From: an uncultured Geobacteraceae bacterium
Lineage (GTDB): Bacteria; Desulfobacterota; Desulfuromonadia; Geobacterales; Pseudopelobacteraceae
DNA length: 64,000 nt
Direction: 5' to 3'
Assembly (NCBI GenBank): GCA_903939115.1
Contig: CAJAFV010000097.1
Span: forward strand, 1 to 64,000
The notes beneath the pieces are model-generated. The model ran no database searches. It was given only the letters and a program-made list of their open reading frames with translations, and had not been told where the DNA came from. Position numbers and translations under genes: made by a program. Positions 1-64,000 of this stretch are shown here, piece by piece. The stretch's first letter is position 1. Each line of letters starts with the position of its first letter.

Positions 1-3000
1 CTCTGCCGTTCAGCACATTCCGCCTGAAACTGTTCAGCGGCAACTTCGGCGGCGATCCTGGCCTGATCAAGTTTCTCTTCGGTATCTTTGCGCCCGGCAC
101 GTTCACTCTGCAGCATCTCGTTAACGGATTCGAGTTGTGTGCGTTCGGCTGCAAGTTCAGCCTGCAACTGTTCAACGACAGATTCAGCTGTCAGCCAATC
201 CTGTTCGAGTTTCTCTTCGGCCTGTTTGTGCTCGGCACGTGCATCCTGCAACAGTCCGTTGACACTCTCCAATTCCTGGGTACGTTCTGCAACGGTCTGT
301 TCCAGGTCGCTTTCCGCCTGTCTGCGTTCGGCAAGCTCCCCCTGAAACCGTTCAGCGGCGGCTTCGGCGGCGATTCTGGTCTGTTCCAGTTGCTCTTCGG
401 TCTCTTTGCGCTCGGCATGTTCACTCTGCAGTTGCTCGGTGAGGCTCTCCAGCTTTTTGGTGAACTCGGTAACGTCCTGTTCCAAGTCGTTTTCCGCCTG
501 CCTGCGCTCGGCAAGCTCCCCCTGAAACCGTTCAGCGGCAGCTTCGGCGGCAATCCTGGCCTGTTCCAGTTTCTCTTCCGCTTGTTTGTGCTCGGCACGT
601 GCATCCTGCAACAGTTCGTTGACGCTCTCCAATTTCTGGGTGCGTTCTGCAACGGTCTGTTCAAGAGTCTTTTCCGCCTGCTTATGCTCGGCGAGTTCGG
701 CTTTCAGCTGTTCAACGACTGTCTCAAATTCCAGCGTGCGATCTGTGGCTGTCTTCTCCAGCCTGAATTCTACCTGATTCCGCTCGTCACGCTCGCTCTG
801 CAGCTGCTCGGTGGCGCTCTCCAGCTTATTGGTGAAGTCGGCAACGGCCTGTTCCAGGTCGCTTTCTGCCTGCCTGTGCCCGGCAAGCTCAGTCTGAAAC
901 CGTTCAGCCGCAGATTCGGCGGCCATACGGGCCTGTTCCAGCTGCTCTTCGGAATCCTTGCGCCCTGCACGTTCACTCTGCAGCAGCTCGTTAACGGATT
1001 CAAGCTGTGTGCGATCGGCTGCAAGTTCAGCCTGCAACTGTTCAACAACAGATTCAGCTCCCAGCCAATCCTGTTCCAGTTTTTCTTCGATGTTTTTGCG
1101 CTCTGCAATTTCACTCTGCATCTGCTCAACGACAGTTGCAGATGCTATCCTGGCCTGTTCCAGTTTCTCTGCGGCATCTGCACGCTCGGCTTGCATCTGC
1201 TCAGTGACACTCTCCAATTCCCGTGTGCGCTCTGCAACAGTCCGCTCCAGACGTTCATTGTTACGGAGATACTCCTCCAACAGTTTGCGCTCAGTGATGT
1301 CCCGTAGAAACGCCACGATATGCCCATCTTCGTCTGCGTGACGCTGGACCCGGATTTCGACAGCAAAAAGGCTGCCGTCTTTGCGGCGATGCCGGGCTTC
1401 GAAATGTTCATCGTCACCCGCTATCAGCTTCTGTAAGTGGTCAGCGGTATCTGCAGCCGTATCGGAAGCTTCAAAATCATTAGCGTGCATAGCGAGCAGT
1501 TCCTGCTCACTGTAGCCGCTCATCTCACAGTAGGCGTTATTTACTTCCAGCAGGTGACCAGCCCGCCCCAACAGCCAGAATCCGTCCATGTCGGTCTGAA
1601 TGATGCCGCGATGCTTATATTCAGATTCGCTGAGCGCCGACTCTGCGTGCATATGTTCGGCATGTTCAGCCTGTAGTTGTTCATTGAGCGCTTCGGCCCC
1701 AACCCGGGCCTCTTCCAGTTTCTCTTCGGCTTCTTTACGCTCGGCAGCGCGTTCCGCCTGCAGCCGTTCATTGACCGCTGCTGAGGCTGCCCTGGCCTGC
1801 TCCAGTAGCTCTTCAGCTGCTTTGTGCTCAGTAGTCAGTTCCGTCTGCAGCTCTTCGTTGGCCGCTTCGGCAGCCATCCTGGCCTGCTCCAGCTGCTCTT
1901 CAGCAGCTATGCTCTCGGCAAGTTCAGCCCGCAACTGATCAACGACACTCTGCATTTCCAGCGTCTGCTGTGTAGCTGTCTGTTGCAGGCTGCTTTCAAG
2001 CTTCTGTCGTTCGGCAAGTTCGGCCTGCAACTGTTCGATGATGGTTTCTGCAGCCATCCTTGACTGCTTCAGTTGCTCTTCAGCAGCTTTGTGCTCAGTA
2101 GTCAGTTCCGTCTGCAGCTCTTCGTTGGCCGCTTCGGCAGCCATCCTGGCCTGCTCCAGCTGCTCTTCAGCAGCTATACGCCCGGCAAGCTCAGCCCGCA
2201 ACTGATCAACGACACTCTGCAATTCCAGCGTCTGCTCTGTCGCTGTCTGTTGCAGGATGCTTTCAAATTCCTGCCGTTCGGCACGTTCATCCTGCAGCTG
2301 TTTGTTGGCCGCTTCGGCAGCCATCCTGGCCTGCTCAAGCTGCTCTTCAGCAGCTATACTCTCGGCAAGTTCGGCCTGCAACTGCTCAACGATACTCTGC
2401 AATTCCAGCGTCTGCTCTGTCGCCGTCTGTTGCAGGCTGCTTTCAAACTTCTGCCGTTCGGCACGTTCATCCTCCAGCTGCTTAGTGGCGGTTTCGGCAT
2501 CCAGTCTGGCCTGCTCAAGTTGCTCTTCGGCTTCTTTGCGCTCGGCAGTCAGTTCCGTCTGCAGCTCTTCGTTGGCGGCTTCGGCAGCCATTCTGGCCAA
2601 CTCCAGCTGTTCCTCAGTGCTCTTGCGCTCGGCAAGTTCCGCCCGCAACTGATCAACAACAGCCCGCAATTCCAGAGTCTGCTCTGTAGCTGTCTGCTGC
2701 AGGCTGCTTTCAAGTTGCAGTCGCTCGTCAAGTTCATCCTGCAGCTGTTTATTGGCCGCCTCTGTGGCGGTCCTGGCCTGTTCCAGTTTCTCTTCGGCTT
2801 CTTTGCGCTCGGCAGCTAGTTCAGCCAGCAACTGCTCCTTGGTCGCTTCTGAGGCTAAACAGGCCTGCTCCAGTTGCTCTTCAGCAGCTTTGCGCTCAGC
2901 AGTCAGTTCCGTCTGCAGCTCTTCATTGGCCGCTTCGGCAGCCATTCTGGCCTGCTCCAGCTGCTCTTCGGTACTCTTGCGCTCGGCAAGTTCCGCCCGC

Positions 3001-3665
3001 AACTGATCAACGACAGCCTGCAATTCCAGCGTCTGCTCTGTAGCTGTCTGCTGTAGGCTGCTTTCAAGTTGCAGTCGCTCGGCGAGTTCACTCCTCAGCT
3101 GTTCGTTGACAGCTTCAGCGGCTTTCCAGGCCTGCTCCAGCTGCTCTTCGGCATTTTTTTGCCCGGCAAGCTCGACCCGTAACTGTTCAGCGACACTCTG
3201 CAATTCCAGCGTCCGCTCTGTGACCGTCTGCTCCAGCTCTGTTGGGTAATTTTTCTCCTGGCGCTGCAGCCTGGAGTAATGGATTGCACGTTCAACTAAT
3301 TTTTCCAGATGGATGAAATCGAGGGGTTTTTGGACAGAATCGAATGCGCCATGTTTAATGGCAGCGATCGCCAACGGCGCGTCATTAGAGTCGGCCATCA
3401 GGATGACCGGAGTGTCCGGATAGGCTTTGCGAACACGGACGAGAAGCGAAATACCATCCTCACCCGGCATTTTTATATCGCTAATGATGGTTTCATACGG
3501 TTCTTTTTCAATCATGCCGTAGGCGTCAGCCGCACTACAGGCCATGCTCACGGTATAACCAATTTTCTTTAAATAGTTCGCCATCATACAACACATATCG
3601 ACGTCGTCATCAACAACCAGTATGCGCGGATGAACCTGATCTATGTCCAGATGTGATTTTTCCAT
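1..3665 (-). CDS. Receiver / coiled coil / PAS / coiled coil signalling protein, C-terminus beyond the window
   Basis: The frame is open from an ATG at 3665 to the left edge, about 1,221 residues without a stop at the points I checked, so the gene is truncated by the window. Residues about 13-130 form a response-regulator receiver: acidic triplet DDD at 19-21, phosphoacceptor D63 in SDIKMP, conserved lysine in QKP. The usual Thr/Ser after the fourth strand looks like Ala (LMAD). Residues about 150-670 are coiled coil built from AEEQLEQARMAAEAANE-like units. Residues about 680-795 are a PAS/PAC domain ending in RDITERK, and coiled coil resumes to the edge. A histidine kinase or output domain could follow outside. 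An AGGGGA stretch lies 9 nt before the ATG. The repeats match those of the scaffold gene at 10084. Confidence 0.8.
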   Translation of the reverse strand, partial: MEKSHLDIDQVHPRILVVDDDVDMCCMMANYLKKIGYTVSMACSAADAYGMIEKEPYETIISDIKMPGEDGISLLVRVRKAYPDTPVILMADSNDAPLAIAAIKHGAFDSVQKPLDFIHLEKLVERAIHYSRLQRQEKNYPTELEQTVTERTLELQSVAEQLRVELAGQKNAEEQLEQAWKAAEAVNEQLRSELAERLQLESSLQQTATEQTLELQAVVDQLRAELAERKSTEEQLEQARMAAEAANEELQTELTAERKAAEEQLEQACLASEATKEQLLAELAAERKEAEEKLEQARTATEAANKQLQDELDERLQLESSLQQTATEQTLELRAVVDQLRAELAERKSTEEQLELARMAAEAANEELQTELTAERKEAEEQLEQARLDAETATKQLEDERAERQKFESSLQQTATEQTLELQSIVEQLQAELAESIAAEEQLEQARMAAEAANKQLQDERAERQEFESILQQTATEQTLELQSVVDQLRAELAGRIAAEEQLEQARMAAEAANEELQTELTTEHKAAEEQLKQSRMAAETIIEQLQAELAERQKLESSLQQTATQQTLEMQSVVDQLRAELAESIAAEEQLEQARMAAEAANEELQTELTTEHKAAEELLEQARAASAAVNERLQAERAAERKEAEEKLEEARVGAEALNEQLQAEHAEHMHAESALSESEYKHRGIIQTDMDGFWLLGRAGHLLEVNNAYCEMSGYSEQELLAMHANDFEASDTAADTADHLQKLIAGDDEHFEARHRRKDGSLFAVEIRVQRHADEDGHIVAFLRDITERKLLEEYLRNNERLERTVAERTRELESVTEQMQAERADAAEKLEQARIASATVVEQMQSEIAERKNIEEKLEQDWLGAESVVEQLQAELAADRTQLESVNELLQSERAGRKDSEEQLEQARMAAESAAERFQTELAGHRQAESDLEQAVADFTNKLESATEQLQSERDERNQVEFRLEKTATDRTLEFETVVEQLKAELAEHKQAEKTLEQTVAERTQKLESVNELLQDARAEHKQAEEKLEQARIAAEAAAERFQGELAERRQAENDLEQDVTEFTKKLESLTEQLQSEHAERKETEEQLEQTRIAAEAAAERFQGELAERRQAESDLEQTVAERTQELESVNGLLQDARAEHKQAEEKLEQDWLTAESVVEQLQAELAAERTQLESVNEMLQSERAGRKDTEEKLDQARIAAEVAAEQFQAECAERQ
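1819..2177 (-). repeat. Higher-order repeat inside the coiled-coil gene, about 267 bp period
   Basis: A stretch of about 92 bp at 1819-1910 recurs apparently without mismatch at 2086-2177. The offset is 267 bp, or 89 codons, which equals one 28-, one 29- and one 32-residue coiled-coil unit. Weaker copies continue on both sides through the whole gene. The period is a multiple of three, so copy changes would keep the frame. Confidence 0.75.
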
Positions 3666-3720
3666 GAGGATTGTCCCCTGAGTCAATTTAAAGTCATTTA
3701 ATTTACAAGGTTTTGAATTC

Positions 3721-3737
3721 ATTCGTGTAAATTCGTG
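3721..3737. repeat. Short direct repeat ATTCGTG-N3-ATTCGTG
   Basis: This lies in the 87-bp gap between the receiver/PAS gene and the DtxR-type gene. The opposite strand reads CACGAAT twice with a 3-nt spacer. It resembles a short intergenic repeat family I recall from many environmental bacteria. No promoter is evident here. Confidence 0.4.
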
Positions 3738-3752
3738 GCTAAAACCGGTTTT

Positions 3753-4415
3753 TTATATTTTTACACCATAAATATCTGCTGCGATATCCTGCTCCAGGGC
3801 GATCTGGGTATTTTCGATCTGAATGACATACGCAGGAAACTTTTGGCGGATTTTTATTATTTTCCCCGGTGATACGCCGAAGGAAACCAGCCTGCCGATC
3901 AACACCGGGTCCTCTTTCCGGATGAACGAGATGCGGACCGAATCGCCTATCTCGAAGGCAGTCAGAGGCTTTACAAATGATTCTATGGAGCGTTCAGAGC
4001 GTCTGCAACAATCGCCCTCAGGTATCGGTGAGCCGTGGGGGCACTCCCGTGGGTGTCCGAGCAGGGTGCAGATCGCCTCGGTAAGTCCGGGCGCCAATGT
4101 ATGCTCATATTCGCAGGCCGACTCTTCTATGGCGTCAAAAGGCATGCCCAGAACATCGACAAGGAGTCTTTCCGCTATGCGGTGCCTGCGGATAACCGGC
4201 AGGGCATGCGCTTTGCCATCGACGGTGAGAGCTATCGCCGTACCGCTTATTGTTACCAGGCCGGTTTTTTCCAACTCCGATAAAACCTCGTCATCGACAA
4301 CATATTCGGATGCCTCTTCATGTTCCTTTTTTACATCTTCTACCGTGCAGCTCCCTCTCTCCTCAAATCTCCAGATGGTCTCAAGAACCTCATCGGTTAC
4401 ATGTACAATTTTCAC
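3753..4415 (-). CDS. DtxR/MntR-family metal-dependent repressor with C-terminal FeoA (SH3-like) domain
   Basis: 220 residues. The N-terminal part (1-70) has a winged-helix pattern ending in LTVDGKAHALPVIRRHR, followed by the DtxR dimerisation and metal-binding region with CEYEH near residue 103 and HPRECPHG near 123. Residues about 145-220 match a FeoA/SH3-like domain (FEIGDSVRIS, GRLVSFGVSPG). By family it should bind Fe(II) or Mn(II) and repress iron uptake. It sits 14 bp downstream of feoB on the same strand, so it probably autoregulates the uptake operon. No free-standing FeoA gene is present, and the fused domain may supply or only resemble that function. Metal specificity is inferred from context. 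Confidence 0.85.
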   Translation of the reverse strand: MKIVHVTDEVLETIWRFEERGSCTVEDVKKEHEEASEYVVDDEVLSELEKTGLVTISGTAIALTVDGKAHALPVIRRHRIAERLLVDVLGMPFDAIEESACEYEHTLAPGLTEAICTLLGHPRECPHGSPIPEGDCCRRSERSIESFVKPLTAFEIGDSVRISFIRKEDPVLIGRLVSFGVSPGKIIKIRQKFPAYVIQIENTQIALEQDIAADIYGVKI

Positions 4416-4429
4416 AGTTTACCCCCTCG

Positions 4430-6370
4430 TTAAAAAGCTATATTGGCCCAGCGGAACAGATAGTTCAGGAGGCCGCCGGTCATAATGGCACAGGTGGTCA
4501 CTGAGACGATGATTGCGAGCGCCTTTTGCGACCCCTGCTCTTTGATTATCAGCATAAAATTCGTAACACACGGGATAAAGAGTATTGTTACGACCATTGC
4601 CACAACCAGCTGCGCATGGTTCATCATCCCGGAATCCACCATCTTTTTCAATACGGCAACCCCCGCTTCGCCCCGTATGAAACCCATGATAAGCGATTCT
4701 GCGAACTGAGGCGGCAAGCCCAAAAAACCGCTGATAATGGGTGACGAAAGGGTCTCAATAATAGTCAGCAGTCCGATTTTATCGGCAAAAAACAGTCCCA
4801 GAGCGCTGATGATAAAAAGCGGCACCGCCTCCTGGAGAAATAACAATGACCGGTAAGACGTCTTCGAAAGAACATTTTTCAGGCTCGGAATGCGTATTGG
4901 CGGGATTTCCATGATAAAATTCGACTGTTCCAGCGGCATCATTTTATTCAGTACGATGCCGGTGGCTACGGTTAAAAAGAAGATTACCCCGAATACGACC
5001 AAAAAACCTCCAAATGAAACCTGTGCCAGAATAGCCAGAATAATACTTAATTTTGCGGAGCAGGGAATTCCGAGCGAAAGCAGAAAGATGGCAATGAAGC
5101 GCTCTCTTTTGTTGTCCAGCACCCTGGTGGATATTGTTGCCATGGTGACACAGGAAAAGCCGAGCACCATGGGGAGCACCGCTTTGCCGTTCAGTCCTAT
5201 TTTCCTGAAAGTCCTGTCCAGCAGGATGGAGAGACGGGGAATATATCCTGAATCCTCAATAAAGCCAAAGACAAAGAAAAAAACCGTCAGAATCGGCAAC
5301 AGCAGACCTAAAACAGGAACAACCGCCATGGTATATAGGCCATACTCGCCTACGATAAGATCCCGCACAAAGGCATAAGGGATAATTTCAAGCGCATTTT
5401 TCAGTCGCGGAGCCACCAGGGCGCCAAAAAAATCGTTCAGCAGAAAATCAACGACGAATCCTGCGGCAAATTTACCGACGATGAAATAGAGCATGGCAAT
5501 CAGCGCGATAAGAATTATCGATCCCGTAATCGGGGTTAATGCCATATCACCGATCCTGTTTAATAACGGCGTTGATGATACGGGAGTTACATAGACCGAT
5601 TCCGCGTACAGTGCCTCTGCCCAGAGATCGTTTGCCCGGGAAACAACCAGGCCGAGGGGGCGGTGGAACGTTTGCGTGGTATTTTTTATGATGTGGCCGG
5701 CGTTCTCATTGTCGGCTAACCCGATTTTTTGCTGCGCCCAGAGGGAGGTGGCATGGTCACCGGCGAGCGAAAAAACGGCTAAAGCCGATTTTTCCTGTTC
5801 CTTCAAAGCCCCAGCCCCGATCAGTCCTGTCAAATCGTTAACGGCAGCAACAAGAGTCGCTGGTAATTTGGAGGGGTAACTGGGCCTTTGCCCCTTGCTC
5901 AAAGCAGAAATCAGTGTCGCGACGCCTACGCCCTCGGATGCGATCGTCTCGACAACAGGGATTCCCAGCATCTCTTCCAGTTTGTGCCGTTTAACCTTGA
6001 TCCCCTTTTGTGCCGCCTCATCCACCATATTTATGGCAAGCACCAAGGGAAGGTTAAGTTCCGCCAGTAGTGCGGTAAGCAGTAACGAGCGATTTAGATT
6101 CTTTGTGTCACAGACTTGCACAACCAGATCAGGTTTTTCATCAAAAAGAATATTTCTCGCAACCCGTTCATTGTCCTCGTTGAAAAAAAGGTTGCAGACG
6201 CCGGGCATGTCAATTATTTCAACATCATTCCCGTCCACTTTTATATCGCCCCTTCTCACTTCAACAGATGATCCGGGGTATGAGCCTGTGCTGACTTTGT
6301 CGGTAATTAATCGATCGAAAAGGGTGCTTTTGCCAACGTTCGGTAACCCAATCAGTAGTATCTTCCTCAA
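4430..6370 (-). CDS. feoB: Ferrous iron transport protein B
   Basis: 646 residues. The N-terminal GTPase domain shows G1 GLPNVGKS, G3 DMPG and G4 NMVDEA. A helical linker follows, then a C-terminal membrane domain with many hydrophobic segments and the gate-like sequence GIPCSAKLS. FeoB imports Fe(II) through the inner membrane with GTPase control. It is shorter than the roughly 770-residue E. coli protein but has all main parts. AAAAGGA lies 6 nt before the ATG. The downstream DtxR/FeoA gene completes a two-gene operon. Confidence 0.93.
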   Translation of the reverse strand: MRKILLIGLPNVGKSTLFDRLITDKVSTGSYPGSSVEVRRGDIKVDGNDVEIIDMPGVCNLFFNEDNERVARNILFDEKPDLVVQVCDTKNLNRSLLLTALLAELNLPLVLAINMVDEAAQKGIKVKRHKLEEMLGIPVVETIASEGVGVATLISALSKGQRPSYPSKLPATLVAAVNDLTGLIGAGALKEQEKSALAVFSLAGDHATSLWAQQKIGLADNENAGHIIKNTTQTFHRPLGLVVSRANDLWAEALYAESVYVTPVSSTPLLNRIGDMALTPITGSIILIALIAMLYFIVGKFAAGFVVDFLLNDFFGALVAPRLKNALEIIPYAFVRDLIVGEYGLYTMAVVPVLGLLLPILTVFFFVFGFIEDSGYIPRLSILLDRTFRKIGLNGKAVLPMVLGFSCVTMATISTRVLDNKRERFIAIFLLSLGIPCSAKLSIILAILAQVSFGGFLVVFGVIFFLTVATGIVLNKMMPLEQSNFIMEIPPIRIPSLKNVLSKTSYRSLLFLQEAVPLFIISALGLFFADKIGLLTIIETLSSPIISGFLGLPPQFAESLIMGFIRGEAGVAVLKKMVDSGMMNHAQLVVAMVVTILFIPCVTNFMLIIKEQGSQKALAIIVSVTTCAIMTGGLLNYLFRWANIAF

Positions 6371-6435
6371 TGACTATTCCTTTTCGTGATGATGTACGTG
6401 AATATATTTGTCTGCAAGAACCTATACATCAGTGC

Positions 6436-6449
6436 GAAGAGTGCTCTTC
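6436..6449. promoter_or_regulatory. Perfect inverted repeat GAAGAG-TG-CTCTTC upstream of feoB
   Basis: A 14-bp dyad about 66 bp before the feoB start, in the 296-bp region between feoB and parA. It is a candidate operator. It does not resemble the classical DtxR/IdeR box. I could not find a convincing -35/-10 pair for feoB. Confidence 0.3.
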
Positions 6450-6600
6450 CCGCGTTGACCGGATATTCCAATGAATTTGACGGCCACTTAATGAGAACGG
6501 AGTTGTAGAAAGTTGCACATTCTCACATTGTTTCGGTTGCGTCAATATTTGAACTTTGTTACCCGGATTCTTATTTCCGCTTGCCGCTTGGCAAAATAAG

Positions 6601-6628
6601 TTGACAGCCAACCATTTACAGATATATT
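6601..6628 (+). promoter_or_regulatory. Sigma70-like promoter of the parA operon
   Basis: TTGACA at 6601-6606, a 16-nt spacer and TATATT at 6623-6628. Transcription should start near 6635, about 32 nt before the TTG start at 6667. This excludes any parA start further upstream. Confidence 0.7.
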
Positions 6629-6666
6629 GTCACGCAAAATTAACTGATTCGCAGGGGGCTATTCCA

Positions 6667-7434
6667 TTGATTATATCAATTATTAACCATAAAGGTGGAG
6701 TTGGTAAATCCTGCATTGCCACTAACCTTGCTCATGCACTGGCTGCTCGTGGCAAGAAGATACTGGTTATTGATTGCGACCCCCAATGTAATACGTCCTC
6801 CATTTTTTCTCCTGCCGGTGACATAGCTGAGCCGAAATCCTTGTATGATCTTTATGCGCACGGTACTTCCATTGCCAAATGTATCTATAAAACTTCGTAT
6901 GAGAATATCGATACTGTAATAAACTCTCCACAGATAGCCCACCTCGAAGTAGACCTTTATCAAGACGTAAAAAAATCGTATCAGTTGTTACGAAAGAATA
7001 TGCGGAAATACGCCAATGAACATTATGATGTCACTATAATTGACAACAATCCGTCGCTTGGTCTGTATACAATCAACAGCCTGATTGCCAGTGATTGTGC
7101 CATTATACCGATAGAAGCCGGCTGCCGCTATTCCCTGGACGGTTTTGTTGCCGCTCTTGATGCTATTAGTTCGATTGCTTCACGGGTAAATCCGGAATTA
7201 CGCTTCCTCAAGGCTGTTATCAATAAGGCTGACGGCCGCACAAGCATCAGCCGTGCTTCAGTTGATCATATTCAACGAAGATTTGCGTCCAAAGTGTTTG
7301 CAACCGTGATTCACACAGACACGAAAATCAAAGAAGCCGTCGCTCAAAAGATGACGGTTTTGCGGCATTCTCCTTCATGTACTGCCAGCCATAAATTCCG
7401 ATCACTTGCTAATGAAGTATTAGGGCTCTTATGA
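6667..7434 (+). CDS. ParA/Soj-family P-loop ATPase
   Basis: 255 residues from a TTG start at 6667. AGGGGG at 6653-6658 lies 8 nt before it, and the promoter at 6601-6628 rules out the longer frame from 6556. The protein opens directly with strand 1 and the deviant Walker A KGGVGKS (signature Lys near residue 9). The Walker A' region ends in VIDCDPQ, and a Walker B-like TIIDNNPSLG follows. ParA ATPases form ATP-dependent dimers that coat the nucleoid or a surface and position DNA or protein cargo. No ParB with a canonical DNA-binding domain is adjacent; the next gene, overlapping by 4 nt, only has a ParB-like N-terminus. A protein-cargo role is therefore as likely as DNA partition. Confidence 0.88.
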   Translation: MIISIINHKGGVGKSCIATNLAHALAARGKKILVIDCDPQCNTSSIFSPAGDIAEPKSLYDLYAHGTSIAKCIYKTSYENIDTVINSPQIAHLEVDLYQDVKKSYQLLRKNMRKYANEHYDVTIIDNNPSLGLYTINSLIASDCAIIPIEAGCRYSLDGFVAALDAISSIASRVNPELRFLKAVINKADGRTSISRASVDHIQRRFASKVFATVIHTDTKIKEAVAQKMTVLRHSPSCTASHKFRSLANEVLGLL

Positions 7435-9998
7435 TGACAAAAGTTCGCGGTGGTAAAGGTTTTGACGCCCTGTTTTCCCGGTTTTTCGACGAACCCGGCC
7501 TCAAATCTGCTGTTGATAGCTTGCATGACAACTTTTCTGCGTCGGAATCCGACCACCCCTCTGATACCCCGGCTCACCATTCTTCCGCCAAGCGCGCTCC
7601 TGCTGCCGCTAAAAAGCCGGTTGCCGCTCCGGTCGCTGCTGTGAAACCTCCCGTCAAGAAGAAGATCGCTGCTCCAAAATTGGCGACGGTGCCGGAAGCC
7701 ATACACCAGGAACACCCACAGGATTTTACTCCAGCTAAATCGGGGAGTTTATTAAGCGAGATAACGGGTGGATGGAGTATTGAATTATTAGAAGAGCTGA
7801 CTGAAGAGCTAGAGACCGAACAGCTAGAGACCGAACAGATGGACGACCTGTCGCAGCAGCAAACGATTGATCAACTGCCGGTTATTGATGTTGATGAACC
7901 GGTCCTCAAGGATGCTGTTGAAGTTGTGCACGATGGTGTTGACATCGATGATCGTCAGTTTGAGGACTTTTTTGCGCGGAAAAGCGGGCTGTCTCATGCT
8001 CCTGTTGCCCCTTCTATCGTAGTTCATGAGACTGTTGTTGTTCCTGTTGCCTCTGCTGTCGAAGTACATGAGACGGTTGTTGTTCCGGTTGCACCCGCTG
8101 TCGAAGTACATGAGACGGTTGTTGTTCCGGTTGCACCCGCTGTCGAAGTACATGAAACGGTCGTTGCTCCGGTTGTTCCTGCTGTCGAAGTGCATGAGAT
8201 TGTTGTTGCTCCGGTTGCCCCTGCTGTCGAAGTACATGAGACTGTTGTTGTTCCTGTTGCCTCTGCTGTCGAAGTACATGAGACGGTTGTTGTTCCGGTT
8301 GCACCCGCTGTCGAAGTACATGAAACGGTCGTCGCTCCGGTTGCTCCAGCTGTCGAAGTGCGTGAGACTGTTGTTGCTCCGGTTGCTCCTGCTGTTGAAG
8401 TACATGAGACTGTTGATACTCCTCCGGTTGCCCCTGCTGTCGAAGTACATGAGGTCGTTGTCGCTCCGGTTGCTCTTGAACTGCCAACTCCTGCTGCTCC
8501 TGTGACCCCTGTTGAATCTGATGATCGTCTGATTGAGGAATTCTTTTCGCGAAAAGTCAAACCGGTCTCTCATACTCCTGTTGTCGCTGATGTCGCCGTG
8601 CGTGCCCCCGTTGTCGACCCGGTTACACATGAATACGCTACCCCTGCTGCTCTTGTGTCCCCAGCAGTTACAGAGGATATCGCTGTGCCCCAAAAAACAG
8701 CCGTACCAGTTGAAAAGTCACTGTCTGAAATACTGGTTCATCCACAGGTTCAATTGCAGGATCTGTCGTCTCAAGCACGGAGGAGGCCTCTGACAGAAAA
8801 CCAGGGCAGGATACTGGTCTATTTGTATGAGATTGCCCGAGGCTGTGCGAACGTAGATACCATTAGCAGAGAGCTGGATATCGATTGCCATACAGTGCGC
8901 GAATCATTGCTTGTTCTGGTTACGGATGGGTATTTGTACCTCCTTGACAAAATAAGGGCGAGTAGAGTCCACCCTGCCGGTTTCAGTTATAGAATGAATA
9001 ATTACCTCTGTTCTCGATATGCAGCGAAAGTAAGAGAGGGTGGGGATCTATCGCAGGATCAACCGTTAGATGAGACTATCTGGCAGACGGAGAGACCGGC
9101 AGCCGGCGTTTCGACCCCGCCGCTCGTTATCTTTGGCAGCAGCGTAGCAAAAGAGAAAGAGACCGCTGCTGATCTGAAAGGAAAAAAACCAGCTACGGTT
9201 CAACCGGTCTTGAGTGGCGTGGGGAGTGTTTTTTGGGAAAAGGAGGGGCTTGAAGAGCCGCTCGTCCAGAAGTGGTGTTCCCTTTTCGGAATAGAAGCGG
9301 AACAGATGCACCAGCAGCTCGAATGGGCTCGGTTCGACCTTGAAACAAACAAGCGCCGTGAAACGGTAAAAAAGGATGTGATCAGCTGGTTTTACGACCG
9401 CCTTATGATAACCGGTGGAATCTATCCCCGACCTTCTAATTACCGGAGTGCCGAGGAGCTTCGCGTTGAGGCGATGCAGCACCAGCACGAAAGTGATCTG
9501 TCCGCACAGGCGAAGATCGTTGAAATTGAATTTGAAAATTCATTACAATCGTTTCTGGCTGACACGGAGGCACCGCTTTACCAGGAACTGCTCGGGCGGG
9601 TGAATTCTTTTGCCTTGGAACAGTTGAGAACAGGTGAAGGTAAAGCCGAAGAAATCGGGCTGGATGCTTTGTTTAAATTGCACTGGGGCGCCCCGGGTAG
9701 CGACCCTGCTAATCCCACAGTATCTTTTGCCTTGAGCGGATTGGGAGCGGGACAATCGAATAAGCCTATATCGCTTGCGGCTGGCTGGAATCTGGTGGGA
9801 TACGACGCTGTTTATTCACAGCCGGTCGTTCATGCCATTAGCTCCATAGCCACTTTAATAGTGAGCATCTGGGGATGGAACAACGGCCAGTGGCTCTCCT
9901 ACGCCCCGACCCGGTCGGTAAACAGCCTGACCACGCTCGAGCCGGGTACGGGATACTGGATCAAAATGAAACAACCCGCGGTCTGGACGCTGCCGTAA
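7431..9998 (+). CDS. ParA partner candidate: ParB-like N-terminus, 14-residue repeats, winged helix, GWNLVGY-type C-terminus
   Basis: 855 residues, start overlapping the parA stop (ATGA), so translation is probably coupled. The N-terminus carries [11 protein letters not shown], close to the GKGLDALF segment with which ParB-type proteins contact ParA. An Ala/Pro-rich region follows, then eleven copies of a 14-residue [18 protein letters not shown] repeat (about residues 198-352). Near-identical DDRxxExFFxRK motifs stand on both sides of it. Residues about 453-533 look like a winged-helix DNA-binding domain ([16 protein letters not shown]). Residues about 598-760 are a helical domain I do not recognise ([25 protein letters not shown]). 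The last 90 residues ([29 protein letters not shown]) resemble a domain usually ending secreted Geobacter proteins. No signal peptide is visible. Function unknown. Confidence 0.8.
8022..8486 (+). repeat. Eleven tandem 42-bp repeats coding for [18 protein letters not shown] units
   Basis: Units start at 8022 and step by 42 bp to 8399, then comes one 45-bp unit (8400-8444) and a degenerate last unit. Several copies are almost identical in DNA, indicating recent expansion. All lengths are multiples of three, so copy number can change in frame. Confidence 0.88.
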
Positions 9999-10083
9999 CA
10001 CGAGCTTGTTGAGAACTTTGTCAATCCCGCTGGATACCATGTTGCCTTGATAATTAATGACAAAAACGACTCAAAGGGTCGAC

Positions 10084-13059
10084 ATGCTCAGCCTCCTTAT
10101 CATATCAAATAATCCCAAAGCAAAACTGATTCAAGATTCCATTCAACCGCTGGTCGAAACCGAGATCGGCCTTGTTGCCGATTTCGAACAGGGCCTGAAT
10201 GAACTCTTCGATAAGAATCCCGCCACAGTAATCATTCATGAACGGATCGAGGGCGTTTCCTGCGATGCCGTTGTCCGTTATGTCCGGCAGATGCTCGGCA
10301 GCGATGCGCCGACGTTTATCATGACACACGAAGGCAATGCCGGAATCAGGCCGGAAAAAGGTCTCTGCGAGGTTGTTGTCGATCTGAACCAGTCCAATGA
10401 GATGCTGGTTGCAGAGGTCAGCTCTCTGCTGGATAGGATTGCCGGCGGCGAGCAGCTTACGGATGCCGGCTTACAACCCCACTCTCAGCCGATCTCAGTT
10501 GAACCTGCTCATGGTGCCGCGGAAGCACGTATCGAGCCCGGTACCCTGGCCGAAGAGCCTCTCCCCGATCCGAATGCCCCGTCAGCCGGTAGTGAAGCTG
10601 GTAACTCCCGGCAGCCACGTATCCTTCTGGTAGAAGACAACCTTATCAGCCAGCAGTTGACTCTCGCGAGGCTGATCAATCTTGGTTACAAGGTCGATAT
10701 TGCTCCCAATGGCCAGAAAGCGATCACTGCGCTTGAATCTATAAACTACGACCTGGTGATTATGGATTGGCTGATGCCGCTGATGGATGGCTTGGAGGCA
10801 ACCGCCAGAATTCGTGACAAACAGTCCAAAGTTCTCAATCATGACGTGCCGGTCATCGCCTTGACCTCCAACAAAGAACCTGGCGACCGCGAAAAATGCC
10901 TTGAAGCCGGGATGAGTGACTATTTGGTAAAGCCGGTGAAGAAGGACTATCTGGCTGAAGTCCTTGAGAAGTGGCTGAAGAATCCGCGTGCGGACGGTTC
11001 TGAGCAGCCCCCTGCGACAGAGGCGGAGGAGCAGGCTGGAAGCGAAAAACGGCCACCGAAAAAAAAGCCGGCAAAAGCAGCAAAGGCTGCGACTCCTTCA
11101 GAGTCAGAAGCTCTGGCCAGCGACCAGGCAGTGGCCTCTCCCGAGAACCAGGCTTTGGTGTCCGATATTTTTGCACGCAAACCGCCGGAAGAGTCTCTCA
11201 GTACGGGTGAAAACCTGGAACAGGTGATTGCAGAGCTCACGCTGAAATTGCAGAATGCCGTTGAGCAGCTGCAGGATGAACGTGCAGAGCGCGAAGAGGC
11301 CGAAGAACAGCTGAATCAGGCCAGGATGGCTGCAGAAGCTGCCAATGAGCAGCTGCAGGTTGAGCTTGCCAAGCGCAAAGAAGCCGAAGAGCGGCTGGAA
11401 CAGGCCCGGTTGGCTGCAGAAGCTGCCGACGAGCAGTTACAGATTGAATTTGCCGTGCATAAAGATGCTGAAGAGAAATCGAGTCAGGCCAGGATAGCCG
11501 CTGAATCTGCCAACGAACAGTTGCAGGCAGAACTTGCCGAGCATAAAAATGCTGAAGAAAAATTGAATCAGGCCAGGTTAGCCGCAGAAGCCGTCAATGA
11601 ACAGCTGCAGATAGAACGTGCCGAGCATGAAGATGCTGAAGAGAAATTGAATCAAGCCAGGTTAGCCACAGAAGCCGTCAATGAACAGCTGCAGGCAGAG
11701 CATGCAGAACGCGAAGCTGCCGAAGAGCTGCTGAAACAGGCGAGGATGGCCGCAGAAGCTGCCGACGAGCAGTTACAGGTTGAGTTTGGCGCGCACAAAG
11801 ATGCCGAAGAAAAATTAAATGATGCCAGGATTGCTACCGAAGCTGTCGTTGAACAGCTGAGGGCTGAACTCGCCGAGCGTATAGCTGCTGAAGAACAACT
11901 GAATCAGGCCAGGATAGCCGCCGAAGCTGCCAACGAGCTGTTAAAGGCTGAAAATGCCGAGCGGCAGCAGTTGGAAAGCAGCCTGCAGCAGAGCGCTACT
12001 GAGCTCAATCTGGAATTACAAACGGTCGTTGAGCAGTTGCAGGTTGAGCTTGCCGAGCGCGAAGATGCCGAAGAGAAATTGAAGCAGGCCAAAATAGCCG
12101 CAGAAGCTGAAAATGAACAGCTGCAGGCTGAACTTGCTGAACGCGAAGAGGCTGAAGAGCAGTTGAAACGGGCTAAAACGGCCGCCGAAGCAGCAAACGA
12201 ACAGCTGCAGGTTGAACTTGTCGAGCGAAAAAATGCAGCAGAGAAGCTTAACCTGGCCTTGATAGCCGCCGAATCTGCCAGGGAGCAGTTACAGATTGAA
12301 CTCGCCGACGCACTTCGCGCACCTGCCGCTGTGACCGGAACGATTAACGCTGCGCCATCACCGACTGATTTTTACATCAGCACCTCTACTGCGGAAGAAA
12401 AAGAGCTGTTTCCCGAAGAGAAACCGTTGGCATTTGCTGAAAAGTCTCCCTCCGGCTCGCGGAATTGGATTGTCCTGCTCACCGCCCTCGTTCTGCTGAG
12501 TTCAGTCGCTGGTGGGTTGTATCTGTTCAAAAAGAAGCCCCAGACGCCGCCGGTATCCGATGGAGCAAAAACAGCCGCACCGGTTGCTACGCCGACTCCG
12601 GGTGCCAAAACACCACTTGCGGTGAAGCAGCCTGCTGTACCTTCTCCGCCTTCTCCACCGGATAAGAAAGCGATAACAAGCCAGGCAAAGCCGGTTCCCG
12701 CTCTGAATTCACCACTGCCATCATTTGTCACGGTTAGTGGTCGCGACAAAGAGTATTCAGTCAAGAACCCGGGTTGGGAACGGTATGTGGACTCAAAGCA
12801 TGACGTCCGCATCTATCGCTTAGCCGGGAAGATTAAGGCGGTTCAGGTTCTGGCCGCTAAAAGCCAGGTGATAGCGTCCTCTTTTATGCGCACGGCGCTG
12901 CGCGAGGTGTCGGGCCGCAGCGAGTACAAGGAAATTTCCCGCGAGGTGAAAGAGGGCTTTTTGATCCAGCGCAACAGCGTAGGCCCCAAGTCCAAGCTGA
13001 CCGTGTACCGCATGCAACCGTCGGAAAAAATAAGTGCTTTTGTTGTGAAGCTGGAATAA
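10084..13059 (+). CDS. Receiver-domain scaffold with long 28-residue-repeat coiled coil, one membrane segment and C-terminal domain
   Basis: 991 residues from the ATG at 10084, with AAAGGG 5 nt upstream; the ATG at 10057 has no such site. Residues 1-115 look like a degenerate receiver. Residues about 178-300 are a canonical receiver (LLVEDN, phosphoacceptor in VIMDWLMP near 226, LVKPVKK). Residues about 374-745 form a coiled coil of AEEKLNQARLAAEAVNEQLQ-like units. A hydrophobic segment (WIVLLTALVLLSSVAGGLYLF) near 794-815 crosses the membrane once. A Pro-rich linker then leads to a roughly 110-residue C-terminal domain (about 879-991) that I do not recognise, probably periplasmic. It lies 85 bp behind the ParA pair on the same strand and could be its cargo or anchor. 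There is no kinase or output domain. Confidence 0.8.
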   Translation: MLSLLIISNNPKAKLIQDSIQPLVETEIGLVADFEQGLNELFDKNPATVIIHERIEGVSCDAVVRYVRQMLGSDAPTFIMTHEGNAGIRPEKGLCEVVVDLNQSNEMLVAEVSSLLDRIAGGEQLTDAGLQPHSQPISVEPAHGAAEARIEPGTLAEEPLPDPNAPSAGSEAGNSRQPRILLVEDNLISQQLTLARLINLGYKVDIAPNGQKAITALESINYDLVIMDWLMPLMDGLEATARIRDKQSKVLNHDVPVIALTSNKEPGDREKCLEAGMSDYLVKPVKKDYLAEVLEKWLKNPRADGSEQPPATEAEEQAGSEKRPPKKKPAKAAKAATPSESEALASDQAVASPENQALVSDIFARKPPEESLSTGENLEQVIAELTLKLQNAVEQLQDERAEREEAEEQLNQARMAAEAANEQLQVELAKRKEAEERLEQARLAAEAADEQLQIEFAVHKDAEEKSSQARIAAESANEQLQAELAEHKNAEEKLNQARLAAEAVNEQLQIERAEHEDAEEKLNQARLATEAVNEQLQAEHAEREAAEELLKQARMAAEAADEQLQVEFGAHKDAEEKLNDARIATEAVVEQLRAELAERIAAEEQLNQARIAAEAANELLKAENAERQQLESSLQQSATELNLELQTVVEQLQVELAEREDAEEKLKQAKIAAEAENEQLQAELAEREEAEEQLKRAKTAAEAANEQLQVELVERKNAAEKLNLALIAAESAREQLQIELADALRAPAAVTGTINAAPSPTDFYISTSTAEEKELFPEEKPLAFAEKSPSGSRNWIVLLTALVLLSSVAGGLYLFKKKPQTPPVSDGAKTAAPVATPTPGAKTPLAVKQPAVPSPPSPPDKKAITSQAKPVPALNSPLPSFVTVSGRDKEYSVKNPGWERYVDSKHDVRIYRLAGKIKAVQVLAAKSQVIASSFMRTALREVSGRSEYKEISREVKEGFLIQRNSVGPKSKLTVYRMQPSEKISAFVVKLE
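11299..12318 (+). repeat. Tandem 84-bp (28-residue) coiled-coil repeats
   Basis: Eight successive units of exactly 28 residues (11299-11970) are followed by one 32-residue unit of a different type beginning LESSLQQ (11971-12066) and three more 28-residue units (12067-12318). 28 residues equal four heptads. The same two unit types occur in the minus-strand gene at 1-3665. Confidence 0.85.
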
Positions 13060-13064
13060 ACAAT

Positions 13065-15440
13065 CTAAACGCTCAATACCCTTTTCATCTCCCCTGTCAG
13101 ATCCTTTATATACAGCGGCTTTGACACGTAACCATCAAATCCTGCTTTCAGGAGCCGTTCCTTGTCGCCGCGCATCGAGTGAGCGGTAAGGGCTATCACC
13201 AGCTGGTGAGCTGTTGTTCCCTGTTCTTGTGCGCGGATTTCGCGCAACGCTTCCTCGCCATTCATGGCCGGCATCTGGATATCCATCAGCACAATGTCGA
13301 ACTCGTTTTTTTGCAAGGCTGCCAGGCATTGCCTACCGTCTTCCGCAGTCGTAACGCTGTGCCCCAGCTTCCTCAGCAGCGCTGCTCCGAAGGTGATGTT
13401 GATCTGGTCATCCTCCACAAGCAGTACCCGCAGCGGCGGGCCTTCCCAGGCAGAGTCTGTTGCGGTGGGCGCCTTGGGAAGAAGAACGGTTGTACCGATA
13501 GTGAGGGGAAGGGTTATCAAGAAACAGCTGCCGACACCCGGCGTGCTTTCGACGGTTATAGTGCCGCCCAAAAGTTCCGCCAGACAGCGACTGATGGTCA
13601 GGCCGAGCCCGGTGCCGCCGTACTTGCGGGATATGGAACCATCACCCTGGGTAAACGACATAAAGATTTTATCAGTTGCTTCAGGTGTGATGCCGATGCC
13701 GGTGTCGCGTACCGCGATCTGGACAAGTACAGAGTCGCCGTGCTGTTCCAATAGCTGTGCCGAGACCGCGATAGTCCCCTCTGCGGTGAATTTGACGGCA
13801 TTTCCTATCAGGTTGAGAAGTATCTGCTTGATGCGCAGTTGATCGCCCGTCAGCAGATGGGGGATGGCGTCAGATACATCAACCTCAAGTTTGAGCCCCT
13901 TTTCGTTCGCGGCGAATCTCTGCATCAGGATACTGTCTTTGATGCACTGCAGTAGGCTGAATTCGGCGGCCTCGATCGTTATCCTTCCCGCCTCGATTTT
14001 GGAGAGGTCAAGGATGTCGCTGATCAGGGACATAAGGTTTTTGCCGGACAGCTTGAGGGCTGCCACATACTCCTGCTGTTCCTGCGTCAGGTTCGTCATC
14101 CCCAGAAGCTGGGTCATGCCGAGTACGCCGTTCATCGGGGTGCGGATCTCATGGCTCATGTTGGCCAGGAACTGGCTCTTGGCGATGTTGGCGGATTCGG
14201 CGATTATTTTGGCCTCCTGCAGTTGCTGCTGGACAACTTCATACTCTTCAATCTGCTCCCGCAACGTCTCTTCGGTCACTCGCAACTGGCTATTCTGCTC
14301 GCGGAGCTCTTCCCTGCTCTCCTCCAGCGTATTTTCCACCTGCTTGCGCTCGGTGATATCCCTGTTGCTGGCACGTTGACCCAGATATTCTCCGCTGCGG
14401 CCATAGACCGGCTGACAAATGTGCGAAAACCAACGTTCTTCGCCACTTTTTGTAGTAATTCTGAAATCCGTGTGGTGCTGGTGTGCTATTGATGCCGCAT
14501 CAGGAGTATCAGGAACGTGACTGTTAAACGCATTCCGGTCATCGGGATGAGTTATCTTCTTAATAAGTTCTATGTCTTGCTGGAATTCTTCTCTTGAGTA
14601 GCCGGTATGGAGCTCGCATGAAGGGGAGTGATAAAGCATCCTGCCGTCCGGGGCCACCCAATATTCCCAGTCGTAGGTGTAATCTGCCACGGTACGATAT
14701 GCCTCTTCGCTTTTTTTAAGATTTTCGTCGTCAAGTGAACGCCTGCGTGAACTTGCGGTTATGCCGGCAGTACCGAGCAGCCAGAGGACAAAATAGCCGC
14801 CGATAATTTTCATGTCAGTTTTATGCTGCAGCTCAAATCGCTTGGTGAGTGGTACAGAGATAGTTATTCCCCCCCGCACATCACCTGTACGATAGCCCTG
14901 GTGAGAATGGCATTTCAGGCATGATTCTTCGGTTATAAACATCGAGATCAGTCTTAAATAGGGTTTCCCCGAAATTTCAGTGACCTCGGAACGCTCCTTG
15001 TATTCCTTGCGTTCAATCGCTTCAAGGCTCTGCTGCTCCCACAGATCAGGGGCGTTGATCGGGTTGAGCGGTTTGATGCTGGTAATTTTATTGATGACGG
15101 GATCGGGTGAGGACTCTATGATTGACTCGAACACCATTCTGGTCATGTAGGCCGGGTTCACCAGGGTGAGTTTGCGATTATCGCTGGTGGTGATATCCCG
15201 GTTGGGGGTCTGCAGGTACGGGTTTGGCACCACTTTGTCAGTCGGGGCATAGACTCCGCCCATTTTGGATGCCCACGCTCTGTAATACTTATTGAGCCTG
15301 AAGTAATCCCTGGCCTCGTTCTCAGCATCTTTAAGAGTGTCAGCATGATGAAAGTGGATAGTCACCGTAATCAGCAGTCCGATGATAACGGACCAGAAAA
15401 CGATAAGGTTGATGCCATACTTTTTCCACATTGCTGCCAA
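13065..15440 (-). CDS. Membrane hybrid histidine kinase with c-type heme-binding (Tll0287/DUF3365-like) sensor and PAS
   Basis: 791 residues from a TTG at 15440, with AAGGGG 6 nt upstream; an ATG 9 nt further in is the alternative. The first transmembrane helix is at about 10-28. The periplasmic sensor contains a CxxCH heme motif (CLKCH near 175) in a Tll0287/DUF3365-like setting, and the second helix lies near 212-230. A PAS domain follows at 250-370, then a coiled coil. HisKA shows [10 protein letters not shown] near 430, followed by a HATPase domain ([15 protein letters not shown]). A C-terminal receiver has its phosphoacceptor in LMDIQMP near 721. The protein probably senses redox state or a small ligand at the heme and phosphorylates its own receiver. 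It converges on the scaffold gene with only 5 bp between the stops. Confidence 0.9.
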
Positions 15441-15456
15441 TTAAGACCCCTTATGG

Positions 15457-15482
15457 ACGGTATTGATTTAAAACTATACCGT
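15457..15482. promoter_or_regulatory. Inverted repeat ACGGTAT-N12-ATACCGT in a divergent intergenic region
   Basis: Perfect 7-bp arms with a 12-nt AT-rich spacer, 16 bp before the heme-kinase start and 130 bp before cysK. It is a candidate operator for either gene. It is an unlikely terminator because no gene ends here. Confidence 0.4.
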
Positions 15483-15611
15483 AGTTTTGCCGGAGTACAA
15501 CTTTAAATCCCCTTGATTTCGAGCTGTACTGATTTTTGCCATTCACACAATCGATTTTTTCATGTACTTTTCACCTGCATTCAAACGCTGCAATATGAAA
15601 GGAGAAACACA

Positions 15612-16565
15612 ATGAGCAATATCTATGCAGACAACTCTCAGTCGATTGGAAACACGCCACTGGTGAAGTTAAACCACGTAGTCGGTGACTCGAAGGCGAT
15701 CATTCTGGTAAAAGTAGAAGGACGTAACCCCGCCTATTCGGTAAAATGCCGCATCGGCGCCAACATGATCTGGGATGCCGAGAAGCGTGGTGTATTGAAG
15801 CCGGGTATCGAAATCATTGAGCCGACTTCCGGCAATACCGGCATTGCACTGGCCTACGTTGCGGCGGCTCGCGGCTACAAGCTGACGCTGACAATGCCGG
15901 AAACTATGAGTATTGAACGTCGCCGGGTCCTTGCCGCGCTCGGTGCCAACCTGATTTTGACCCCTGGAGCAGAGGGTATGAAAGGTGCCATCAGTCGTGC
16001 CGAAGAGATGGCAGCCGCCGAGCCGGAGAAATATTTCCTGCCGCAGCAGTTTAAAAACCCGGCTAACCCCGAGATCCATGAGAAGACCACCGGTCCGGAA
16101 ATCTGGAATGACACTGATGGGGCCATTGACGTACTGGTTTCAGGTGTCGGAACCGGCGGAACCATCACCGGGATTTCGCGATACATAAAAAATACCAAAG
16201 GCAAGAATATTATCTCCGTTGCTGTAGAGCCGAAAGAAAGTCCAGTCATTTCCCAACATCTCGCCGGCCAGCCGATTCAGGCCGCACCTCACAAAATACA
16301 GGGGATTGGCGCAGGATTTATACCGGACACTCTCGACCTTTCTGTTGTAGACCGGGTTGAGCAGGTGGATAGTGCCGAAGCTATTGAATTTGCCAAACGT
16401 CTGGCAAGAGAAGAGGGACTGCTGGTCGGCATATCGTGCGGTGCCGCCGTGGCTGCGGCTGTAAGACTAGGCCAACTGGATGAATTTGCCGGCAAAACAA
16501 TTGTAGTAATTCTGCCGGATGGAGCAGAGCGCTATCTTTCCACAGCTCTTTTTGAAGGAATCTAA
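15612..16565 (+). CDS. cysK: Cysteine synthase (O-acetylserine sulfhydrylase)
   Basis: 317 residues from the ATG at 15612 (AAAGGAG 7 nt upstream). It is a PLP fold-type II enzyme: the PLP lysine is in YSVKCRIG, the substrate loop is TSGNTG, and the phosphate-binding glycine loop is GTGGTITG. It makes cysteine from O-acetylserine and sulfide in the cytoplasm. The sulfite reductase gene starts 2 bp after its stop, so the sulfide producer and consumer are co-transcribed. Confidence 0.93.
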
Positions 16566-16567
16566 CG

Positions 16568-17863
16568 ATGAGTGCAGTCGGAGCAGATTACCGCCTTGAC
16601 GGAATCTATAAACAGAGGCAGGACGGCTACTTCATGCAGCGGGTCAAGCTGCCGGCGGGTGTCATCTCCGCCGATCAGGCCCGGACAGTCGCAGCTGTTT
16701 CAACGCGTTTCGGCCAGGGGACAATTCACCTGACCACCCGCGGCAGTATAGAGATTCACTGGCTGAAAGAAGAAGACCTGCCCCGGATAAAACGCGAACT
16801 GGCCACGACCGGCCTGACCTCGCGCGGAGCCTGTGGCGGAGCGGTGCGCGGCATAACCAGCGGCAGTCAGGGCGCTCAGGGGTTTCCTCTGCTTGAAAAT
16901 CTTGCCCGACGCCTGCATCGCCACTTTACCGGCAATCCTCGTTTTGAGCGATTGCCCAAGAAGTTCAAAATCGGTATTGAGGCAGATGAGGCCGGCGGCA
17001 GGCACCTGATTCAGGATGTGGGACTGGTGCTGGCCGGGAACGAAGATGGGTGCGCTGTTTTCGATATCTGGATCGCCGGCGGTCTCGGACGGGAGCCGTA
17101 TCCCGGCTTTCTGTTCCTGGAACGGGTTCCGGAAGAGCGGATCATTCCGCTTATTGAGGCGATTGTCAGGGTTTACGCCGCTCATGCTCCACCACCAAAA
17201 CGCCTCAAATTTTTGGCCACAGAGTTTGGTGAGGCAAAACTGCGCGAGCTGATTGAAGCCGAGCCTTCATATAGCGAAAAGCTCCCGGCTGTCAGCGGTC
17301 TGCCGGAGCACCTTGTCGTCATGACGGATGGCCATCAACGTCTTGAACTGCCGGTGTTCGCCGGTACACTGACGTCAGAACAGCTTGTTGCCATTGCCGA
17401 CTGTGCCGACAGCCACGCCGACGGCATGTTGATAGTGACCGCCAATCAGGATATCGCCCTGCTGTTTACGCCTGCTGCCGATGCCGCCGCTGAACTGCAA
17501 AGGCTGCAGCACACTATCGGCATGGAGAGTGAAAGTCCCGCGATCACGTTTCGAATCTGTCCCGGCAGCCATGAGTGCAGGATGGGACTGGCCGCAACGA
17601 GAGATGTGGCGGGAGAGCTGGTGGAGCATATCACCGTTGCGGGTCAAAAGCTGAGTTGGGCACTGTCCGGTTGCGCCAACTCCTGCAGCCAGCCACAGCT
17701 GGCCGACGTAGGCATAATTGCTTCACGCCTGACGGCTGATGCCGAAGGACAAAAAACGCCTCGCTTTGACCTTTATCGGCGGCAGGATTCCGGGCTGGGA
17801 CATAAAGTCCAGGAAGGTTTGACAACGGTAGAGCTTATCGAAACGCTGCGTCATATCGAATAA
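16568..17863 (+). CDS. Siroheme/[4Fe-4S] sulfite (or nitrite) reductase
   Basis: 431 residues. It has the two-half ferredoxin-like repeat of the family (RGSIEIHW, RGACGGAVRG). The cluster cysteines appear as CPGSHEC (C-x5-C) and CANSC (C-x3-C), which hold the coupled siroheme and iron-sulfur cluster. It is shorter than E. coli CysI (about 570). AAGGAA lies 7 nt before the ATG. The cysK neighbour favours assimilatory sulfite reduction over nitrite reduction, but sequence alone does not separate them. The electron donor is not encoded nearby. Confidence 0.82.
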   Translation: MSAVGADYRLDGIYKQRQDGYFMQRVKLPAGVISADQARTVAAVSTRFGQGTIHLTTRGSIEIHWLKEEDLPRIKRELATTGLTSRGACGGAVRGITSGSQGAQGFPLLENLARRLHRHFTGNPRFERLPKKFKIGIEADEAGGRHLIQDVGLVLAGNEDGCAVFDIWIAGGLGREPYPGFLFLERVPEERIIPLIEAIVRVYAAHAPPPKRLKFLATEFGEAKLRELIEAEPSYSEKLPAVSGLPEHLVVMTDGHQRLELPVFAGTLTSEQLVAIADCADSHADGMLIVTANQDIALLFTPAADAAAELQRLQHTIGMESESPAITFRICPGSHECRMGLAATRDVAGELVEHITVAGQKLSWALSGCANSCSQPQLADVGIIASRLTADAEGQKTPRFDLYRRQDSGLGHKVQEGLTTVELIETLRHIE

Positions 17864-17980
17864 AAAGGTTTGGTTAGCCAAGCACTGGCATTTGTCTGGT
17901 GATTTATGCTATGCAGTAATACCAATTAGTGTATGTCGTGCCGGTGAGTTACTGATAGAACGGGATGTAAAGGAACAGCC

Positions 17981-19576
17981 ATGAATCAACATATACCGAG
18001 AATCCTTTGTGTAGATGACATACCTCTGAACCTGCAGATCTTGAAAAAACTGCTTTCCCGCCGTGACTATGAGGTGGTGACGGCGTTGAGTGGCCCTGAT
18101 GCGTTGGAGAAGATAAAGACAGAGAAGATCGACATCTGTCTTCTGGATGTGATGATGCCCGGAATGGACGGCTTTGAGGTCTGCCGCCGAATCAGGGCGG
18201 ATGATACGTACGGCACTCTTCCGGTTATCATGGTCACTGCCCTCACCGACAAGAAGGACCGAATTCGGGGGATCGAGGCCGGGGCAGATGATTTTATCTC
18301 CAAGCCATACGACATCGCCGAGATACTTGCCAGAATAAAGATGCTTTTGCATATCAGAATGATTATGGAAGAGCTGCGTCTCGCCAAAACCGCCGCCGAA
18401 GCCGCTAACGTCGCCAAGAGCGAATTCCTTGCGACCATGAGCCACGAGATACGTACTCCGATGAACTGCGTGATCGGTTTTACCGGGGTGCTGCTGGATA
18501 CCGAACTGACCGACGATCAGCGGAAGTACGCTGAGCTTGTCCGCAAAAGCGGCGAGAACCTGCTCGAGTTGATCAACAATATCCTGGATTTCTCTAAAAT
18601 CGGGGCTGGTAAACTGGATATCGAAATACTCGACTTCGATTTGAGAACAACAGTTGAAGACGCCGCCGAGATGCTGACTATGCTTACTGCAAAAGCAGGA
18701 CTGGAACTGATCTGCCACATTAATCCCGCCGTGCCGTCACTGTTGAGAGGCGATCCCGGAAGAGTCCGCCAGATCATCACCAACCTGGTCAGTAACGCCA
18801 TCAAATTCACCCAGAAGGGAAAAATAGTAATCAGCGCAGAGGTTGAATCTGATTTAGGCGCATCTGTCATGATTCGTTTCTCTGTCAGCGATACCGGCAT
18901 CGGTATTCCGGAAAACAAGCGTGCCGCAATCTTTGATCCGTTTACCCAGGCGGATGGGTCCACCTCCCGCATTTACGGCGGCACCGGTCTGGGGCTGGCT
19001 ATCTGCAGGCAGTTGACGGAGCTGATGGGGGGGGAGATCGGTGTGGAGAGCATTGTGGGCACGGGCTCGACCTTCTGGTTCACCGTGCGACTCGATAAGC
19101 AAACCTCCTCACATCAAACCCCCGAGGTTTCAAGGGGTACCGTCAACCACGATAGCATGGCAAAACCGGCAAAACCAGCCAAACAGGGCGTCCGTATCCT
19201 GTTGGCCGAAGACCACGTGACCAACCAGCAGATAGCTATGATCATGTTGAACAAACTCGGCTACAAGGCTGATGTGGTCGCGGACGGGCTGGAGGCGGTG
19301 CGTGCGCTTGAACTGATAAACTACGATCTGGTGCTGATGGACAGCCTGATGCCGGAAATGAACGGTTTTGAAGCAACCGCCATGATCCGGAGCGCACAGT
19401 CGAAGGTCCTCAATCGTTCCGTGCCGATCATCGCCATGACCGCCAATACCATGTCGGGATATCGGGAGAAGTGTCTTGAAGCAGGGATGAATGACTATCT
19501 GTCGAAACCGGTAAAGAGGGATGAACTGTCTCTCTTGCTGGAGAAATGGCTGAATTCAGAGCATGAAAGCAAATAG
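17981..19576 (+). CDS. Soluble receiver-histidine kinase-receiver hybrid protein
   Basis: 531 residues with no transmembrane segment. The N-terminal receiver (7-125) has [17 protein letters not shown] and SKPYD. HisKA shows [12 protein letters not shown] near 150-160, followed by HATPase boxes ([15 protein letters not shown]). The C-terminal receiver (about 405-525) has [18 protein letters not shown] and [15 protein letters not shown] precedes the ATG. The last receiver closely resembles the second receiver of the scaffold gene at 10084, including REKCLEAGM, which suggests duplication within this cluster. Input probably comes through the first receiver from another kinase. Confidence 0.9.
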
Positions 19577-19598
19577 AGAAATTTTAATGTCGGACATG

Positions 19599-19612
19599 GC
19601 CTTATTTAAGGC
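19599..19612. promoter_or_regulatory. Inverted repeat GCCTTA-TT-TAAGGC
   Basis: Perfect 6-bp arms, 45 bp upstream of the lone receiver gene. It has no T-run behind it, so it could be an operator rather than a terminator. Confidence 0.25.
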
Positions 19613-19656
19613 ACAATAAACGGGCACAATCGCGTTGAAGCGAAAGGAGATTTACC

Positions 19657-20055
19657 ATGACGGAAGGTCTGGAAAAAAAATGCACCATACTGATCGTTGA
19701 CGATGTTGAGGATAATATTACCCTGCTTGATGCACTTCTTCGCTCGGAATACACCATTCTGACAGCCTCGAGTGGCGTTGAGGCGCTCGAAACAGCCCGT
19801 ACAGAGATGCCTGATCTGATTCTGCTCGACATCATGATGCCGGAAATGGATGGCTATGAAGTCTGCAGGGCGCTTAAAGCGGATCCCGCTACGCAGAAGA
19901 TTCCTGTCATTTTTGTGACAGCACGGCTCAATCAGGGCGATGAAACAAAAGGGTTCGAGGCTGGTGGGGTGGACTACATCACCAAACCGTTCTTCGGCGC
20001 CATCGTCACTGCCCGTATCAAGGTACATCTGGCTCCGAAATGTATGACTATTTGA
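19657..20055 (+). CDS. Stand-alone response-regulator receiver
   Basis: 132 residues, AAAGGAG 7 nt before the ATG. It is a complete receiver: ILIVDD, phosphoacceptor in LLDIMMPEMDG, TA in FVTARL and K in ITKPF. The sequence GFEAGGVDYITKPF is typical of receivers that continue into HD-GYP or GGDEF domains. Here the chain stops after HLAPKCMTI, just past the last helix. It may be a CheY-like relay for the hybrid kinase upstream or a truncated remnant of a longer protein. Confidence 0.85.
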   Translation: MTEGLEKKCTILIVDDVEDNITLLDALLRSEYTILTASSGVEALETARTEMPDLILLDIMMPEMDGYEVCRALKADPATQKIPVIFVTARLNQGDETKGFEAGGVDYITKPFFGAIVTARIKVHLAPKCMTI

Positions 20056-20064
20056 CTCTTTAAC

Positions 20065-20106
20065 TGCCATTCGGGATATTGGCGATCCCTTTTTCCTGTA
20101 ATGGCA
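20065..20106 (+). terminator. Nested hairpin, probable terminator after the lone receiver
   Basis: An inner stem GGGAT/ATCCC (20073-20077, 20085-20089) is followed directly by five T. An outer pair TGCCATT/AATGGCA (20065-20071, 20100-20106) encloses both. The inner hairpin alone would terminate the receiver transcript before the ABC permease. Confidence 0.6.
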
Positions 20107-20142
20107 ATTCAACTGGAATAAGCTCCTGAGCGGAGATTTATC

Positions 20143-20922
20143 TTGAAACGTTTGGTTACACATACGGACGGGCAGCCGGTTGCAGTGGCTGCCCGGGTTG
20201 TTTCCTGGCTCCTGGTGGCACTGCTGACGGCAGCCCTTTTCAGTTTTGCCTTTAGTCAGCTGCAGTATGGCTGGAACTGGGACGCCATCTGGCAGTACCG
20301 GCAAAAGTTTCTCCAGGGATGGCTGATGACGGTGATAATTTCTGCCGCCGCCCTGGTGGTTAGTCTCGTCATTGGCCTGCTGACGGCGCTGGCGCGGCGA
20401 TCATCATTTCTGCCGCTGCGCTATTTGGCCGTGCTCTATGTTGAAACAATCCGCGGTACGCCGCTGCTTGTGCAGATACTTATTCTGTTTTATGTCGTGG
20501 CTAACGCCATTGGTATTGAAAACCGGTATGTGGTTGGAGTAATAACGCTTTCTCTGTTTGCCGGCGCCTATCTGGCCGAAATGATCCGCTCCGGCATTGA
20601 AAGCATTCGTGATTCACAGCTGGAATCTGCCCGTGCCATCGGGTTGACCCGGTCGCAAACGTACCGTTATGTCATTTTTCCCCAGGTGGTGCGGCAGCTT
20701 ATTCCACCGCTCACCGGCCAGTTTGCCTCGATTATCAAAGATTCATCGCTGTTGTCGATTATTGCCGTCAGCGAATTTACCCTGAACGCTCAGGAAGTAA
20801 ACGCGTTCACCTACAGCACCCTGGAAAGCTACCTGCCGCTTGCGGTCGGGTACCTGCTGCTGACGCTGCCGGTTTCTCTGATGAGCCGCGCTCTGGAGCG
20901 AAAATTTCACTATGCGACTTGA
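20143..20922 (+). CDS. Polar amino-acid ABC transporter permease (HisM/GlnP type)
   Basis: 259 residues from a TTG with GGAG 7 nt upstream. It has about five hydrophobic segments and the family loop ETIRGTPLLVQI. The EAA-type coupling loop reads ESARAIGLTRSQTYRYV. It forms the membrane channel of an amino-acid importer. The ATPase gene overlaps its end by 11 nt. No periplasmic binding protein gene is adjacent, so the substrate cannot be named. Confidence 0.9.
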   Translation: MKRLVTHTDGQPVAVAARVVSWLLVALLTAALFSFAFSQLQYGWNWDAIWQYRQKFLQGWLMTVIISAAALVVSLVIGLLTALARRSSFLPLRYLAVLYVETIRGTPLLVQILILFYVVANAIGIENRYVVGVITLSLFAGAYLAEMIRSGIESIRDSQLESARAIGLTRSQTYRYVIFPQVVRQLIPPLTGQFASIIKDSSLLSIIAVSEFTLNAQEVNAFTYSTLESYLPLAVGYLLLTLPVSLMSRALERKFHYAT

Positions 20923-21643
20923 ATTCTGCGGTCTCGGCAAACAGTTCGGGGAACAGCAGGCGCTGCGTGATGTCACGCTGACGATTCCCGAGTTTCAGTC
21001 ACTTGCGATCATCGGTCCTTCCGGGGGCGGCAAGACCACTTTGCTGAGAATCATCGCCGGTCTGGAAATTCAGGAAAAGGGGTACCTCTGTATCAACGGC
21101 CAGCGGCTTGAAGTCGATGAAGAGGCGCTTTTGGCGCATCGCCGCACTATCGGGACGGTGTTCCAGGCGTACAATCTTTTCCCGCACCTGACCGCGCTGG
21201 AAAATGTGGTGCTGCCGCTGGTGAAGGTGCACGGGTTCTCGGAGCGAGAGGCGCGCGACACTGCCGGAGCGCTGTTTGCGCGTTTCCAGTTGGCCGGACA
21301 CGCGCATCGGCGTCCGGCCGAGCTCTCCGGGGGACAGCAGCAGCGGGTTGCCATCGTGCGGGCCATTGCCATCAAACCGCGCTTTCTCCTTTTCGATGAA
21401 CCGACCTCCGCGCTTGATCCGGAGATGACGGCAGAGGTGCTTGATTTCATCGCTGAGCTGCGCGGGGAAGGGCGTGATCTGATCATCGTTACGCACAATA
21501 TGGGCTTTGCACGCGAAGTCTCCGATCACTGCCTGTTTATTGCCGCTGGTGAGGTGCAGGAGGCTGGGCAGTCAAGCGATCTGTTCAGAAAACCGCACAA
21601 TCCGTTGCTGGTTAATTTTCTCGCCAAGGTCCTCCGTTACTGA
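20912..21643 (+). CDS. Polar amino-acid ABC transporter ATP-binding protein (GlnQ/HisP type)
   Basis: 243 residues. Walker A GPSGGGKTT near 34-42, Q-loop FQAYNLFPH, signature LSGGQQQR, Walker B FLLFDEPTSALDP, H-loop VTHNM. It starts inside the permease gene and overlaps the convergent lhgO gene by 32 bp at its 3' end. It powers the permease upstream. Confidence 0.93.
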   Translation: MRLEFCGLGKQFGEQQALRDVTLTIPEFQSLAIIGPSGGGKTTLLRIIAGLEIQEKGYLCINGQRLEVDEEALLAHRRTIGTVFQAYNLFPHLTALENVVLPLVKVHGFSEREARDTAGALFARFQLAGHAHRRPAELSGGQQQRVAIVRAIAIKPRFLLFDEPTSALDPEMTAEVLDFIAELRGEGRDLIIVTHNMGFAREVSDHCLFIAAGEVQEAGQSSDLFRKPHNPLLVNFLAKVLRY

Positions 21644-22841
21644 TTCCTTCCGCAAGCGCCGTTACTTTCTCCACAATATAACCACCGATCGGAATTGCGG
21701 ATGTCGCCGCAGGGGAGGGGGCATTGCAGACCGCCAGGGCTCGTCTGGTGTTGACGAACAGGAAATCGCTGACCAGCGTACCCTCTCTGGTGACCGCCTG
21801 CGCGCGGATGCCGGCCGGGTAGTCGTGCAGATCCTCACGGGTAAGAGATGGGCAGTATTTGCGCACCAGTTCAAGATAGCCCGCCTTGTGCAGGGCGTTT
21901 TTCAACTCCACCATGCTTACGGAAAAATTCCTGTACAGGACTTTGAGCAGTCCCGGGTAGGTGAGCATCTCGATGGTGTCACTCAGGCTGAACGCGAATC
22001 TGCCGTACCCTTCCCGCTTGAAGGCGAGGACGGCATTCGGCCCGACAGTGACCGTGCCGTCAATCATGCGGGTCAGATGAACCCCGAGAAAGGGGAGTTC
22101 CGGATCGGGGATCGGATAGATCAAGTGGTTGACAATCCGGTTATGTTCTGCCGCCAGCAGAAAGTAATCGCCACGGAAAGGGATGATTTTGAACTCCGGC
22201 TGAGTTCCCAGCATTGTGACGATCCGGTCAGCCATCACCCCGGCGCAGGCCACTAAAAAACGTCCGGTGAAACTGCCGGTGAAGGTCACGACGGTAATCT
22301 GGTCGGATTGTTCGTGTATGGCCACAACCCTGCTGTTATAGCGAACCTCGCCGCCGCCCTCCACCACCAGTTCAGCCATTTTTTTCGTTATTTCGCTGTA
22401 GCTGACAATGCCGGTCGACGGCACCAGAAGCGCCCCGACTCCTGAAATATTCGGCTCGCACTCTTTCAGCTGTTGAGCCGTCAGCTGTTCGATCGGGATT
22501 TCGTTTTCGGCACAGCGGGTCACTAACGCCGCCATCCTCCCGAACTCCTGCTCGTTGGTCGCTACCAGCAGTTTGCCGCATTGGTCGTATCTGATACCAT
22601 AATCGGCACAGAATTTTTTGGTAGCGATGTTTCCTTCCTTACAGAAACGTGCTTTCAGACTTCCGGGGGTGTAATAAACACCGGCATGAATAACACCGGA
22701 ATTCCTGCCGGTCTGGTGACACGCCGGGCGAGCTTCTTTCTCCAGCACCAGTACCGAGCAGCCGGGGAAAGCCCGTTGCAGCTGCCATGCCGTCGATACG
22801 CCGATTATTCCGGCGCCGATTACGATGTAGTCATATGTCAT
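21612..22841 (-). CDS. lhgO: L-2-hydroxyglutarate oxidase/dehydrogenase
   Basis: 409 residues. The N-terminal FAD-binding Rossmann motif is VIGAGIIG, followed by LEKEARPACHQTGRNSGVIH, typical of LhgO in the DAO superfamily. It oxidises L-2-hydroxyglutarate to 2-oxoglutarate. AAGGAG lies 5 nt before the ATG. The start overlaps the lysR stop (ATGA), so the two are translationally coupled and the regulator may control it. The 3' end runs into the ABC ATPase gene on the other strand. Confidence 0.9.
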   Translation of the reverse strand: MTYDYIVIGAGIIGVSTAWQLQRAFPGCSVLVLEKEARPACHQTGRNSGVIHAGVYYTPGSLKARFCKEGNIATKKFCADYGIRYDQCGKLLVATNEQEFGRMAALVTRCAENEIPIEQLTAQQLKECEPNISGVGALLVPSTGIVSYSEITKKMAELVVEGGGEVRYNSRVVAIHEQSDQITVVTFTGSFTGRFLVACAGVMADRIVTMLGTQPEFKIIPFRGDYFLLAAEHNRIVNHLIYPIPDPELPFLGVHLTRMIDGTVTVGPNAVLAFKREGYGRFAFSLSDTIEMLTYPGLLKVLYRNFSVSMVELKNALHKAGYLELVRKYCPSLTREDLHDYPAGIRAQAVTREGTLVSDFLFVNTRRALAVCNAPSPAATSAIPIGGYIVEKVTALAEGISNGGPWREN

Positions 22842-23731
22842 AGGTTCTCCTTTCGTAATATGAGAGAAAATGCCGCCGCTGCGGGAGAAAGGGTTCTTCC
22901 CTTGCGGCGCACCAGGGAAAAGGTGCGGGTTATGGTGAGTCCCGCCAGGTTAATCGGCACCAGTTCACCGTGCAGCAACTCTTCGCGAACAGCCATTTCA
23001 GAAATAAACGCCACCCCGCAACCTGCCAGCACCGCCTGCTTGATCGCTTCGCTGCTCGAGATCGTAGCGCAGACCGCCAACTCTTCCGTTTTGATGCCGT
23101 GCTGCCTGAGCGCGGCATTAACGACATCGTTAGTACCCGAGCCCTTTTCACGCATGATTATCGGTGCTTTGAGGAACTCTTCCGGCTGAACATCAGAACG
23201 CCCGCACCACTGGTGCCCTTTTCGTGCGACCAGAAGAATCACATCGTGGCCGAGTGCTTCCGATGTGAACTGTTTCTCGTCAGCCGTCGTCCCGACGATC
23301 CCGATCTCGATATGTTCTTCAAGCAGTTTTGCAAGAATCTCACTGCTGTCTCCTATCTCGGCTTTCACGGTGATACCGGGATCAGTGGCGCGGAGAGCGG
23401 CAATCGCTTTTGGCAGCAGGTATGTGCCGGGGATTGTGCTGCCGCCGACACAAAGCTCAACACCGTCGCACTGGCGGAACTGCAGCATGGCCTGCTCCGT
23501 CTCTTTCAGGGATTTAAGAACCTGCTGCGCGTGTGCGAGCATGATTTTTCCCGCTTCGGTCGGTATGGCTCCCCGTCCGGTGCGGTCGAGCAGCCGGACT
23601 CCGCAGAGGTCCTCCAGTGTTGCAATATGCTGGCTGGCGGTCGATTGCGTAATAAAAGCCGCGTCTGCGCCCTTCGAAAAACTGCCGGTAGTAGCTATGG
23701 TCACAAAGATTTCAAGTTGTTTGATATTCAT
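22838..23731 (-). CDS. LysR-family transcriptional regulator
   Basis: 297 residues. The N-terminal winged helix (MNIKQLEIFVTIATTGSFSK, QSTASQHIATLE) is followed by a substrate-binding domain (GTYLLPKAI, GSGTNDV, GCGVAFISE). It resembles the CysL/CbbR branch and proteins annotated as selenium-metabolism LysR regulators, but the inducer cannot be told from sequence. It is divergent from the rhodanese gene, with a dyad in the shared region, and co-transcribed with lhgO. Confidence 0.88.
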   Translation of the reverse strand: MNIKQLEIFVTIATTGSFSKGADAAFITQSTASQHIATLEDLCGVRLLDRTGRGAIPTEAGKIMLAHAQQVLKSLKETEQAMLQFRQCDGVELCVGGSTIPGTYLLPKAIAALRATDPGITVKAEIGDSSEILAKLLEEHIEIGIVGTTADEKQFTSEALGHDVILLVARKGHQWCGRSDVQPEEFLKAPIIMREKGSGTNDVVNAALRQHGIKTEELAVCATISSSEAIKQAVLAGCGVAFISEMAVREELLHGELVPINLAGLTITRTFSLVRRKGRTLSPAAAAFSLILRKENL

Positions 23732-23788
23732 GCCGGCAACATATCGTAAAAACCAATTTGTGTCATCGTAATTATCGGAGATATCAAT

Positions 23789-23816
23789 TTGACATACGCA
23801 TTTATTCGTATACTAT
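23789..23816 (+). promoter_or_regulatory. Promoter of the rhodanese gene with an embedded dyad
   Basis: TTGACA at 23789-23794, a 16-nt spacer and TACTAT at 23811-23816. The spacer contains the inverted repeat ATACG-N8-CGTAT (23794-23811). A protein bound there would block RNA polymerase. LysR, encoded divergently, is the obvious candidate. Confidence 0.6.
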
Positions 23817-23848
23817 TGCTATCTTGATTTTTCCCAGAGGAGACAATA

Positions 23849-24268
23849 ATGACACGAATTTCAGTACTGGTACTGCTGCTGCTTTGTTGGGCTGCCACAG
23901 CGATGGCAGATGGTTACAACTATGTTGAACAGGACCAGTTCAAGCTATGGCTCGAGCTGGGGAAGGATTTGGCCATTGTTGACATTCAGGTTCCGGAAGA
24001 ATTTCAGCAGCACCACTTCAAAGGCTCATTAGAGACCAACAGCTATCCGGTCAAATCAGCAGCCGACAGGCAGAAACTTGATGCCGTTCTGCCCAAGCTC
24101 TCTGCAACCCAGAAGGACGTGGTTGTCATCTGCCCGCGCGGTGGAGGTGGTGCAAAAAACACCTATGACTACCTGAAAGAAAAAGGTATCGATGAGAAGC
24201 GGATTTTCATCCTTAAGGAAGGTATGCAGGGTTGGCCGTATAAGGAATTAATGGTAGGCGGTAAATAA
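23849..24268 (+). CDS. Periplasmic rhodanese-like sulfurtransferase
   Basis: 139 residues. A signal peptide of about 20 residues ends in ATAMA-D. A single rhodanese domain has its active cysteine in the loop CPRGGGGAKNT near residue 95. An upstream AGAGGAGA supports the start. Such proteins move sulfane sulfur or act in thiosulfate, polysulfide or selenium handling. The loop is glycine-rich and lacks the acidic residue of thiosulfate-specific enzymes, so the substrate is open. Confidence 0.85.
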   Translation: MTRISVLVLLLLCWAATAMADGYNYVEQDQFKLWLELGKDLAIVDIQVPEEFQQHHFKGSLETNSYPVKSAADRQKLDAVLPKLSATQKDVVVICPRGGGGAKNTYDYLKEKGIDEKRIFILKEGMQGWPYKELMVGGK

Positions 24269-24361
24269 TATTCCGGGTCGCGGATGGAGCGGTCCGCTAA
24301 CTCAAAACTCCGCCCCCCTTTGACAAACTCAGGGCGAATGTATTTCATCGGCAATTCAGTG

Positions 24362-24404
24362 ATCTTCCGTTCATGATGATCTTGCAGAACCATGAACGGA
24401 AGAT
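24362..24404. terminator. 14-bp perfect hairpin between convergent genes
   Basis: ATCTTCCGTTCATG at 24362-24375 pairs with its exact complement at 24391-24404 across a 15-nt loop. It lies between the rhodanese and gltX stops. It lacks a clear T-run on either strand, so it may stabilise 3' ends rather than terminate alone. Confidence 0.55.
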
Positions 24405-24438
24405 TAGAACAAATCAGTAAGAGTAAAGCAGTTCCCAG

Positions 24439-25842
24439 CTATTTCCCCGCCACGAACTCACGTGCCGCCTGAATCCTCCTGATTGTCTCCTCAACTCCGA
24501 GTGTGACCACAATTTCCCCGATTCCCGGAGCTTGTGTGCCACCTGAAAGCGCTATTCTGACAGGCTGCCCGACCTGACCCATCTTCCAGCTGTTTTCGGT
24601 GCAGACCTCTTTGAAGAGAGCATCAATTCCGGCAGCATCAACGGCTGATGACGATGAAAGTTTCTCTATTACTGCGGTGAAAACCGCCAGCAGCAGTTCC
24701 TTGTCAAACTTTGCCAGAGCTGCGTCGTCATACACGATCGGAGCGTTGTAGTAGAAGAGTGCCCGCTCTGCCATCTCCTCGAGGGTCTGGGCGCGCTCCT
24801 GCAAGGTTTTGACAACCGCTGTCAGATTCGGTCCGTTGGCTGTTGTTACCTCCCGGAGTGAGAGATGCGGCAGCAGGAGAGTGGCCAGGCGATCCGGGTC
24901 ACTGTTCTTGATATAATGGGCATTGAGCCAGTTGAGCTTTTCCGTATTGAAGACTGAAGCTGACCGCCCAACGTTGCTGATATCAAATTTCTGAATCATC
25001 TCCTCACGGCCGAAAATCTCGTCATCACCGTGGCTCCACCCCAAACGAACCAGGTAGTTAAGCAGTGCTTCCGGCAGATATCCCATATCGCGATACGAAA
25101 TAACGCTGGTTGCGCCATGCCGCTTGGAGAGGCGCGCTTTATCAGCACCGAGAATCATCGGAACGTGGGCGAATTTCGGCACCGGAAAACCGAGAGCTTC
25201 ATAGAGCTGAATTTGACGCGGTGTGTTATTTACGTGGTCGTCACCCCTAATGACCGTTGTTATGTGCATAGTGGCATCGTCGATTACCACGCAGAAATTG
25301 TAGGTCGGAGTGCCGTCGGTGCGCTGGATTATCAGGTCGTCAAGCTCTTCATTCGGGAAGGTAATGGTGCCCTTTATCAGGTCATCAAAGCTGGTCACAC
25401 CGCCGTGTGGCGCCCGGAAGCGGATAACGTGCGGCTGGTCGCCAGGCTGAACGGCACGATCACGGCAGGTGCCGTCATACTTCGGTTTACGTCCCTCCAC
25501 CATCGCAAGGTTCCTCTTGGCGTCAAGTTCTTCAGCCGTGCAGTAGCATTTATACGCTTTTCCGGCAGCAACAAGCTTTTGAACATATTCCTTATAGAGC
25601 GGAAAGTAATCAGATTGATAGAATGGTCCCTCGTCCCACTCAAGCCCGAGCCACTTCATCCCTTCCAGGATAGCGTCTACAGACTCTTTCGTGGAGCGTT
25701 CCACATCAGTGTCTTCGATGCGTAAAATGAACGTAGCACCTTGATTCCTGGCCAACAGCCAGTTAAAAAGTGCGGTGCGGGCTCCACCGACGTGAAGATA
25801 ACCGGTAGGACTGGGGGCAAAACGGACTCTAAGCTCAGACAT
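24439..25842 (-). CDS. gltX: Glutamyl-tRNA synthetase
   Basis: 467 residues from the ATG at 25842, where AGAGGAG stands 8 nt upstream. A longer open frame to 25962 has no site and crosses the promoter. The HIGH-type motif is HVGG in [16 protein letters not shown], and the KMSKS-type motif is KLSKRHG. A class I synthetase that charges tRNA-Glu, and tRNA-Gln if no GlnRS exists in the organism. It is divergent from the acyl-CoA synthetase gene. Confidence 0.95.
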
Positions 25843-25894
25843 GGTAGTAACTCCTCTTGCTGGGTACAATCTGCTGTGATTTTTGTGAACCGCG

Positions 25895-25903
25895 ACTATA
25901 CCA
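25895..25903 (-). promoter_or_regulatory. Extended -10 promoter for gltX
   Basis: The minus strand reads TGGTATAGT (TG-n-TATAGT), an extended -10 element about 55 nt before the gltX ATG. No good -35 was found, as is usual for this class. Confidence 0.5.
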
Positions 25904-25955
25904 TTCCCGGCTTCTCCAAAAAAGCATTTTCTGACCGGCAGCCATTGCTTTTGCT

Positions 25956-25986
25956 TTGACAAAACAGTGTTCCGCTATGCTACTAT
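25956..25986 (+). promoter_or_regulatory. Sigma70-like promoter of the acyl-CoA synthetase gene
   Basis: TTGACA at 25956-25961, a 19-nt spacer and TACTAT at 25981-25986. The start point would fall near 25993, which favours the GTG at 26017 over the ATG at 25996 as translation start. Confidence 0.5.
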
Positions 25987-26016
25987 GCACCCAAAATGGC
26001 GTCATGGAGGTTTCGC

Positions 26017-27873
26017 GTGCAGACAATTGATTCCCTGATCAGAGAAAGTTGCCAGAAGCATAGCGATCAGCCGGCGCTCAGCACCAAAATTGCCGGTGCA
26101 TGGCAGAACATGACCTACGGCACATTATGGGAGCTGTCAAGTCGCGTTGCGGCCGGCATGATCAAAAGCGGCTTCAAAATTGGCGACCATGCTGCCCTGC
26201 TGGCGCCTTCATCACCGCAATGGGTTGCGGCCTATCTTGGTATTCTCAAAGCGGGTGGAGTCGTTGTTCCTATCGACAAAGAGCTGAAAGCAGCTGAACT
26301 GCGGCATATTCTGGCTGATTGCGATGCCCGCTTCGTGTTTACCGCCTCACCCTGTCTCGAGCTGGTTCTTGAAATTTTTACGGATATACCGACTCTGGAA
26401 ACCATTGTTACACTTACTCCGACCGCAGCAGACGATAACTCCCAGATTGTGCAGGTGCTGGATGTACTGATTGATGAGTGGCGTGAGCTCGTTACGGTAG
26501 TGGAGTTGCCGCCGGAGCGACGTGCCACGATGGAGGCGCTGGCTCGTAAGGCATACCGCCTGGTCTCGCCACCCGGTTCTGAAAGCGGTGCAAAAACAGA
26601 TGTGACAGATCCATTTGATCCGGCCAAGAGACTCCGCAACAAGCTGAGACGCAGAGGCAAGCTCCTCCCGTTGGGCACCCTCTGCCATAATGCACCGCTT
26701 CCGGAAAAACCGCGCAACCCTGACGACACCGCTGTCATTCTGTATACTTCAGGCACAACCGGACGCTCCAAGGGCGCCATGCTCAGTCACGCCAATATTG
26801 TTTCCAACATCAAGGGTGCAGCCGCCCACTTCCGGCTTGACAACAGCATCCACACCCTGTCCTTTCTGCCGATTAATCATGTTTTTGAGCAGGTCTGTGG
26901 AGTTCTGCTGCCGCTCTCGCTCGGAGGAAAGGTTTCTTTCTGTGAGTCACTGAAAAAACTCGGGGAAAATCTGGCGGAAGTCAAGCCAACCTTTTTTCTG
27001 GCTGTGCCGGTTGTATACCGGATGATACTCGACCGGGTCATGAAGAATATAAATTCCAAAAAGGTATCGCAACTGCTGTTCTCTCTGCCGCTCACCCGAT
27101 CGATCGTAACGGCGAAAGTCCGCCAGGCGTTCGGGTCCGGCACCATCTTCATCAGTGGCGGAGCAGCGCTTGATCCTGCCATAGCAAAGGGGATGACGGA
27201 GTTCGGGTTGTCGATTTATCAGGGATACGGGATTACCGAGACCTCCCCGATTATCAGCGCAGAGCAGCCGGGCGCGAAACGACTCGGCACTATCGGACGT
27301 ACGCTTGAGCACGTTGAAGTCCGGATTGATGCGCCAAACGATGAGGGGGTGGGGGAGATCGTCGTTAAGGGGCCAAATGTTATGCAGGGGTACTATAAGA
27401 ACCCGCAGGCCACAGCAGAGGTTCTTATTGATGGCTGGTATCGTACCGGCGATCTCGGTTTTCTCAGTAAAGACGGTTTTTTGACTATTAGCGGCCGGGT
27501 AAAAAATCTGATCGTCACTCCCAACGGCAAGAATGTCTACCCGGAGGAGGTCGAAAACGAGCTTCTCAAAAGTCCTTTCATCGCGGAAGTCATGGTCTAC
27601 GGCCACCGCGTCGGCACATCTGAGGAAATTCACGCTATTATCTACCCTGAGCAGGAAGCGATTGATGCGCAATGTCGTATTGATGGCAATTGCCCAATGA
27701 GTGAGGCCGATGTAGAGGCGCTGTTACGGGTGGAAGTTCAGAAAGCATGTAATGGCCTGGCCGATTACAAGCGGGTTCGGAAGTTTACTATCAGAGAAGA
27801 TGAGTTTCCTAAAACAACAACCCGCAAGATCAAACGCTTCGCCGTGGAGGCAAGTATTTCTACGGGGCATTGA
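26017..27873 (+). CDS. Long-chain fatty acid-CoA ligase (AMP-forming)
   Basis: 618 residues from the GTG at 26017, with TGGAGG 6 nt upstream. An ANL-superfamily enzyme: P-loop-like motif YTSGTTGRSKGAMLSH, A5 region YQGYGITETSP, hinge YRTGDLG, and a C-terminal GKNVYPEEVE. It activates fatty acids to acyl-CoA. There is an insertion of about 60 residues between the N-terminal part and the P-loop (residues about 165-235) containing a basic stretch KRLRNKLRRRGK. No beta-oxidation genes are adjacent. Confidence 0.88.
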   Translation: MQTIDSLIRESCQKHSDQPALSTKIAGAWQNMTYGTLWELSSRVAAGMIKSGFKIGDHAALLAPSSPQWVAAYLGILKAGGVVVPIDKELKAAELRHILADCDARFVFTASPCLELVLEIFTDIPTLETIVTLTPTAADDNSQIVQVLDVLIDEWRELVTVVELPPERRATMEALARKAYRLVSPPGSESGAKTDVTDPFDPAKRLRNKLRRRGKLLPLGTLCHNAPLPEKPRNPDDTAVILYTSGTTGRSKGAMLSHANIVSNIKGAAAHFRLDNSIHTLSFLPINHVFEQVCGVLLPLSLGGKVSFCESLKKLGENLAEVKPTFFLAVPVVYRMILDRVMKNINSKKVSQLLFSLPLTRSIVTAKVRQAFGSGTIFISGGAALDPAIAKGMTEFGLSIYQGYGITETSPIISAEQPGAKRLGTIGRTLEHVEVRIDAPNDEGVGEIVVKGPNVMQGYYKNPQATAEVLIDGWYRTGDLGFLSKDGFLTISGRVKNLIVTPNGKNVYPEEVENELLKSPFIAEVMVYGHRVGTSEEIHAIIYPEQEAIDAQCRIDGNCPMSEADVEALLRVEVQKACNGLADYKRVRKFTIREDEFPKTTTRKIKRFAVEASISTGH

Positions 27874-27911
27874 GTCAAGGGATTAAGGGTGTCCGACGAA
27901 AGAGTGAGTGG

Positions 27912-28859
27912 CTAATTCCTCACCGCTCGACTCCCCTGCCAACTGCCGCGTCGTGTCAATTCATTGACAATAGTGTACCACATCTGATTATTCTTCAACC
28001 CCCACTGCGGGGCAACGCAGATGTCGAGAGGAGCCGAACCATAGAGTCGCTGGATGGCGATATGAGGCGGCAGTAACTCAAGAAAGTTCGCAATCGTCGT
28101 TACGTACTGCTCCAGCGTTAATGGGACAAACTCGCCGCGTCGATACAACTCCGCAAGCTCTGTTCCCTCAACGGCATGCAGTTGATGCAGTTTCAGCGAA
28201 TCGATCGGCAGATCGGCCATCAGATCGGCCGTTTTAAGGAACTCCTCCGCACTCTCTCCCGGAAAACCATGGATCAGATGAGCACAGATGTCAAAATTAC
28301 GACCGGCAGCCCGGTTCACCGCCCCGACAAAATCCTCCAGCGTGTGTCCGCGGTTGATTTGTGTCAAAATCGCGTCATCCATAGACTGTAATCCCAGCTC
28401 CAGGCAGACATATTTTGTCCGGGCGATCTCCGTCAACAGGTCGAGCGCTTCTTCACTCAGGGAGTCAGGGCGGGTTCCGACCGAAAGGCCGATGACATCG
28501 GGGTGATCAAGAGCGCGATGATACAGCTCTGCCAGCAATTCCACAGAGCCATACGTGTTCGTGTATTTCTGGAAATAGATGATGAATTTATCGGAGCCGA
28601 GTCGAATGCGGTGATAGGCCATCCCCTCCGCCATCTGCTCTTCTATAGGTACGATGGCTTGGGTGCCTTTCGGCGAAAACGAAACGTTATTACAATAAAT
28701 GCAGCCGCCGGTCCCCTTGCTGCCATCACGATTCGGGCAGGTAAAGCCGGCATCCACGTTGACCTTGCTGACCCGGAAACCGAAACGGCGACGCAGATAG
28801 TTCCCGTAGGAGTTGATATGAAGTTGTGGGTGGAGTCGTTTGTCAGGAGTGTCAGGCAT
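27912..28859 (-). CDS. Radical SAM protein, TIGR01212/YhcC-like
   Basis: 315 residues from the ATG at 28859, overlapping the thiE stop by 8 nt; a TTG at 28868 is an alternative. The N-terminal cluster motif runs from FTCPNRDG to GGCIYCNN, giving C-x11-C-x2-C, which fits the TIGR01212 subgroup of radical SAM enzymes. GTRPDSL and LELGLQS are also typical. The reaction is unknown. It is last in the thiamine operon, but that may only reflect co-transcription. Confidence 0.85.
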   Translation of the reverse strand: MPDTPDKRLHPQLHINSYGNYLRRRFGFRVSKVNVDAGFTCPNRDGSKGTGGCIYCNNVSFSPKGTQAIVPIEEQMAEGMAYHRIRLGSDKFIIYFQKYTNTYGSVELLAELYHRALDHPDVIGLSVGTRPDSLSEEALDLLTEIARTKYVCLELGLQSMDDAILTQINRGHTLEDFVGAVNRAAGRNFDICAHLIHGFPGESAEEFLKTADLMADLPIDSLKLHQLHAVEGTELAELYRRGEFVPLTLEQYVTTIANFLELLPPHIAIQRLYGSAPLDICVAPQWGLKNNQMWYTIVNELTRRGSWQGSRAVRN

Positions 28860-29478
28860 TCTCTTCAATCTTTTTCAGCAGGGATGCGGTGGCAGCACGT
28901 GGGTCAGCTGCTGCCGTTATGGCGGATATAACGGCAATGCCCCGTACTTTTGCGGTCAGCACTTCCGGTACCCGTTCCTCAGAGATACCACCCAGGGCTA
29001 AGAGCGGTATATCCAAAGCCGAAGCGGCCTCTGCCAGTTTTTTGACACCGCACGGATCACCATACCCTGCCTTGGAAGGGGTAAAGTACACAGGGCCGAA
29101 CGTAACGAAATCGGCTCCGTCACTCTGGGCGGAGAGAGCTTCGTCGATGGCATGGGCGGAGTAGCCAATAATCTTATCTTTTCCGAGCAACCGGCGGACC
29201 ATGGCTACAGGCAGGCTGTTAACACCGACATGAACACCATCAGCCCCCACAGCCAGAGCGATATCCAGGCGATCGTTGATAATAAGTCTGGCGTCAAATT
29301 CCGTGGTGAGAAGCCTCAGTTCGGCGGCAAGACAATACAGTTCAGCGCTGGAGAGCTCTTTTTCGCGCAGCTGAACGGCTCTGGCGCCCCCCTCAAGAGA
29401 TTGGCGCACAACCTCAGTCAGCGATCTGCCGCCGGTCTGGTGTCGATCGGTAATCAGATACAACCTGAAATCGGTCAT
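28852..29478 (-). CDS. thiE: Thiamine-phosphate synthase
   Basis: 208 residues from the ATG at 29478, 19 bp after the thiG stop; a TTG 9 nt upstream is possible. A TIM-barrel with YLITDR, VQLREKE, IINDR and HVGVNSLP. It joins the thiazole and pyrimidine phosphates into thiamine phosphate. It lies downstream of thiS-thiG under the TPP riboswitch. Confidence 0.92.
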   Translation of the reverse strand: MTDFRLYLITDRHQTGGRSLTEVVRQSLEGGARAVQLREKELSSAELYCLAAELRLLTTEFDARLIINDRLDIALAVGADGVHVGVNSLPVAMVRRLLGKDKIIGYSAHAIDEALSAQSDGADFVTFGPVYFTPSKAGYGDPCGVKKLAEAASALDIPLLALGGISEERVPEVLTAKVRGIAVISAITAAADPRAATASLLKKIEENA

Positions 29479-29497
29479 CTGCTTCAAAATGCGGTAA

Positions 29498-30277
29498 TTA
29501 ACCGCTCATGCCGTCCAGCGGGCTGGAGGCGTTGGCGTAGAGCTTGCGGGGTATCCGCCCGGCTTTGAACGACAATCTTCCGGCAATCACAGCCAGCTTC
29601 ATCGCTTCCGCCATGGCGATCGGATCCTGTGCACCGGCAATGGCTGTATTCATAAGGACTCCGGCACAACCGAGTTCCATCGCGATTGCGGCATCGGACG
29701 CAGAGCCTACTCCGGCATCGACAATAACCGGTACGGTGACATTTTCGAGGATAATTCGGATATTGTATGGATTGCGAATGCCGAGACCGCTGCCGATCGG
29801 AGCGCCAAGCGGCATGACCGCCGCACAGCCGAGATCCTCAAGCTTTTTGCAGACGATCACATCGTCACTGCAGTATGGAAGCACTGTAAAACCCTCTGCC
29901 ACCAGAATTTTTGCGGCCTTCAGCAGCTCTTCATTGTCCGGGAACAGGGTTTTCTCGTCTCCGAGGACCTCCAGCTTGACAAAATCGGACATGCCTGCCT
30001 CACGGGCCAGGCGGCAGGTGCGCACCGCATCATCAGCAGTGTAACAACCGGCGGTGTTCGGAAGCAGGGTGTATTTTTTCAGGTCGATGTAATCGAGCAA
30101 CGATTCCTTGCTGCGATCAAGGTTTACCCGCCGCACAGCAACGGTAATGATTTGAGCACCGGATATTTCCAAAGCCCGGGCGGTCTGTTCAAAGCTGGCA
30201 TACTTGCCGGTGCCCACCATCAGGCGTGAAGTGAACTCCCGTCCACCAATGATTAACGTATCTGCATTTTGAGTCAT
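29498..30277 (-). CDS. thiG: Thiazole synthase
   Basis: 259 residues. Recognised by the N-terminal [10 protein letters not shown], the Schiff-base lysine in [17 protein letters not shown], and the phosphate site [12 protein letters not shown]. It builds the thiazole phosphate ring using sulfur from ThiS thiocarboxylate. It starts 5 bp after the thiS stop. Confidence 0.95.
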
Positions 30278-30282
30278 ACCGG

Positions 30283-30483
30283 CTATCCTCCACCAACAAA
30301 ATGAACTATTTCTATTCTATCGCCATCGCAAAGAAGCTGTTTTTCATAGTCAGCCTTCGGAATAATGTCGGCATTTAATTCGACCGCCACCCGCTCACGG
30401 CTAATGTCAAGCTGCAGCAGAAGCAACTCGACCGTAGACCCTTCTGCCGTCTCTACAAAATCGCCGTTTAACATAATTTTCAT
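30283..30483 (-). CDS. thiS: Sulfur carrier protein ThiS
   Basis: 66 residues from the ATG at 30483, with GGAGGG just upstream. Ubiquitin-like fold with C-terminal FVGGG; the final Gly-Gly is adenylated and thiocarboxylated to donate sulfur to ThiG. It is first in the operon behind the riboswitch terminator. The ThiF-type activating enzyme is not in the window. Confidence 0.93.
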
Positions 30484-30499
30484 GTCACCCTCCACACAC

Positions 30500-30519
30500 A
30501 AAAAAAACCGCAGCAGCGG
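30500..30519 (-). terminator. Intrinsic terminator controlled by the TPP riboswitch
   Basis: On the minus strand CCGC-TGCT-GCGG is followed by a run of T (the A-run at 30500-30507 on the plus strand), 17 nt before the thiS ATG. Its place between aptamer and gene points to control by premature termination. Confidence 0.75.
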
Positions 30520-30539
30520 CTTGTTGAGGACATCAGTCG

Positions 30540-30622
30540 GTCGCGCTTCCCTACGCCGGCATTACCCGGATCAGGTACGAAGGGTCGCGGTTATACCGCT
30601 CTCAGTCGAAACTCCCCTAGCT
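30540..30622 (-). ncRNA. TPP (THI-box) riboswitch
   Basis: The minus strand carries the conserved core: GGGGAG then CTGAGAG, later ACCTGATCCGGGTAATGCC followed by GGCGTAGGGAAG. These match the TPP aptamer sequence blocks in order and spacing. Thiamine pyrophosphate binding should turn off thiS-thiG-thiE and the radical SAM gene. Confidence 0.95.
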
Positions 30623-30629
30623 TTGCGTC

Positions 30630-30658
30630 AAAGTAGATGATTGCTGTTGCTCTGTCAA
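30630..30658 (-). promoter_or_regulatory. Promoter of the thiamine operon
   Basis: The minus strand has TTGACA (30658-30653), a 17-nt spacer and TACTTT (30635-30630), placing the transcript start just before the riboswitch. From 30659 to 30908 I see no gene; the stretch serves as divergent upstream region. Confidence 0.65.
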
Positions 30659-30908
30659 TTCAATTTTAGGTTGATACGCGACCGGCAAATGGACTTATTG
30701 GCGCCTGTCAGAACAAATGATCGCATTTATTTCACCTGCAACCTGCTATCTATTGATATAGTGAAACATTTCTGGCATTGTCGCTTTCATAACAACATCC
30801 AAAAGACAATGTACGCTCCCTGATGGCTCAATTACAGAACGTAAGGTGTGCGTCAGGTCTTTCTTCGAGAGCATAGCAGCACCACGTTGATAACGAGAGG
30901 AGAAGCGC

Positions 30909-32000
30909 GTGTGTAAAAAAATATTCGTAGGCGCTACCGGCCAGCATTGCGGCAAAACGACCATCAGCCTTTCGCTGATGCACCTGGCACAGAAAAAGTA
31001 TAAGCGCGTCGGTTTCATGAAGCCGCTCGGCCCTAAATGGATAGAGTTTAACGGCACGATTGTTGATAAGGATGCCGCTATGTTCTCCACTGTTTTTGGT
31101 GTTGAAGAGGATGTTACTCTGATGTCTCCGGTTACGTTGACTCCGGGGACAACGCGTCGTTTTCTTGACGGAGAGATAGATTCTGTGGGACCTATCAAAT
31201 CAATCCGGGCCGCGTGCGCAGAGCTTGAGAAAAAATATGATTACCTGATCATCGAGGGAGCCGGCCATGGCGGAGTCGGTTCAGTCGTTGGTATGAATAA
31301 TGCTCAAGTGGCAGCTGAACTGAACGCGCCGGTCCTTCTGGTGACCGGAGGAGGGATCGGTAATGTCATCGATGCTGTAGAGCTTAACCTCGCACTGTAT
31401 CAGCGAGAAGGGGCCGACGTCCGCATCATAATGGCCAATAAACTGGTGAAAGAAAAAAGGGCTGATACCCTCGCGTATTTACAGAAAGCCTTTGCCGGCA
31501 GCGGTATGATGGTCACAAGCGCCTTTGATTATCTCCCCACCCTCGCAGACCCGACTCTGCAGCATGTTTCCGAGCTTCTCGGCTTGCCGCTTCATGGAGG
31601 TACCACTGAGCGGAGCCGCCTCTGCCACACCATTCAGCTCGGTGCCGCCTCTTCACAGATTGTTATTGATCATCTGGAAACATCTACCTTGCTGATTGTG
31701 ACCAGTTCACGTGATGAGCTTCTCGTTACGGCTTCTGCACTCCATCACATCCCTGAGTACAAAGCTCGACTGGCCGGACTGATTATTGCCGGTCACGTCC
31801 CGGTGTCCAGCATAACCCAGAGAATTCTCGACGACAGCAATATTCCGTACATACGCATCAAGGAGACATCCTCAGAAATATTTTACCAGCTGCGTGAGCA
31901 CGTTTCAAAAATCGGCCCTGAGGATATCGAAAAGATCAATCTTATAAATTCAATTGCAGAACGTTACATTGACTTTGATGCAATCGACGCCATGATCTAA
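30909..32000 (+). CDS. BioD/CobB-like P-loop protein with C-terminal DRTGG domain
   Basis: 363 residues from a GTG with AGAGGAGA 5-6 nt upstream. The N-terminal domain has Walker A GATGQHCGKTT and IIEGAGHGGVGSV, as in dethiobiotin synthetase and the N-terminal part of phosphotransacetylase. Residues about 220-330 match a DRTGG domain. Proteins of this shape are common in Geobacter relatives. The substrate is unknown; a regulatory nucleotide-binding role is possible. It stands alone on its strand, before the stator genes. Confidence 0.75.
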   Translation: MCKKIFVGATGQHCGKTTISLSLMHLAQKKYKRVGFMKPLGPKWIEFNGTIVDKDAAMFSTVFGVEEDVTLMSPVTLTPGTTRRFLDGEIDSVGPIKSIRAACAELEKKYDYLIIEGAGHGGVGSVVGMNNAQVAAELNAPVLLVTGGGIGNVIDAVELNLALYQREGADVRIIMANKLVKEKRADTLAYLQKAFAGSGMMVTSAFDYLPTLADPTLQHVSELLGLPLHGGTTERSRLCHTIQLGAASSQIVIDHLETSTLLIVTSSRDELLVTASALHHIPEYKARLAGLIIAGHVPVSSITQRILDDSNIPYIRIKETSSEIFYQLREHVSKIGPEDIEKINLINSIAERYIDFDAIDAMI

Positions 32001-32041
32001 TCCGACAGCCGCGTCAGTAAGGCCAAAAAAACAGAAAGTGC

Positions 32042-32070
32042 TTGACCTTATACGGCTTTTGATATTTATA
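32042..32070 (+). promoter_or_regulatory. Possible promoter of flbD-motA-motB
   Basis: TTGACC at 32042-32047 followed by TATTTA/TTTATA at 32063-32070 (spacer 15-17 nt). The -10 is weak, and no clear sigma28-type flagellar promoter was seen. Confidence 0.4.
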
Positions 32071-32101
32071 GGAAATTGCTCGCACATCGATCGGGGTTTA
32101 C

Positions 32102-32428
32102 ATGGTAGCAGTAACGCGCTTGGATAAACAGCTGATGTATCTTAACCCGGATCACATTATCTGTATTGAGGAGACTCCGGATACCGTTATTACTCTTTTT
32201 AACGGCAATCGATATATTGTTATAGACAGAGCCAGAACGATCATAAGCCGGATAGTTGCCTTTCGGGCAAAGATTTCGCGGCGGGCTGCAAGCCGGTCAG
32301 CAAAAAAATATCTGGGCCGCGTGAGTTCCAGCCAGTTTTATCGGGACAGAAGCCCGGCAGGCGACATACATATAGGCAGCACCCAAGGTCTACACGATCA
32401 CACTCCATTCCACAGTCGGGATTATTAG
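32102..32428 (+). CDS. flbD: FlbD-family flagellar protein
   Basis: 108 residues. The first 65 match FlbD: VAVTRLDKQLMYLNPDHI, then IEETPDTVITLFNG. A basic, poorly conserved tail of about 40 residues follows. CGGGG lies 5 nt before the ATG. FlbD-type proteins sit upstream of motAB in many bacteria and affect motor function by an unclear mechanism. motA starts 3 bp downstream. Confidence 0.8.
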   Translation: MVAVTRLDKQLMYLNPDHIICIEETPDTVITLFNGNRYIVIDRARTIISRIVAFRAKISRRAASRSAKKYLGRVSSSQFYRDRSPAGDIHIGSTQGLHDHTPFHSRDY

Positions 32429-32431
32429 CGT

Positions 32432-33178
32432 ATGGATTTAGCTACCATTATCGGCATAGCGATTGCCTTCGGATCCATTATTGGCGGAGCGATAATCGAA
32501 GGTGTCCACTTCTCCGCACTGGTTCAGCCTACTGCGGCATTAATTGTTTTAGGGGGAACTTTTGGCGCGACATTCGTCTGTTTCCCGCTCGCCTCTATTA
32601 TTGGTGCATTGAAGAATATCAAAATTGCGTTTTTGCCGACAAAAGTTGATCACGAACAGGTCGTAAAAGACATCATAAACTATGCAACCAAAGCCAGACG
32701 TAACGGCTTGATATCGCTGGAACAGGAAGCGCAGTCGGTTCGCGACCCCTTCATAAAAAAGGGGATCTCACTGGTGGTTGACGGAATTGATCCTCAAAAG
32801 CTGCGTGAGACCCTTGAAGCTGACATCATGGCGTACGAAGACCATTTCAAACATTCAATCGAATTTTATGAGGCGGCGGGAGGATTTGCGCCGACTATCG
32901 GTATTATTGGTGCTGTTCTTGGTCTGATCCACGTTATGGGCAACCTCTCGGATACATCCAAGCTCGGGGGTGGTATTGCCGTCGCGTTTGTTGCGACCAT
33001 TTATGGCCTGCTTGTCGCCAATGTTATCTGTCTGCCGATAGGGTCAAAACTGAAGATACGGATGAAAGAGGAAGTGTTACGGAGGGTGATGATCCTTGAA
33101 GGACTTATTGCCATCCAGAACGGCGAAAACCCTCATTTTATCGAACAGAAATTGATGGCCTACGTAGGCGGTCACTAA
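32432..33178 (+). CDS. motA: Flagellar motor stator protein MotA
   Basis: 248 residues with four hydrophobic segments: two N-terminal (about 1-50) and two near 150-210. The motif PTIGIIGAVLGLIHVM holds the conserved prolines and glycines of the channel. With MotB it forms the proton- or sodium-driven stator. The motB start follows 6 bp after the stop. Confidence 0.93.
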   Translation: MDLATIIGIAIAFGSIIGGAIIEGVHFSALVQPTAALIVLGGTFGATFVCFPLASIIGALKNIKIAFLPTKVDHEQVVKDIINYATKARRNGLISLEQEAQSVRDPFIKKGISLVVDGIDPQKLRETLEADIMAYEDHFKHSIEFYEAAGGFAPTIGIIGAVLGLIHVMGNLSDTSKLGGGIAVAFVATIYGLLVANVICLPIGSKLKIRMKEEVLRRVMILEGLIAIQNGENPHFIEQKLMAYVGGH

Positions 33179-33184
33179 CCAGCC

Positions 33185-33970
33185 ATGGCACTTAAAAAAG
33201 AACCTGAAAAGCATGTTAACCACGAACGCTGGCTTGTTTCCTATGCCGACTTCATTACATTGCTGTTTGCTGTCTTCGTTGTTTTATATGCGATGGGACA
33301 GAGCGATAAGAAGAAGGTTGAAGAGGTCATGCAGTCGATTCAAGCATCATTCGGCATGGCAAATGCCGGTGCAACTGCCCCCAAAATCAATGTAATCCCC
33401 TCTCAGTCAATGACGGTAATTCCGTCGCTTAAGCCGGATGTTAAAATTTCACCGATGGGGAGTACCCGCAGCGGGCAGGCAAAGTCGCGGGCGGAGGAGA
33501 AGGATTTCAGGCAGATTAAAGTAGCAATTGAGGCATATCTCGTTAAGCAGGGCGCCCAGAGTAAGGTGACGTTGGAAATCTCACGGCGGGGATTAATCGT
33601 CAGTCTCAAGGAGGCCGGTTTTTTTGCCTCAGGCCAGGCTGACATAAAGCCTGATGCATATGAACTGATTAATACCATTGCAGAAGTGGTAACCCAGTAC
33701 AATAACCCGTTGCGACTTGAAGGGCACACCGATAATATTCCGATCAGCACGGCTCAGTTTCCCTCCAACTGGGAACTATCAACAGCCCGCGCAACACGAG
33801 GCCTGAAGTATCTGCTGAAAAACTTTGACATCGAAGCGGACAAAATATCGGCCACCGGATATGCCGAATTCCGCCCCTTGGCTGATAATGCGACTCCGGA
33901 AGGGCGCGCCAAGAATCGACGGGTTGATCTCGTTATGCTGTCGGGAGAAGCAGAGCGCGGCGAACCCTGA
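33185..33970 (+). CDS. motB: Flagellar motor stator protein MotB
   Basis: 261 residues. One N-terminal membrane helix with the channel aspartate in SYADFITLLFA (D22). A plug/linker region follows, then a C-terminal OmpA-like peptidoglycan-binding domain with LEGHTDNIP and NWELSTARA. It anchors the stator to the cell wall. It converges on the methyltransferase-like gene with 11 bp between stops. Confidence 0.93.
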   Translation: MALKKEPEKHVNHERWLVSYADFITLLFAVFVVLYAMGQSDKKKVEEVMQSIQASFGMANAGATAPKINVIPSQSMTVIPSLKPDVKISPMGSTRSGQAKSRAEEKDFRQIKVAIEAYLVKQGAQSKVTLEISRRGLIVSLKEAGFFASGQADIKPDAYELINTIAEVVTQYNNPLRLEGHTDNIPISTAQFPSNWELSTARATRGLKYLLKNFDIEADKISATGYAEFRPLADNATPEGRAKNRRVDLVMLSGEAERGEP

Positions 33971-33981
33971 GGTATAAACGC

Positions 33982-34926
33982 TCATACCACTTTTCTTCGA
34001 AAAACATACACCGCCGGATCCAGTTCCGGTGGCAGGACGAGGCGGCTCAACCGGGTATCTTCTGTGAACTCAAAGGTTGACTGCGCATTGTAGTCATCCC
34101 AGTTTCCGACGGCAAACCGGTGCCGACTGCTGATGACGATATACATTTGCACACTTTTACTCCTGAACACCTGCTGTTCAAATGTATTACCGGCCGGTGG
34201 CCAGGAGCAGATAACCACTTCGGGAGCGTACTCACGAAGCGCCTCCTGAGCATCCCGCTTCAGAACGAAGTCCGGATAGCTGACCTCATGCGTCCAGCTA
34301 TGGTCATCAGTAGCGGTGACAGCAACACCACGGCCAGATAGAAACCGAGTCAACGTACCATCTCCCGCAGCTATTTCCAGGCAGCTCCGACTTCCTATAA
34401 GCGCAGTAAGCTCCCCGATTAACTGGCGTGAATAGAAACAGTAAATCCCTTTCGGCTGAACCAGCGGCATAAGGAATTTCCTCTGCCATAGCAGCGGCCA
34501 TAGCAGGCGGAACAAGAACAGCGGCACCGGTTTGCGCTCCAGCCCATCTGTAAAAAGCAGTTTCTGGGCAAGGTACCCATTTATATGGTTAAAACGTACC
34601 TTCCCCTTGTCAACGCCGGTCGCTTCCGAAATAAGATGCTGCTTTATTGACAGATGCGCCATTCGGGTGCGTGCAATCTGCTCTACCAGCGCAGCGGCTA
34701 ACTTCGTATCCCCGCGACTGCTGCCAAGCTTCTTCTCCAATAGCCGCTCTGCCTGCAGCATTCGCTTGAGGTACGCCGGCAGACCGGCGGGAGAACCTGT
34801 CGCTACTATTTCAGCAAGTTCCCGCCGCACGGACTCCCGCAACCCGGGAAATTTTTCACCAAGTTCATTCAGAGACGGTTGCGACTGCAGCCATTTCAGC
34901 AGCTGTTCAGGACGTTCTTTCTTCAT
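33982..34926 (-). CDS. SAM-dependent methyltransferase-like protein
   Basis: 314 residues. The N-terminal half is helical and unassigned. Near residues 180-195 the sequence LEIAAGDGTLTRFL is a motif I of class I methyltransferases, followed by VTATDDHSW (motif II) and VVICSWPPAG, which resembles a motif IV loop. The substrate is unknown. The start shares one base with the efflux-pump stop (TGATG), so it is co-translated with the pump. Confidence 0.6.
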   Translation of the reverse strand: MKKERPEQLLKWLQSQPSLNELGEKFPGLRESVRRELAEIVATGSPAGLPAYLKRMLQAERLLEKKLGSSRGDTKLAAALVEQIARTRMAHLSIKQHLISEATGVDKGKVRFNHINGYLAQKLLFTDGLERKPVPLFLFRLLWPLLWQRKFLMPLVQPKGIYCFYSRQLIGELTALIGSRSCLEIAAGDGTLTRFLSGRGVAVTATDDHSWTHEVSYPDFVLKRDAQEALREYAPEVVICSWPPAGNTFEQQVFRSKSVQMYIVISSRHRFAVGNWDDYNAQSTFEFTEDTRLSRLVLPPELDPAVYVFRRKVV

Positions 34927-37900
34927 CAGGACGCTGCTTTATCGGCCCTCTTTCCGAATATTCGCGACACCAGTACAAAGAAAAATGGAATAAATATCAA
35001 GTCAATGAAGGTCGCCGTGAGCAGTCCCCCGGTGACGGCGGTGCCGATGGCGTTCTGGGCTGCTGCGCCGGCTCCTTTGGTAAGCGCCAGCGGCAGGGTG
35101 CCGAAGAAGAATGCCAGCGAGGTCATGATTACCGGGCGGAGTCGAATCTTCACAGCTGTCAGAGTCGCTTCAACCAGTTCATGCCCATCTTTCATCTGTT
35201 CCTTGATGAACTGAATGATCAGGATGGCGTTCTTGGTGGAAAGGCCGATGGTTGTCAGGAGGCCGATCTGGAGATAGACATCGTTCGGAAGTACCCGCAG
35301 GTTGACCGCAGTAATGGCTCCCACCAGCCCGAGCGGTATCATCAGCAGGTTGACAAAGGGTATGGTCCAACTCTCGTACAGTGCCGCCACCGAGAGAAAT
35401 ACCACCAGTAGCGATATGGCATAGAGCAGCGGCGCTTGTGCTCCGGCGTTCTTCTCCTCGTAGGAGAGACCGGTCCATTCATAGCCGATACCTGGCGGCA
35501 GTTGTGCGGCCATCTTTTCCATCTCAGCCATAGCCTCGCCGGTACTTATGCCGGTCGCCGCCTGCCCCATGATCTCAACGGACGGAATGCCGTTGTAGCG
35601 CTCCAGGCGCGGAGAACCGTACTGCCAACGGGGTGTGGCAAAAGCCGAGAACGGCACCATTTCGCCCTTGTTGTTACGCACATACCATTTTCCGATATCT
35701 TCCGGGAGCATACGGTACTTCGCATCAGACTGAAGATAGACCTTTTTAACCCGGCCATTTTCGATAAAATCGTTAACGTAGGAACTCCCCCAGGCGGTGG
35801 CAAGAACGTCATTGATGCTGGCCAGCGGAACCCCCAGCGCCCCCGCCCGAACGTCATCTATCTCAAGTTTGAACTGCGGTGAGTCATCCTGGCCGTTGGG
35901 GCGGACCGCTTTTAGTTTCGGATTTTTCATTGCCATCCCGAGCAGCATATTGCGGGCTTCCATCAGTTTTTCATGGCCGAGCCCGCCCCGATCCTGCATC
36001 ATGAAGTCAAAGCCGTTGGCCTGCCCCAGTTCCACCACTGCCGGAGGCGAAAAAGCAAACGCCAGACCATCTCTGAATTGGGAGAACGCCCCCATGGCAC
36101 GGCCGGCAACAGCCGGAGCTTTCAGGTCGGGACTCTGGCGGTATTGCCAATCCTTCAGCCTGACAAAGGCAAGCCCCATGTTCTGCCCACGACCGGCAAA
36201 GCTGAAGCCGGCAACCGTGATGACCGCTTCTACCGTTTTTTGCTCCTTTTCCAGAAAGTGTTTCTCCAGCTGTTCGACCACCTTCATGGTGCGTTCCTGA
36301 GTTGCCCCGGCCGGAAGCTGAATCTGACAAATGATGAAACCCTGGTCTTCATCCGGCAGGAATGAGGTGGGAAGGCGCTGGAAGAGGAATACCATCCCCG
36401 CCACAATTGCACCGTAGACCACCAGATAGCGTGCCGGCTTGTTAAAGGAGCGCCCGACGATGCCTTCGTACTGATTCCTGCAGAGGTCAAACAGTTTGTT
36501 GAACCAGCGGAAGAACCCCTTGAACCAGCCGGACTCACCAGCGCTATGCCCTTTTGCCACCGGTTTGAGCAGGGTGGCGCAGAGTGCCGGTGTCAAGGTC
36601 ATGGCCAGCAGCACCGAGAGGATCATGGCGGATATGATGGTGATTGAAAACTGCCGGTAGATGACGCCGGTAGAACCGCCGAAAAAGGCCATCGGCAGAA
36701 AGACCGCCGTCAGTACGGTGGCGATGCCCCAGAGGGCGCTAGTGATCTGCCCCATCGATTTGATGGTCGCCTCCTTGGGAGGCAGTCCCTCTTCACTCAT
36801 GATGCGTTCCACGTTCTCGACAACGACGATTGCGTCGTCAACCAGCAGGCCGATGACAATGACCAGGGCGAACATGGTAAGCGTGTTGATCGAAAAGCCG
36901 CAGGCTGAGAGCACCCCGAAGGTGCCGAGCAGTACGACCGGCACCGCGATGGTCGGTATCAGCGTGGCACGGATGTTCTGCAGGAAGAGGAACATAATGA
37001 CGAAAACCAGGAACACTGCCTCGAACAGGGTCTTGACGACCTCTTCAATGGATATCTTGACGAATGGCGTGGTGTCGTAGGGATAGACCACCTTCATGCC
37101 GTGCGGGAAAAAACGAGACAGCTCCGTCATCTTGGCCTTGACCCTGTTGGCGGTATCGAGGGCGTTGGCCCCGGCAGCGAGGCGGATTGCCATACCACCG
37201 AGCGGTTTCCCCTTGTAGCGGGCCTCAACGTCGTAGTTTTCAGTGCCGATCTTGCATTCGGCCACATCCCTGAGCCTGACAGTGGAGCCATCCTCGCCCG
37301 TCTTCAGGATAACGGCATCGAATTGCTCAACCGTCTGCAGCAATGTTCGCGCTGTAACGGTCGCGTTCAGCTGCTGCCCCGCAGCCGCAGGGGTGCCGCC
37401 GAACTGGCCGGCGGAAACCTGGGCGTTTTGTGTCTGCAGTGCGGCAATCACATCATTGGTTGTTAAATGGTAGTTATTCAGTTTGGTCGGGTTCAGCCAG
37501 ATCCGCATGGCGTTCTGAGTGCCGAACATCTGCAGTTCGCCTACCCCCTCAACCCGGCTGACGATCTCCTGGACATTGGATACCGCATAATCGGTCAGTT
37601 GATAGCGGGTCATGGAGTTGTCTTCCGAGATAAGGCCGATGATCAGCAAGAAGTTCTTGGTGGACTTGACCACCTGAATTCCTGAGCGCTGAACAATCTG
37701 CGGAAGAAGCGGCGTGGCAAGCTGCAGTTTATTCTGCACCTGCACCTGGGCGATGTTCGGGTCGGTGCCCGCCTTGAAGGTCAGGTTGATGGCAATCGCC
37801 CCGGCTGAATCACTGGTGGAGGACATGTAAATGAGATTGTCGATGCCGTTCAGCTTCTGTTCCACGACCTGCGTCACCGTGTCCTGCACGGTCTGGGCAG

Positions 37901-38057
37901 AGGCCCCCGGATACATGGCATTAATAGTGATTTGCGGCGGTGCGATCGGCGGATACTGAGAAACCGGCAGGGTCTTGATGGCAAGAAGGCCGATCAGCAT
38001 AACCATGATGGCGATCACCCAGGCAAAAATAGGGCGATTTATGAAAAATTTAGGCAT
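34926..38057 (-). CDS. RND-type multidrug efflux transporter (HAE1, AcrB/MexB-like)
   Basis: 1043 residues. Starts with [33 protein letters not shown] holds the proton-relay aspartates in TM4, and the usual twelve-helix, two-large-loop layout is visible. It exports drugs and hydrophobic compounds from the periplasm with proton exchange. AAGGAG precedes the ATG. The membrane-fusion gene lies 12 bp upstream. No outer-membrane TolC-like gene is present, so it must use one encoded elsewhere. Confidence 0.93.
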
Positions 38058-38069
38058 GGATCTGCTCCT

Positions 38070-39266
38070 TTATTTTTTTGCTGGTGGTGGTTGTGGTGCG
38101 CCGCCAGATGGAGCCGCTGCCGCCGCACTTCCAAATGGCACCGCCTTTACCGGCGTTCCCGGTCGGGCCTTCTGCAGACCTTCCAGAATAACACGATCTC
38201 CCGCTTTCAGTCCGTCGCTGACCAGCCAGCTGTCGCCTACCGTGCGAATAACCTTGATCGGGCGCGGCTCTACCTTCTCTTCGGTCCCTACCGTCATAAC
38301 GACGGCATCCCCTGCCGGGGTACGGGTCACGCCGCGCTGCGGGATAAGAATGGCATTCTCATTAACCCCTTCCACCAGAATGGCCCGGACAAACATCCCG
38401 GGAAGCAGCTCTTGCTTGGGGTTCGGAAATACGGCACGCAGGGTAACAGAACCGGTGCTCTGATCAACGGTGACCTCTGAAAATTTGAGAGTTCCCGTTA
38501 ACGGGTACGAGGTGCCGTCTTCCAGCAGCAGCTTGACCGGCGCAGAACCGCTCTTTTTCAAGATGCCGTTGGCAAGGCTCTGCTTCAGCCTGAGCATATC
38601 GGCGGTTGATTGGGTTACATCAACATACATTGGATCAAGCTGCTGAATCGTCGCCAGCGCAGTCGACTGGCTTGCGGTTACCAGCGCCCCGTTAGTAACG
38701 GAAGATCTGCCTATTCGCCCGGAGATCGGTGCTTTCACGCCGGTGTAGGCCAGGTTGATCCTGACAGTTTCAGCCGTGGCTTTTGCAAATGCCAACTCAG
38801 CTTCAGCCTGTTTTAAGGCCGCTGAAGCGGTATCATAATCCTGCTGGCTGACCACCTTGACCTTCACCAGATCTCGGTAGCGTTCCTCGGTGAGTCGCAG
38901 CGACACAAGGGAAGCTTCCACCCGTGCCTGGGAGGCCTTTGCACTGGCGTATGCGGCCTCAAAGGCTGCGGGATCGATCTGGTAGAGCACCTGCCCCACC
39001 TTCACGTCGCTCCCTTCGGTGAATAACCGCTTCAGGATAATGCCGCTCACCTGAGGACGTACTTCCGCAATCTGCTGGGGAACCGTGCGGCCGGAAAGTT
39101 CGGTGGTCAGGGAAACCTTCTCCTGCTTGACCACAATAATGCCTACTTCCGGAGGGCCGCTTGGTGCAGGGGCGGCGGATTTAGTCTTGCTGCAGCCGGT
39201 GAAAGCCAGGCCGGCTACGAGGGCTCCTGTGATGAGAAGTGAAAATCTGCTGGACATCTGATGCAT
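38070..39266 (-). CDS. RND efflux membrane-fusion protein (AcrA/MexA-like lipoprotein)
   Basis: 398 residues from the ATG at 39266 (GAGG 6 nt upstream). A lipoprotein signal ends in the lipobox GLAFTGC. A periplasmic adaptor with barrel-sandwich (VKVGQVLYQIDPA), a hairpin region rich in Ala/Glu, and beta-barrel domain (GALVTASQSTALATI). A Pro/Ala-rich tail ends the chain. It links the RND pump to an outer-membrane channel. Confidence 0.92.
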   Translation of the reverse strand: MHQMSSRFSLLITGALVAGLAFTGCSKTKSAAPAPSGPPEVGIIVVKQEKVSLTTELSGRTVPQQIAEVRPQVSGIILKRLFTEGSDVKVGQVLYQIDPAAFEAAYASAKASQARVEASLVSLRLTEERYRDLVKVKVVSQQDYDTASAALKQAEAELAFAKATAETVRINLAYTGVKAPISGRIGRSSVTNGALVTASQSTALATIQQLDPMYVDVTQSTADMLRLKQSLANGILKKSGSAPVKLLLEDGTSYPLTGTLKFSEVTVDQSTGSVTLRAVFPNPKQELLPGMFVRAILVEGVNENAILIPQRGVTRTPAGDAVVMTVGTEEKVEPRPIKVIRTVGDSWLVSDGLKAGDRVILEGLQKARPGTPVKAVPFGSAAAAAPSGGAPQPPPAKK

Positions 39267-39316
39267 GTAGTACCTCGACACGTTAGAGTAATGATAACTT
39301 TTAAAATTTAATACAT

Positions 39317-39336
39317 ATAAGTACCGAATGACTTAT
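39317..39336. promoter_or_regulatory. Inverted repeat ATAAGT-N8-ACTTAT upstream of the efflux operon
   Basis: Perfect 6-bp arms, 51 bp before the membrane-fusion ATG. It overlaps a weak promoter candidate on the minus strand (ACGACA, 18 nt, TTATAT). It has the look of a TetR- or MarR-type operator, but no regulator gene is adjacent. Confidence 0.4.
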
Positions 39337-39355
39337 TCTGTCGTATTGCAATGCT

Positions 39356-39583
39356 ATGCTCCATTTATTCTTTCACATGGGGGTGGTTATGGAAGCAATA
39401 ATGATAGCAGGCGTTGCGGCAGTGGCAGTAAGCGGCTGGTATTCAGCGGTTGATATGCTCGCAGACATTGGAATCCGGGCCAGAAAGCAGAAAAGTGCCG
39501 ATGTGAAGAGCCGGGAGTTTTCCCGTTCATGTCGTATCCCGGCGCAGCGAAGGGTCAAGGAGATGGCGGGGGTGAACATTTGA
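39356..39583 (+). CDS. Possible small membrane protein
   Basis: Up to 75 residues; an internal ATG at residue 12 follows a G-rich stretch that could be a ribosome binding site. One hydrophobic segment (AIMIAGVAAVAVSGWY) is followed by a basic tail. The 3' part overlaps the end of ttcA on the other strand by 57 bp. I do not recognise it. It could be a chance frame. Confidence 0.3.
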   Translation: MLHLFFHMGVVMEAIMIAGVAAVAVSGWYSAVDMLADIGIRARKQKSADVKSREFSRSCRIPAQRRVKEMAGVNI

Positions 39584-40333
39584 CAGGGCTTTCAGCATAC
39601 TGTGCTTGATGTGCGGAATATCTACCTGTAACTCGGTGAGCAATCGTTTCATCCGTTTCCGTTGCATGTCGGCTGTTCCACAGACCGGGCAGCAGCAGCA
39701 GACCACGGGAAGTTCGGCCAGACGGGAAAAAGCGATTATATCTTCTTCTGCAAGATACACCAGAGGCCTGATTACCGTAATAATGCCATTGTCAGCCAGC
39801 ATAGACGCAGACATCGACTTGAGTGAACCGACAAAAAACTGGTTCAGCAGCAGCGTCTCAATAAAATCATCCTGATGATGGCCGAGCGCCAGTTTGTTGC
39901 ATCCGAGAGTCTTGGCGGCTTCATAGAGCGCTCCCCGCTTCAGGCGCGAGCAGATTGAGCAGTATGAGGAGCCGGGGCGCCGTTTTTCCTTAATGATGGC
40001 GTAATGCTCACTCGGCACCATCTGATAGGCAAAGTTATTCTTCCTGAAAAAATCTTCTATGACATCGGTGCGGTAGCCCGGGTAACCGGAATCTATATTG
40101 ACCGCTACCAGTTCAAAGGGAACCGGAGCTCTCCTGCGCAGCTCTTCCAGCACAAGAAGCAGCGTGTACGAATCCTTGCCGCCGGAAACGGCCACCGCGA
40201 TACGGTCCCCTTTTTCGATCAGCGTGAAGTCGCCGATCGCCTTGCCGACCGCATGCCGCAACTTTTTGAACAGTTGATTGTCCTTGAACTCAGCAGCTGG
40301 TTTATTAATGTCACACGTAGTCACAGTAGCCAC
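39527..40333 (-). CDS. ttcA: tRNA 2-thiocytidine biosynthesis protein (TtcA family)
   Basis: 268 residues from a GTG, 3 bp after the metX stop. PP-loop SGGKDSYTL near residue 50, and a CSIC pair (CxxC) plus the later CCCCPVCG region for the iron-sulfur cluster. GHHQDDFIETLLLN is characteristic of TtcA-type enzymes. It thiolates cytidine 32 of some tRNAs. A related PP-loop tRNA thiolase is possible. As the second gene of the metX operon it should also be under the SAM riboswitch. Confidence 0.82.
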   Translation of the reverse strand: MATVTTCDINKPAAEFKDNQLFKKLRHAVGKAIGDFTLIEKGDRIAVAVSGGKDSYTLLLVLEELRRRAPVPFELVAVNIDSGYPGYRTDVIEDFFRKNNFAYQMVPSEHYAIIKEKRRPGSSYCSICSRLKRGALYEAAKTLGCNKLALGHHQDDFIETLLLNQFFVGSLKSMSASMLADNGIITVIRPLVYLAEEDIIAFSRLAELPVVCCCCPVCGTADMQRKRMKRLLTELQVDIPHIKHSMLKALSNVHPRHLLDPSLRRDTT

Positions 40334-40336
40334 GAA

Positions 40337-41434
40337 TCAAGCCCGCTCAAGAAAATCGCGCACAAGCGGAGCAAAGGTCTCATGCTCAAGGAGAAAGGCG
40401 TCGTGTCCGTATGCCGAAGTAATCAGGTGATATTCGGCTGCTTTCCCGAGCTCTTTAAGGCAGGTGACCATCTCTTCCGTCTGATACGCCGGATAGAGCC
40501 AGTCCGAGCTGAAGGCATAGAATTGAATAGGCACCTGAACCTGACTGAAGGCCTCCGCCATTGATTCATATCCCCAGGCGACATCATACAGATCCAGCGA
40601 CTTGGCAAGATATAAAAAGGAATTGGCGTCGAAGCGATCAACAAAGTTGTAGCCGTTGTAATTCAGATAGCGCTCAACCTCAAACTGGCCGAAAAAGTCG
40701 AACTGACCGTCCCGGGCAGAAAACCGCCGCCCGAATTTGGAGTTCATCGATTCGTCTGAAAGAAAGGTGATATGGCCGATACCGCGGGCCAGCGCCAAAC
40801 CATCTTTGGGATTCTGTTTGTACTCGCCCTTGCGCCAGGTGGGATCGTTAAAGATCGCCCAGCGGGCAACGGCGTTGAGGGAAATAGCCTGCGGTGACGG
40901 CCGCGGAGTCGTGGCCAGGACAATCGCGGAAGCAATGCTGTCGGGGTACTGCGTGGCCCACTCAAGTGCCTGCATGCCACCCATGCTACCCCCCATGACC
41001 GTCAGCAGACGCTCAATTCCGAGAGCCTCAATTAACAGCTTCTGGGCGCGGACCATGTCGCGAATGGTAACTACTGGAAACGTGAGATTATAGCGTTTTC
41101 CGGTTTTGGGATTGATCGAAGCGGGACCGGTAGAGCCAAAGCAGGAGCCGATGACATTCGAGCAGATAACAAAATAGCGATCCGTATCGAGCAGGCGGCC
41201 AGGACCTACTATGGCATCCCACCAGCCTGTTTTTGTGTCAGAAGCGTTCCGCTTTCCGGCGAGATGCGCATCACCTGTCCAGGCATGCTCAACCAGAATG
41301 GCATTGGTTCTGCCCTCGTTAAGTGTGCCGTAGGTCTCATACGTCAGTGCGATCGGCGCAAGTATCCGCCCGCTGTCGAGACGAAGACCGGATTCAAAGG
41401 CTATGGATTGTTCCCTGATGTACTCTTCAGACAT
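40337..41434 (-). CDS. metX: Homoserine O-acetyltransferase
   Basis: 365 residues from the ATG at 41434 (AAGGG 7 nt upstream, inside the riboswitch terminator). Alpha/beta-hydrolase: nucleophile serine in [24 protein letters not shown], and catalytic histidine in [10 protein letters not shown]. It acylates homoserine as the first step of methionine synthesis; acetyl versus succinyl specificity is assumed from the family. It is controlled by the SAM-I riboswitch upstream, so it should fall when SAM is plentiful. Confidence 0.93.
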
Positions 41435-41440
41435 AAAAAA

Positions 41441-41467
41441 GCCCTTCACATAAATATGAGAAGGGGC
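41441..41467 (-). terminator. Terminator of the SAM riboswitch, containing the metX ribosome binding site
   Basis: The minus strand folds GCCCCTTCTCAT / ATGTGAAGGGC with one bulge and one mismatch, followed by six T. The AAGGG of its 3' arm is also the metX Shine-Dalgarno sequence, 7 nt before the ATG. Folding would therefore stop transcription and also hide the ribosome binding site. Confidence 0.75.
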
Positions 41468-41485
41468 TGGTTAAATGCACAGCAC

Positions 41486-41707
41486 ACCTCTCATCTTTGC
41501 CTTGCGGCAGGATTTAGCACCTGACGTCTTCCCCATTTCAAATCAAAGCGCCCTCTTCGTTGGCTCGTCTTCTGCTCCTCAACATACTGAAGTATGCCTT
41601 CGTCGCCTCAATCCTCGCCGCCTTGATGTCATCTCTGATTTAAAATGGGTATGGTGACCGGTTGCTGTGGCTTCGCAGGGCCTTTTCCCTCCACCACTCT
41701 CGATAAG
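41486..41707 (-). ncRNA. SAM-I (S-box) riboswitch with enlarged P3
   Basis: The minus strand begins CTTATCGAGAG, then GGTGGAGGGA, GGCCCTGCGAAGCC and CAGCAACCGG. After a long insertion it continues AGGTGCTAAATCCTGCC and closes with GATGAGAGG. These are the conserved SAM-I blocks in order. The P3 position holds a 14-bp stem (41636-41649 with 41532-41545) enclosing 90 nt. Confidence 0.92.
41546..41635 (-). repeat. REP-like element inserted in riboswitch helix P3
   Basis: 90 nt between the two arms of P3. It includes the dyad CATAC-TTCA-GTATG (41583-41596) flanked by GGCGACGAAGG and TTGAGGAGCAG. I recall this pattern from dispersed intergenic repeats in Geobacter-like genomes. It is not part of any known aptamer core. 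Copy number in this genome cannot be tested here. Confidence 0.6.
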
Positions 41708-41723
41708 CAGGTTTTGTTGCCAG

Positions 41724-41753
41724 ACGATACGAAATATCGTCATATTTTGTCAA
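41724..41753 (-). promoter_or_regulatory. Promoter of the metX riboswitch transcript, with dyad
   Basis: The minus strand has TTGACA (41753-41748), an 18-nt spacer and TATCGT (41729-41724). An inverted repeat ACGATA-N5-TATCGT (41724-41740) covers the -10 and part of the spacer, so a repressor site is possible in addition to the riboswitch. Confidence 0.65.
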
Positions 41754-41806
41754 TAAAATTGAGCGCACACGAGGTTACTGCGTAGTTCTCTCGGAACAGG
41801 CCGGTA

Positions 41807-43099
41807 TTACGAAAGCGTTGCAGACGATTCAAAAAATTTATAGGTATTTCGACCGGCGCGCTTGGCGGAATACATGGCCTTATCAGCTGCTTCCACAAGA
41901 GACTTTGAATCGGAACCGTCATCTGGGAAAATGCTGATACCAATGCTGGTGGTTATATGTATATCAGCATCACGATACCGGATCGGCTTCGAAAATACCT
42001 GTAGAATTGTTTTTGCAAGTTCTTCCAATTCCGTGCGTTCACCGCAGTCCGTAAAAATAATGCAAAATTCATCACCTCCGTGGCGACTGATAGTGTCCAA
42101 ATCTCGCTGACAGCAGGACTTTAATCTTTCGGCGGTTTCCTGCAAAACAAAATCTCCCGATTCGTGCCCCAATTCGTCATTGATGGTTTTGAAATCATCA
42201 AGATCCAGGTTCAATAAACCGAATTTCATGCCATAGCGATGGCATTTTGCGATGGACTGTTCGAGGCGGTCTTCAAAAAGTCTTCTGTTAGCGAGAGCCG
42301 TCAGAGGATCATGGAACGCCATGTCCCGGATCATCTGTTCGTTTTTGATGCGGTCGCTGACATCACGGATAATAGTGACTACCCCGGTAACAGTGCCACG
42401 CGAATCCCTCAAAAGAGAGGAGGTGCTTTCAACGTGCAGGATTGAGCCGGCGCTCAATTTGCTCTTGCAGGATGAATGAATCTCACCGTCCTGCAGGGTC
42501 AGAGCCGTCGGACAGCCCTCGCAGGGAGCGCTGTTGTCGAACATCTCATAACAGGCTGACCCGGTAAAATCGCCGAACATCTCGGTCAGCGCTCTGTTTT
42601 GATATAAAATCCGGTAATCGAGGTCTTTAATAGCTATTCCCTCGCCCAGACAATCAACAACAGTCCGGAATTTTTCCCGTTCACTTGCCAGTTGCTGCCT
42701 GACCACCATGATGTCGCGACACCGCTTTACAGATAAAATCAGCTTCTCAATTTCAAGCGGTTTCAGAACATAATCACTGAAGCCGAGTTCAATTGCCGAA
42801 ATGAGGCAGTCGGTTTCCCGGTTGGCAGAGGTAGCTATTACCTGGGCGTCCGGATCAAGCTCTTTGATTCGGCGCACCAGTTCAAGCCCGTTCATAACCG
42901 GCATATTGATGTCGGTTATAATAATCGGGTAACGATGTTCCTGGTATTTCAGGAGTCCATCGCTTCCGTTGACCGCAATTTCTACGTGTGCCCCGTGCAG
43001 GGTAAGTATCCGCGAAATAAGTAAAGCCGAAGTAGCATCGTCTTCAACTACGAGAAGTTCAAGTCCTTCCAAATGTTTGTTGAGCGCAGGAATTGTCAT
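41807..43099 (-). CDS. Response regulator with PAS and GGDEF domains (diguanylate cyclase)
   Basis: 430 residues. Receiver at about 12-130 (LLVVEDD, ITDINMPVMNG, LKPLE). A PAS domain follows at about 145-265, with a CEGCP cysteine pair. GGDEF at about 270-425 has an intact HGGDEF active site and an RxxD inhibitory site (RDLD) exactly five residues before it. It should make c-di-GMP when phosphorylated, with product inhibition. It is single on its strand, 225 bp from the divergent lipoprotein gene. Confidence 0.92.
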   Translation of the reverse strand: MTIPALNKHLEGLELLVVEDDATSALLISRILTLHGAHVEIAVNGSDGLLKYQEHRYPIIITDINMPVMNGLELVRRIKELDPDAQVIATSANRETDCLISAIELGFSDYVLKPLEIEKLILSVKRCRDIMVVRQQLASEREKFRTVVDCLGEGIAIKDLDYRILYQNRALTEMFGDFTGSACYEMFDNSAPCEGCPTALTLQDGEIHSSCKSKLSAGSILHVESTSSLLRDSRGTVTGVVTIIRDVSDRIKNEQMIRDMAFHDPLTALANRRLFEDRLEQSIAKCHRYGMKFGLLNLDLDDFKTINDELGHESGDFVLQETAERLKSCCQRDLDTISRHGGDEFCIIFTDCGERTELEELAKTILQVFSKPIRYRDADIHITTSIGISIFPDDGSDSKSLVEAADKAMYSAKRAGRNTYKFFESSATLS

Positions 43100-43241
43100 T
43101 TTAATCAGAATCCCTCTTCATATTCCTGATTATTTTAATCTGTTGTACGGCTCTGCCGATTGGTCTTTGGAACATACTAGCACAGACCTGGTAGATTCTA
43201 CTCAATATATTAAGCAAAACTACTCCGCCTGTCGCAACAGA

Positions 43242-43256
43242 TCAATATAATATTGA
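43242..43256. promoter_or_regulatory. 15-bp palindrome TCAATAT-A-ATATTGA with an embedded TATAAT
   Basis: It lies between the divergent diguanylate cyclase and lipoprotein genes, 68 bp before the latter. A half-like CTCAATAT stands about 40 bp to the left (43201-43208). TATAAT inside the dyad could be the -10 of the lipoprotein gene, though no good -35 was found. Confidence 0.4.
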
Positions 43257-43324
43257 GTGGCAAACAACCCTGTTTTCTGATATACCGTTTGCTGCCCAAA
43301 ATTGTATGAACAAGGAGTTTTCTC

Positions 43325-44329
43325 ATGAAACGACTCGTCATCAGCGTGCTGTTTGTTGCCGGAACATTGCTCGGCTGTGCCCAGAATCACTTTAATGTCC
43401 CGACAGAAAATTTCGCCGAAAAAGTAAAGGTACTCGGAGTGGCACCGATTCTTGTGGATACTGATTCTGATATTATCCATCCGCAAAAGGATCTTCTAAT
43501 ACCGCTTATCTCCGATCTTAACAGAAAAAATGAGCCGCTGCTTGTGCGCAAGCTCCAGGCCACGGGGAACTTCTATGCAGTGACACTGCTTGCAGATGAA
43601 CCGCGGCAGCTTTTCAGTTCGTTGACGGCACGACGGGAAAAACGGAATGATGCAAATATTGAGTACAACAAGTACTTCTGGAAAAACGATGAAATTGCGG
43701 CCTATATAAAGAAAAACCGCCTCGATGCCCTTATGATTGTCACGGTGAGCGGCCTGACCAAAAAAAGTAAAATTTACTCCAGTAACCTGTTGGTATCGCT
43801 TGATACCGACTACAATTTTTTGATAATAACCGCTCAGATTGTCGGCCCCGACGGTACCGTGCTGTGGGAATATCCAAATTTCCGGGGACCGATTTTACCC
43901 TACTACCCGCTTGTCAATCTTCAGTATCCTGACTTCAGCGAATCTGAGGCGAATCAGTCCCGTACAACTGAGGTCCGCTTTAAGTCCATTGACGGAATTC
44001 GCCGCACACTGGAACAGAAAAAAAATGACATACTGTTCCGTGAGACAGAGGTGCCGAAAATCTACGGAACTCTGTTTGATGAGATGATCTCGTTAATCAA
44101 GTATTCTGTCGACAAGCCGGCTAAAGGCAATCAACCGCCGCCTGCTGACGAATCATTAAAACCGGCAGTGACCAGCGGGGCTGCGCCGTTACCGCAGTCA
44201 ATTCCGGCACCGGCTCCGCCGGTCGAAGCGCCGGTTAATGCCCCGTTACCAAAGAGTCCTGTGGAGATTCCTGTTGCTCCGGCCTCTCCTGCAAACGAAA
44301 TAGTTCCGGCTACTACGAGCACTCTATAG
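43325..44329 (+). CDS. Lipoprotein of unknown function with Pro-rich C-terminus
   Basis: 334 residues, AAGGAG 8 nt before the ATG. Signal peptide with lipobox GTLLGC, so the mature protein starts at Cys18. A globular part (about 20-255) contains VKVLGVAPILVD, MIVTVSGLTKKSK and FRGPILPYYP. It is followed by about 75 Pro/Ala-rich residues with repeated PAP/PVE patterns. I do not recognise the family. The long Pro-rich tail may span periplasm or peptidoglycan. Confidence 0.82.
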   Translation: MKRLVISVLFVAGTLLGCAQNHFNVPTENFAEKVKVLGVAPILVDTDSDIIHPQKDLLIPLISDLNRKNEPLLVRKLQATGNFYAVTLLADEPRQLFSSLTARREKRNDANIEYNKYFWKNDEIAAYIKKNRLDALMIVTVSGLTKKSKIYSSNLLVSLDTDYNFLIITAQIVGPDGTVLWEYPNFRGPILPYYPLVNLQYPDFSESEANQSRTTEVRFKSIDGIRRTLEQKKNDILFRETEVPKIYGTLFDEMISLIKYSVDKPAKGNQPPPADESLKPAVTSGAAPLPQSIPAPAPPVEAPVNAPLPKSPVEIPVAPASPANEIVPATTSTL

Positions 44330-44411
44330 CCTTTTGTTTTGACATGGCATCCGGATTTTGCGACAATCCCGCTTTCGCTGTTTACTCTATCCGGTTTCGA
44401 ATCCAGGAAGC

Positions 44412-47014
<2,603 letters not shown>

Positions 47015-47037
47015 TAGTTTAAACGGTGTCTCTGTAG

Positions 47038-47078
47038 AACGTAGAAAGGCCGGCAACAATTGCCGGCCTTTCTACGTT
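47038..47078. terminator. Bidirectional terminator: 19-bp perfect hairpin
   Basis: The arms at 47038-47056 and 47060-47078 are exact complements (core AAAGGCCGGCAA / TTGCCGGCCTTT) with a 3-nt loop. It sits between the convergent purA and higA stops and carries A-rich and T-rich flanks that serve both strands. Confidence 0.8.
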
Positions 47079-47093
47079 CTGCGGTCCTCACCA

Positions 47094-47450
47094 TCAATTA
47101 TGTAGCAGCACGTTTGCAGGTATTCCCAGCCCCTCATACAACTTGCGGATCATGGTGATACTCAGGGGGCGTTGGTGTGACAGAACTTCTGAAACCTTGC
47201 TACGGCTGCCAATATATGGAATCAGATCTTTCTGTTTCAGTCCCGCCTGCTCCATGCGGAACTTAATTGCCTCAATCGGATCAGGCAGATCTATCGGATG
47301 GACAACTTTTTCGTACAGTTCAACCAGGGTAACCAATAATTCCAGTTCGTCTCCCTCAGAGGTGCCTGGCTCGGAATCCATCAATGCGTCAATTCTTTCG
47401 AGTGCCCTGTCGTACTCTGCTTCAGTTTTTATTATTTTGGGGATCAACAC
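47094..47450 (-). CDS. higA: HigA-type antitoxin (HTH)
   Basis: 118 residues. The C-terminal half is a helix-turn-helix of the Xre/HigA type (LKQKDLIPYIGSRSKVSEVL, LSITMIRKLYEGLGIP). The N-terminal half is acidic and probably binds the toxin. It overlaps the toxin gene upstream by 7 nt, the toxin-first order typical of higBA. It should neutralise HigB and repress the operon at the dyad at 47781. Confidence 0.88.
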   Translation of the reverse strand: MLIPKIIKTEAEYDRALERIDALMDSEPGTSEGDELELLVTLVELYEKVVHPIDLPDPIEAIKFRMEQAGLKQKDLIPYIGSRSKVSEVLSHQRPLSITMIRKLYEGLGIPANVLLHN

Positions 47451-47740
47451 ACTACCTCGACGTCAATTGCGTCATATTCCTTGTGGGTACCAATAAAGCG
47501 GATGAGTACCACTCCGTTCTTGTAGCTGATTTTAACCACCAGCCGATACTTGTTGCCGCAAATATTGAAAACTACCCGGCTGTCCTTAATGAAGCTGGCG
47601 TTTCGATGCTGGGTCTTTATTGCCGCCGGAGTCTGCCAGCAAGCAACCGCAGCCTCTGCATACCAGAATTTTAGGGCGTCCTCGGAATCTGGAAATCTTG
47701 TCCAGAATTCACGTAATGTTCGTTTTGCGACAACCCTCAT
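47444..47740 (-). CDS. higB: HigB-type mRNA interferase toxin
   Basis: 98 residues. Matches the HigB toxin family: RTLREFWTRFPDSEDAL, an alternating core with NICGNKYRLVVKI, and VLIRFIGTHKEYDAID. This is a RelE-like fold that cleaves mRNA on the ribosome. No strong Shine-Dalgarno sequence lies near the ATG, which would keep toxin synthesis low. The neighbours are housekeeping genes, so it is probably a small chromosomal insertion. Confidence 0.88.
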   Translation of the reverse strand: MRVVAKRTLREFWTRFPDSEDALKFWYAEAAVACWQTPAAIKTQHRNASFIKDSRVVFNICGNKYRLVVKISYKNGVVLIRFIGTHKEYDAIDVEVVC

Positions 47741-47780
47741 CTACGTATACCAGTTCCCTGATTTATTTCAATAACAAAAA

Positions 47781-47795
47781 TTCCCATTTTGGGAA
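47781..47795. promoter_or_regulatory. Dyad TTCCC-N5-GGGAA upstream of higBA
   Basis: A 15-bp inverted repeat 41 bp before the higB start. It is the best candidate for the autoregulatory HigA operator. The rest of 47741-47948 holds no gene. Confidence 0.5.
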
Positions 47796-47893
47796 ATGTT
47801 GAGTTTGCGATGATCGTAGGGTTAATGGCCAGCAACTTCTACTGCCGCTTCGAATTTAACAAGAGTGCTTTAAAAGGGAATACTTGTAACAGT

Positions 47894-47922
47894 AGAAAGG
47901 CCAGCAAACTGCCAGCCTCTCT
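47894..47922 (-). terminator. Hairpin after the GH13 gene
   Basis: The minus strand folds AGAGAGGC / GCCTTTCT plus CAG / CTG across a short loop, with a 3-nt bulge and one wobble pair, 27 nt beyond the GH13 stop. It resembles the purA terminator in sequence (AGAAAGGCC). Confidence 0.55.
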
Positions 47923-47948
47923 GTGTACAAAATATCCGATCCTGTTGA

Positions 47949-50900
47949 TTATTTTACCAGTTTGGTGTTTTTTGGAACCGGCTGTATGGCACCTTTCTCA
48001 GGCACTCCAACAAAAAGTCTGCTGCGATACCCGACATCCTTGGCAAGCTTCACGCCTAAATTAATAGTGCGTTCTGCTTCACCCATCTTAGTCGTTATGG
48101 TTCTGGCGGTAGCGGATGCAGCACAACCCTCCAGCAGCAGAAGCAGCGACAGCCACTCAAAAAGTTCCTCAAAGCGCTCTTTGTTAAACCACGCAACCCC
48201 ATCGCTCTCATGATGCAGCATAAAGGCCCGGCACGCTTCAAGTCCAAACAGCTCCTGCATCTGCTTCAGGCTGCTGGTTGAAGTATCCCGTTTGCCCGTA
48301 CGCCACCACGCCAGCAGTGCGGAGAGCAGATCTGTCGCTCGGCTGCTGAAATCAGGCTCTCCATCTTGCTGCAAGAATTTTCGCAGCGTGTAGTCAACTC
48401 CGCGGCTGATTGGATCAAGCGCGGTCTCGCGGAGTATCAGCCAGGCAAACAGCAGGGATGCCGCTGATCTGCCAGAGAAACCAGCCGAAAGCCTGAGCTG
48501 AAATGAACGGGCATCACTCGCCGTTGTCTTGTGGGCAGTGAGTTCAGAGAAGCGGACATACTGTTCGATAGCGGTATTCTTCTTCCGGGGAGCTTTCCGT
48601 TTGGTTTTGCCGACTGCGGCACGTGCATCGTCGTCTGCGGCTGCCTGCAAAAACAGGTCAACCCTCTGCTGCAGCTCTAAAGCGCTTGCGGCGGTTATCT
48701 CCTCGGTAGCCTGCAGCTCAAAAACCGCCCGGAACGCTGCATTCAACTCGCAGTACTGCAGCTGTTTTCGTGCTTCATCAAGTGAATCAACACCCGAGCC
48801 GTTCAAGCTTCTATAAAGCTGCTGCCAAGAGCCCTCCACATCGTCACGTATTTCCCTAAAATCCAGGAATACGTGGAATTGGTACTCTTTGAGTTCGACA
48901 TACAGACCCTGCTCACGTAACTCACGGGTTGAACGGAGATACTCAAGCCCCTCGGTCTGATCGCGGAAGGCAAGATAACAGCCGTCTTCATCAGGAGCAA
49001 TCAGTGCATCTGCAAGCAATGTGCGGTCGAGCCGCCCCCCTTCTCCTTCGCCAACGCCCAGAAAAGCAACCGATTCCTTGATCCAGCCGGAAGTTGTCGA
49101 ATGACTGTTGTGATACAGCACCAGCGCCCGATGTTCGTCCACCCGGTTGGAATAGGCAAAGACATTTTCATCAACATGATTACCGGCATAAAAATCGTAT
49201 AAGACAAAGTTCTGCGATCCGGAAAAGAGCCAGCGGCGGCGCAGCAACGGGAAAATCCACATTTCATGGCCACGTACCAGGCCGGCATCGACCTGCTCGT
49301 CCCAATAGGCGCGTTTATACTCCATGCCGTATTTTTCGTGGAATCCTTCGATCTGACCATGGCCGAACATCGGTAAGCCGGGCATGGTAGACAACAGCAC
49401 GCAGGCGCCGAAATATTTACTCTGTGAACCAAACTGGGCAACGGCGGTCTTCTCATCCGGGTTGTTCATGAAATTAACAAAACGCTTGAGAATCTCGTGG
49501 TTGAATTCGAGAACATTTTTTATGGTCGTGCGGTATTTAGCGTTTTCCTCAGTCATGAGCATATTCATAAAGGCGCTGTTGTACACCCGGTGCATGCCGA
49601 GCGTCCTGACAAAATACCCCTCCATCATCCAGAACGCCTCCGCCAGCAGCAGCGTGCCGGGCGCTTCGACCGCCACGCGGTCTACGACATCGCGCCAGAA
49701 TTCGACCGGGAATACGGCATCAAACTCTTCTTTACTCATGCCATGTTCGGCGCGTGAAGGGACGCCGCCGCCCAGGCCGCGCAGTGGAAACCAGAGACGC
49801 TGATAATGTTTTTTGGCCAACGTCATGGCGGCGTCAAAACGAATTATCGGAAAATTACGGGCAACATGCAGAATCGTCTGGATGACCGATTCCCGTAGTT
49901 CGGGGATCAGATAGTTGAGTTGGGCGGTATCGTTCCAGGGGATGCTGGTGCCGTCGTTGCCGTGGTAGATATAGCGCGCGCGCCCGCTGTTCTTGTCATA
50001 ATGCTTGAATACTACGGCGGCGTCGCTCTTGTTCCAGTAGCCATCCTCGATCTGTAAGCAGACACTGCTGTCGGAGGAAAGATCCTCTCCGGTGAATTGA
50101 TAGGTAGGGTAGGGGGGATAGTCAGTCTGGACGAACCAGTCCGGATGCTGGATCACCCAGCGGGAATAGATGCCGGTGTGGTTCGGCACCATGTCGCTGG
50201 CCAGACGGATACCGCGTCGACCGGCACGTTCCCGCAGGTTTTTCAGCGCTTCCCAACCGCCAAGATCAGCAGCCACTTCGTAGTCGTAAAGCGAATAGGC
50301 CGAGGCGATCGCATCCGGGTTGCCGCAGATCTGTTTTATCTTTTGCGACGCAGGAGATCGTTCCCAGAGCCCGATAAGCCAGAGTCCGGAAAAGCCTCGA
50401 GTAGCAAGCTGATCAAGTTCGGCATCAGGTACCTGGTCAAGCCTGGTAATCGGATAGCCGTAGGTGCGACTGAGTTGGTCAAGCCAGACATAGACCATCT
50501 TGGCCATTAAGACAACGTGAGACATCCAGCCGGCATCGGACGAAAAGGCCTCATACGCGGGATAATCGAAGCCGTGAAAAACAGCATTTGTTCCCGGTTG
50601 AGAAGAAGGATCACCTGAAGAGTCTCCAACGCGACGGAATTCCAGCACAGGAGCTTCCCCTGGGTCACCGCCACCACCACCACGCTCACGCTGCTCCTCC
50701 TGCTGAATGTCGAGAGCCATTTCAATCTCTTTAAGCAGGTCCGGCGGCAAAATACCCTGCCACTGTTCGCGGAGGTAGGAAACCTGTCCGGCCAACGAAT
50801 AGGGGGAGAAATTAATCGCCGCCATAAGAGCTTCAATCAGGGTGCACCCTTTCTCGGCAATAATCGGTCCATCTTTCAGGGATTCGTCAAATATCCGAAT

Positions 50901-51461
50901 AATGGTCGAGTAATGAGATGACGCGGCCAGAGTACGGTCGTCAACAAGTTCCCGAAAGCTGTCGATAGCCGGATTGGCCGCTGCCAGTCTGAGCAGCAGC
51001 ATTTCCTGCAACAGCTGATGAGTGCGCGCGGGACTGCTCAGGCTGTCAGTCAGCCAGTCAGCAGGTTCGGTGGTTCCCTGGAGGATCGGGGTAGGCGGAA
51101 ACAGCTCGACAAAACGCTCAGCGGTACTCTGTAAACGCTTGCTGGAAGGGTCAATGCCGCCCGTTTTCAGCGCATTGATCAGGAGACGCGATTCCGGAGC
51201 ATGGGCAACGTCGGCGATAAGATAGCGCAATGCCTTCTGGAGGGATGCGTACAGGTTTAATTCAGCGGCATGAACAACTGAGGAGCCGGTCGCATGACTG
51301 TGGTTAAGCTTGAGAGCCAGTTGCCGAAAAAACTGTATCTGAGGGATACCACGCTCTTTAATAGCGTTGGAAAGCGAGCCGAGGTCAAGAGACCGCCAAT
51401 GGAAAGAGGAAATCTGGATGTCGTAGGGAAAGTAGGAATCTGTGCCGCTCTGAGCTGTCAT
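47949..51461 (-). CDS. Large GH13 (alpha-amylase superfamily) glycosidase or glucosyltransferase
   Basis: 1170 residues, no signal peptide, so probably cytoplasmic. Residues 1-270 are a helical N-terminal region with a Gly/Glu-rich linker (RERGGGGGDPGE). A GH13 barrel spans about 280-800. Region I is DMVPNHTG, the nucleophile is in IIRFDAAMT, the acid/base in LLAEAFW, and the fourth region reads MFGHGQIEG. About 350 further helical residues with a Lys-rich patch follow. It is much longer than ordinary amylases, and activity (trehalose synthase, maltosyltransferase or hydrolase) cannot be set from these motifs. It is downstream of the TPR gene (65 bp). Confidence 0.82.
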   Translation of the reverse strand: MTAQSGTDSYFPYDIQISSFHWRSLDLGSLSNAIKERGIPQIQFFRQLALKLNHSHATGSSVVHAAELNLYASLQKALRYLIADVAHAPESRLLINALKTGGIDPSSKRLQSTAERFVELFPPTPILQGTTEPADWLTDSLSSPARTHQLLQEMLLLRLAAANPAIDSFRELVDDRTLAASSHYSTIIRIFDESLKDGPIIAEKGCTLIEALMAAINFSPYSLAGQVSYLREQWQGILPPDLLKEIEMALDIQQEEQRERGGGGGDPGEAPVLEFRRVGDSSGDPSSQPGTNAVFHGFDYPAYEAFSSDAGWMSHVVLMAKMVYVWLDQLSRTYGYPITRLDQVPDAELDQLATRGFSGLWLIGLWERSPASQKIKQICGNPDAIASAYSLYDYEVAADLGGWEALKNLRERAGRRGIRLASDMVPNHTGIYSRWVIQHPDWFVQTDYPPYPTYQFTGEDLSSDSSVCLQIEDGYWNKSDAAVVFKHYDKNSGRARYIYHGNDGTSIPWNDTAQLNYLIPELRESVIQTILHVARNFPIIRFDAAMTLAKKHYQRLWFPLRGLGGGVPSRAEHGMSKEEFDAVFPVEFWRDVVDRVAVEAPGTLLLAEAFWMMEGYFVRTLGMHRVYNSAFMNMLMTEENAKYRTTIKNVLEFNHEILKRFVNFMNNPDEKTAVAQFGSQSKYFGACVLLSTMPGLPMFGHGQIEGFHEKYGMEYKRAYWDEQVDAGLVRGHEMWIFPLLRRRWLFSGSQNFVLYDFYAGNHVDENVFAYSNRVDEHRALVLYHNSHSTTSGWIKESVAFLGVGEGEGGRLDRTLLADALIAPDEDGCYLAFRDQTEGLEYLRSTRELREQGLYVELKEYQFHVFLDFREIRDDVEGSWQQLYRSLNGSGVDSLDEARKQLQYCELNAAFRAVFELQATEEITAASALELQQRVDLFLQAAADDDARAAVGKTKRKAPRKKNTAIEQYVRFSELTAHKTTASDARSFQLRLSAGFSGRSAASLLFAWLILRETALDPISRGVDYTLRKFLQQDGEPDFSSRATDLLSALLAWWRTGKRDTSTSSLKQMQELFGLEACRAFMLHHESDGVAWFNKERFEELFEWLSLLLLLEGCAASATARTITTKMGEAERTINLGVKLAKDVGYRSRLFVGVPEKGAIQPVPKNTKLVK

Positions 51462-51526
51462 GTTATTTCCAGTCGCGGAATGCCGGGATGTGGGGATGTC
51501 GGAAAAAGTACGAAATCAGTAACTGA

Positions 51527-53428
51527 TTACGGCTTTGCCTTGCTCACAGGTGCTGCTTTGGCGGCCGCGGGTGTTGTCTTTGCAGTGCCTGTGCTCTTGG
51601 TACTTTTTTTACTTTTTTTACTGTTCTTACTTTTCTTCGCTTTGACTTTCTTGCCCTTCGTTATTTTGCGTGGTTCCGGATTGAACTCGTCGCGAATGTT
51701 ATTAAGCAATACGGTCGTTTCTTCCATCGTGGGATCAGCTTTTTTTGCCGCTTCGAGAGTCTCTTTCGCCTCACTCAACCGACCGGTTTTCATATACAGG
51801 CGGCCAAGTGCATTAAGCGCCCTGGCATTGTCAGGTTTCAGCTCAACGGCCTTTTTATAGGAACTTACAGCATTTTCATACTCTTTTTTAAAGTCATAGA
51901 TCAGGCCAAGCTTGTAGTGATTGACCGGGTCCTCAGGGTTCAGTTCGACCGTCTCTTTAAGAAGAATCATTATTTCGTCATACTGCTTGTTTTTTACATA
52001 GATAGAAATAAGAGAGGTGCGCGCTTCGCTGTCGTTTTTTTGAATGGTGAGCGCTTTTTTGTAGTGCAGAAGGGCCTTGTCGTTGTCCCCTTTTTGGGCG
52101 TACAGGGCTGCGATTTCCCGATTGGCATCACCGTCGTTCGGGCTGAAGGTTAACACGGAATTGTACGATGCAATCGCCAAATCGACTTCTTTGCTTTTTG
52201 CAAAAATTCGCCCTAACTTGAGGTGGATATCCGGGCTTTCGGGACGCAATTTGAGAAACGCCGTATACTCCTCCATCGCTTCCTGAAACAGCCCGCGGGA
52301 GAAACGGATATCGCCCAGTCGCAAATGAGCTTCGGAGCTGGCCGGATTTACATTGATCGCCCGTTTGTAAGCAACCACAGCTTCATCGGTCTGTGCCTTT
52401 TTCTCATACAGGATCCCCAGGCTGAGATACACATCACTGTTTGTGCTGTTACGGTGTGCCGCCTCACGATAGGCGTCAATCGCCTCCGCATCCTTGCCGG
52501 CGGCCTGGTAGATATGACCGAGCTTCTCGTATGAAAGAGTCTCTTCGGGGCGCTCTTTGATAGAGGCCTTGAGGCTTCCGATCTCCTTCTCCGCTTCGCT
52601 CACGCCATCCTGAATGACAGGCTTTTGAGTGGCCTGGACGAGTTTACTTTTGCCGCCCAGCAACAAATGGTATTCGGCCTGCTTGGCATCTCCCTTGTTC
52701 TTATAAATATCAGCCAGCATCAGCTGAATCTCGCGATTTTGTGGTGTAGCAACTTCACCGCGTTTCAATTGTTCAAGAGCCTTATCTGTCTCACCGCGCT
52801 GCAGATAGACCGAAGCAATACCGATATGGGCAAGCGCCGAACCGGGATCAGCGCTGAGCGCCCTCCGATATTCTTCCTGCGCCTTATCTGTTTGGCTCAA
52901 GGCAGTGAAAACCTCCGCAAGGCCGATAAAAATAGAGGCGTCAGTCGTCAGTACCCGACCGGCCTCGTTATAATGGTAGGCGGCCAGTGGATATACTTTT
53001 TGGGCAGCAAAGATCCTGGCCAATGCCTTGTGATAGTATGGGTTTTGAATAGAAGAGAGACCGCGAGCCAGTTCGACCGACGCTTCATCATTCATCCCTT
53101 TCTGCGCATAGAGCAGACCAAGGTTGCCACTGGCACGCGCGAAAGAGGGGGCCTGCTGCAGGGTGCGGCGATATTCTTCAATTGCGACGTCAAAGTTACT
53201 GATCCGCTCCTGTTGCAATGCGTTGACGAAATGGGCAGCAGCGCCATCCGGGCACTGGCTGGTAATTTTTGCTTCCGCCTGGCGCATCAAAGTTTCATCG
53301 CGGATGGTGTTCAGCGTCCCCGCAATTTCAAGCGCTTCTTTACACGCATCTGATCCAAATCCCCAGGTGAATCCGGTCAATAGAAGCGTGGCACTTACGA
53401 GCAACAAGTATGTTTGCAGGATCTTCAT
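51527..53428 (-). CDS. Exported TPR-repeat protein with basic C-terminal tail
   Basis: 633 residues from the ATG at 53428; the promoter at 53468-53496 rules out a longer start. A signal peptide (about 1-24, LLLVSATLLLTGFTWG) precedes roughly fourteen tetratricopeptide repeats (for example LGLLYAQKG, LGHIYQAAGKDAEAIDAYR). A final stretch of about 45 residues is rich in Lys, Ser and Ala. TPR proteins scaffold complexes. It may be periplasmic and, through its basic tail, bind polyanions or the wall. It is co-directional with the GH13 gene. Confidence 0.85.
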   Translation of the reverse strand: MKILQTYLLLVSATLLLTGFTWGFGSDACKEALEIAGTLNTIRDETLMRQAEAKITSQCPDGAAAHFVNALQQERISNFDVAIEEYRRTLQQAPSFARASGNLGLLYAQKGMNDEASVELARGLSSIQNPYYHKALARIFAAQKVYPLAAYHYNEAGRVLTTDASIFIGLAEVFTALSQTDKAQEEYRRALSADPGSALAHIGIASVYLQRGETDKALEQLKRGEVATPQNREIQLMLADIYKNKGDAKQAEYHLLLGGKSKLVQATQKPVIQDGVSEAEKEIGSLKASIKERPEETLSYEKLGHIYQAAGKDAEAIDAYREAAHRNSTNSDVYLSLGILYEKKAQTDEAVVAYKRAINVNPASSEAHLRLGDIRFSRGLFQEAMEEYTAFLKLRPESPDIHLKLGRIFAKSKEVDLAIASYNSVLTFSPNDGDANREIAALYAQKGDNDKALLHYKKALTIQKNDSEARTSLISIYVKNKQYDEIMILLKETVELNPEDPVNHYKLGLIYDFKKEYENAVSSYKKAVELKPDNARALNALGRLYMKTGRLSEAKETLEAAKKADPTMEETTVLLNNIRDEFNPEPRKITKGKKVKAKKSKNSKKSKKSTKSTGTAKTTPAAAKAAPVSKAKP

Positions 53429-53467
53429 AGTGGGTGTTCCCTTAACGGATATCTGTAGTGGGGCGGG

Positions 53468-53496
53468 ATTATACACATCAACTGACAATATTTCAA
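53468..53496 (-). promoter_or_regulatory. Consensus sigma70 promoter of the TPR gene
   Basis: The minus strand has TTGAAA (53496-53491), 17 nt, then TATAAT (53473-53468). The transcript would start near 53461, about 33 nt before the ATG. Confidence 0.75.
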
Positions 53497-53524
53497 CTAT
53501 TTAGGCGATAATCGGGCTAAGCGC

Positions 53525-53552
53525 TTGATTTTTAGCACCGTATATGGATAAT
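53525..53552 (+). promoter_or_regulatory. Sigma70-like promoter of the HDOD gene
   Basis: TTGATT at 53525-53530, a 16-nt spacer and GATAAT at 53547-53552. The transcript would begin near 53560, past an upstream in-frame ATG at 53544, so translation should start at 53613. Confidence 0.65.
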
Positions 53553-53612
53553 GGTACCACTCTGATTAACCACTATTGGCGGCATCAGAACTTGTGGCAG
53601 TCCGAGGTTTCA

Positions 53613-54461
53613 ATGAACAGAGAACTGGAAATAATGATCATGACCGCCTGCGACCTGCCGACAATTCCGGTGGTTGCCACTAAAGTCATGCAGCTTATCG
53701 AGAGTGAAAGAGCTACTGCGGAAGAGCTGGCAAAGATCGTTGCCTCAGATCCGGCGGTCGCCGCCCGCGTGCTGAAAATATCTAATTCCTCCTTTTACGG
53801 TTGTCAACGCCAGGTTGAAACGCTTTCCCGTGCGATTGTCGTGCTTGGGTTCGGAACATTAAGGAGCCTGGTAATAGCGGCATCCGTCAAACAGGTCTAT
53901 CAGCCGTACGGTCTTACTGAAAAAATGCTATGGGAACACTCTTTTGGAGCCGGTCTGGCAGCCCGTATTATCGCAAAAGAAACCCGTTTGGCGAATGAGG
54001 AGTCGGCCTTCCTCGGCGGACTGTTTCACGATATTGGCAAAACTATCATGAACACCATGAACAGCGCACAGTTTCAGAATGTCATGCAGAGATGTTACAA
54101 TGACGGGCTCTCCTTTGAAGATGCTGAACGGCAGGTGTATTCATACACGCATTCTGAAGTTGGCGGACTCGTTATTAAAAAATGGAACTTTCCTGACATG
54201 CTGATGAATGCGGTATTGAAGCATCATTCTTTTGATTTTGCGGAAGACGAGGATGCTGTTCAGGTGAATCTCGCCTGTATAGTCGGCCTGGCCGACATGT
54301 TCTGTCATAAAGTGGGCATCGGGATACGCGAACCGGAAGATGAATTGGACCTTCTGCAGACAGTACCTGCAGAGAGACTCGGCCTTGATGAACAGCGCCT
54401 GGAAACTCTTTTGGAACGCTTCACAGAGGCACACGAGAAGGATAAGAACTTTTTTAGCTGA
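53613..54461 (+). CDS. HDOD-domain signalling protein
   Basis: 282 residues from the ATG at 53613 (GAGG 5 nt upstream). HDOD domain over about residues 10-210: LPTIPVVATKVMQLI, KISNSSFYG, LFHDIGKTIMN, and a late HHSFDF. HDOD proteins are HD-related but usually without phosphodiesterase activity, acting as partners in c-di-GMP, stress or motility signalling. Here an H-D pair is present in LFHDIGK, so catalysis is not excluded. No partner domain is attached. Confidence 0.88.
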   Translation: MNRELEIMIMTACDLPTIPVVATKVMQLIESERATAEELAKIVASDPAVAARVLKISNSSFYGCQRQVETLSRAIVVLGFGTLRSLVIAASVKQVYQPYGLTEKMLWEHSFGAGLAARIIAKETRLANEESAFLGGLFHDIGKTIMNTMNSAQFQNVMQRCYNDGLSFEDAERQVYSYTHSEVGGLVIKKWNFPDMLMNAVLKHHSFDFAEDEDAVQVNLACIVGLADMFCHKVGIGIREPEDELDLLQTVPAERLGLDEQRLETLLERFTEAHEKDKNFFS

Positions 54462-54526
54462 TTATATCGCCACTCTGAATTAGTATCACTGCGATCTCAG
54501 AATTTCAATTAAGGACACACTACCCC

Positions 54527-55033
54527 ATGATCCGCACCATTCTTACCTACCCAAGCCCTGAGCTCAAGAAAAAATCTGCCCCGGTAACAATTATCACTGA
54601 TTCGGTACGGGAACTCGTCCGGGATATGGCCGAATCCATGTATGCCGCTCCCGGGGTCGGGCTTGCCGCTCCGCAGCTCGGCGTCCATCAACGCGTTATT
54701 ATTATCGATATCTCCGGTAAAAACGAGCCGCCCGACCTGATTGTCGCAATCAATCCGACGATTATTCATGCTGACGGAGAGGCCTACGAAGAGGAGGGTT
54801 GTCTCTCGGTGCCGGACTATGCCGCCAACGTCAAACGCCACGCCCGGGTAATCGTCAAGGCGCTTGATCTTGAAGGGGCTGAACGCACCTGGAAAGCCGA
54901 AGATCTCCTGGCAATAGCGTTTCAGCATGAGATTGATCACCTGGACGGAGTCCTGTTTGTTGACCACCTCTCGATGCTCAAGCGCGAACTGTTTCAGCGC
55001 AAAGTCCGCAAAGCGGCAGAGGAGAAACGATGA
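54527..55033 (+). CDS. def: Peptide deformylase
   Basis: 168 residues. All three motifs are present: GVGLAAPQLG, EEGCLSVP and the metal site QHEIDHLDG. It removes the formyl group from new proteins. Its end overlaps fmt by 4 nt (ATGA), coupling formylation and deformylation genes. Confidence 0.96.
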   Translation: MIRTILTYPSPELKKKSAPVTIITDSVRELVRDMAESMYAAPGVGLAAPQLGVHQRVIIIDISGKNEPPDLIVAINPTIIHADGEAYEEEGCLSVPDYAANVKRHARVIVKALDLEGAERTWKAEDLLAIAFQHEIDHLDGVLFVDHLSMLKRELFQRKVRKAAEEKR

Positions 55034-55989
55034 CCGGCTGGCGCACCATTTTTATGGGGACTCCTGATTTTGCCTGTCCGACTCTACAGAAGCTGATTGA
55101 TCGTGGTGAACAGATCGTGGCGGTTGTTACCCAACCGGATCGTCCAAAGGGGCGAGGGCAGAAGCTGATGCCACCACCGGTCAAAGAGTTGGCCGAAAAA
55201 TACGGCATCCCGGTGTACCAGCCGCTTAAAGTTCGTAATCCGGAGTTCGTTGACGTCATCCGTGAGTTGAAACCGGATGTTATTGTTGTCGTTGCCTTTG
55301 GCCAGATACTGCCGAAAGCTCTGCTGGAAATTCCGCCGCAAGGGTGTATTAACGTCCATGCCTCCCTGCTCCCCCGCTACCGGGGCGCCGCACCGCTCAA
55401 CTGGTGCATTATCAACGGCGAAACCGAGACCGGCGTCACCACCATGCTGATGGATGTTGGCCTCGACACCGGCGATATGCTGCTGGCTCAAAAGTCCGCT
55501 CTGGATGAAAACGAAGACATCGGCTCTTTGCACGATCGCATGGCAACATCAGGGGCCGAACTGCTTGCTGAAACGCTTGACAGGCTCGCGGTGGGCGACC
55601 TTGTTCCACAGCCGCAGAATAGCAGCGACAGTTGTTATGCGGCGATGCTCAAAAAAGAGGACGGCATCATCAACTGGCAGACCGACGCTCGTTCGATACA
55701 CAATCTGGTGCGTGGTCTGGCGGTCTGGCCGGGGGCGTGTACGACAATCGGTGATCAGGTGCTGAAAATTTTCCGCACCCACGTCGGCACCGGTTCCGGA
55801 GAACCGGGAGTTGTTCTGCAGGCTGCAAAGGGGCTTTTTGAAGTTGCCTGCCAGTCGGGCAGTCTCTTCTTGCAGGAGCTGCAGCTGTCCGGAAAAAAAC
55901 GCCTTGACTCAGCGAGCTTTCTATCCGGCTGTCCCGTTGCCGTCGGAACCCAACTTGGCAACGGCCATCCTGAGGACCCGCAGTTGTGA
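55030..55989 (+). CDS. fmt: Methionyl-tRNA formyltransferase
   Basis: 319 residues. N-terminal MGTPDFACPTL, the catalytic region NVHASLLPRYRGAAPLNW, and the family segment GVTTMLMDVGLDTGDML. The C-terminal OB-fold is typical of Fmt. It formylates Met-tRNAi for initiation. It overlaps def upstream and the DUF116 gene downstream, forming a tight three-gene operon. Confidence 0.95.
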   Translation: MTGWRTIFMGTPDFACPTLQKLIDRGEQIVAVVTQPDRPKGRGQKLMPPPVKELAEKYGIPVYQPLKVRNPEFVDVIRELKPDVIVVVAFGQILPKALLEIPPQGCINVHASLLPRYRGAAPLNWCIINGETETGVTTMLMDVGLDTGDMLLAQKSALDENEDIGSLHDRMATSGAELLAETLDRLAVGDLVPQPQNSSDSCYAAMLKKEDGIINWQTDARSIHNLVRGLAVWPGACTTIGDQVLKIFRTHVGTGSGEPGVVLQAAKGLFEVACQSGSLFLQELQLSGKKRLDSASFLSGCPVAVGTQLGNGHPEDPQL

Positions 55990-56786
55990 CACTCCCCCCC
56001 CCGATAGTTGCGACTCCCCCCCGCAAGCGACTCTTTGTCACCCTTATGGGTATTACCTGTCTGATCGTGGTGGCCGCTATTTTTCTTGCCTGGTGGATCC
56101 CCAACCGTGGCCTGGCCAACATACATCCAAATCTGCCGAATATCGTCGGCTTAATCATGGTGGTCCTTTCCGGAAGTGCAATAATAGGCACCGGTCTGTT
56201 GGTACTGACGACTGCGCTGGGTAAGGATATCCTGTTTACCCGCTTCATGCGTCTTGTGGTGATAAAGTTTTTATTGCCGGTTATAGAGTTTGTGGGGAGA
56301 GTGATCGGACTCGACAAGGACGATATCCGCCAGTCGTTCATTGCCATGAACAACAGCCTGGTGCTCTCGCAGCGGATAAAGGTCCGTCCGGACCGGATTC
56401 TGGTGCTTCTGCCGCACTGCATCCAGTTGTCTGACTGTGAAATAAAAGTGACCGGAGATATTCATAAATGCGTGCAATGCGGGCGTTGCAGCATCAAGGG
56501 ACTGGTTGGTATCGGTCTTAAATACAACATCGACATCTCGGTGGCCACCGGCGGCACGCTGGCCCGCAGAGTTATTGTGGAAAAACGCCCGAAGCTCGTA
56601 CTGGCAGTCGCCTGCGAGCGTGACCTGACCTCCGGGATCAAAGACTGCTACCCTCTGCCGGTTATCGGCATCCTCAACGAACGCCCTTTTGGTCCCTGCT
56701 TCAATACCGTTGTCGATGTGTCTAAAATTGATGCGGCGCTCACTCTTATGCTGGAGAGAGCTCTACGCGAAAATCTGCCGACCTGA
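55986..56786 (+). CDS. DUF116-family membrane protein with cysteine cluster
   Basis: 266 residues from a GTG overlapping the fmt stop (GTGA). Two hydrophobic segments (about 18-37 and 50-75) precede a cytoplasmic domain with LLPHCIQ, then HKCVQCGRCSIKG and VACERDLTSG. The CxxCxxC group may bind an iron-sulfur cluster. This matches DUF116 as I know it. The function is unknown; the def-fmt linkage is seen in relatives and hints at no clear role. Confidence 0.85.
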   Translation: MTLPPPIVATPPRKRLFVTLMGITCLIVVAAIFLAWWIPNRGLANIHPNLPNIVGLIMVVLSGSAIIGTGLLVLTTALGKDILFTRFMRLVVIKFLLPVIEFVGRVIGLDKDDIRQSFIAMNNSLVLSQRIKVRPDRILVLLPHCIQLSDCEIKVTGDIHKCVQCGRCSIKGLVGIGLKYNIDISVATGGTLARRVIVEKRPKLVLAVACERDLTSGIKDCYPLPVIGILNERPFGPCFNTVVDVSKIDAALTLMLERALRENLPT

Positions 56787-56831
56787 ACCGCGAAAAGGAT
56801 GTCGGCAAGAAAAATCTGCACACCGCGACAG

Positions 56832-59800
56832 TTACTCCTCTCCCTCAAACAACCGATCAAACACATCCCGTATTTTTCCGGTGATCTCCTCGTAATCACA
56901 GATCAGGGCAGCGCCGGGGCTCTTCAGCCTGGGATCATACCCCATACGGCGCGCCAGTTTGTTCAGGTAAACCCTCGTTCCTGAGAGGTCATTGGCCGAA
57001 TAGTCATGAATGATCCGCAGGCGGTTTTCGAGTTTGCGGAGAAATTTGTATCCAGCCAGAAGGGTTTGGGCGCTCCCATCCGGCAGCAGTCCAAGCGTGC
57101 TGATTTCCTTAAGAGCAACGACGGTGCTTGTGGTACGCAACTCAGGAGAGCGGCGTCCTTCTTTCAGCTGAATATATTGAACGGTAAATTCTACATCCAC
57201 CATGCCGCCGCGACCGGTTTTTATGTTGTAGTTGCCATCAGACTCCCGCGCCAATTCGTTTTCCATGCGCATCCGCAGACGGCGGATCTCCTGCCTCCCC
57301 TCATCGTCTATTGTCGTGCCGTAAATAGTCTGGCGGATAATATCGTAAAGCTGATCGGCCAACGCCTCATCACCCAGCACCACACGTGCTTTGGTAAGCG
57401 CCTGCCGTTCCCAAATCTGGGCTTCCTTGCGGTGATATTCCAGAAAGGAATCGAGCGAGGTCACGAGTGGGCCGGAATTTCCTGATGGCCGCAGGCGGGT
57501 ATCTATCTTGTATACGAACCCTTCGCGGGTCTGCATGGTCAGAATTGAAATTATCTTTTGGGCAAGCTTGGCAAAATATTCGTGATTAGAGATCTGTTTT
57601 TCGCCGTCGGTTACCCCCTGATGGTCGTAGACAAAGATGATGTCCAGGTCTGAGTGGTAGTTAAGTTCACCGCCACCAAGTTTCCCCAGGGCTATAATCG
57701 CCAAATGTGCCTCGGCGGCACACCCGTCCCGTTGCCAGGTGGGGCGGCCAAAGCGCTGCAGTTCCACGACCGCCAGCCGGAATGCTGTAGCCAGGCAGAC
57801 TTCGCCGAGCAGACTGAGCTGCGACGTAACTTCACCCTGCATTAAACGCCCATGAATATCGTTCAGGCCGATGCGCAGAAATTCTTCATTGCGGTACCGC
57901 CGCAGTATGTTCAGATGGTCCTCAAAATAGTCGCTCTGTTCCAGCAGCGCGTCCAGCTCCTCCTGCATCGTCTCCTTCTCTTTGACGACGGATGACCCAC
58001 CGCGCGAAACCAAGCTGTCGAGCAGCTCCGGATGGCTGATTAATATTTTCGAGAGAAATTCAGACATACCGAACAGTGATACCAGCAGTTTGATCGTGGC
58101 GCTGTTTTCCGCCAGCAGGGCATAATAGGATGAGCGCGTAGCGATGACTGTCATGAACCGTTCCAGATTGGTAAGCGCCAGGTCCGGATCGTATGAATCA
58201 AAAAGTTCCTGAATCAGCACCGGAGCGATTTTTTCAAGGATGCGACGGCTCCGCTCGGTCAGATTCCCTTTTGCCGGACCTCTCCGGAGTGATATCAGGT
58301 TTTCGTAAGCCCGATCCACATCTTCAAAGTGTCGCTCAGCGAGCATATCCTTGACCAGATCCGAATCCGCTTTGGGATCGAGCAGAAAGAGAACCTGCGG
58401 GTGAACATCCTGCTCAAGCTTGGCATCGCGGGAATGGAAGAGGGTGCCGTAGATAAATGATACGTGACTGCGATGCTCTTCCAATGCCGCTCGAAAACGC
58501 TCCAGGCCGTTGCCGCGCAGAAAGCCGCTTCGCCGCGACAACGCGAGCATTTCCTCTTCCTTTGGCGGAAGGTTATGGGTCTGGCGTTCCTGCACCACTT
58601 GAATCCGGTGTTCGACTGAACGGAGAAAGCGGTAGGCATTCCGCAGCTTGAGGTGATCATCCTCATCAAGCAGATTGGCCGCCAGAAGCGTATCCAGAGC
58701 GCGGAGGGAATTACGCTCCCGCAATTTCGGGTTTTTACCGGCATATACCAGTTGCAGGGCCTGAATGAAAAATTCGATTTCGCGAATCCCTCCGCGCCCG
58801 AGTTTGAGATTTATTTCGCCCTCCCGGGAACGGGCCAGCGAAGCGTCAATTTTCTGCTTCATCTGTTTCATATCCTCGATCAGGTTATAATCGAGATATT
58901 TGCGATAGATAAACGGCTGCAGAGTTTTGAGCAGTTGCTCGCCAAGCGCCAGCGATCCGGCAACCGGTCGTGCTTTCAGCATGGCGGTACGTTCCCACGA
59001 TTGCCCCCAGGACTCATAGTAGATCTCGGCAGAGCGGAGTGACACCGCCATGTCGCCCGATTTCCCCTCCGGGCGGAGACCGACATCAACGCGAAAGACG
59101 AAACCGTCCTCCGTTACCTGCGACAACGCCTTGCTGATCATCTCCCCCAGTTTGTTGAAAAAGGCATGGAGCGAGATAACCCCTTTTCTGCCACCGGAAC
59201 CGCTTTCAACCCCGGACGTTTCCCCTTTGTCAGATTCATAGAAGTAGATGATGTCGATATCGGAAGAAAAGTTCAGTTCCCGGCCACCCAGCTTTCCCAT
59301 GCCGATTACGGTCATCTCCGCCTCAAAGAGCGACGCGTTCTCCCCCGTCATCACCGGAGCGCCATGGTCGCGTATCAGACAGCGCCGGCATACCTGGTAC
59401 GCGACCTGCAATGTTGATGACGCCAGGTCGGCAAGCTCCCTCATGACCTCTTCAAGCGGTGCCAGCCCATTCAGATCCCGCGCGGCGATGCGCACAATAT
59501 CCTGACGCTTGAAACAGCGTAGCGCTTTCTGCAGTGCGGCAAAATCGGTTGATTCGTCTACTGTGGCCGCCACTGAAGTATACATTTCTTCGGCAGAGCG
59601 GGAATGGTCGATGCCGTTTTCCAAAAACAGCCAGCGCACGATATCGGGGGTTTTGTACATCAGGTTAACTAGAAACGGTGAGGAGCCGCAGAGCAGAATA
59701 CATTGGGCAAGGCGTTTTTTGCGATCTGACAGTTCACGCAGATTTTCAAGAGAGATAACACCGGCTAAACGCTCGAAAGAGTTGAGAGCATGGTCAGGGG

Positions 59801-60005
59801 AGGGGCTTTTTAATGCACAGATAACAATACGGTGAAGCGTTTCCACAGTGAACAGATTTCTGAGCAGCTGAATGTTTGCAGCCGCCTTGGTGCCGTACTG
59901 ATAGCCATGTGACTCCAGAAAAGTGGCCAACTCATGCAGTCGCTCGGCTGAATCAGGGATGGCAATAATGCGACTGAAATCCTGGGAAAAACGTTCAATA
60001 TGCAT
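56832..60005 (-). CDS. glnE: Glutamine synthetase adenylyltransferase/adenylyl-removing enzyme
   Basis: 1057 residues from the ATG at 60005, one base after the mtnA stop; a longer frame to 60149 lies inside mtnA and has no support. Two nucleotidyltransferase domains are intact: the N-terminal GKLGGRELNFSSDIDIIYF and the C-terminal GKLGGGELNYHSDLDIIFVY. Each is followed by a helical regulatory part. It adenylylates and deadenylylates glutamine synthetase according to PII state. Length is slightly above E. coli GlnE (946). Confidence 0.94.
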   Translation of the reverse strand: MHIERFSQDFSRIIAIPDSAERLHELATFLESHGYQYGTKAAANIQLLRNLFTVETLHRIVICALKSPSPDHALNSFERLAGVISLENLRELSDRKKRLAQCILLCGSSPFLVNLMYKTPDIVRWLFLENGIDHSRSAEEMYTSVAATVDESTDFAALQKALRCFKRQDIVRIAARDLNGLAPLEEVMRELADLASSTLQVAYQVCRRCLIRDHGAPVMTGENASLFEAEMTVIGMGKLGGRELNFSSDIDIIYFYESDKGETSGVESGSGGRKGVISLHAFFNKLGEMISKALSQVTEDGFVFRVDVGLRPEGKSGDMAVSLRSAEIYYESWGQSWERTAMLKARPVAGSLALGEQLLKTLQPFIYRKYLDYNLIEDMKQMKQKIDASLARSREGEINLKLGRGGIREIEFFIQALQLVYAGKNPKLRERNSLRALDTLLAANLLDEDDHLKLRNAYRFLRSVEHRIQVVQERQTHNLPPKEEEMLALSRRSGFLRGNGLERFRAALEEHRSHVSFIYGTLFHSRDAKLEQDVHPQVLFLLDPKADSDLVKDMLAERHFEDVDRAYENLISLRRGPAKGNLTERSRRILEKIAPVLIQELFDSYDPDLALTNLERFMTVIATRSSYYALLAENSATIKLLVSLFGMSEFLSKILISHPELLDSLVSRGGSSVVKEKETMQEELDALLEQSDYFEDHLNILRRYRNEEFLRIGLNDIHGRLMQGEVTSQLSLLGEVCLATAFRLAVVELQRFGRPTWQRDGCAAEAHLAIIALGKLGGGELNYHSDLDIIFVYDHQGVTDGEKQISNHEYFAKLAQKIISILTMQTREGFVYKIDTRLRPSGNSGPLVTSLDSFLEYHRKEAQIWERQALTKARVVLGDEALADQLYDIIRQTIYGTTIDDEGRQEIRRLRMRMENELARESDGNYNIKTGRGGMVDVEFTVQYIQLKEGRRSPELRTTSTVVALKEISTLGLLPDGSAQTLLAGYKFLRKLENRLRIIHDYSANDLSGTRVYLNKLARRMGYDPRLKSPGAALICDYEEITGKIRDVFDRLFEGEE

Positions 60006-60006
60006 G

Positions 60007-61047
60007 TCAGATTCCCGATACTTTACGCAGTCCGCTGCAGTAGTCACCTGAGACGATACCGTTTTCGGTGATGATTGCCGTGATATATCGAGCCGGGGTA
60101 ACGTCGAACGAAGGGTTGCGGACCCGGACACCCTCCGGCGCGATGGCAACTCCCTTGATATGCGTCACCTCGCTGAAAGGGCGCTCCTCGATCGGGATCT
60201 TGCTCCCATCTGAAAGGGTAAGATCAAGAGTCGAAACAGGAGCGGCAACATAGAACGGAATGTTGTTCTCTTTGGCAAGAACCGCAACGGAATAGGTGCC
60301 GATCTTGTTCGCGGTATCGCCATTGGCGGCGATCCGGTCGGCTCCAACGACGCAGCAGGTAATCTCGCCACGGTTCATGAAAAATCCGGCCATGTTGTCG
60401 GAAATCAGCGTCGTTGGGATTCCGGATTTCATAAGCTCCCAGGCGGTCAGACGCGCCCCCTGCAGCCAGGGGCGGGTTTCATCGGCGAAGACCTGAATCT
60501 TTTTGCCCGCTTCGTGAGCGGCGCGGATAACACCAAGCGCGGTACCGTAACCGGCCGTTGCCAGGCCCCCGGCATTGCAGTGCGTCAGAACCGTAGCGCC
60601 CTCCGGAATAAGCGTGGCACCCCACTTGCCGATGTTTTTGCAAATGGTCAGATCCTCCTGTTCAATCCGGATCGCCTCCTTTTTGAGAGCCTCGCGGATC
60701 TTATCAAGTTTTTTATCGCGATTCGCTTCCGCGACCCGCTTCATCCGCTCCAGTCCCCAGAAAAGGTTGACCGCCGTCGGCCTTGTTCGCCCCAGTACGT
60801 CACAGACGTTATCCAGTTGGCGAAAAAAGGATTCGTGGGTGTCGGCGATGATCGACCGCGCTCCCAGTGCAACCCCCATGGCGGCAGCCACACCGATGGC
60901 AGGCGCCCCGCGGATGACCATGCCTTTGATCGCCTCTGCAACCGATTGAAAATCGCTGTATGTGTTATAGACCTCCTCCCCCGGGAGGCGGGTCTGGTCG
61001 ATCATAACTACGGTATCGTCAAGCCATTCGATGGTGCGAAAGGACAT
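60007..61047 (-). CDS. mtnA: Methylthioribose-1-phosphate isomerase
   Basis: 346 residues, AAAGGAG 7 nt before the ATG. Motifs [23 protein letters not shown] with the catalytic Cys, DNMAGF and [17 protein letters not shown]. It converts methylthioribose-1-phosphate to the ribulose form in methionine salvage. No other salvage genes are here. Its stop and the glnE start are one base apart, so the two are co-expressed. Confidence 0.93.
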
Positions 61048-61137
61048 GGTGGTTCTCCTTTAAATAACTGGTATCAATCTCCTGGTGGCTGGATAAATGG
61101 AGAGTGTCAAGGATTTATGTCTGGTAATTGTTTGGTA

Positions 61138-61368
61138 TTAGCCGACGGAGCGCAGTCTTTCTTCCGTCTGTTTGGGAAGAACGGCTGGAATGAACAGAGA
61201 AGTTGGATAACAGTAACCCTCTCCCGACTCATCGACTATACGGTACAAGCCGCGGGCAGAGGAGACCGGATCCGGAAGCAACTCATACAGTTTGCGGGGA
61301 ACCAGAGAGACATTATATCCGGCGCTATCAAGACAGATGACAAAATGAGGATCGGTGGTTTTTTTCAT
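61138..61368 (-). CDS. Small conserved protein, second gene of a two-gene cassette
   Basis: 76 residues. Sequence blocks DPHFVICLDSAGYNVSL, VPRKLYELLPD and YRIVDESGEGYCYP. I recall similar proteins, often beside a partner like the one upstream, in cyanobacteria and other bacteria, sometimes suspected to be toxin-antitoxin-like. The ATG follows the partner's stop by 6 bp, and GGAG of the ribosome binding site overlaps that stop region. The function is unproven. Confidence 0.75.
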   Translation of the reverse strand: MKKTTDPHFVICLDSAGYNVSLVPRKLYELLPDPVSSARGLYRIVDESGEGYCYPTSLFIPAVLPKQTEERLRSVG

Positions 61369-61374
61369 GAGAAA

Positions 61375-61605
61375 TTACTCCAGAATCTGTTTGATTTTGA
61401 ACTCTTTACGACCAATTCCAGTGGCTTCATACCAGTGTATCTCCGCAGCTAAAACTGCCCCGTCGGGTAGTCTGATCTCAGCAACGCCTTTGCGTTTGCG
61501 CCAGTGCCCAAAGCCGTACACTTTTTTCAAACGAGCAAGCTCGCGAATAGAATTTGCAGTTGCAAAGGTTTCGATATCAGTAATTGGGCCGACTATCTCA
61601 AGCAT
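61375..61605 (-). CDS. Small basic protein, first gene of the same cassette
   Basis: 76 residues from the ATG at 61605 with AAGGG about 8 nt upstream; a longer frame to 61788 has an unrelated hydrophobic extension. Blocks IRELARLKKVYGFGHWRKRKG, here split by a weak joint, and AEIHWYEATGIGRKEFKIK. It is strongly basic, which would suit RNA or DNA contact. It pairs with the acidic-to-neutral protein downstream, like a toxin-antitoxin arrangement. No homology search was possible. Confidence 0.75.
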   Translation of the reverse strand: MLEIVGPITDIETFATANSIRELARLKKVYGFGHWRKRKGVAEIRLPDGAVLAAEIHWYEATGIGRKEFKIKQILE

Positions 61606-61854
61606 TTTGCACCCTTGTTGATACGGTGTTATTGCATTACTCTCCGTTCTTGCCTGTTTATATACCATATCTGGGTTGAATGCGTCAAAAAGTAATGGGC
61701 AAAATCCAACGAAGAGAATGGAAGTCCACCATAAAAATAGAGCCATCAAAGGCGAGTCTGACTGTAATATTCCTGGCTTTTCCATCATCGGCCTGATGTT
61801 AGTCGGCGGCAGGGGGTGTTGGTCTTTTACTCAACTGAAGAGCGGAGGTTTTGC
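61606..61854. other. Intergenic region without a recognised gene
   Basis: It separates the small-protein cassette (minus) from the DinG gene (plus). It is AT-rich at 61620-61780 and must hold the cassette promoter. A plus-strand TAATAT near 61762 has no matching -35. The right part leads into the terminator at 61855, so a short plus-strand RNA may be made here. Confidence 0.4.
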
Positions 61855-61886
61855 AAAAGGCTTCGGGTTTCCCGGTGCCTTTTTTT
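61855..61886 (+). terminator. Intrinsic terminator just upstream of the DinG gene
   Basis: AAAAGGC pairs with GCCTTTT and CGGG with CCCG, separated by a 2x2 internal loop and closed by TTT, then a T-run to 61886. No plus-strand gene ends before it, so it terminates an unseen short RNA or acts as an attenuator for the helicase gene. Confidence 0.7.
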
Positions 61887-61913
61887 ATGCACTATGCTAT
61901 GGTGCTGCACCTT

Positions 61914-64000
61914 ATGGAAACCCATTTCACCTCTGATTGTCGCGCTCTGATGCGGCACGAAATTACCGCAGCCGGCGGTAACGAAGTCTTCTTCATCGGC
62001 CACACCGACGTTGATGGTATTGTCTGTGAAGTCGAGACCATCGCGCGCGGTACCAAGGTCGCCGTACCGGCCATCATTACCCGGGCAGCGGGTGGCGACG
62101 TCGTTATCCACAACCACCCCACCGGCAATCTGGAGCCGTCACCGGCAGATATGGACATTGCGTCGGTCTGCGGCAATCAGGGCATCGGCTTTGCCATCAT
62201 CACCAATGACTGCAGCCGCTGCTATCAGGTGGTCGCGCCCCATACCGAGAAAAAAGGGGAGTTGCTTTCTCTGGAAGAGATCGGGAGGGTCTTTGCCAAT
62301 GACGGCATGATGGCTCACCTGAAAGGATACGAACAGCGCGAGGAGCAGGTGAGGATGGCTTTTGCCGTTGCCGGGGCTTTTAATGACGACCGGGTGGTGC
62401 TTGTGGAAGCCGGCACCGGAACCGGAAAATCACTGGCGTACCTGGTTCCGGCGATCCTCTGGGCGGTGCGCAATAACGAACGGGTCGTCATCTCAACCAA
62501 CACCATCAATCTCCAGGAACAGCTGATCCGCAAAGACCTCCCGTTCCTGGCGCGCAACTCTGCCGTGGAGTTCAAGGCGGCACTCGTTAAGGGACGCAGC
62601 AACTACGCCTGCCGGCGCAAACTGGAACATGCCGAGGCGGAGCCGGCGCTTTTCCCGGATGAATCTTCCGCAGAGCTGACAACCATCATTGAGTGGAGTC
62701 ACAGCAGCCAGGACGGCTGCCGTAGTGACCTCGCCTTCACGCCGCATCATACCACCTGGGAGGAGGTATGCTGCGAAGCCGACCAGTGCGGGCGGTCACG
62801 CTGCAAACATTTCAACCGCTGCTTCTTTTACCGGGCCCGGCGCGAATCCTCCGCAGCGCGGGTACTGGTAGTCAATCACGCCCTGTTGCTGTCAGATATT
62901 GTCCTGCGCAAGGAGACCGGCTACGACGCCACAGCCATCCTCCCCCCGTTTACCCGCCTTATTTTCGATGAAGGGCATCATCTGGAAGACGTCGCAACCA
63001 GCCATCTGTCACTGACGATAGCTCGAAGCGGTATCTTAAAACAGCTGCAGCGACTGGTGCCGCACAAGGCCAACCGGGCCGGTCTGCTGACAATCATCTC
63101 ATCCCGTATTACCCGCGATCTGCCGGAATCACAGGAAGGTCTCTACGCCGAGCTGTCGGGGCTGCTGGAAAGCCATCTGCTCCCTAAAGCGCACGATCTG
63201 TCCGGGAAAACGGAACAGACCATGGATTGGCTTGCATACAGCGTTGAGCATGGGGCGGGAGCGGCGACCGACCGGGAGCAGAAGCTGCGGATCACCCCGG
63301 AGGTTGAGCGGACTCCGTTCTGGGGGGAATGCCGTCAGCAGCTGCACGCTCTGGCCGATGCCGTCAATGATTATACGTCATCACTACGCACCCTGGTGCG
63401 GCGCTGTAAGGATCTGCCGGAAAAGCTGCAGGAAAAGCTGGCCGATCAACTGCTCGACGCGAGCGGCATTGAGGGGCGACTGCAGAGCATGGCCGATGCG
63501 CTGCTGTTCTTCACGACGGAAGCCGAAGGGTACTGCCGCTGGATCGAAACAAGACGCAGCAATCGCGGCATTCAGGCCCGGCTCTCTGCAGCGCCGCTCG
63601 ACATTTCAGCCCAGCTCAAGGAGACCGTCCTCGACCGGCTGAAGACTATTATCGTCACCTCAGCCACCCTGACAGTGGGGGGGCAATTCAACTACCTCAA
63701 AAAAAGGACCGGCTTCAGCCTGCTTCCGGCAGCGCGGTTGACGGAACTGCAGTTGGCATCGCCATTTAACTACGCCCGCCAGGTCTTTGTCGCCGTACCT
63801 GAGGAGATGCCGGAACCAGCGGCGCCCGGATATCGGGAAGCGCTGGAGAGCCACATCATGTCTGCGGTGACAATTTCACGAGGCGGCGCCTTTATTCTTT
63901 TTACCTCGTACGACCTGCTGAATCGCGTCTACCAATCGTTGTCACCCAAACTGGCAAAACTGGGGCTGACATCGCTCAAGCAGGGGGAAACCGGACGCCA
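61914..64000 (+). CDS. DinG/XPD-family helicase with N-terminal JAMM (RadC-like) domain, 3' end beyond the window
   Basis: At least 695 residues, truncated by the right edge. The start is uncertain: ATGs at 61887, 61899 and 61914 are in frame and none has a good ribosome binding site. Residues 20-85 contain a complete JAMM signature: E24, H66-x-H68, S76 and D79 (HNHPTGNLEPSPAD). Helicase motifs follow: Walker A EAGTGTGKS near 165-173, cysteines at about 230 and 285-304 fitting an XPD-like iron-sulfur cluster, and DEGH near 352 (Walker B). Motif III appears as SATL. DinG unwinds DNA and R-loops during repair. Confidence 0.88.
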   Translation, partial: METHFTSDCRALMRHEITAAGGNEVFFIGHTDVDGIVCEVETIARGTKVAVPAIITRAAGGDVVIHNHPTGNLEPSPADMDIASVCGNQGIGFAIITNDCSRCYQVVAPHTEKKGELLSLEEIGRVFANDGMMAHLKGYEQREEQVRMAFAVAGAFNDDRVVLVEAGTGTGKSLAYLVPAILWAVRNNERVVISTNTINLQEQLIRKDLPFLARNSAVEFKAALVKGRSNYACRRKLEHAEAEPALFPDESSAELTTIIEWSHSSQDGCRSDLAFTPHHTTWEEVCCEADQCGRSRCKHFNRCFFYRARRESSAARVLVVNHALLLSDIVLRKETGYDATAILPPFTRLIFDEGHHLEDVATSHLSLTIARSGILKQLQRLVPHKANRAGLLTIISSRITRDLPESQEGLYAELSGLLESHLLPKAHDLSGKTEQTMDWLAYSVEHGAGAATDREQKLRITPEVERTPFWGECRQQLHALADAVNDYTSSLRTLVRRCKDLPEKLQEKLADQLLDASGIEGRLQSMADALLFFTTEAEGYCRWIETRRSNRGIQARLSAAPLDISAQLKETVLDRLKTIIVTSATLTVGGQFNYLKKRTGFSLLPAARLTELQLASPFNYARQVFVAVPEEMPEPAAPGYREALESHIMSAVTISRGGAFILFTSYDLLNRVYQSLSPKLAKLGLTSLKQGETGR

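Follow-up and report, generated by a model that had tools for sequence, protein, structure and literature searches.

The window, the 64,000-nucleotide stretch of DNA analysed here, carries an operon of three genes that encode a ParA-type ATPase (ParA1), a large partner protein and a membrane-anchored receiver protein (Table 1). The TTG start of parA1 is preceded by GGGGG and its stop occupies 7432-7434; the partner ATG at 7431 gives the 4-nt overlap (ATGA) described in the initial annotation, and the 85-bp gap before the third gene holds with its ATG at 10084, an in-frame ATG at 10057 being also possible. Upstream, TTGACA beginning at 6601 is followed by a 16-nt spacer and TATATT, matching 11 of 12 consensus positions. 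Three sigma-70-like sites were found, against a mean of 1.1 after shuffling, and a consensus match taken alone would be weak evidence; the block is conserved 5' of parA in all six orthologs, which bears out the promoter proposed earlier. The pattern TTACRKATRTADTGTY, derived from the promoters of the six genomes that carry the operon, has no copy beyond the operon promoter in five of them and one extra copy in G021, with a reversed-pattern control of 0 in the six genomes; a dispersed parS made of the promoter block is rejected for this pattern, though a parS of another sequence may lie elsewhere. In line with the initial annotation, no parS-like array was found upstream: 6371-6690 contains no repeat array, its repeats being either two-copy or inverted and imperfect. 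By eye, TTGACA blocks like this one also stand ahead of the plasmid-type parA genes of G032 and G020, the two inspected.

Table 1. Features of the operon and its immediate surroundings (positions in the window)
Feature	Position	Strand	Basis or remark
feoB and feoA with iron-dependent-repressor domain, divergent from operon	3756..6370	-	Pfam; separable neighbour
Operon promoter, sigma-70-like, TTGACA-16-TATATT	6601..6628	+	Consensus match; block kept upstream of parA in 6/6 orthologs
TTACAGATATATTGTC, candidate operator, conserved across promoter spacer and -10	6616..6631	+	Pattern TTACRKATRTADTGTY
parA1, 255-aa ParA-type ATPase, KGGVGKS Walker A, no N-terminal HTH	6667..7434	+	AAA_31 match, PDB match, tree
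Partner gene, 855 aa, ATG 7431	7431..9998	+	Overlaps parA1; homology to plasmid-type partners
42-bp (14-residue) x 11.3 repeat in partner's variable linker	7997..8473	+	Repeat scan
Membrane receiver protein gene	10084..13059	+	Receiver domain match; alternative start ATG 10057
84-bp (28-residue) x 12.4 repeat coding for coiled coil	11262..12313	+	Not conserved in G014, G004

The first gene encodes a ParA-type ATPase: ParA1 matches AAA_31 in Pfam (E 1.9e-42), and its nearest solved structures are Soj/ParA proteins (1wcv at 2.8e-31), which outscore those of McdA, MipZ and FleN. The ParA motifs (KGGVGK Walker A, A' DxDPQ and Walker B) are present in all six carriers; judged from sequence only, the protein ends soon after the ParA core, the end at which MinD has an amphipathic membrane-targeting helix. 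Walker B continues into DNNPS (context IDNNPS), whereas DCPP stands there in 22 of the 26 other rows; the difference could mean altered catalysis. In a tree from which the plasmid ParAs of pDMC1 and pDVUL01 had been dropped by the ORF filter, ParA1 lies inside a clade of plasmid and mobile-element ParAs, apart from chromosomal Soj, with support of 97/97 for 12 rows, and this placement rules out a chromosomal Soj paralog. ParA1 is an extra ParA, because the window's genome already has a separate soj-parB of its own.

The partner begins with a basic N-terminal motif (residues 1-36) followed by a repetitive linker, a probable winged helix (~451-530), a conserved C-terminal domain (~593-753) and a terminal WNLVGY domain (~782-855). 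It was initially described as ParB-like and without a canonical ParB domain. The second statement stands: the protein has no Pfam match up to E 1, ParB_N and HTH_ParB included, while the ParB of the same genome, used as a positive control, matches ParB_N at 8.1e-36, so that a canonical ParB is ruled out. Of the first, what survives is a likeness by eye, with no chance level behind it, between the start of the partner and GGLGKGMAALL of the genome's own ParB; the protein is instead akin to plasmid-type partners, and its N-terminal and core alignment columns recur in shorter related partners. Evidence for the winged helix consists of sub-threshold matches (0.011 for the window partner, MarR_2 at 0.0019 for that of G020); a PDB search returned a single match at E 0.69, and for plasmid-type partners Pfam, PHROGs and NCBIfam yielded only weak wHTH matches, besides a few further matches that were sub-threshold or of low complexity. 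In four carriers (G021, which is partial, excluded), the N-terminus is the part most conserved relative to the window's (75-100% identity), followed by the C-terminal domain (59-86%) and the winged-helix segment (55-81%), with the linkers at 8-46%. A hydropathy scan flagged three windows in the V/A/P-rich linker and none in the G024 partner, and these are not read as membrane segments. Two studies report that, across the family, partners contact the ATPase through an N-terminus that is basic and disordered (PMC10241942; PMC7993993).

The receiver with a long coiled coil and one membrane segment, noted earlier in the third protein, was recovered, together with two features that had been missed: a degenerate receiver-like domain at the N-terminus and a C-terminal domain that is conserved. 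Counted from ATG 10057, the protein consists of the pseudo-receiver, a receiver (186-305; the one receiver domain match in Pfam, 2.2e-25) with its pocket motifs, a coiled coil (385-755), one hydrophobic segment beginning near residue 805 and the C-terminal domain (881-1000). Neither segment 385-577 nor segment 579-755 contains P, G, C or W; the first shows clear heptad periodicity, the second only weak periodicity. The receiver is 62-90% identical across carriers. The long coil is dispensable: the G014 and G004 orthologs, which have three receivers, do without it. Conservation extends instead to the receiver, the pseudo-receiver, the membrane segment and the C-terminal domain; an essential coiled-coil scaffold is thereby ruled out.

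The partner type occurs in six of 277 genomes of the class, the window's included, all within the window's genus. The third gene is next in order at all five readable loci (the window and four relatives), and in G021 the locus is split over contigs with both ends present; the three genes thus co-occur in a fixed order, as the initial annotation had anticipated, and they do so without a parS-like array upstream or any replication or transfer gene among 12 neighbouring genes (Pfam), so that neither outcome which the annotation had named as refuting it was seen. The neighbours include feoAB, a PALP enzyme, a sulfite reductase, an ABC transporter and a LysR gene. The operon adjoins feoB in five carriers but sits elsewhere in G008, and G010 has a feoAB ortholog without the operon, which weakens feoAB as a functional partner. 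A secreted FEIP protein is found in 6/6 carriers and constitutes weak evidence because it is also present in eight other genomes of 58.

Cassettes of similar build are found on mobile DNA. On Desulfobacterota plasmids (pDMC1, pDRET01, pDVUL01, the BuS5 plasmid, Desulfosarcina ovata Do28_1 and pHRM2a), a ParA 34-40% identical to ParA1 is directly followed by a partner gene of similar layout (by eye), annotated on pDRET01 as a helix-turn-helix protein; the fetched stretches differ in having neither the WNLVGY domain nor a relative of the third gene. Among 72,556 plasmid records, tblastn with the G020 partner found the BuS5 partner alone (24.8% over 31%). Closer relatives lie in mobile-type cassettes of the same class (G032, G020, G023, G263, G270 and contig C84 of G014), with ParAs 41-48% identical and an overlapping partner gene; the partners P0030 and P0049 share the N-terminal GLDALF motif with the window's. 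Four of these six have RepA, coupling-protein, topoisomerase or integrase genes in their vicinity: within ~9 kb on the contig are RepA_C in G032, a T4 coupling protein and a TraI_2-like gene just under the Pfam cut-off in G020, and an integrase in the case of C84. Their partners are shorter (456-508 aa) and without the WNLVGY domain, and no relative of this domain or of the third gene's end domains was found at 13 plasmid-type loci. As to a possible phage origin, the partner has one relative in IMG/VR, 34% identical, and all 158 phage records with a ParA match are below 60% identity.

The window operon thus resembles plasmid-type cassettes in its ParA clade and in an overlapping partner with a basic N-terminus, probable wHTH and C-terminal domain, but unlike them it has a chromosomal setting. 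Canonical ParABS (Soj-ParB) shares the ParA fold and motifs and, by eye, a GKG-type partner N-terminus, yet differs in its ParB domains and in a parS array, of which none was found upstream of parA1. With the protein-positioning ParAs (ParC, PpfA, McdA and PomZ), the operon shares an extra chromosomal ParA and a co-encoded partner with a basic N-terminus, a trait of ParA/MinD positioning systems according to PMC10241942 and PMC7993993; of these, McdA was the one compared, ParA1 scoring lower with its structure than with Soj, and a PomXYZ-like system has a conserved coiled-coil partner, in contrast to the variable coil here.

The most likely explanation, which we hold with moderate confidence, is that a partition cassette of plasmid origin has been domesticated in the chromosome and coupled to a membrane receiver protein, most likely as a ParA-driven positioning system whose cargo is probably no longer a plasmid. 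Gene order, the nesting of ParA1, partner homology and layout, module conservation and the chromosomal setting support it. A plasmid-type pair, made up of ParA and a partner that is not a ParB but has a probable winged helix, would have entered the chromosome of an ancestor within the genus, come to share one operon with the receiver protein and been repurposed. ATP-bound ParA1 dimers would coat the nucleoid, and the basic N-terminus of the partner would stimulate ATP hydrolysis locally; the resulting gradient would carry the partner and whatever it holds. Cargo or anchor may come from the other domains of the partner or from the receiver protein, which we infer to contact it and whose phosphorylation may gate the system. 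Of the original interpretation, co-occurrence of the three genes and positioning as the likeliest function are retained, while the ParB-like partner, the required coil and fixed kinases or scaffold are not. Counted against the domesticated cassette are its thin distribution, the non-conserved coil and neighbouring kinases, the Walker B context and the single plasmid partner recovered by tblastn; joint conservation of the winged-helix segment and the promoter block also fits pure autoregulation.

The same two conserved elements, with the plasmid-type descent of ParA1, are what a cassette still partitioning DNA would display: the partner would bind a chromosomal site, perhaps the promoter block, ParA1 would hold the region or an integrated element, and the membrane protein would anchor it. 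This is possible but unlikely, given the array-free upstream region, the neighbours scanned, persistence of the operon at different chromosomal sites and the end domains and WNLVGY domain that plasmid-type loci lack. It is improbable, too, that ParA1 acts with the partner as a transcription regulator, ATP-dependent and answering the receiver protein, with no positioning. The probable winged helix, a single promoter-block site per genome in 5/6 and the receiver pocket motifs would suit such a switch; repressors, however, seldom have long variable linkers or an additional C-terminal domain, and the most conserved part of the partner is its N-terminus, which resembles reported ATPase-activating peptides.

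In the initial proposal, what the operon positions is the coil scaffold and the kinases of the surrounding genes. In its favour, a convergent hybrid-kinase gene (by BLAST to the window's) is adjacent in G000, G014 and G004, and a coil response regulator is near the operon in G000, G024 and G021. The kinase is missing in G024 and G008, the G008 operon has neither and instead an OmpR-like response regulator upstream, and the five readable loci have no signalling neighbour in common; with no long coil in the third protein of two genomes, this proposal is highly improbable. A decaying, functionless remnant of an integrated plasmid would account for the patchy distribution, for which the GlnE tree demands a minimum of 3-4 gains or losses, but is scarcely credible when ParA1 is 77-93% identical across carriers, roughly tracking GlnE divergence (79-90%), with motifs intact in 6/6, reading frames open and module-specific constraint.

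The operon may not act alone. A second ParA-like gene (ParA2) with a DUF697 partner is present in 6/6 carriers versus 1/31 other same-genus genomes searched, directly 3' of the third gene in two carriers. Fisher's test gives p 3e-6 over 37 same-genus genomes, ignoring descent and counting G002, which has no GlnE match and so is absent from the GlnE tree; G247, the 38th, lies outside the ParA2 search. Independent ParA1-contrast pairs number three on starred branches and four on all, ParA2 matching their direction in a mean of 2.9/3 (sign test, median p 0.25; 0.5 in the reverse direction). The association is suggestive, not significant. The DUF697 partner is presumably membrane-associated, which hydropathy places at the borderline. 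Conceivably, though doubtfully, ParA1 with its DNA-binding partner and ParA2 with the DUF697 partner act on one membrane-spanning, phosphorylation-controlled receiver protein, and a two-component signal sets the place of the complex between nucleoid and membrane.

The operon offers a case in which the conversion of a plasmid segregation pair into a chromosomal module can be traced, since plasmid-type cousins from the same genus can be set beside it, and its mixed presence and absence within that genus makes deletion and swap tests possible. A ParA system tied to a phospho-receiver would let signalling control intracellular position.

The set of three genes noted by the initial annotation is real and conserved. 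It comprises parA1 (a ParA-type ATPase), a non-ParB partner ending in a WNLVGY domain and a membrane receiver protein, and the same order is common to the window's genome (G000) and four other genomes of the class (G024, G008, G014 and G004). In G021, the contig stops inside the partner gene, and another contig has the end of a third gene at its edge. At E 0.001, a search with the partner finds matches in 9 of the 58 close relatives and in 14 of the 277 genomes of the class, the window's genome counted. The window-type partner is present in these six carriers, the same six that have ParA1 at 77-100% identity; a shorter type is present in G020, G023, G032, G263 and G270, with one copy each in G014 and G008 besides the window type, and the matches in G245, G217 and G111 are confined to the WNLVGY domain or linker. 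The promoter pattern TTACRKATRTADTGTY, derived from the same six carrier promoters, has no other occurrence in five of the six genomes and one extra copy in G021, while its reversed control has 0 occurrences; the simplest reading is a single operator for autoregulation.

Location of the operon (window coordinates) and of the second ParA pair (contig or fetched-locus coordinates)
Feature	Location
Promoter	6601-6628
parA1	6667-7434
Partner gene	7431-9998
Third gene	10084-13059
Second ParA-like ATPase and DUF697 partner	G000:C85:44221-45165 (L064); L037:3804-5532; L038:1218-3056

Contig C97, whose first 64 kb are the window, measures 166,609 bp and belongs to a 4.76-Mb genome. Farther along, Pfam identifies a PALP-family enzyme, sulfite reductase, ABC transporter, FAD oxidoreductase and LysR regulator, and there is also a gene, presumed to be GlnE, that is matched in 57 of 58 relatives; all these are ordinary chromosomal genes, and the setting is thus chromosomal. 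On the GlnE tree the carriers are not one clade, and at least 3-4 changes are needed. In the window, feoB and feoA diverge from the operon; feoB is its divergent neighbour in five carriers, G008 being the exception, and G010 has a feoAB ortholog (74%) without the operon. Adjoining feoB, a minus-strand gene (window 3756-4415) fuses a FeoA domain to an iron-dependent-repressor dimerisation domain. Another minus-strand gene (3-3722), cut by the contig start, encodes a response regulator with a very long coiled coil and a PAS domain; its relatives adjoin feoA in G024 and G021. A possible mobile element about 105 kb from parA1 (G000:C97:109000-117000, L073) combines unknown genes with one for a ParA-like ATPase (STKGGAGK) and one whose product looks by eye like a DinB-type polymerase.

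There is good support for ParA1 being of plasmid-type origin. In a 32-row tree, which leaves out the pDMC1 and pDVUL01 ParAs, the six ParA1 proteins form one clade with 100/100 support, nested among ParAs of plasmid and mobile type (97/97, 12 rows), a ParA copy on G014 contig C84 is their sister (96/90), and chromosomal Soj proteins are placed apart; because the deepest splits are weak and several long branches meet, we rely on the inner nesting alone. Contigs with plasmid-type cassettes carry RepA_C (G032, 7e-28), a T4 coupling protein (G020, 2.5e-18) with a TraI_2-like gene just under the Pfam cut-off (6.5e-5), a topoisomerase (G263) and an integrase (G014 C84); no replication or transfer gene was found with the G023 and G270 cassettes. 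PMC9178275 divides ParAs into Ia and Ib; ParA1, at 255 aa and lacking an HTH, matches the small kind of that division. The ParA1 Walker B motif (window 7036-7056) reads IDNNPS in 6/6 of the clade and DCPP in 22 of 26 other aligned ParAs.

The partner differs from the shorter type by its long repetitive linkers and WNLVGY domain. A protein search with G020's partner returned 49 relatives, 45 without this domain and four with it. Invariant columns of the window partner's core include W186, C187, W203, D207 and Y242 (47-row alignment), and proteins P0030 and P0049 start with MARGKGKSGLDALF, compared with the window partner's start. Read by eye, the partners of six named plasmids have their parts in the same order; of these, BuS5's alone matched G020's partner by tblastn against 72,556 plasmid records (24.8% over 31%), so the link rests on layout and the ParA neighbour, not on score. 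Identity to the window in four carriers (the partial G021 left out) is 75-100% for the N-terminus, 55-81% for the wHTH segment, whose winged helix is putative (a sub-threshold match), 59-86% for the C-terminal domain, 62-83% for WNLVGY and 8-46% for the linkers. A search of four carriers found WNLVGY once in each genome, within the partner; the distant matches, from G245 and P0066, are large proteins, and the Pfam hits of P0066 include domains that we take to be extracellular. PMC10241942 reports that a basic, disordered N-terminus of the partner is the ATPase contact common to the family. According to PMC7993993, attaching such an N-terminus to an interaction domain may be enough to yield an activating protein.

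The third protein looks like a member of a pseudo-receiver/C-terminal-domain family into which a receiver and a coil have been inserted. Of 58 genomes, 48 contain its C-terminal domain, and most copies that lie elsewhere than in the carriers' operons are in frames of ~370-650 aa; examples from G028, G047 and G000 contig C6 share the pseudo-receiver, membrane segment and C-terminal domain (by eye), and in two of these three cases the gene that follows encodes a LysM protein that likely has a signal peptide. Such a protein, then a LysM protein, is seen at L071:1716-4710 and L070:1313-3717, the former protein with no Pfam match at either locus. None of 13 plasmid-type loci has relatives of the end domains. 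In four carriers, identity to the window is 62-90% for the receiver, 53-67% for the C-terminal domain, 50-76% for the membrane segment and 50-65% for the pseudo-receiver. The coil, an 84-bp tandem repeat in the window's gene, is 53-61% identical in G024 and G008 and 13-15% in G014 and G004, whose third proteins have three receiver domains each (Pfam). The coil of G008's protein (L038:3095-7996, minus strand) matches DivIVA at 28.8 against a Pfam cut-off of 28 bits, which probably reflects coiled-coil similarity.

In G024 and G008, a second ParA-like gene, parA2, and a DUF697 gene directly follow the third gene in the same direction; G000 has the pair on a different contig (C85). Among 37 same-genus genomes searched, parA2 orthologs (83-93%) are found in all six carriers and G012 only, followed by DUF697 in 7/7. 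The parA2 Walker A is RGGIGKT in three aligned orthologs, and the signature lysine is therefore arginine. Five DUF697 proteins have hydropathy peaks of 1.56-1.95, borderline for membrane segments. By count, the parA1-parA2 co-occurrence is striking, with a Fisher p of 3e-6 over the same-genus genomes, but it reflects 3-4 independent events, too few for a pair test. A likely secreted FEIP.SEL-motif protein (L068:8468-9175, L039:5252-6082, G024:C3:133519-134196), present in 14 of 58 genomes, is encoded next to parA2 in G021 and, in G014 and G004, next to the feoA that flanks the parA1 operon.

Among the titles that literature searches listed, none concerns the parA1 operon or any chromosomal ParA partnered with a receiver. 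The initial annotation suggested that the operon may position a coil scaffold and the kinases encoded around it; the relatives support neither the coil scaffold nor the local kinases. By reasoning from its parts, we give roughly even chances that the operon is a positioning system.
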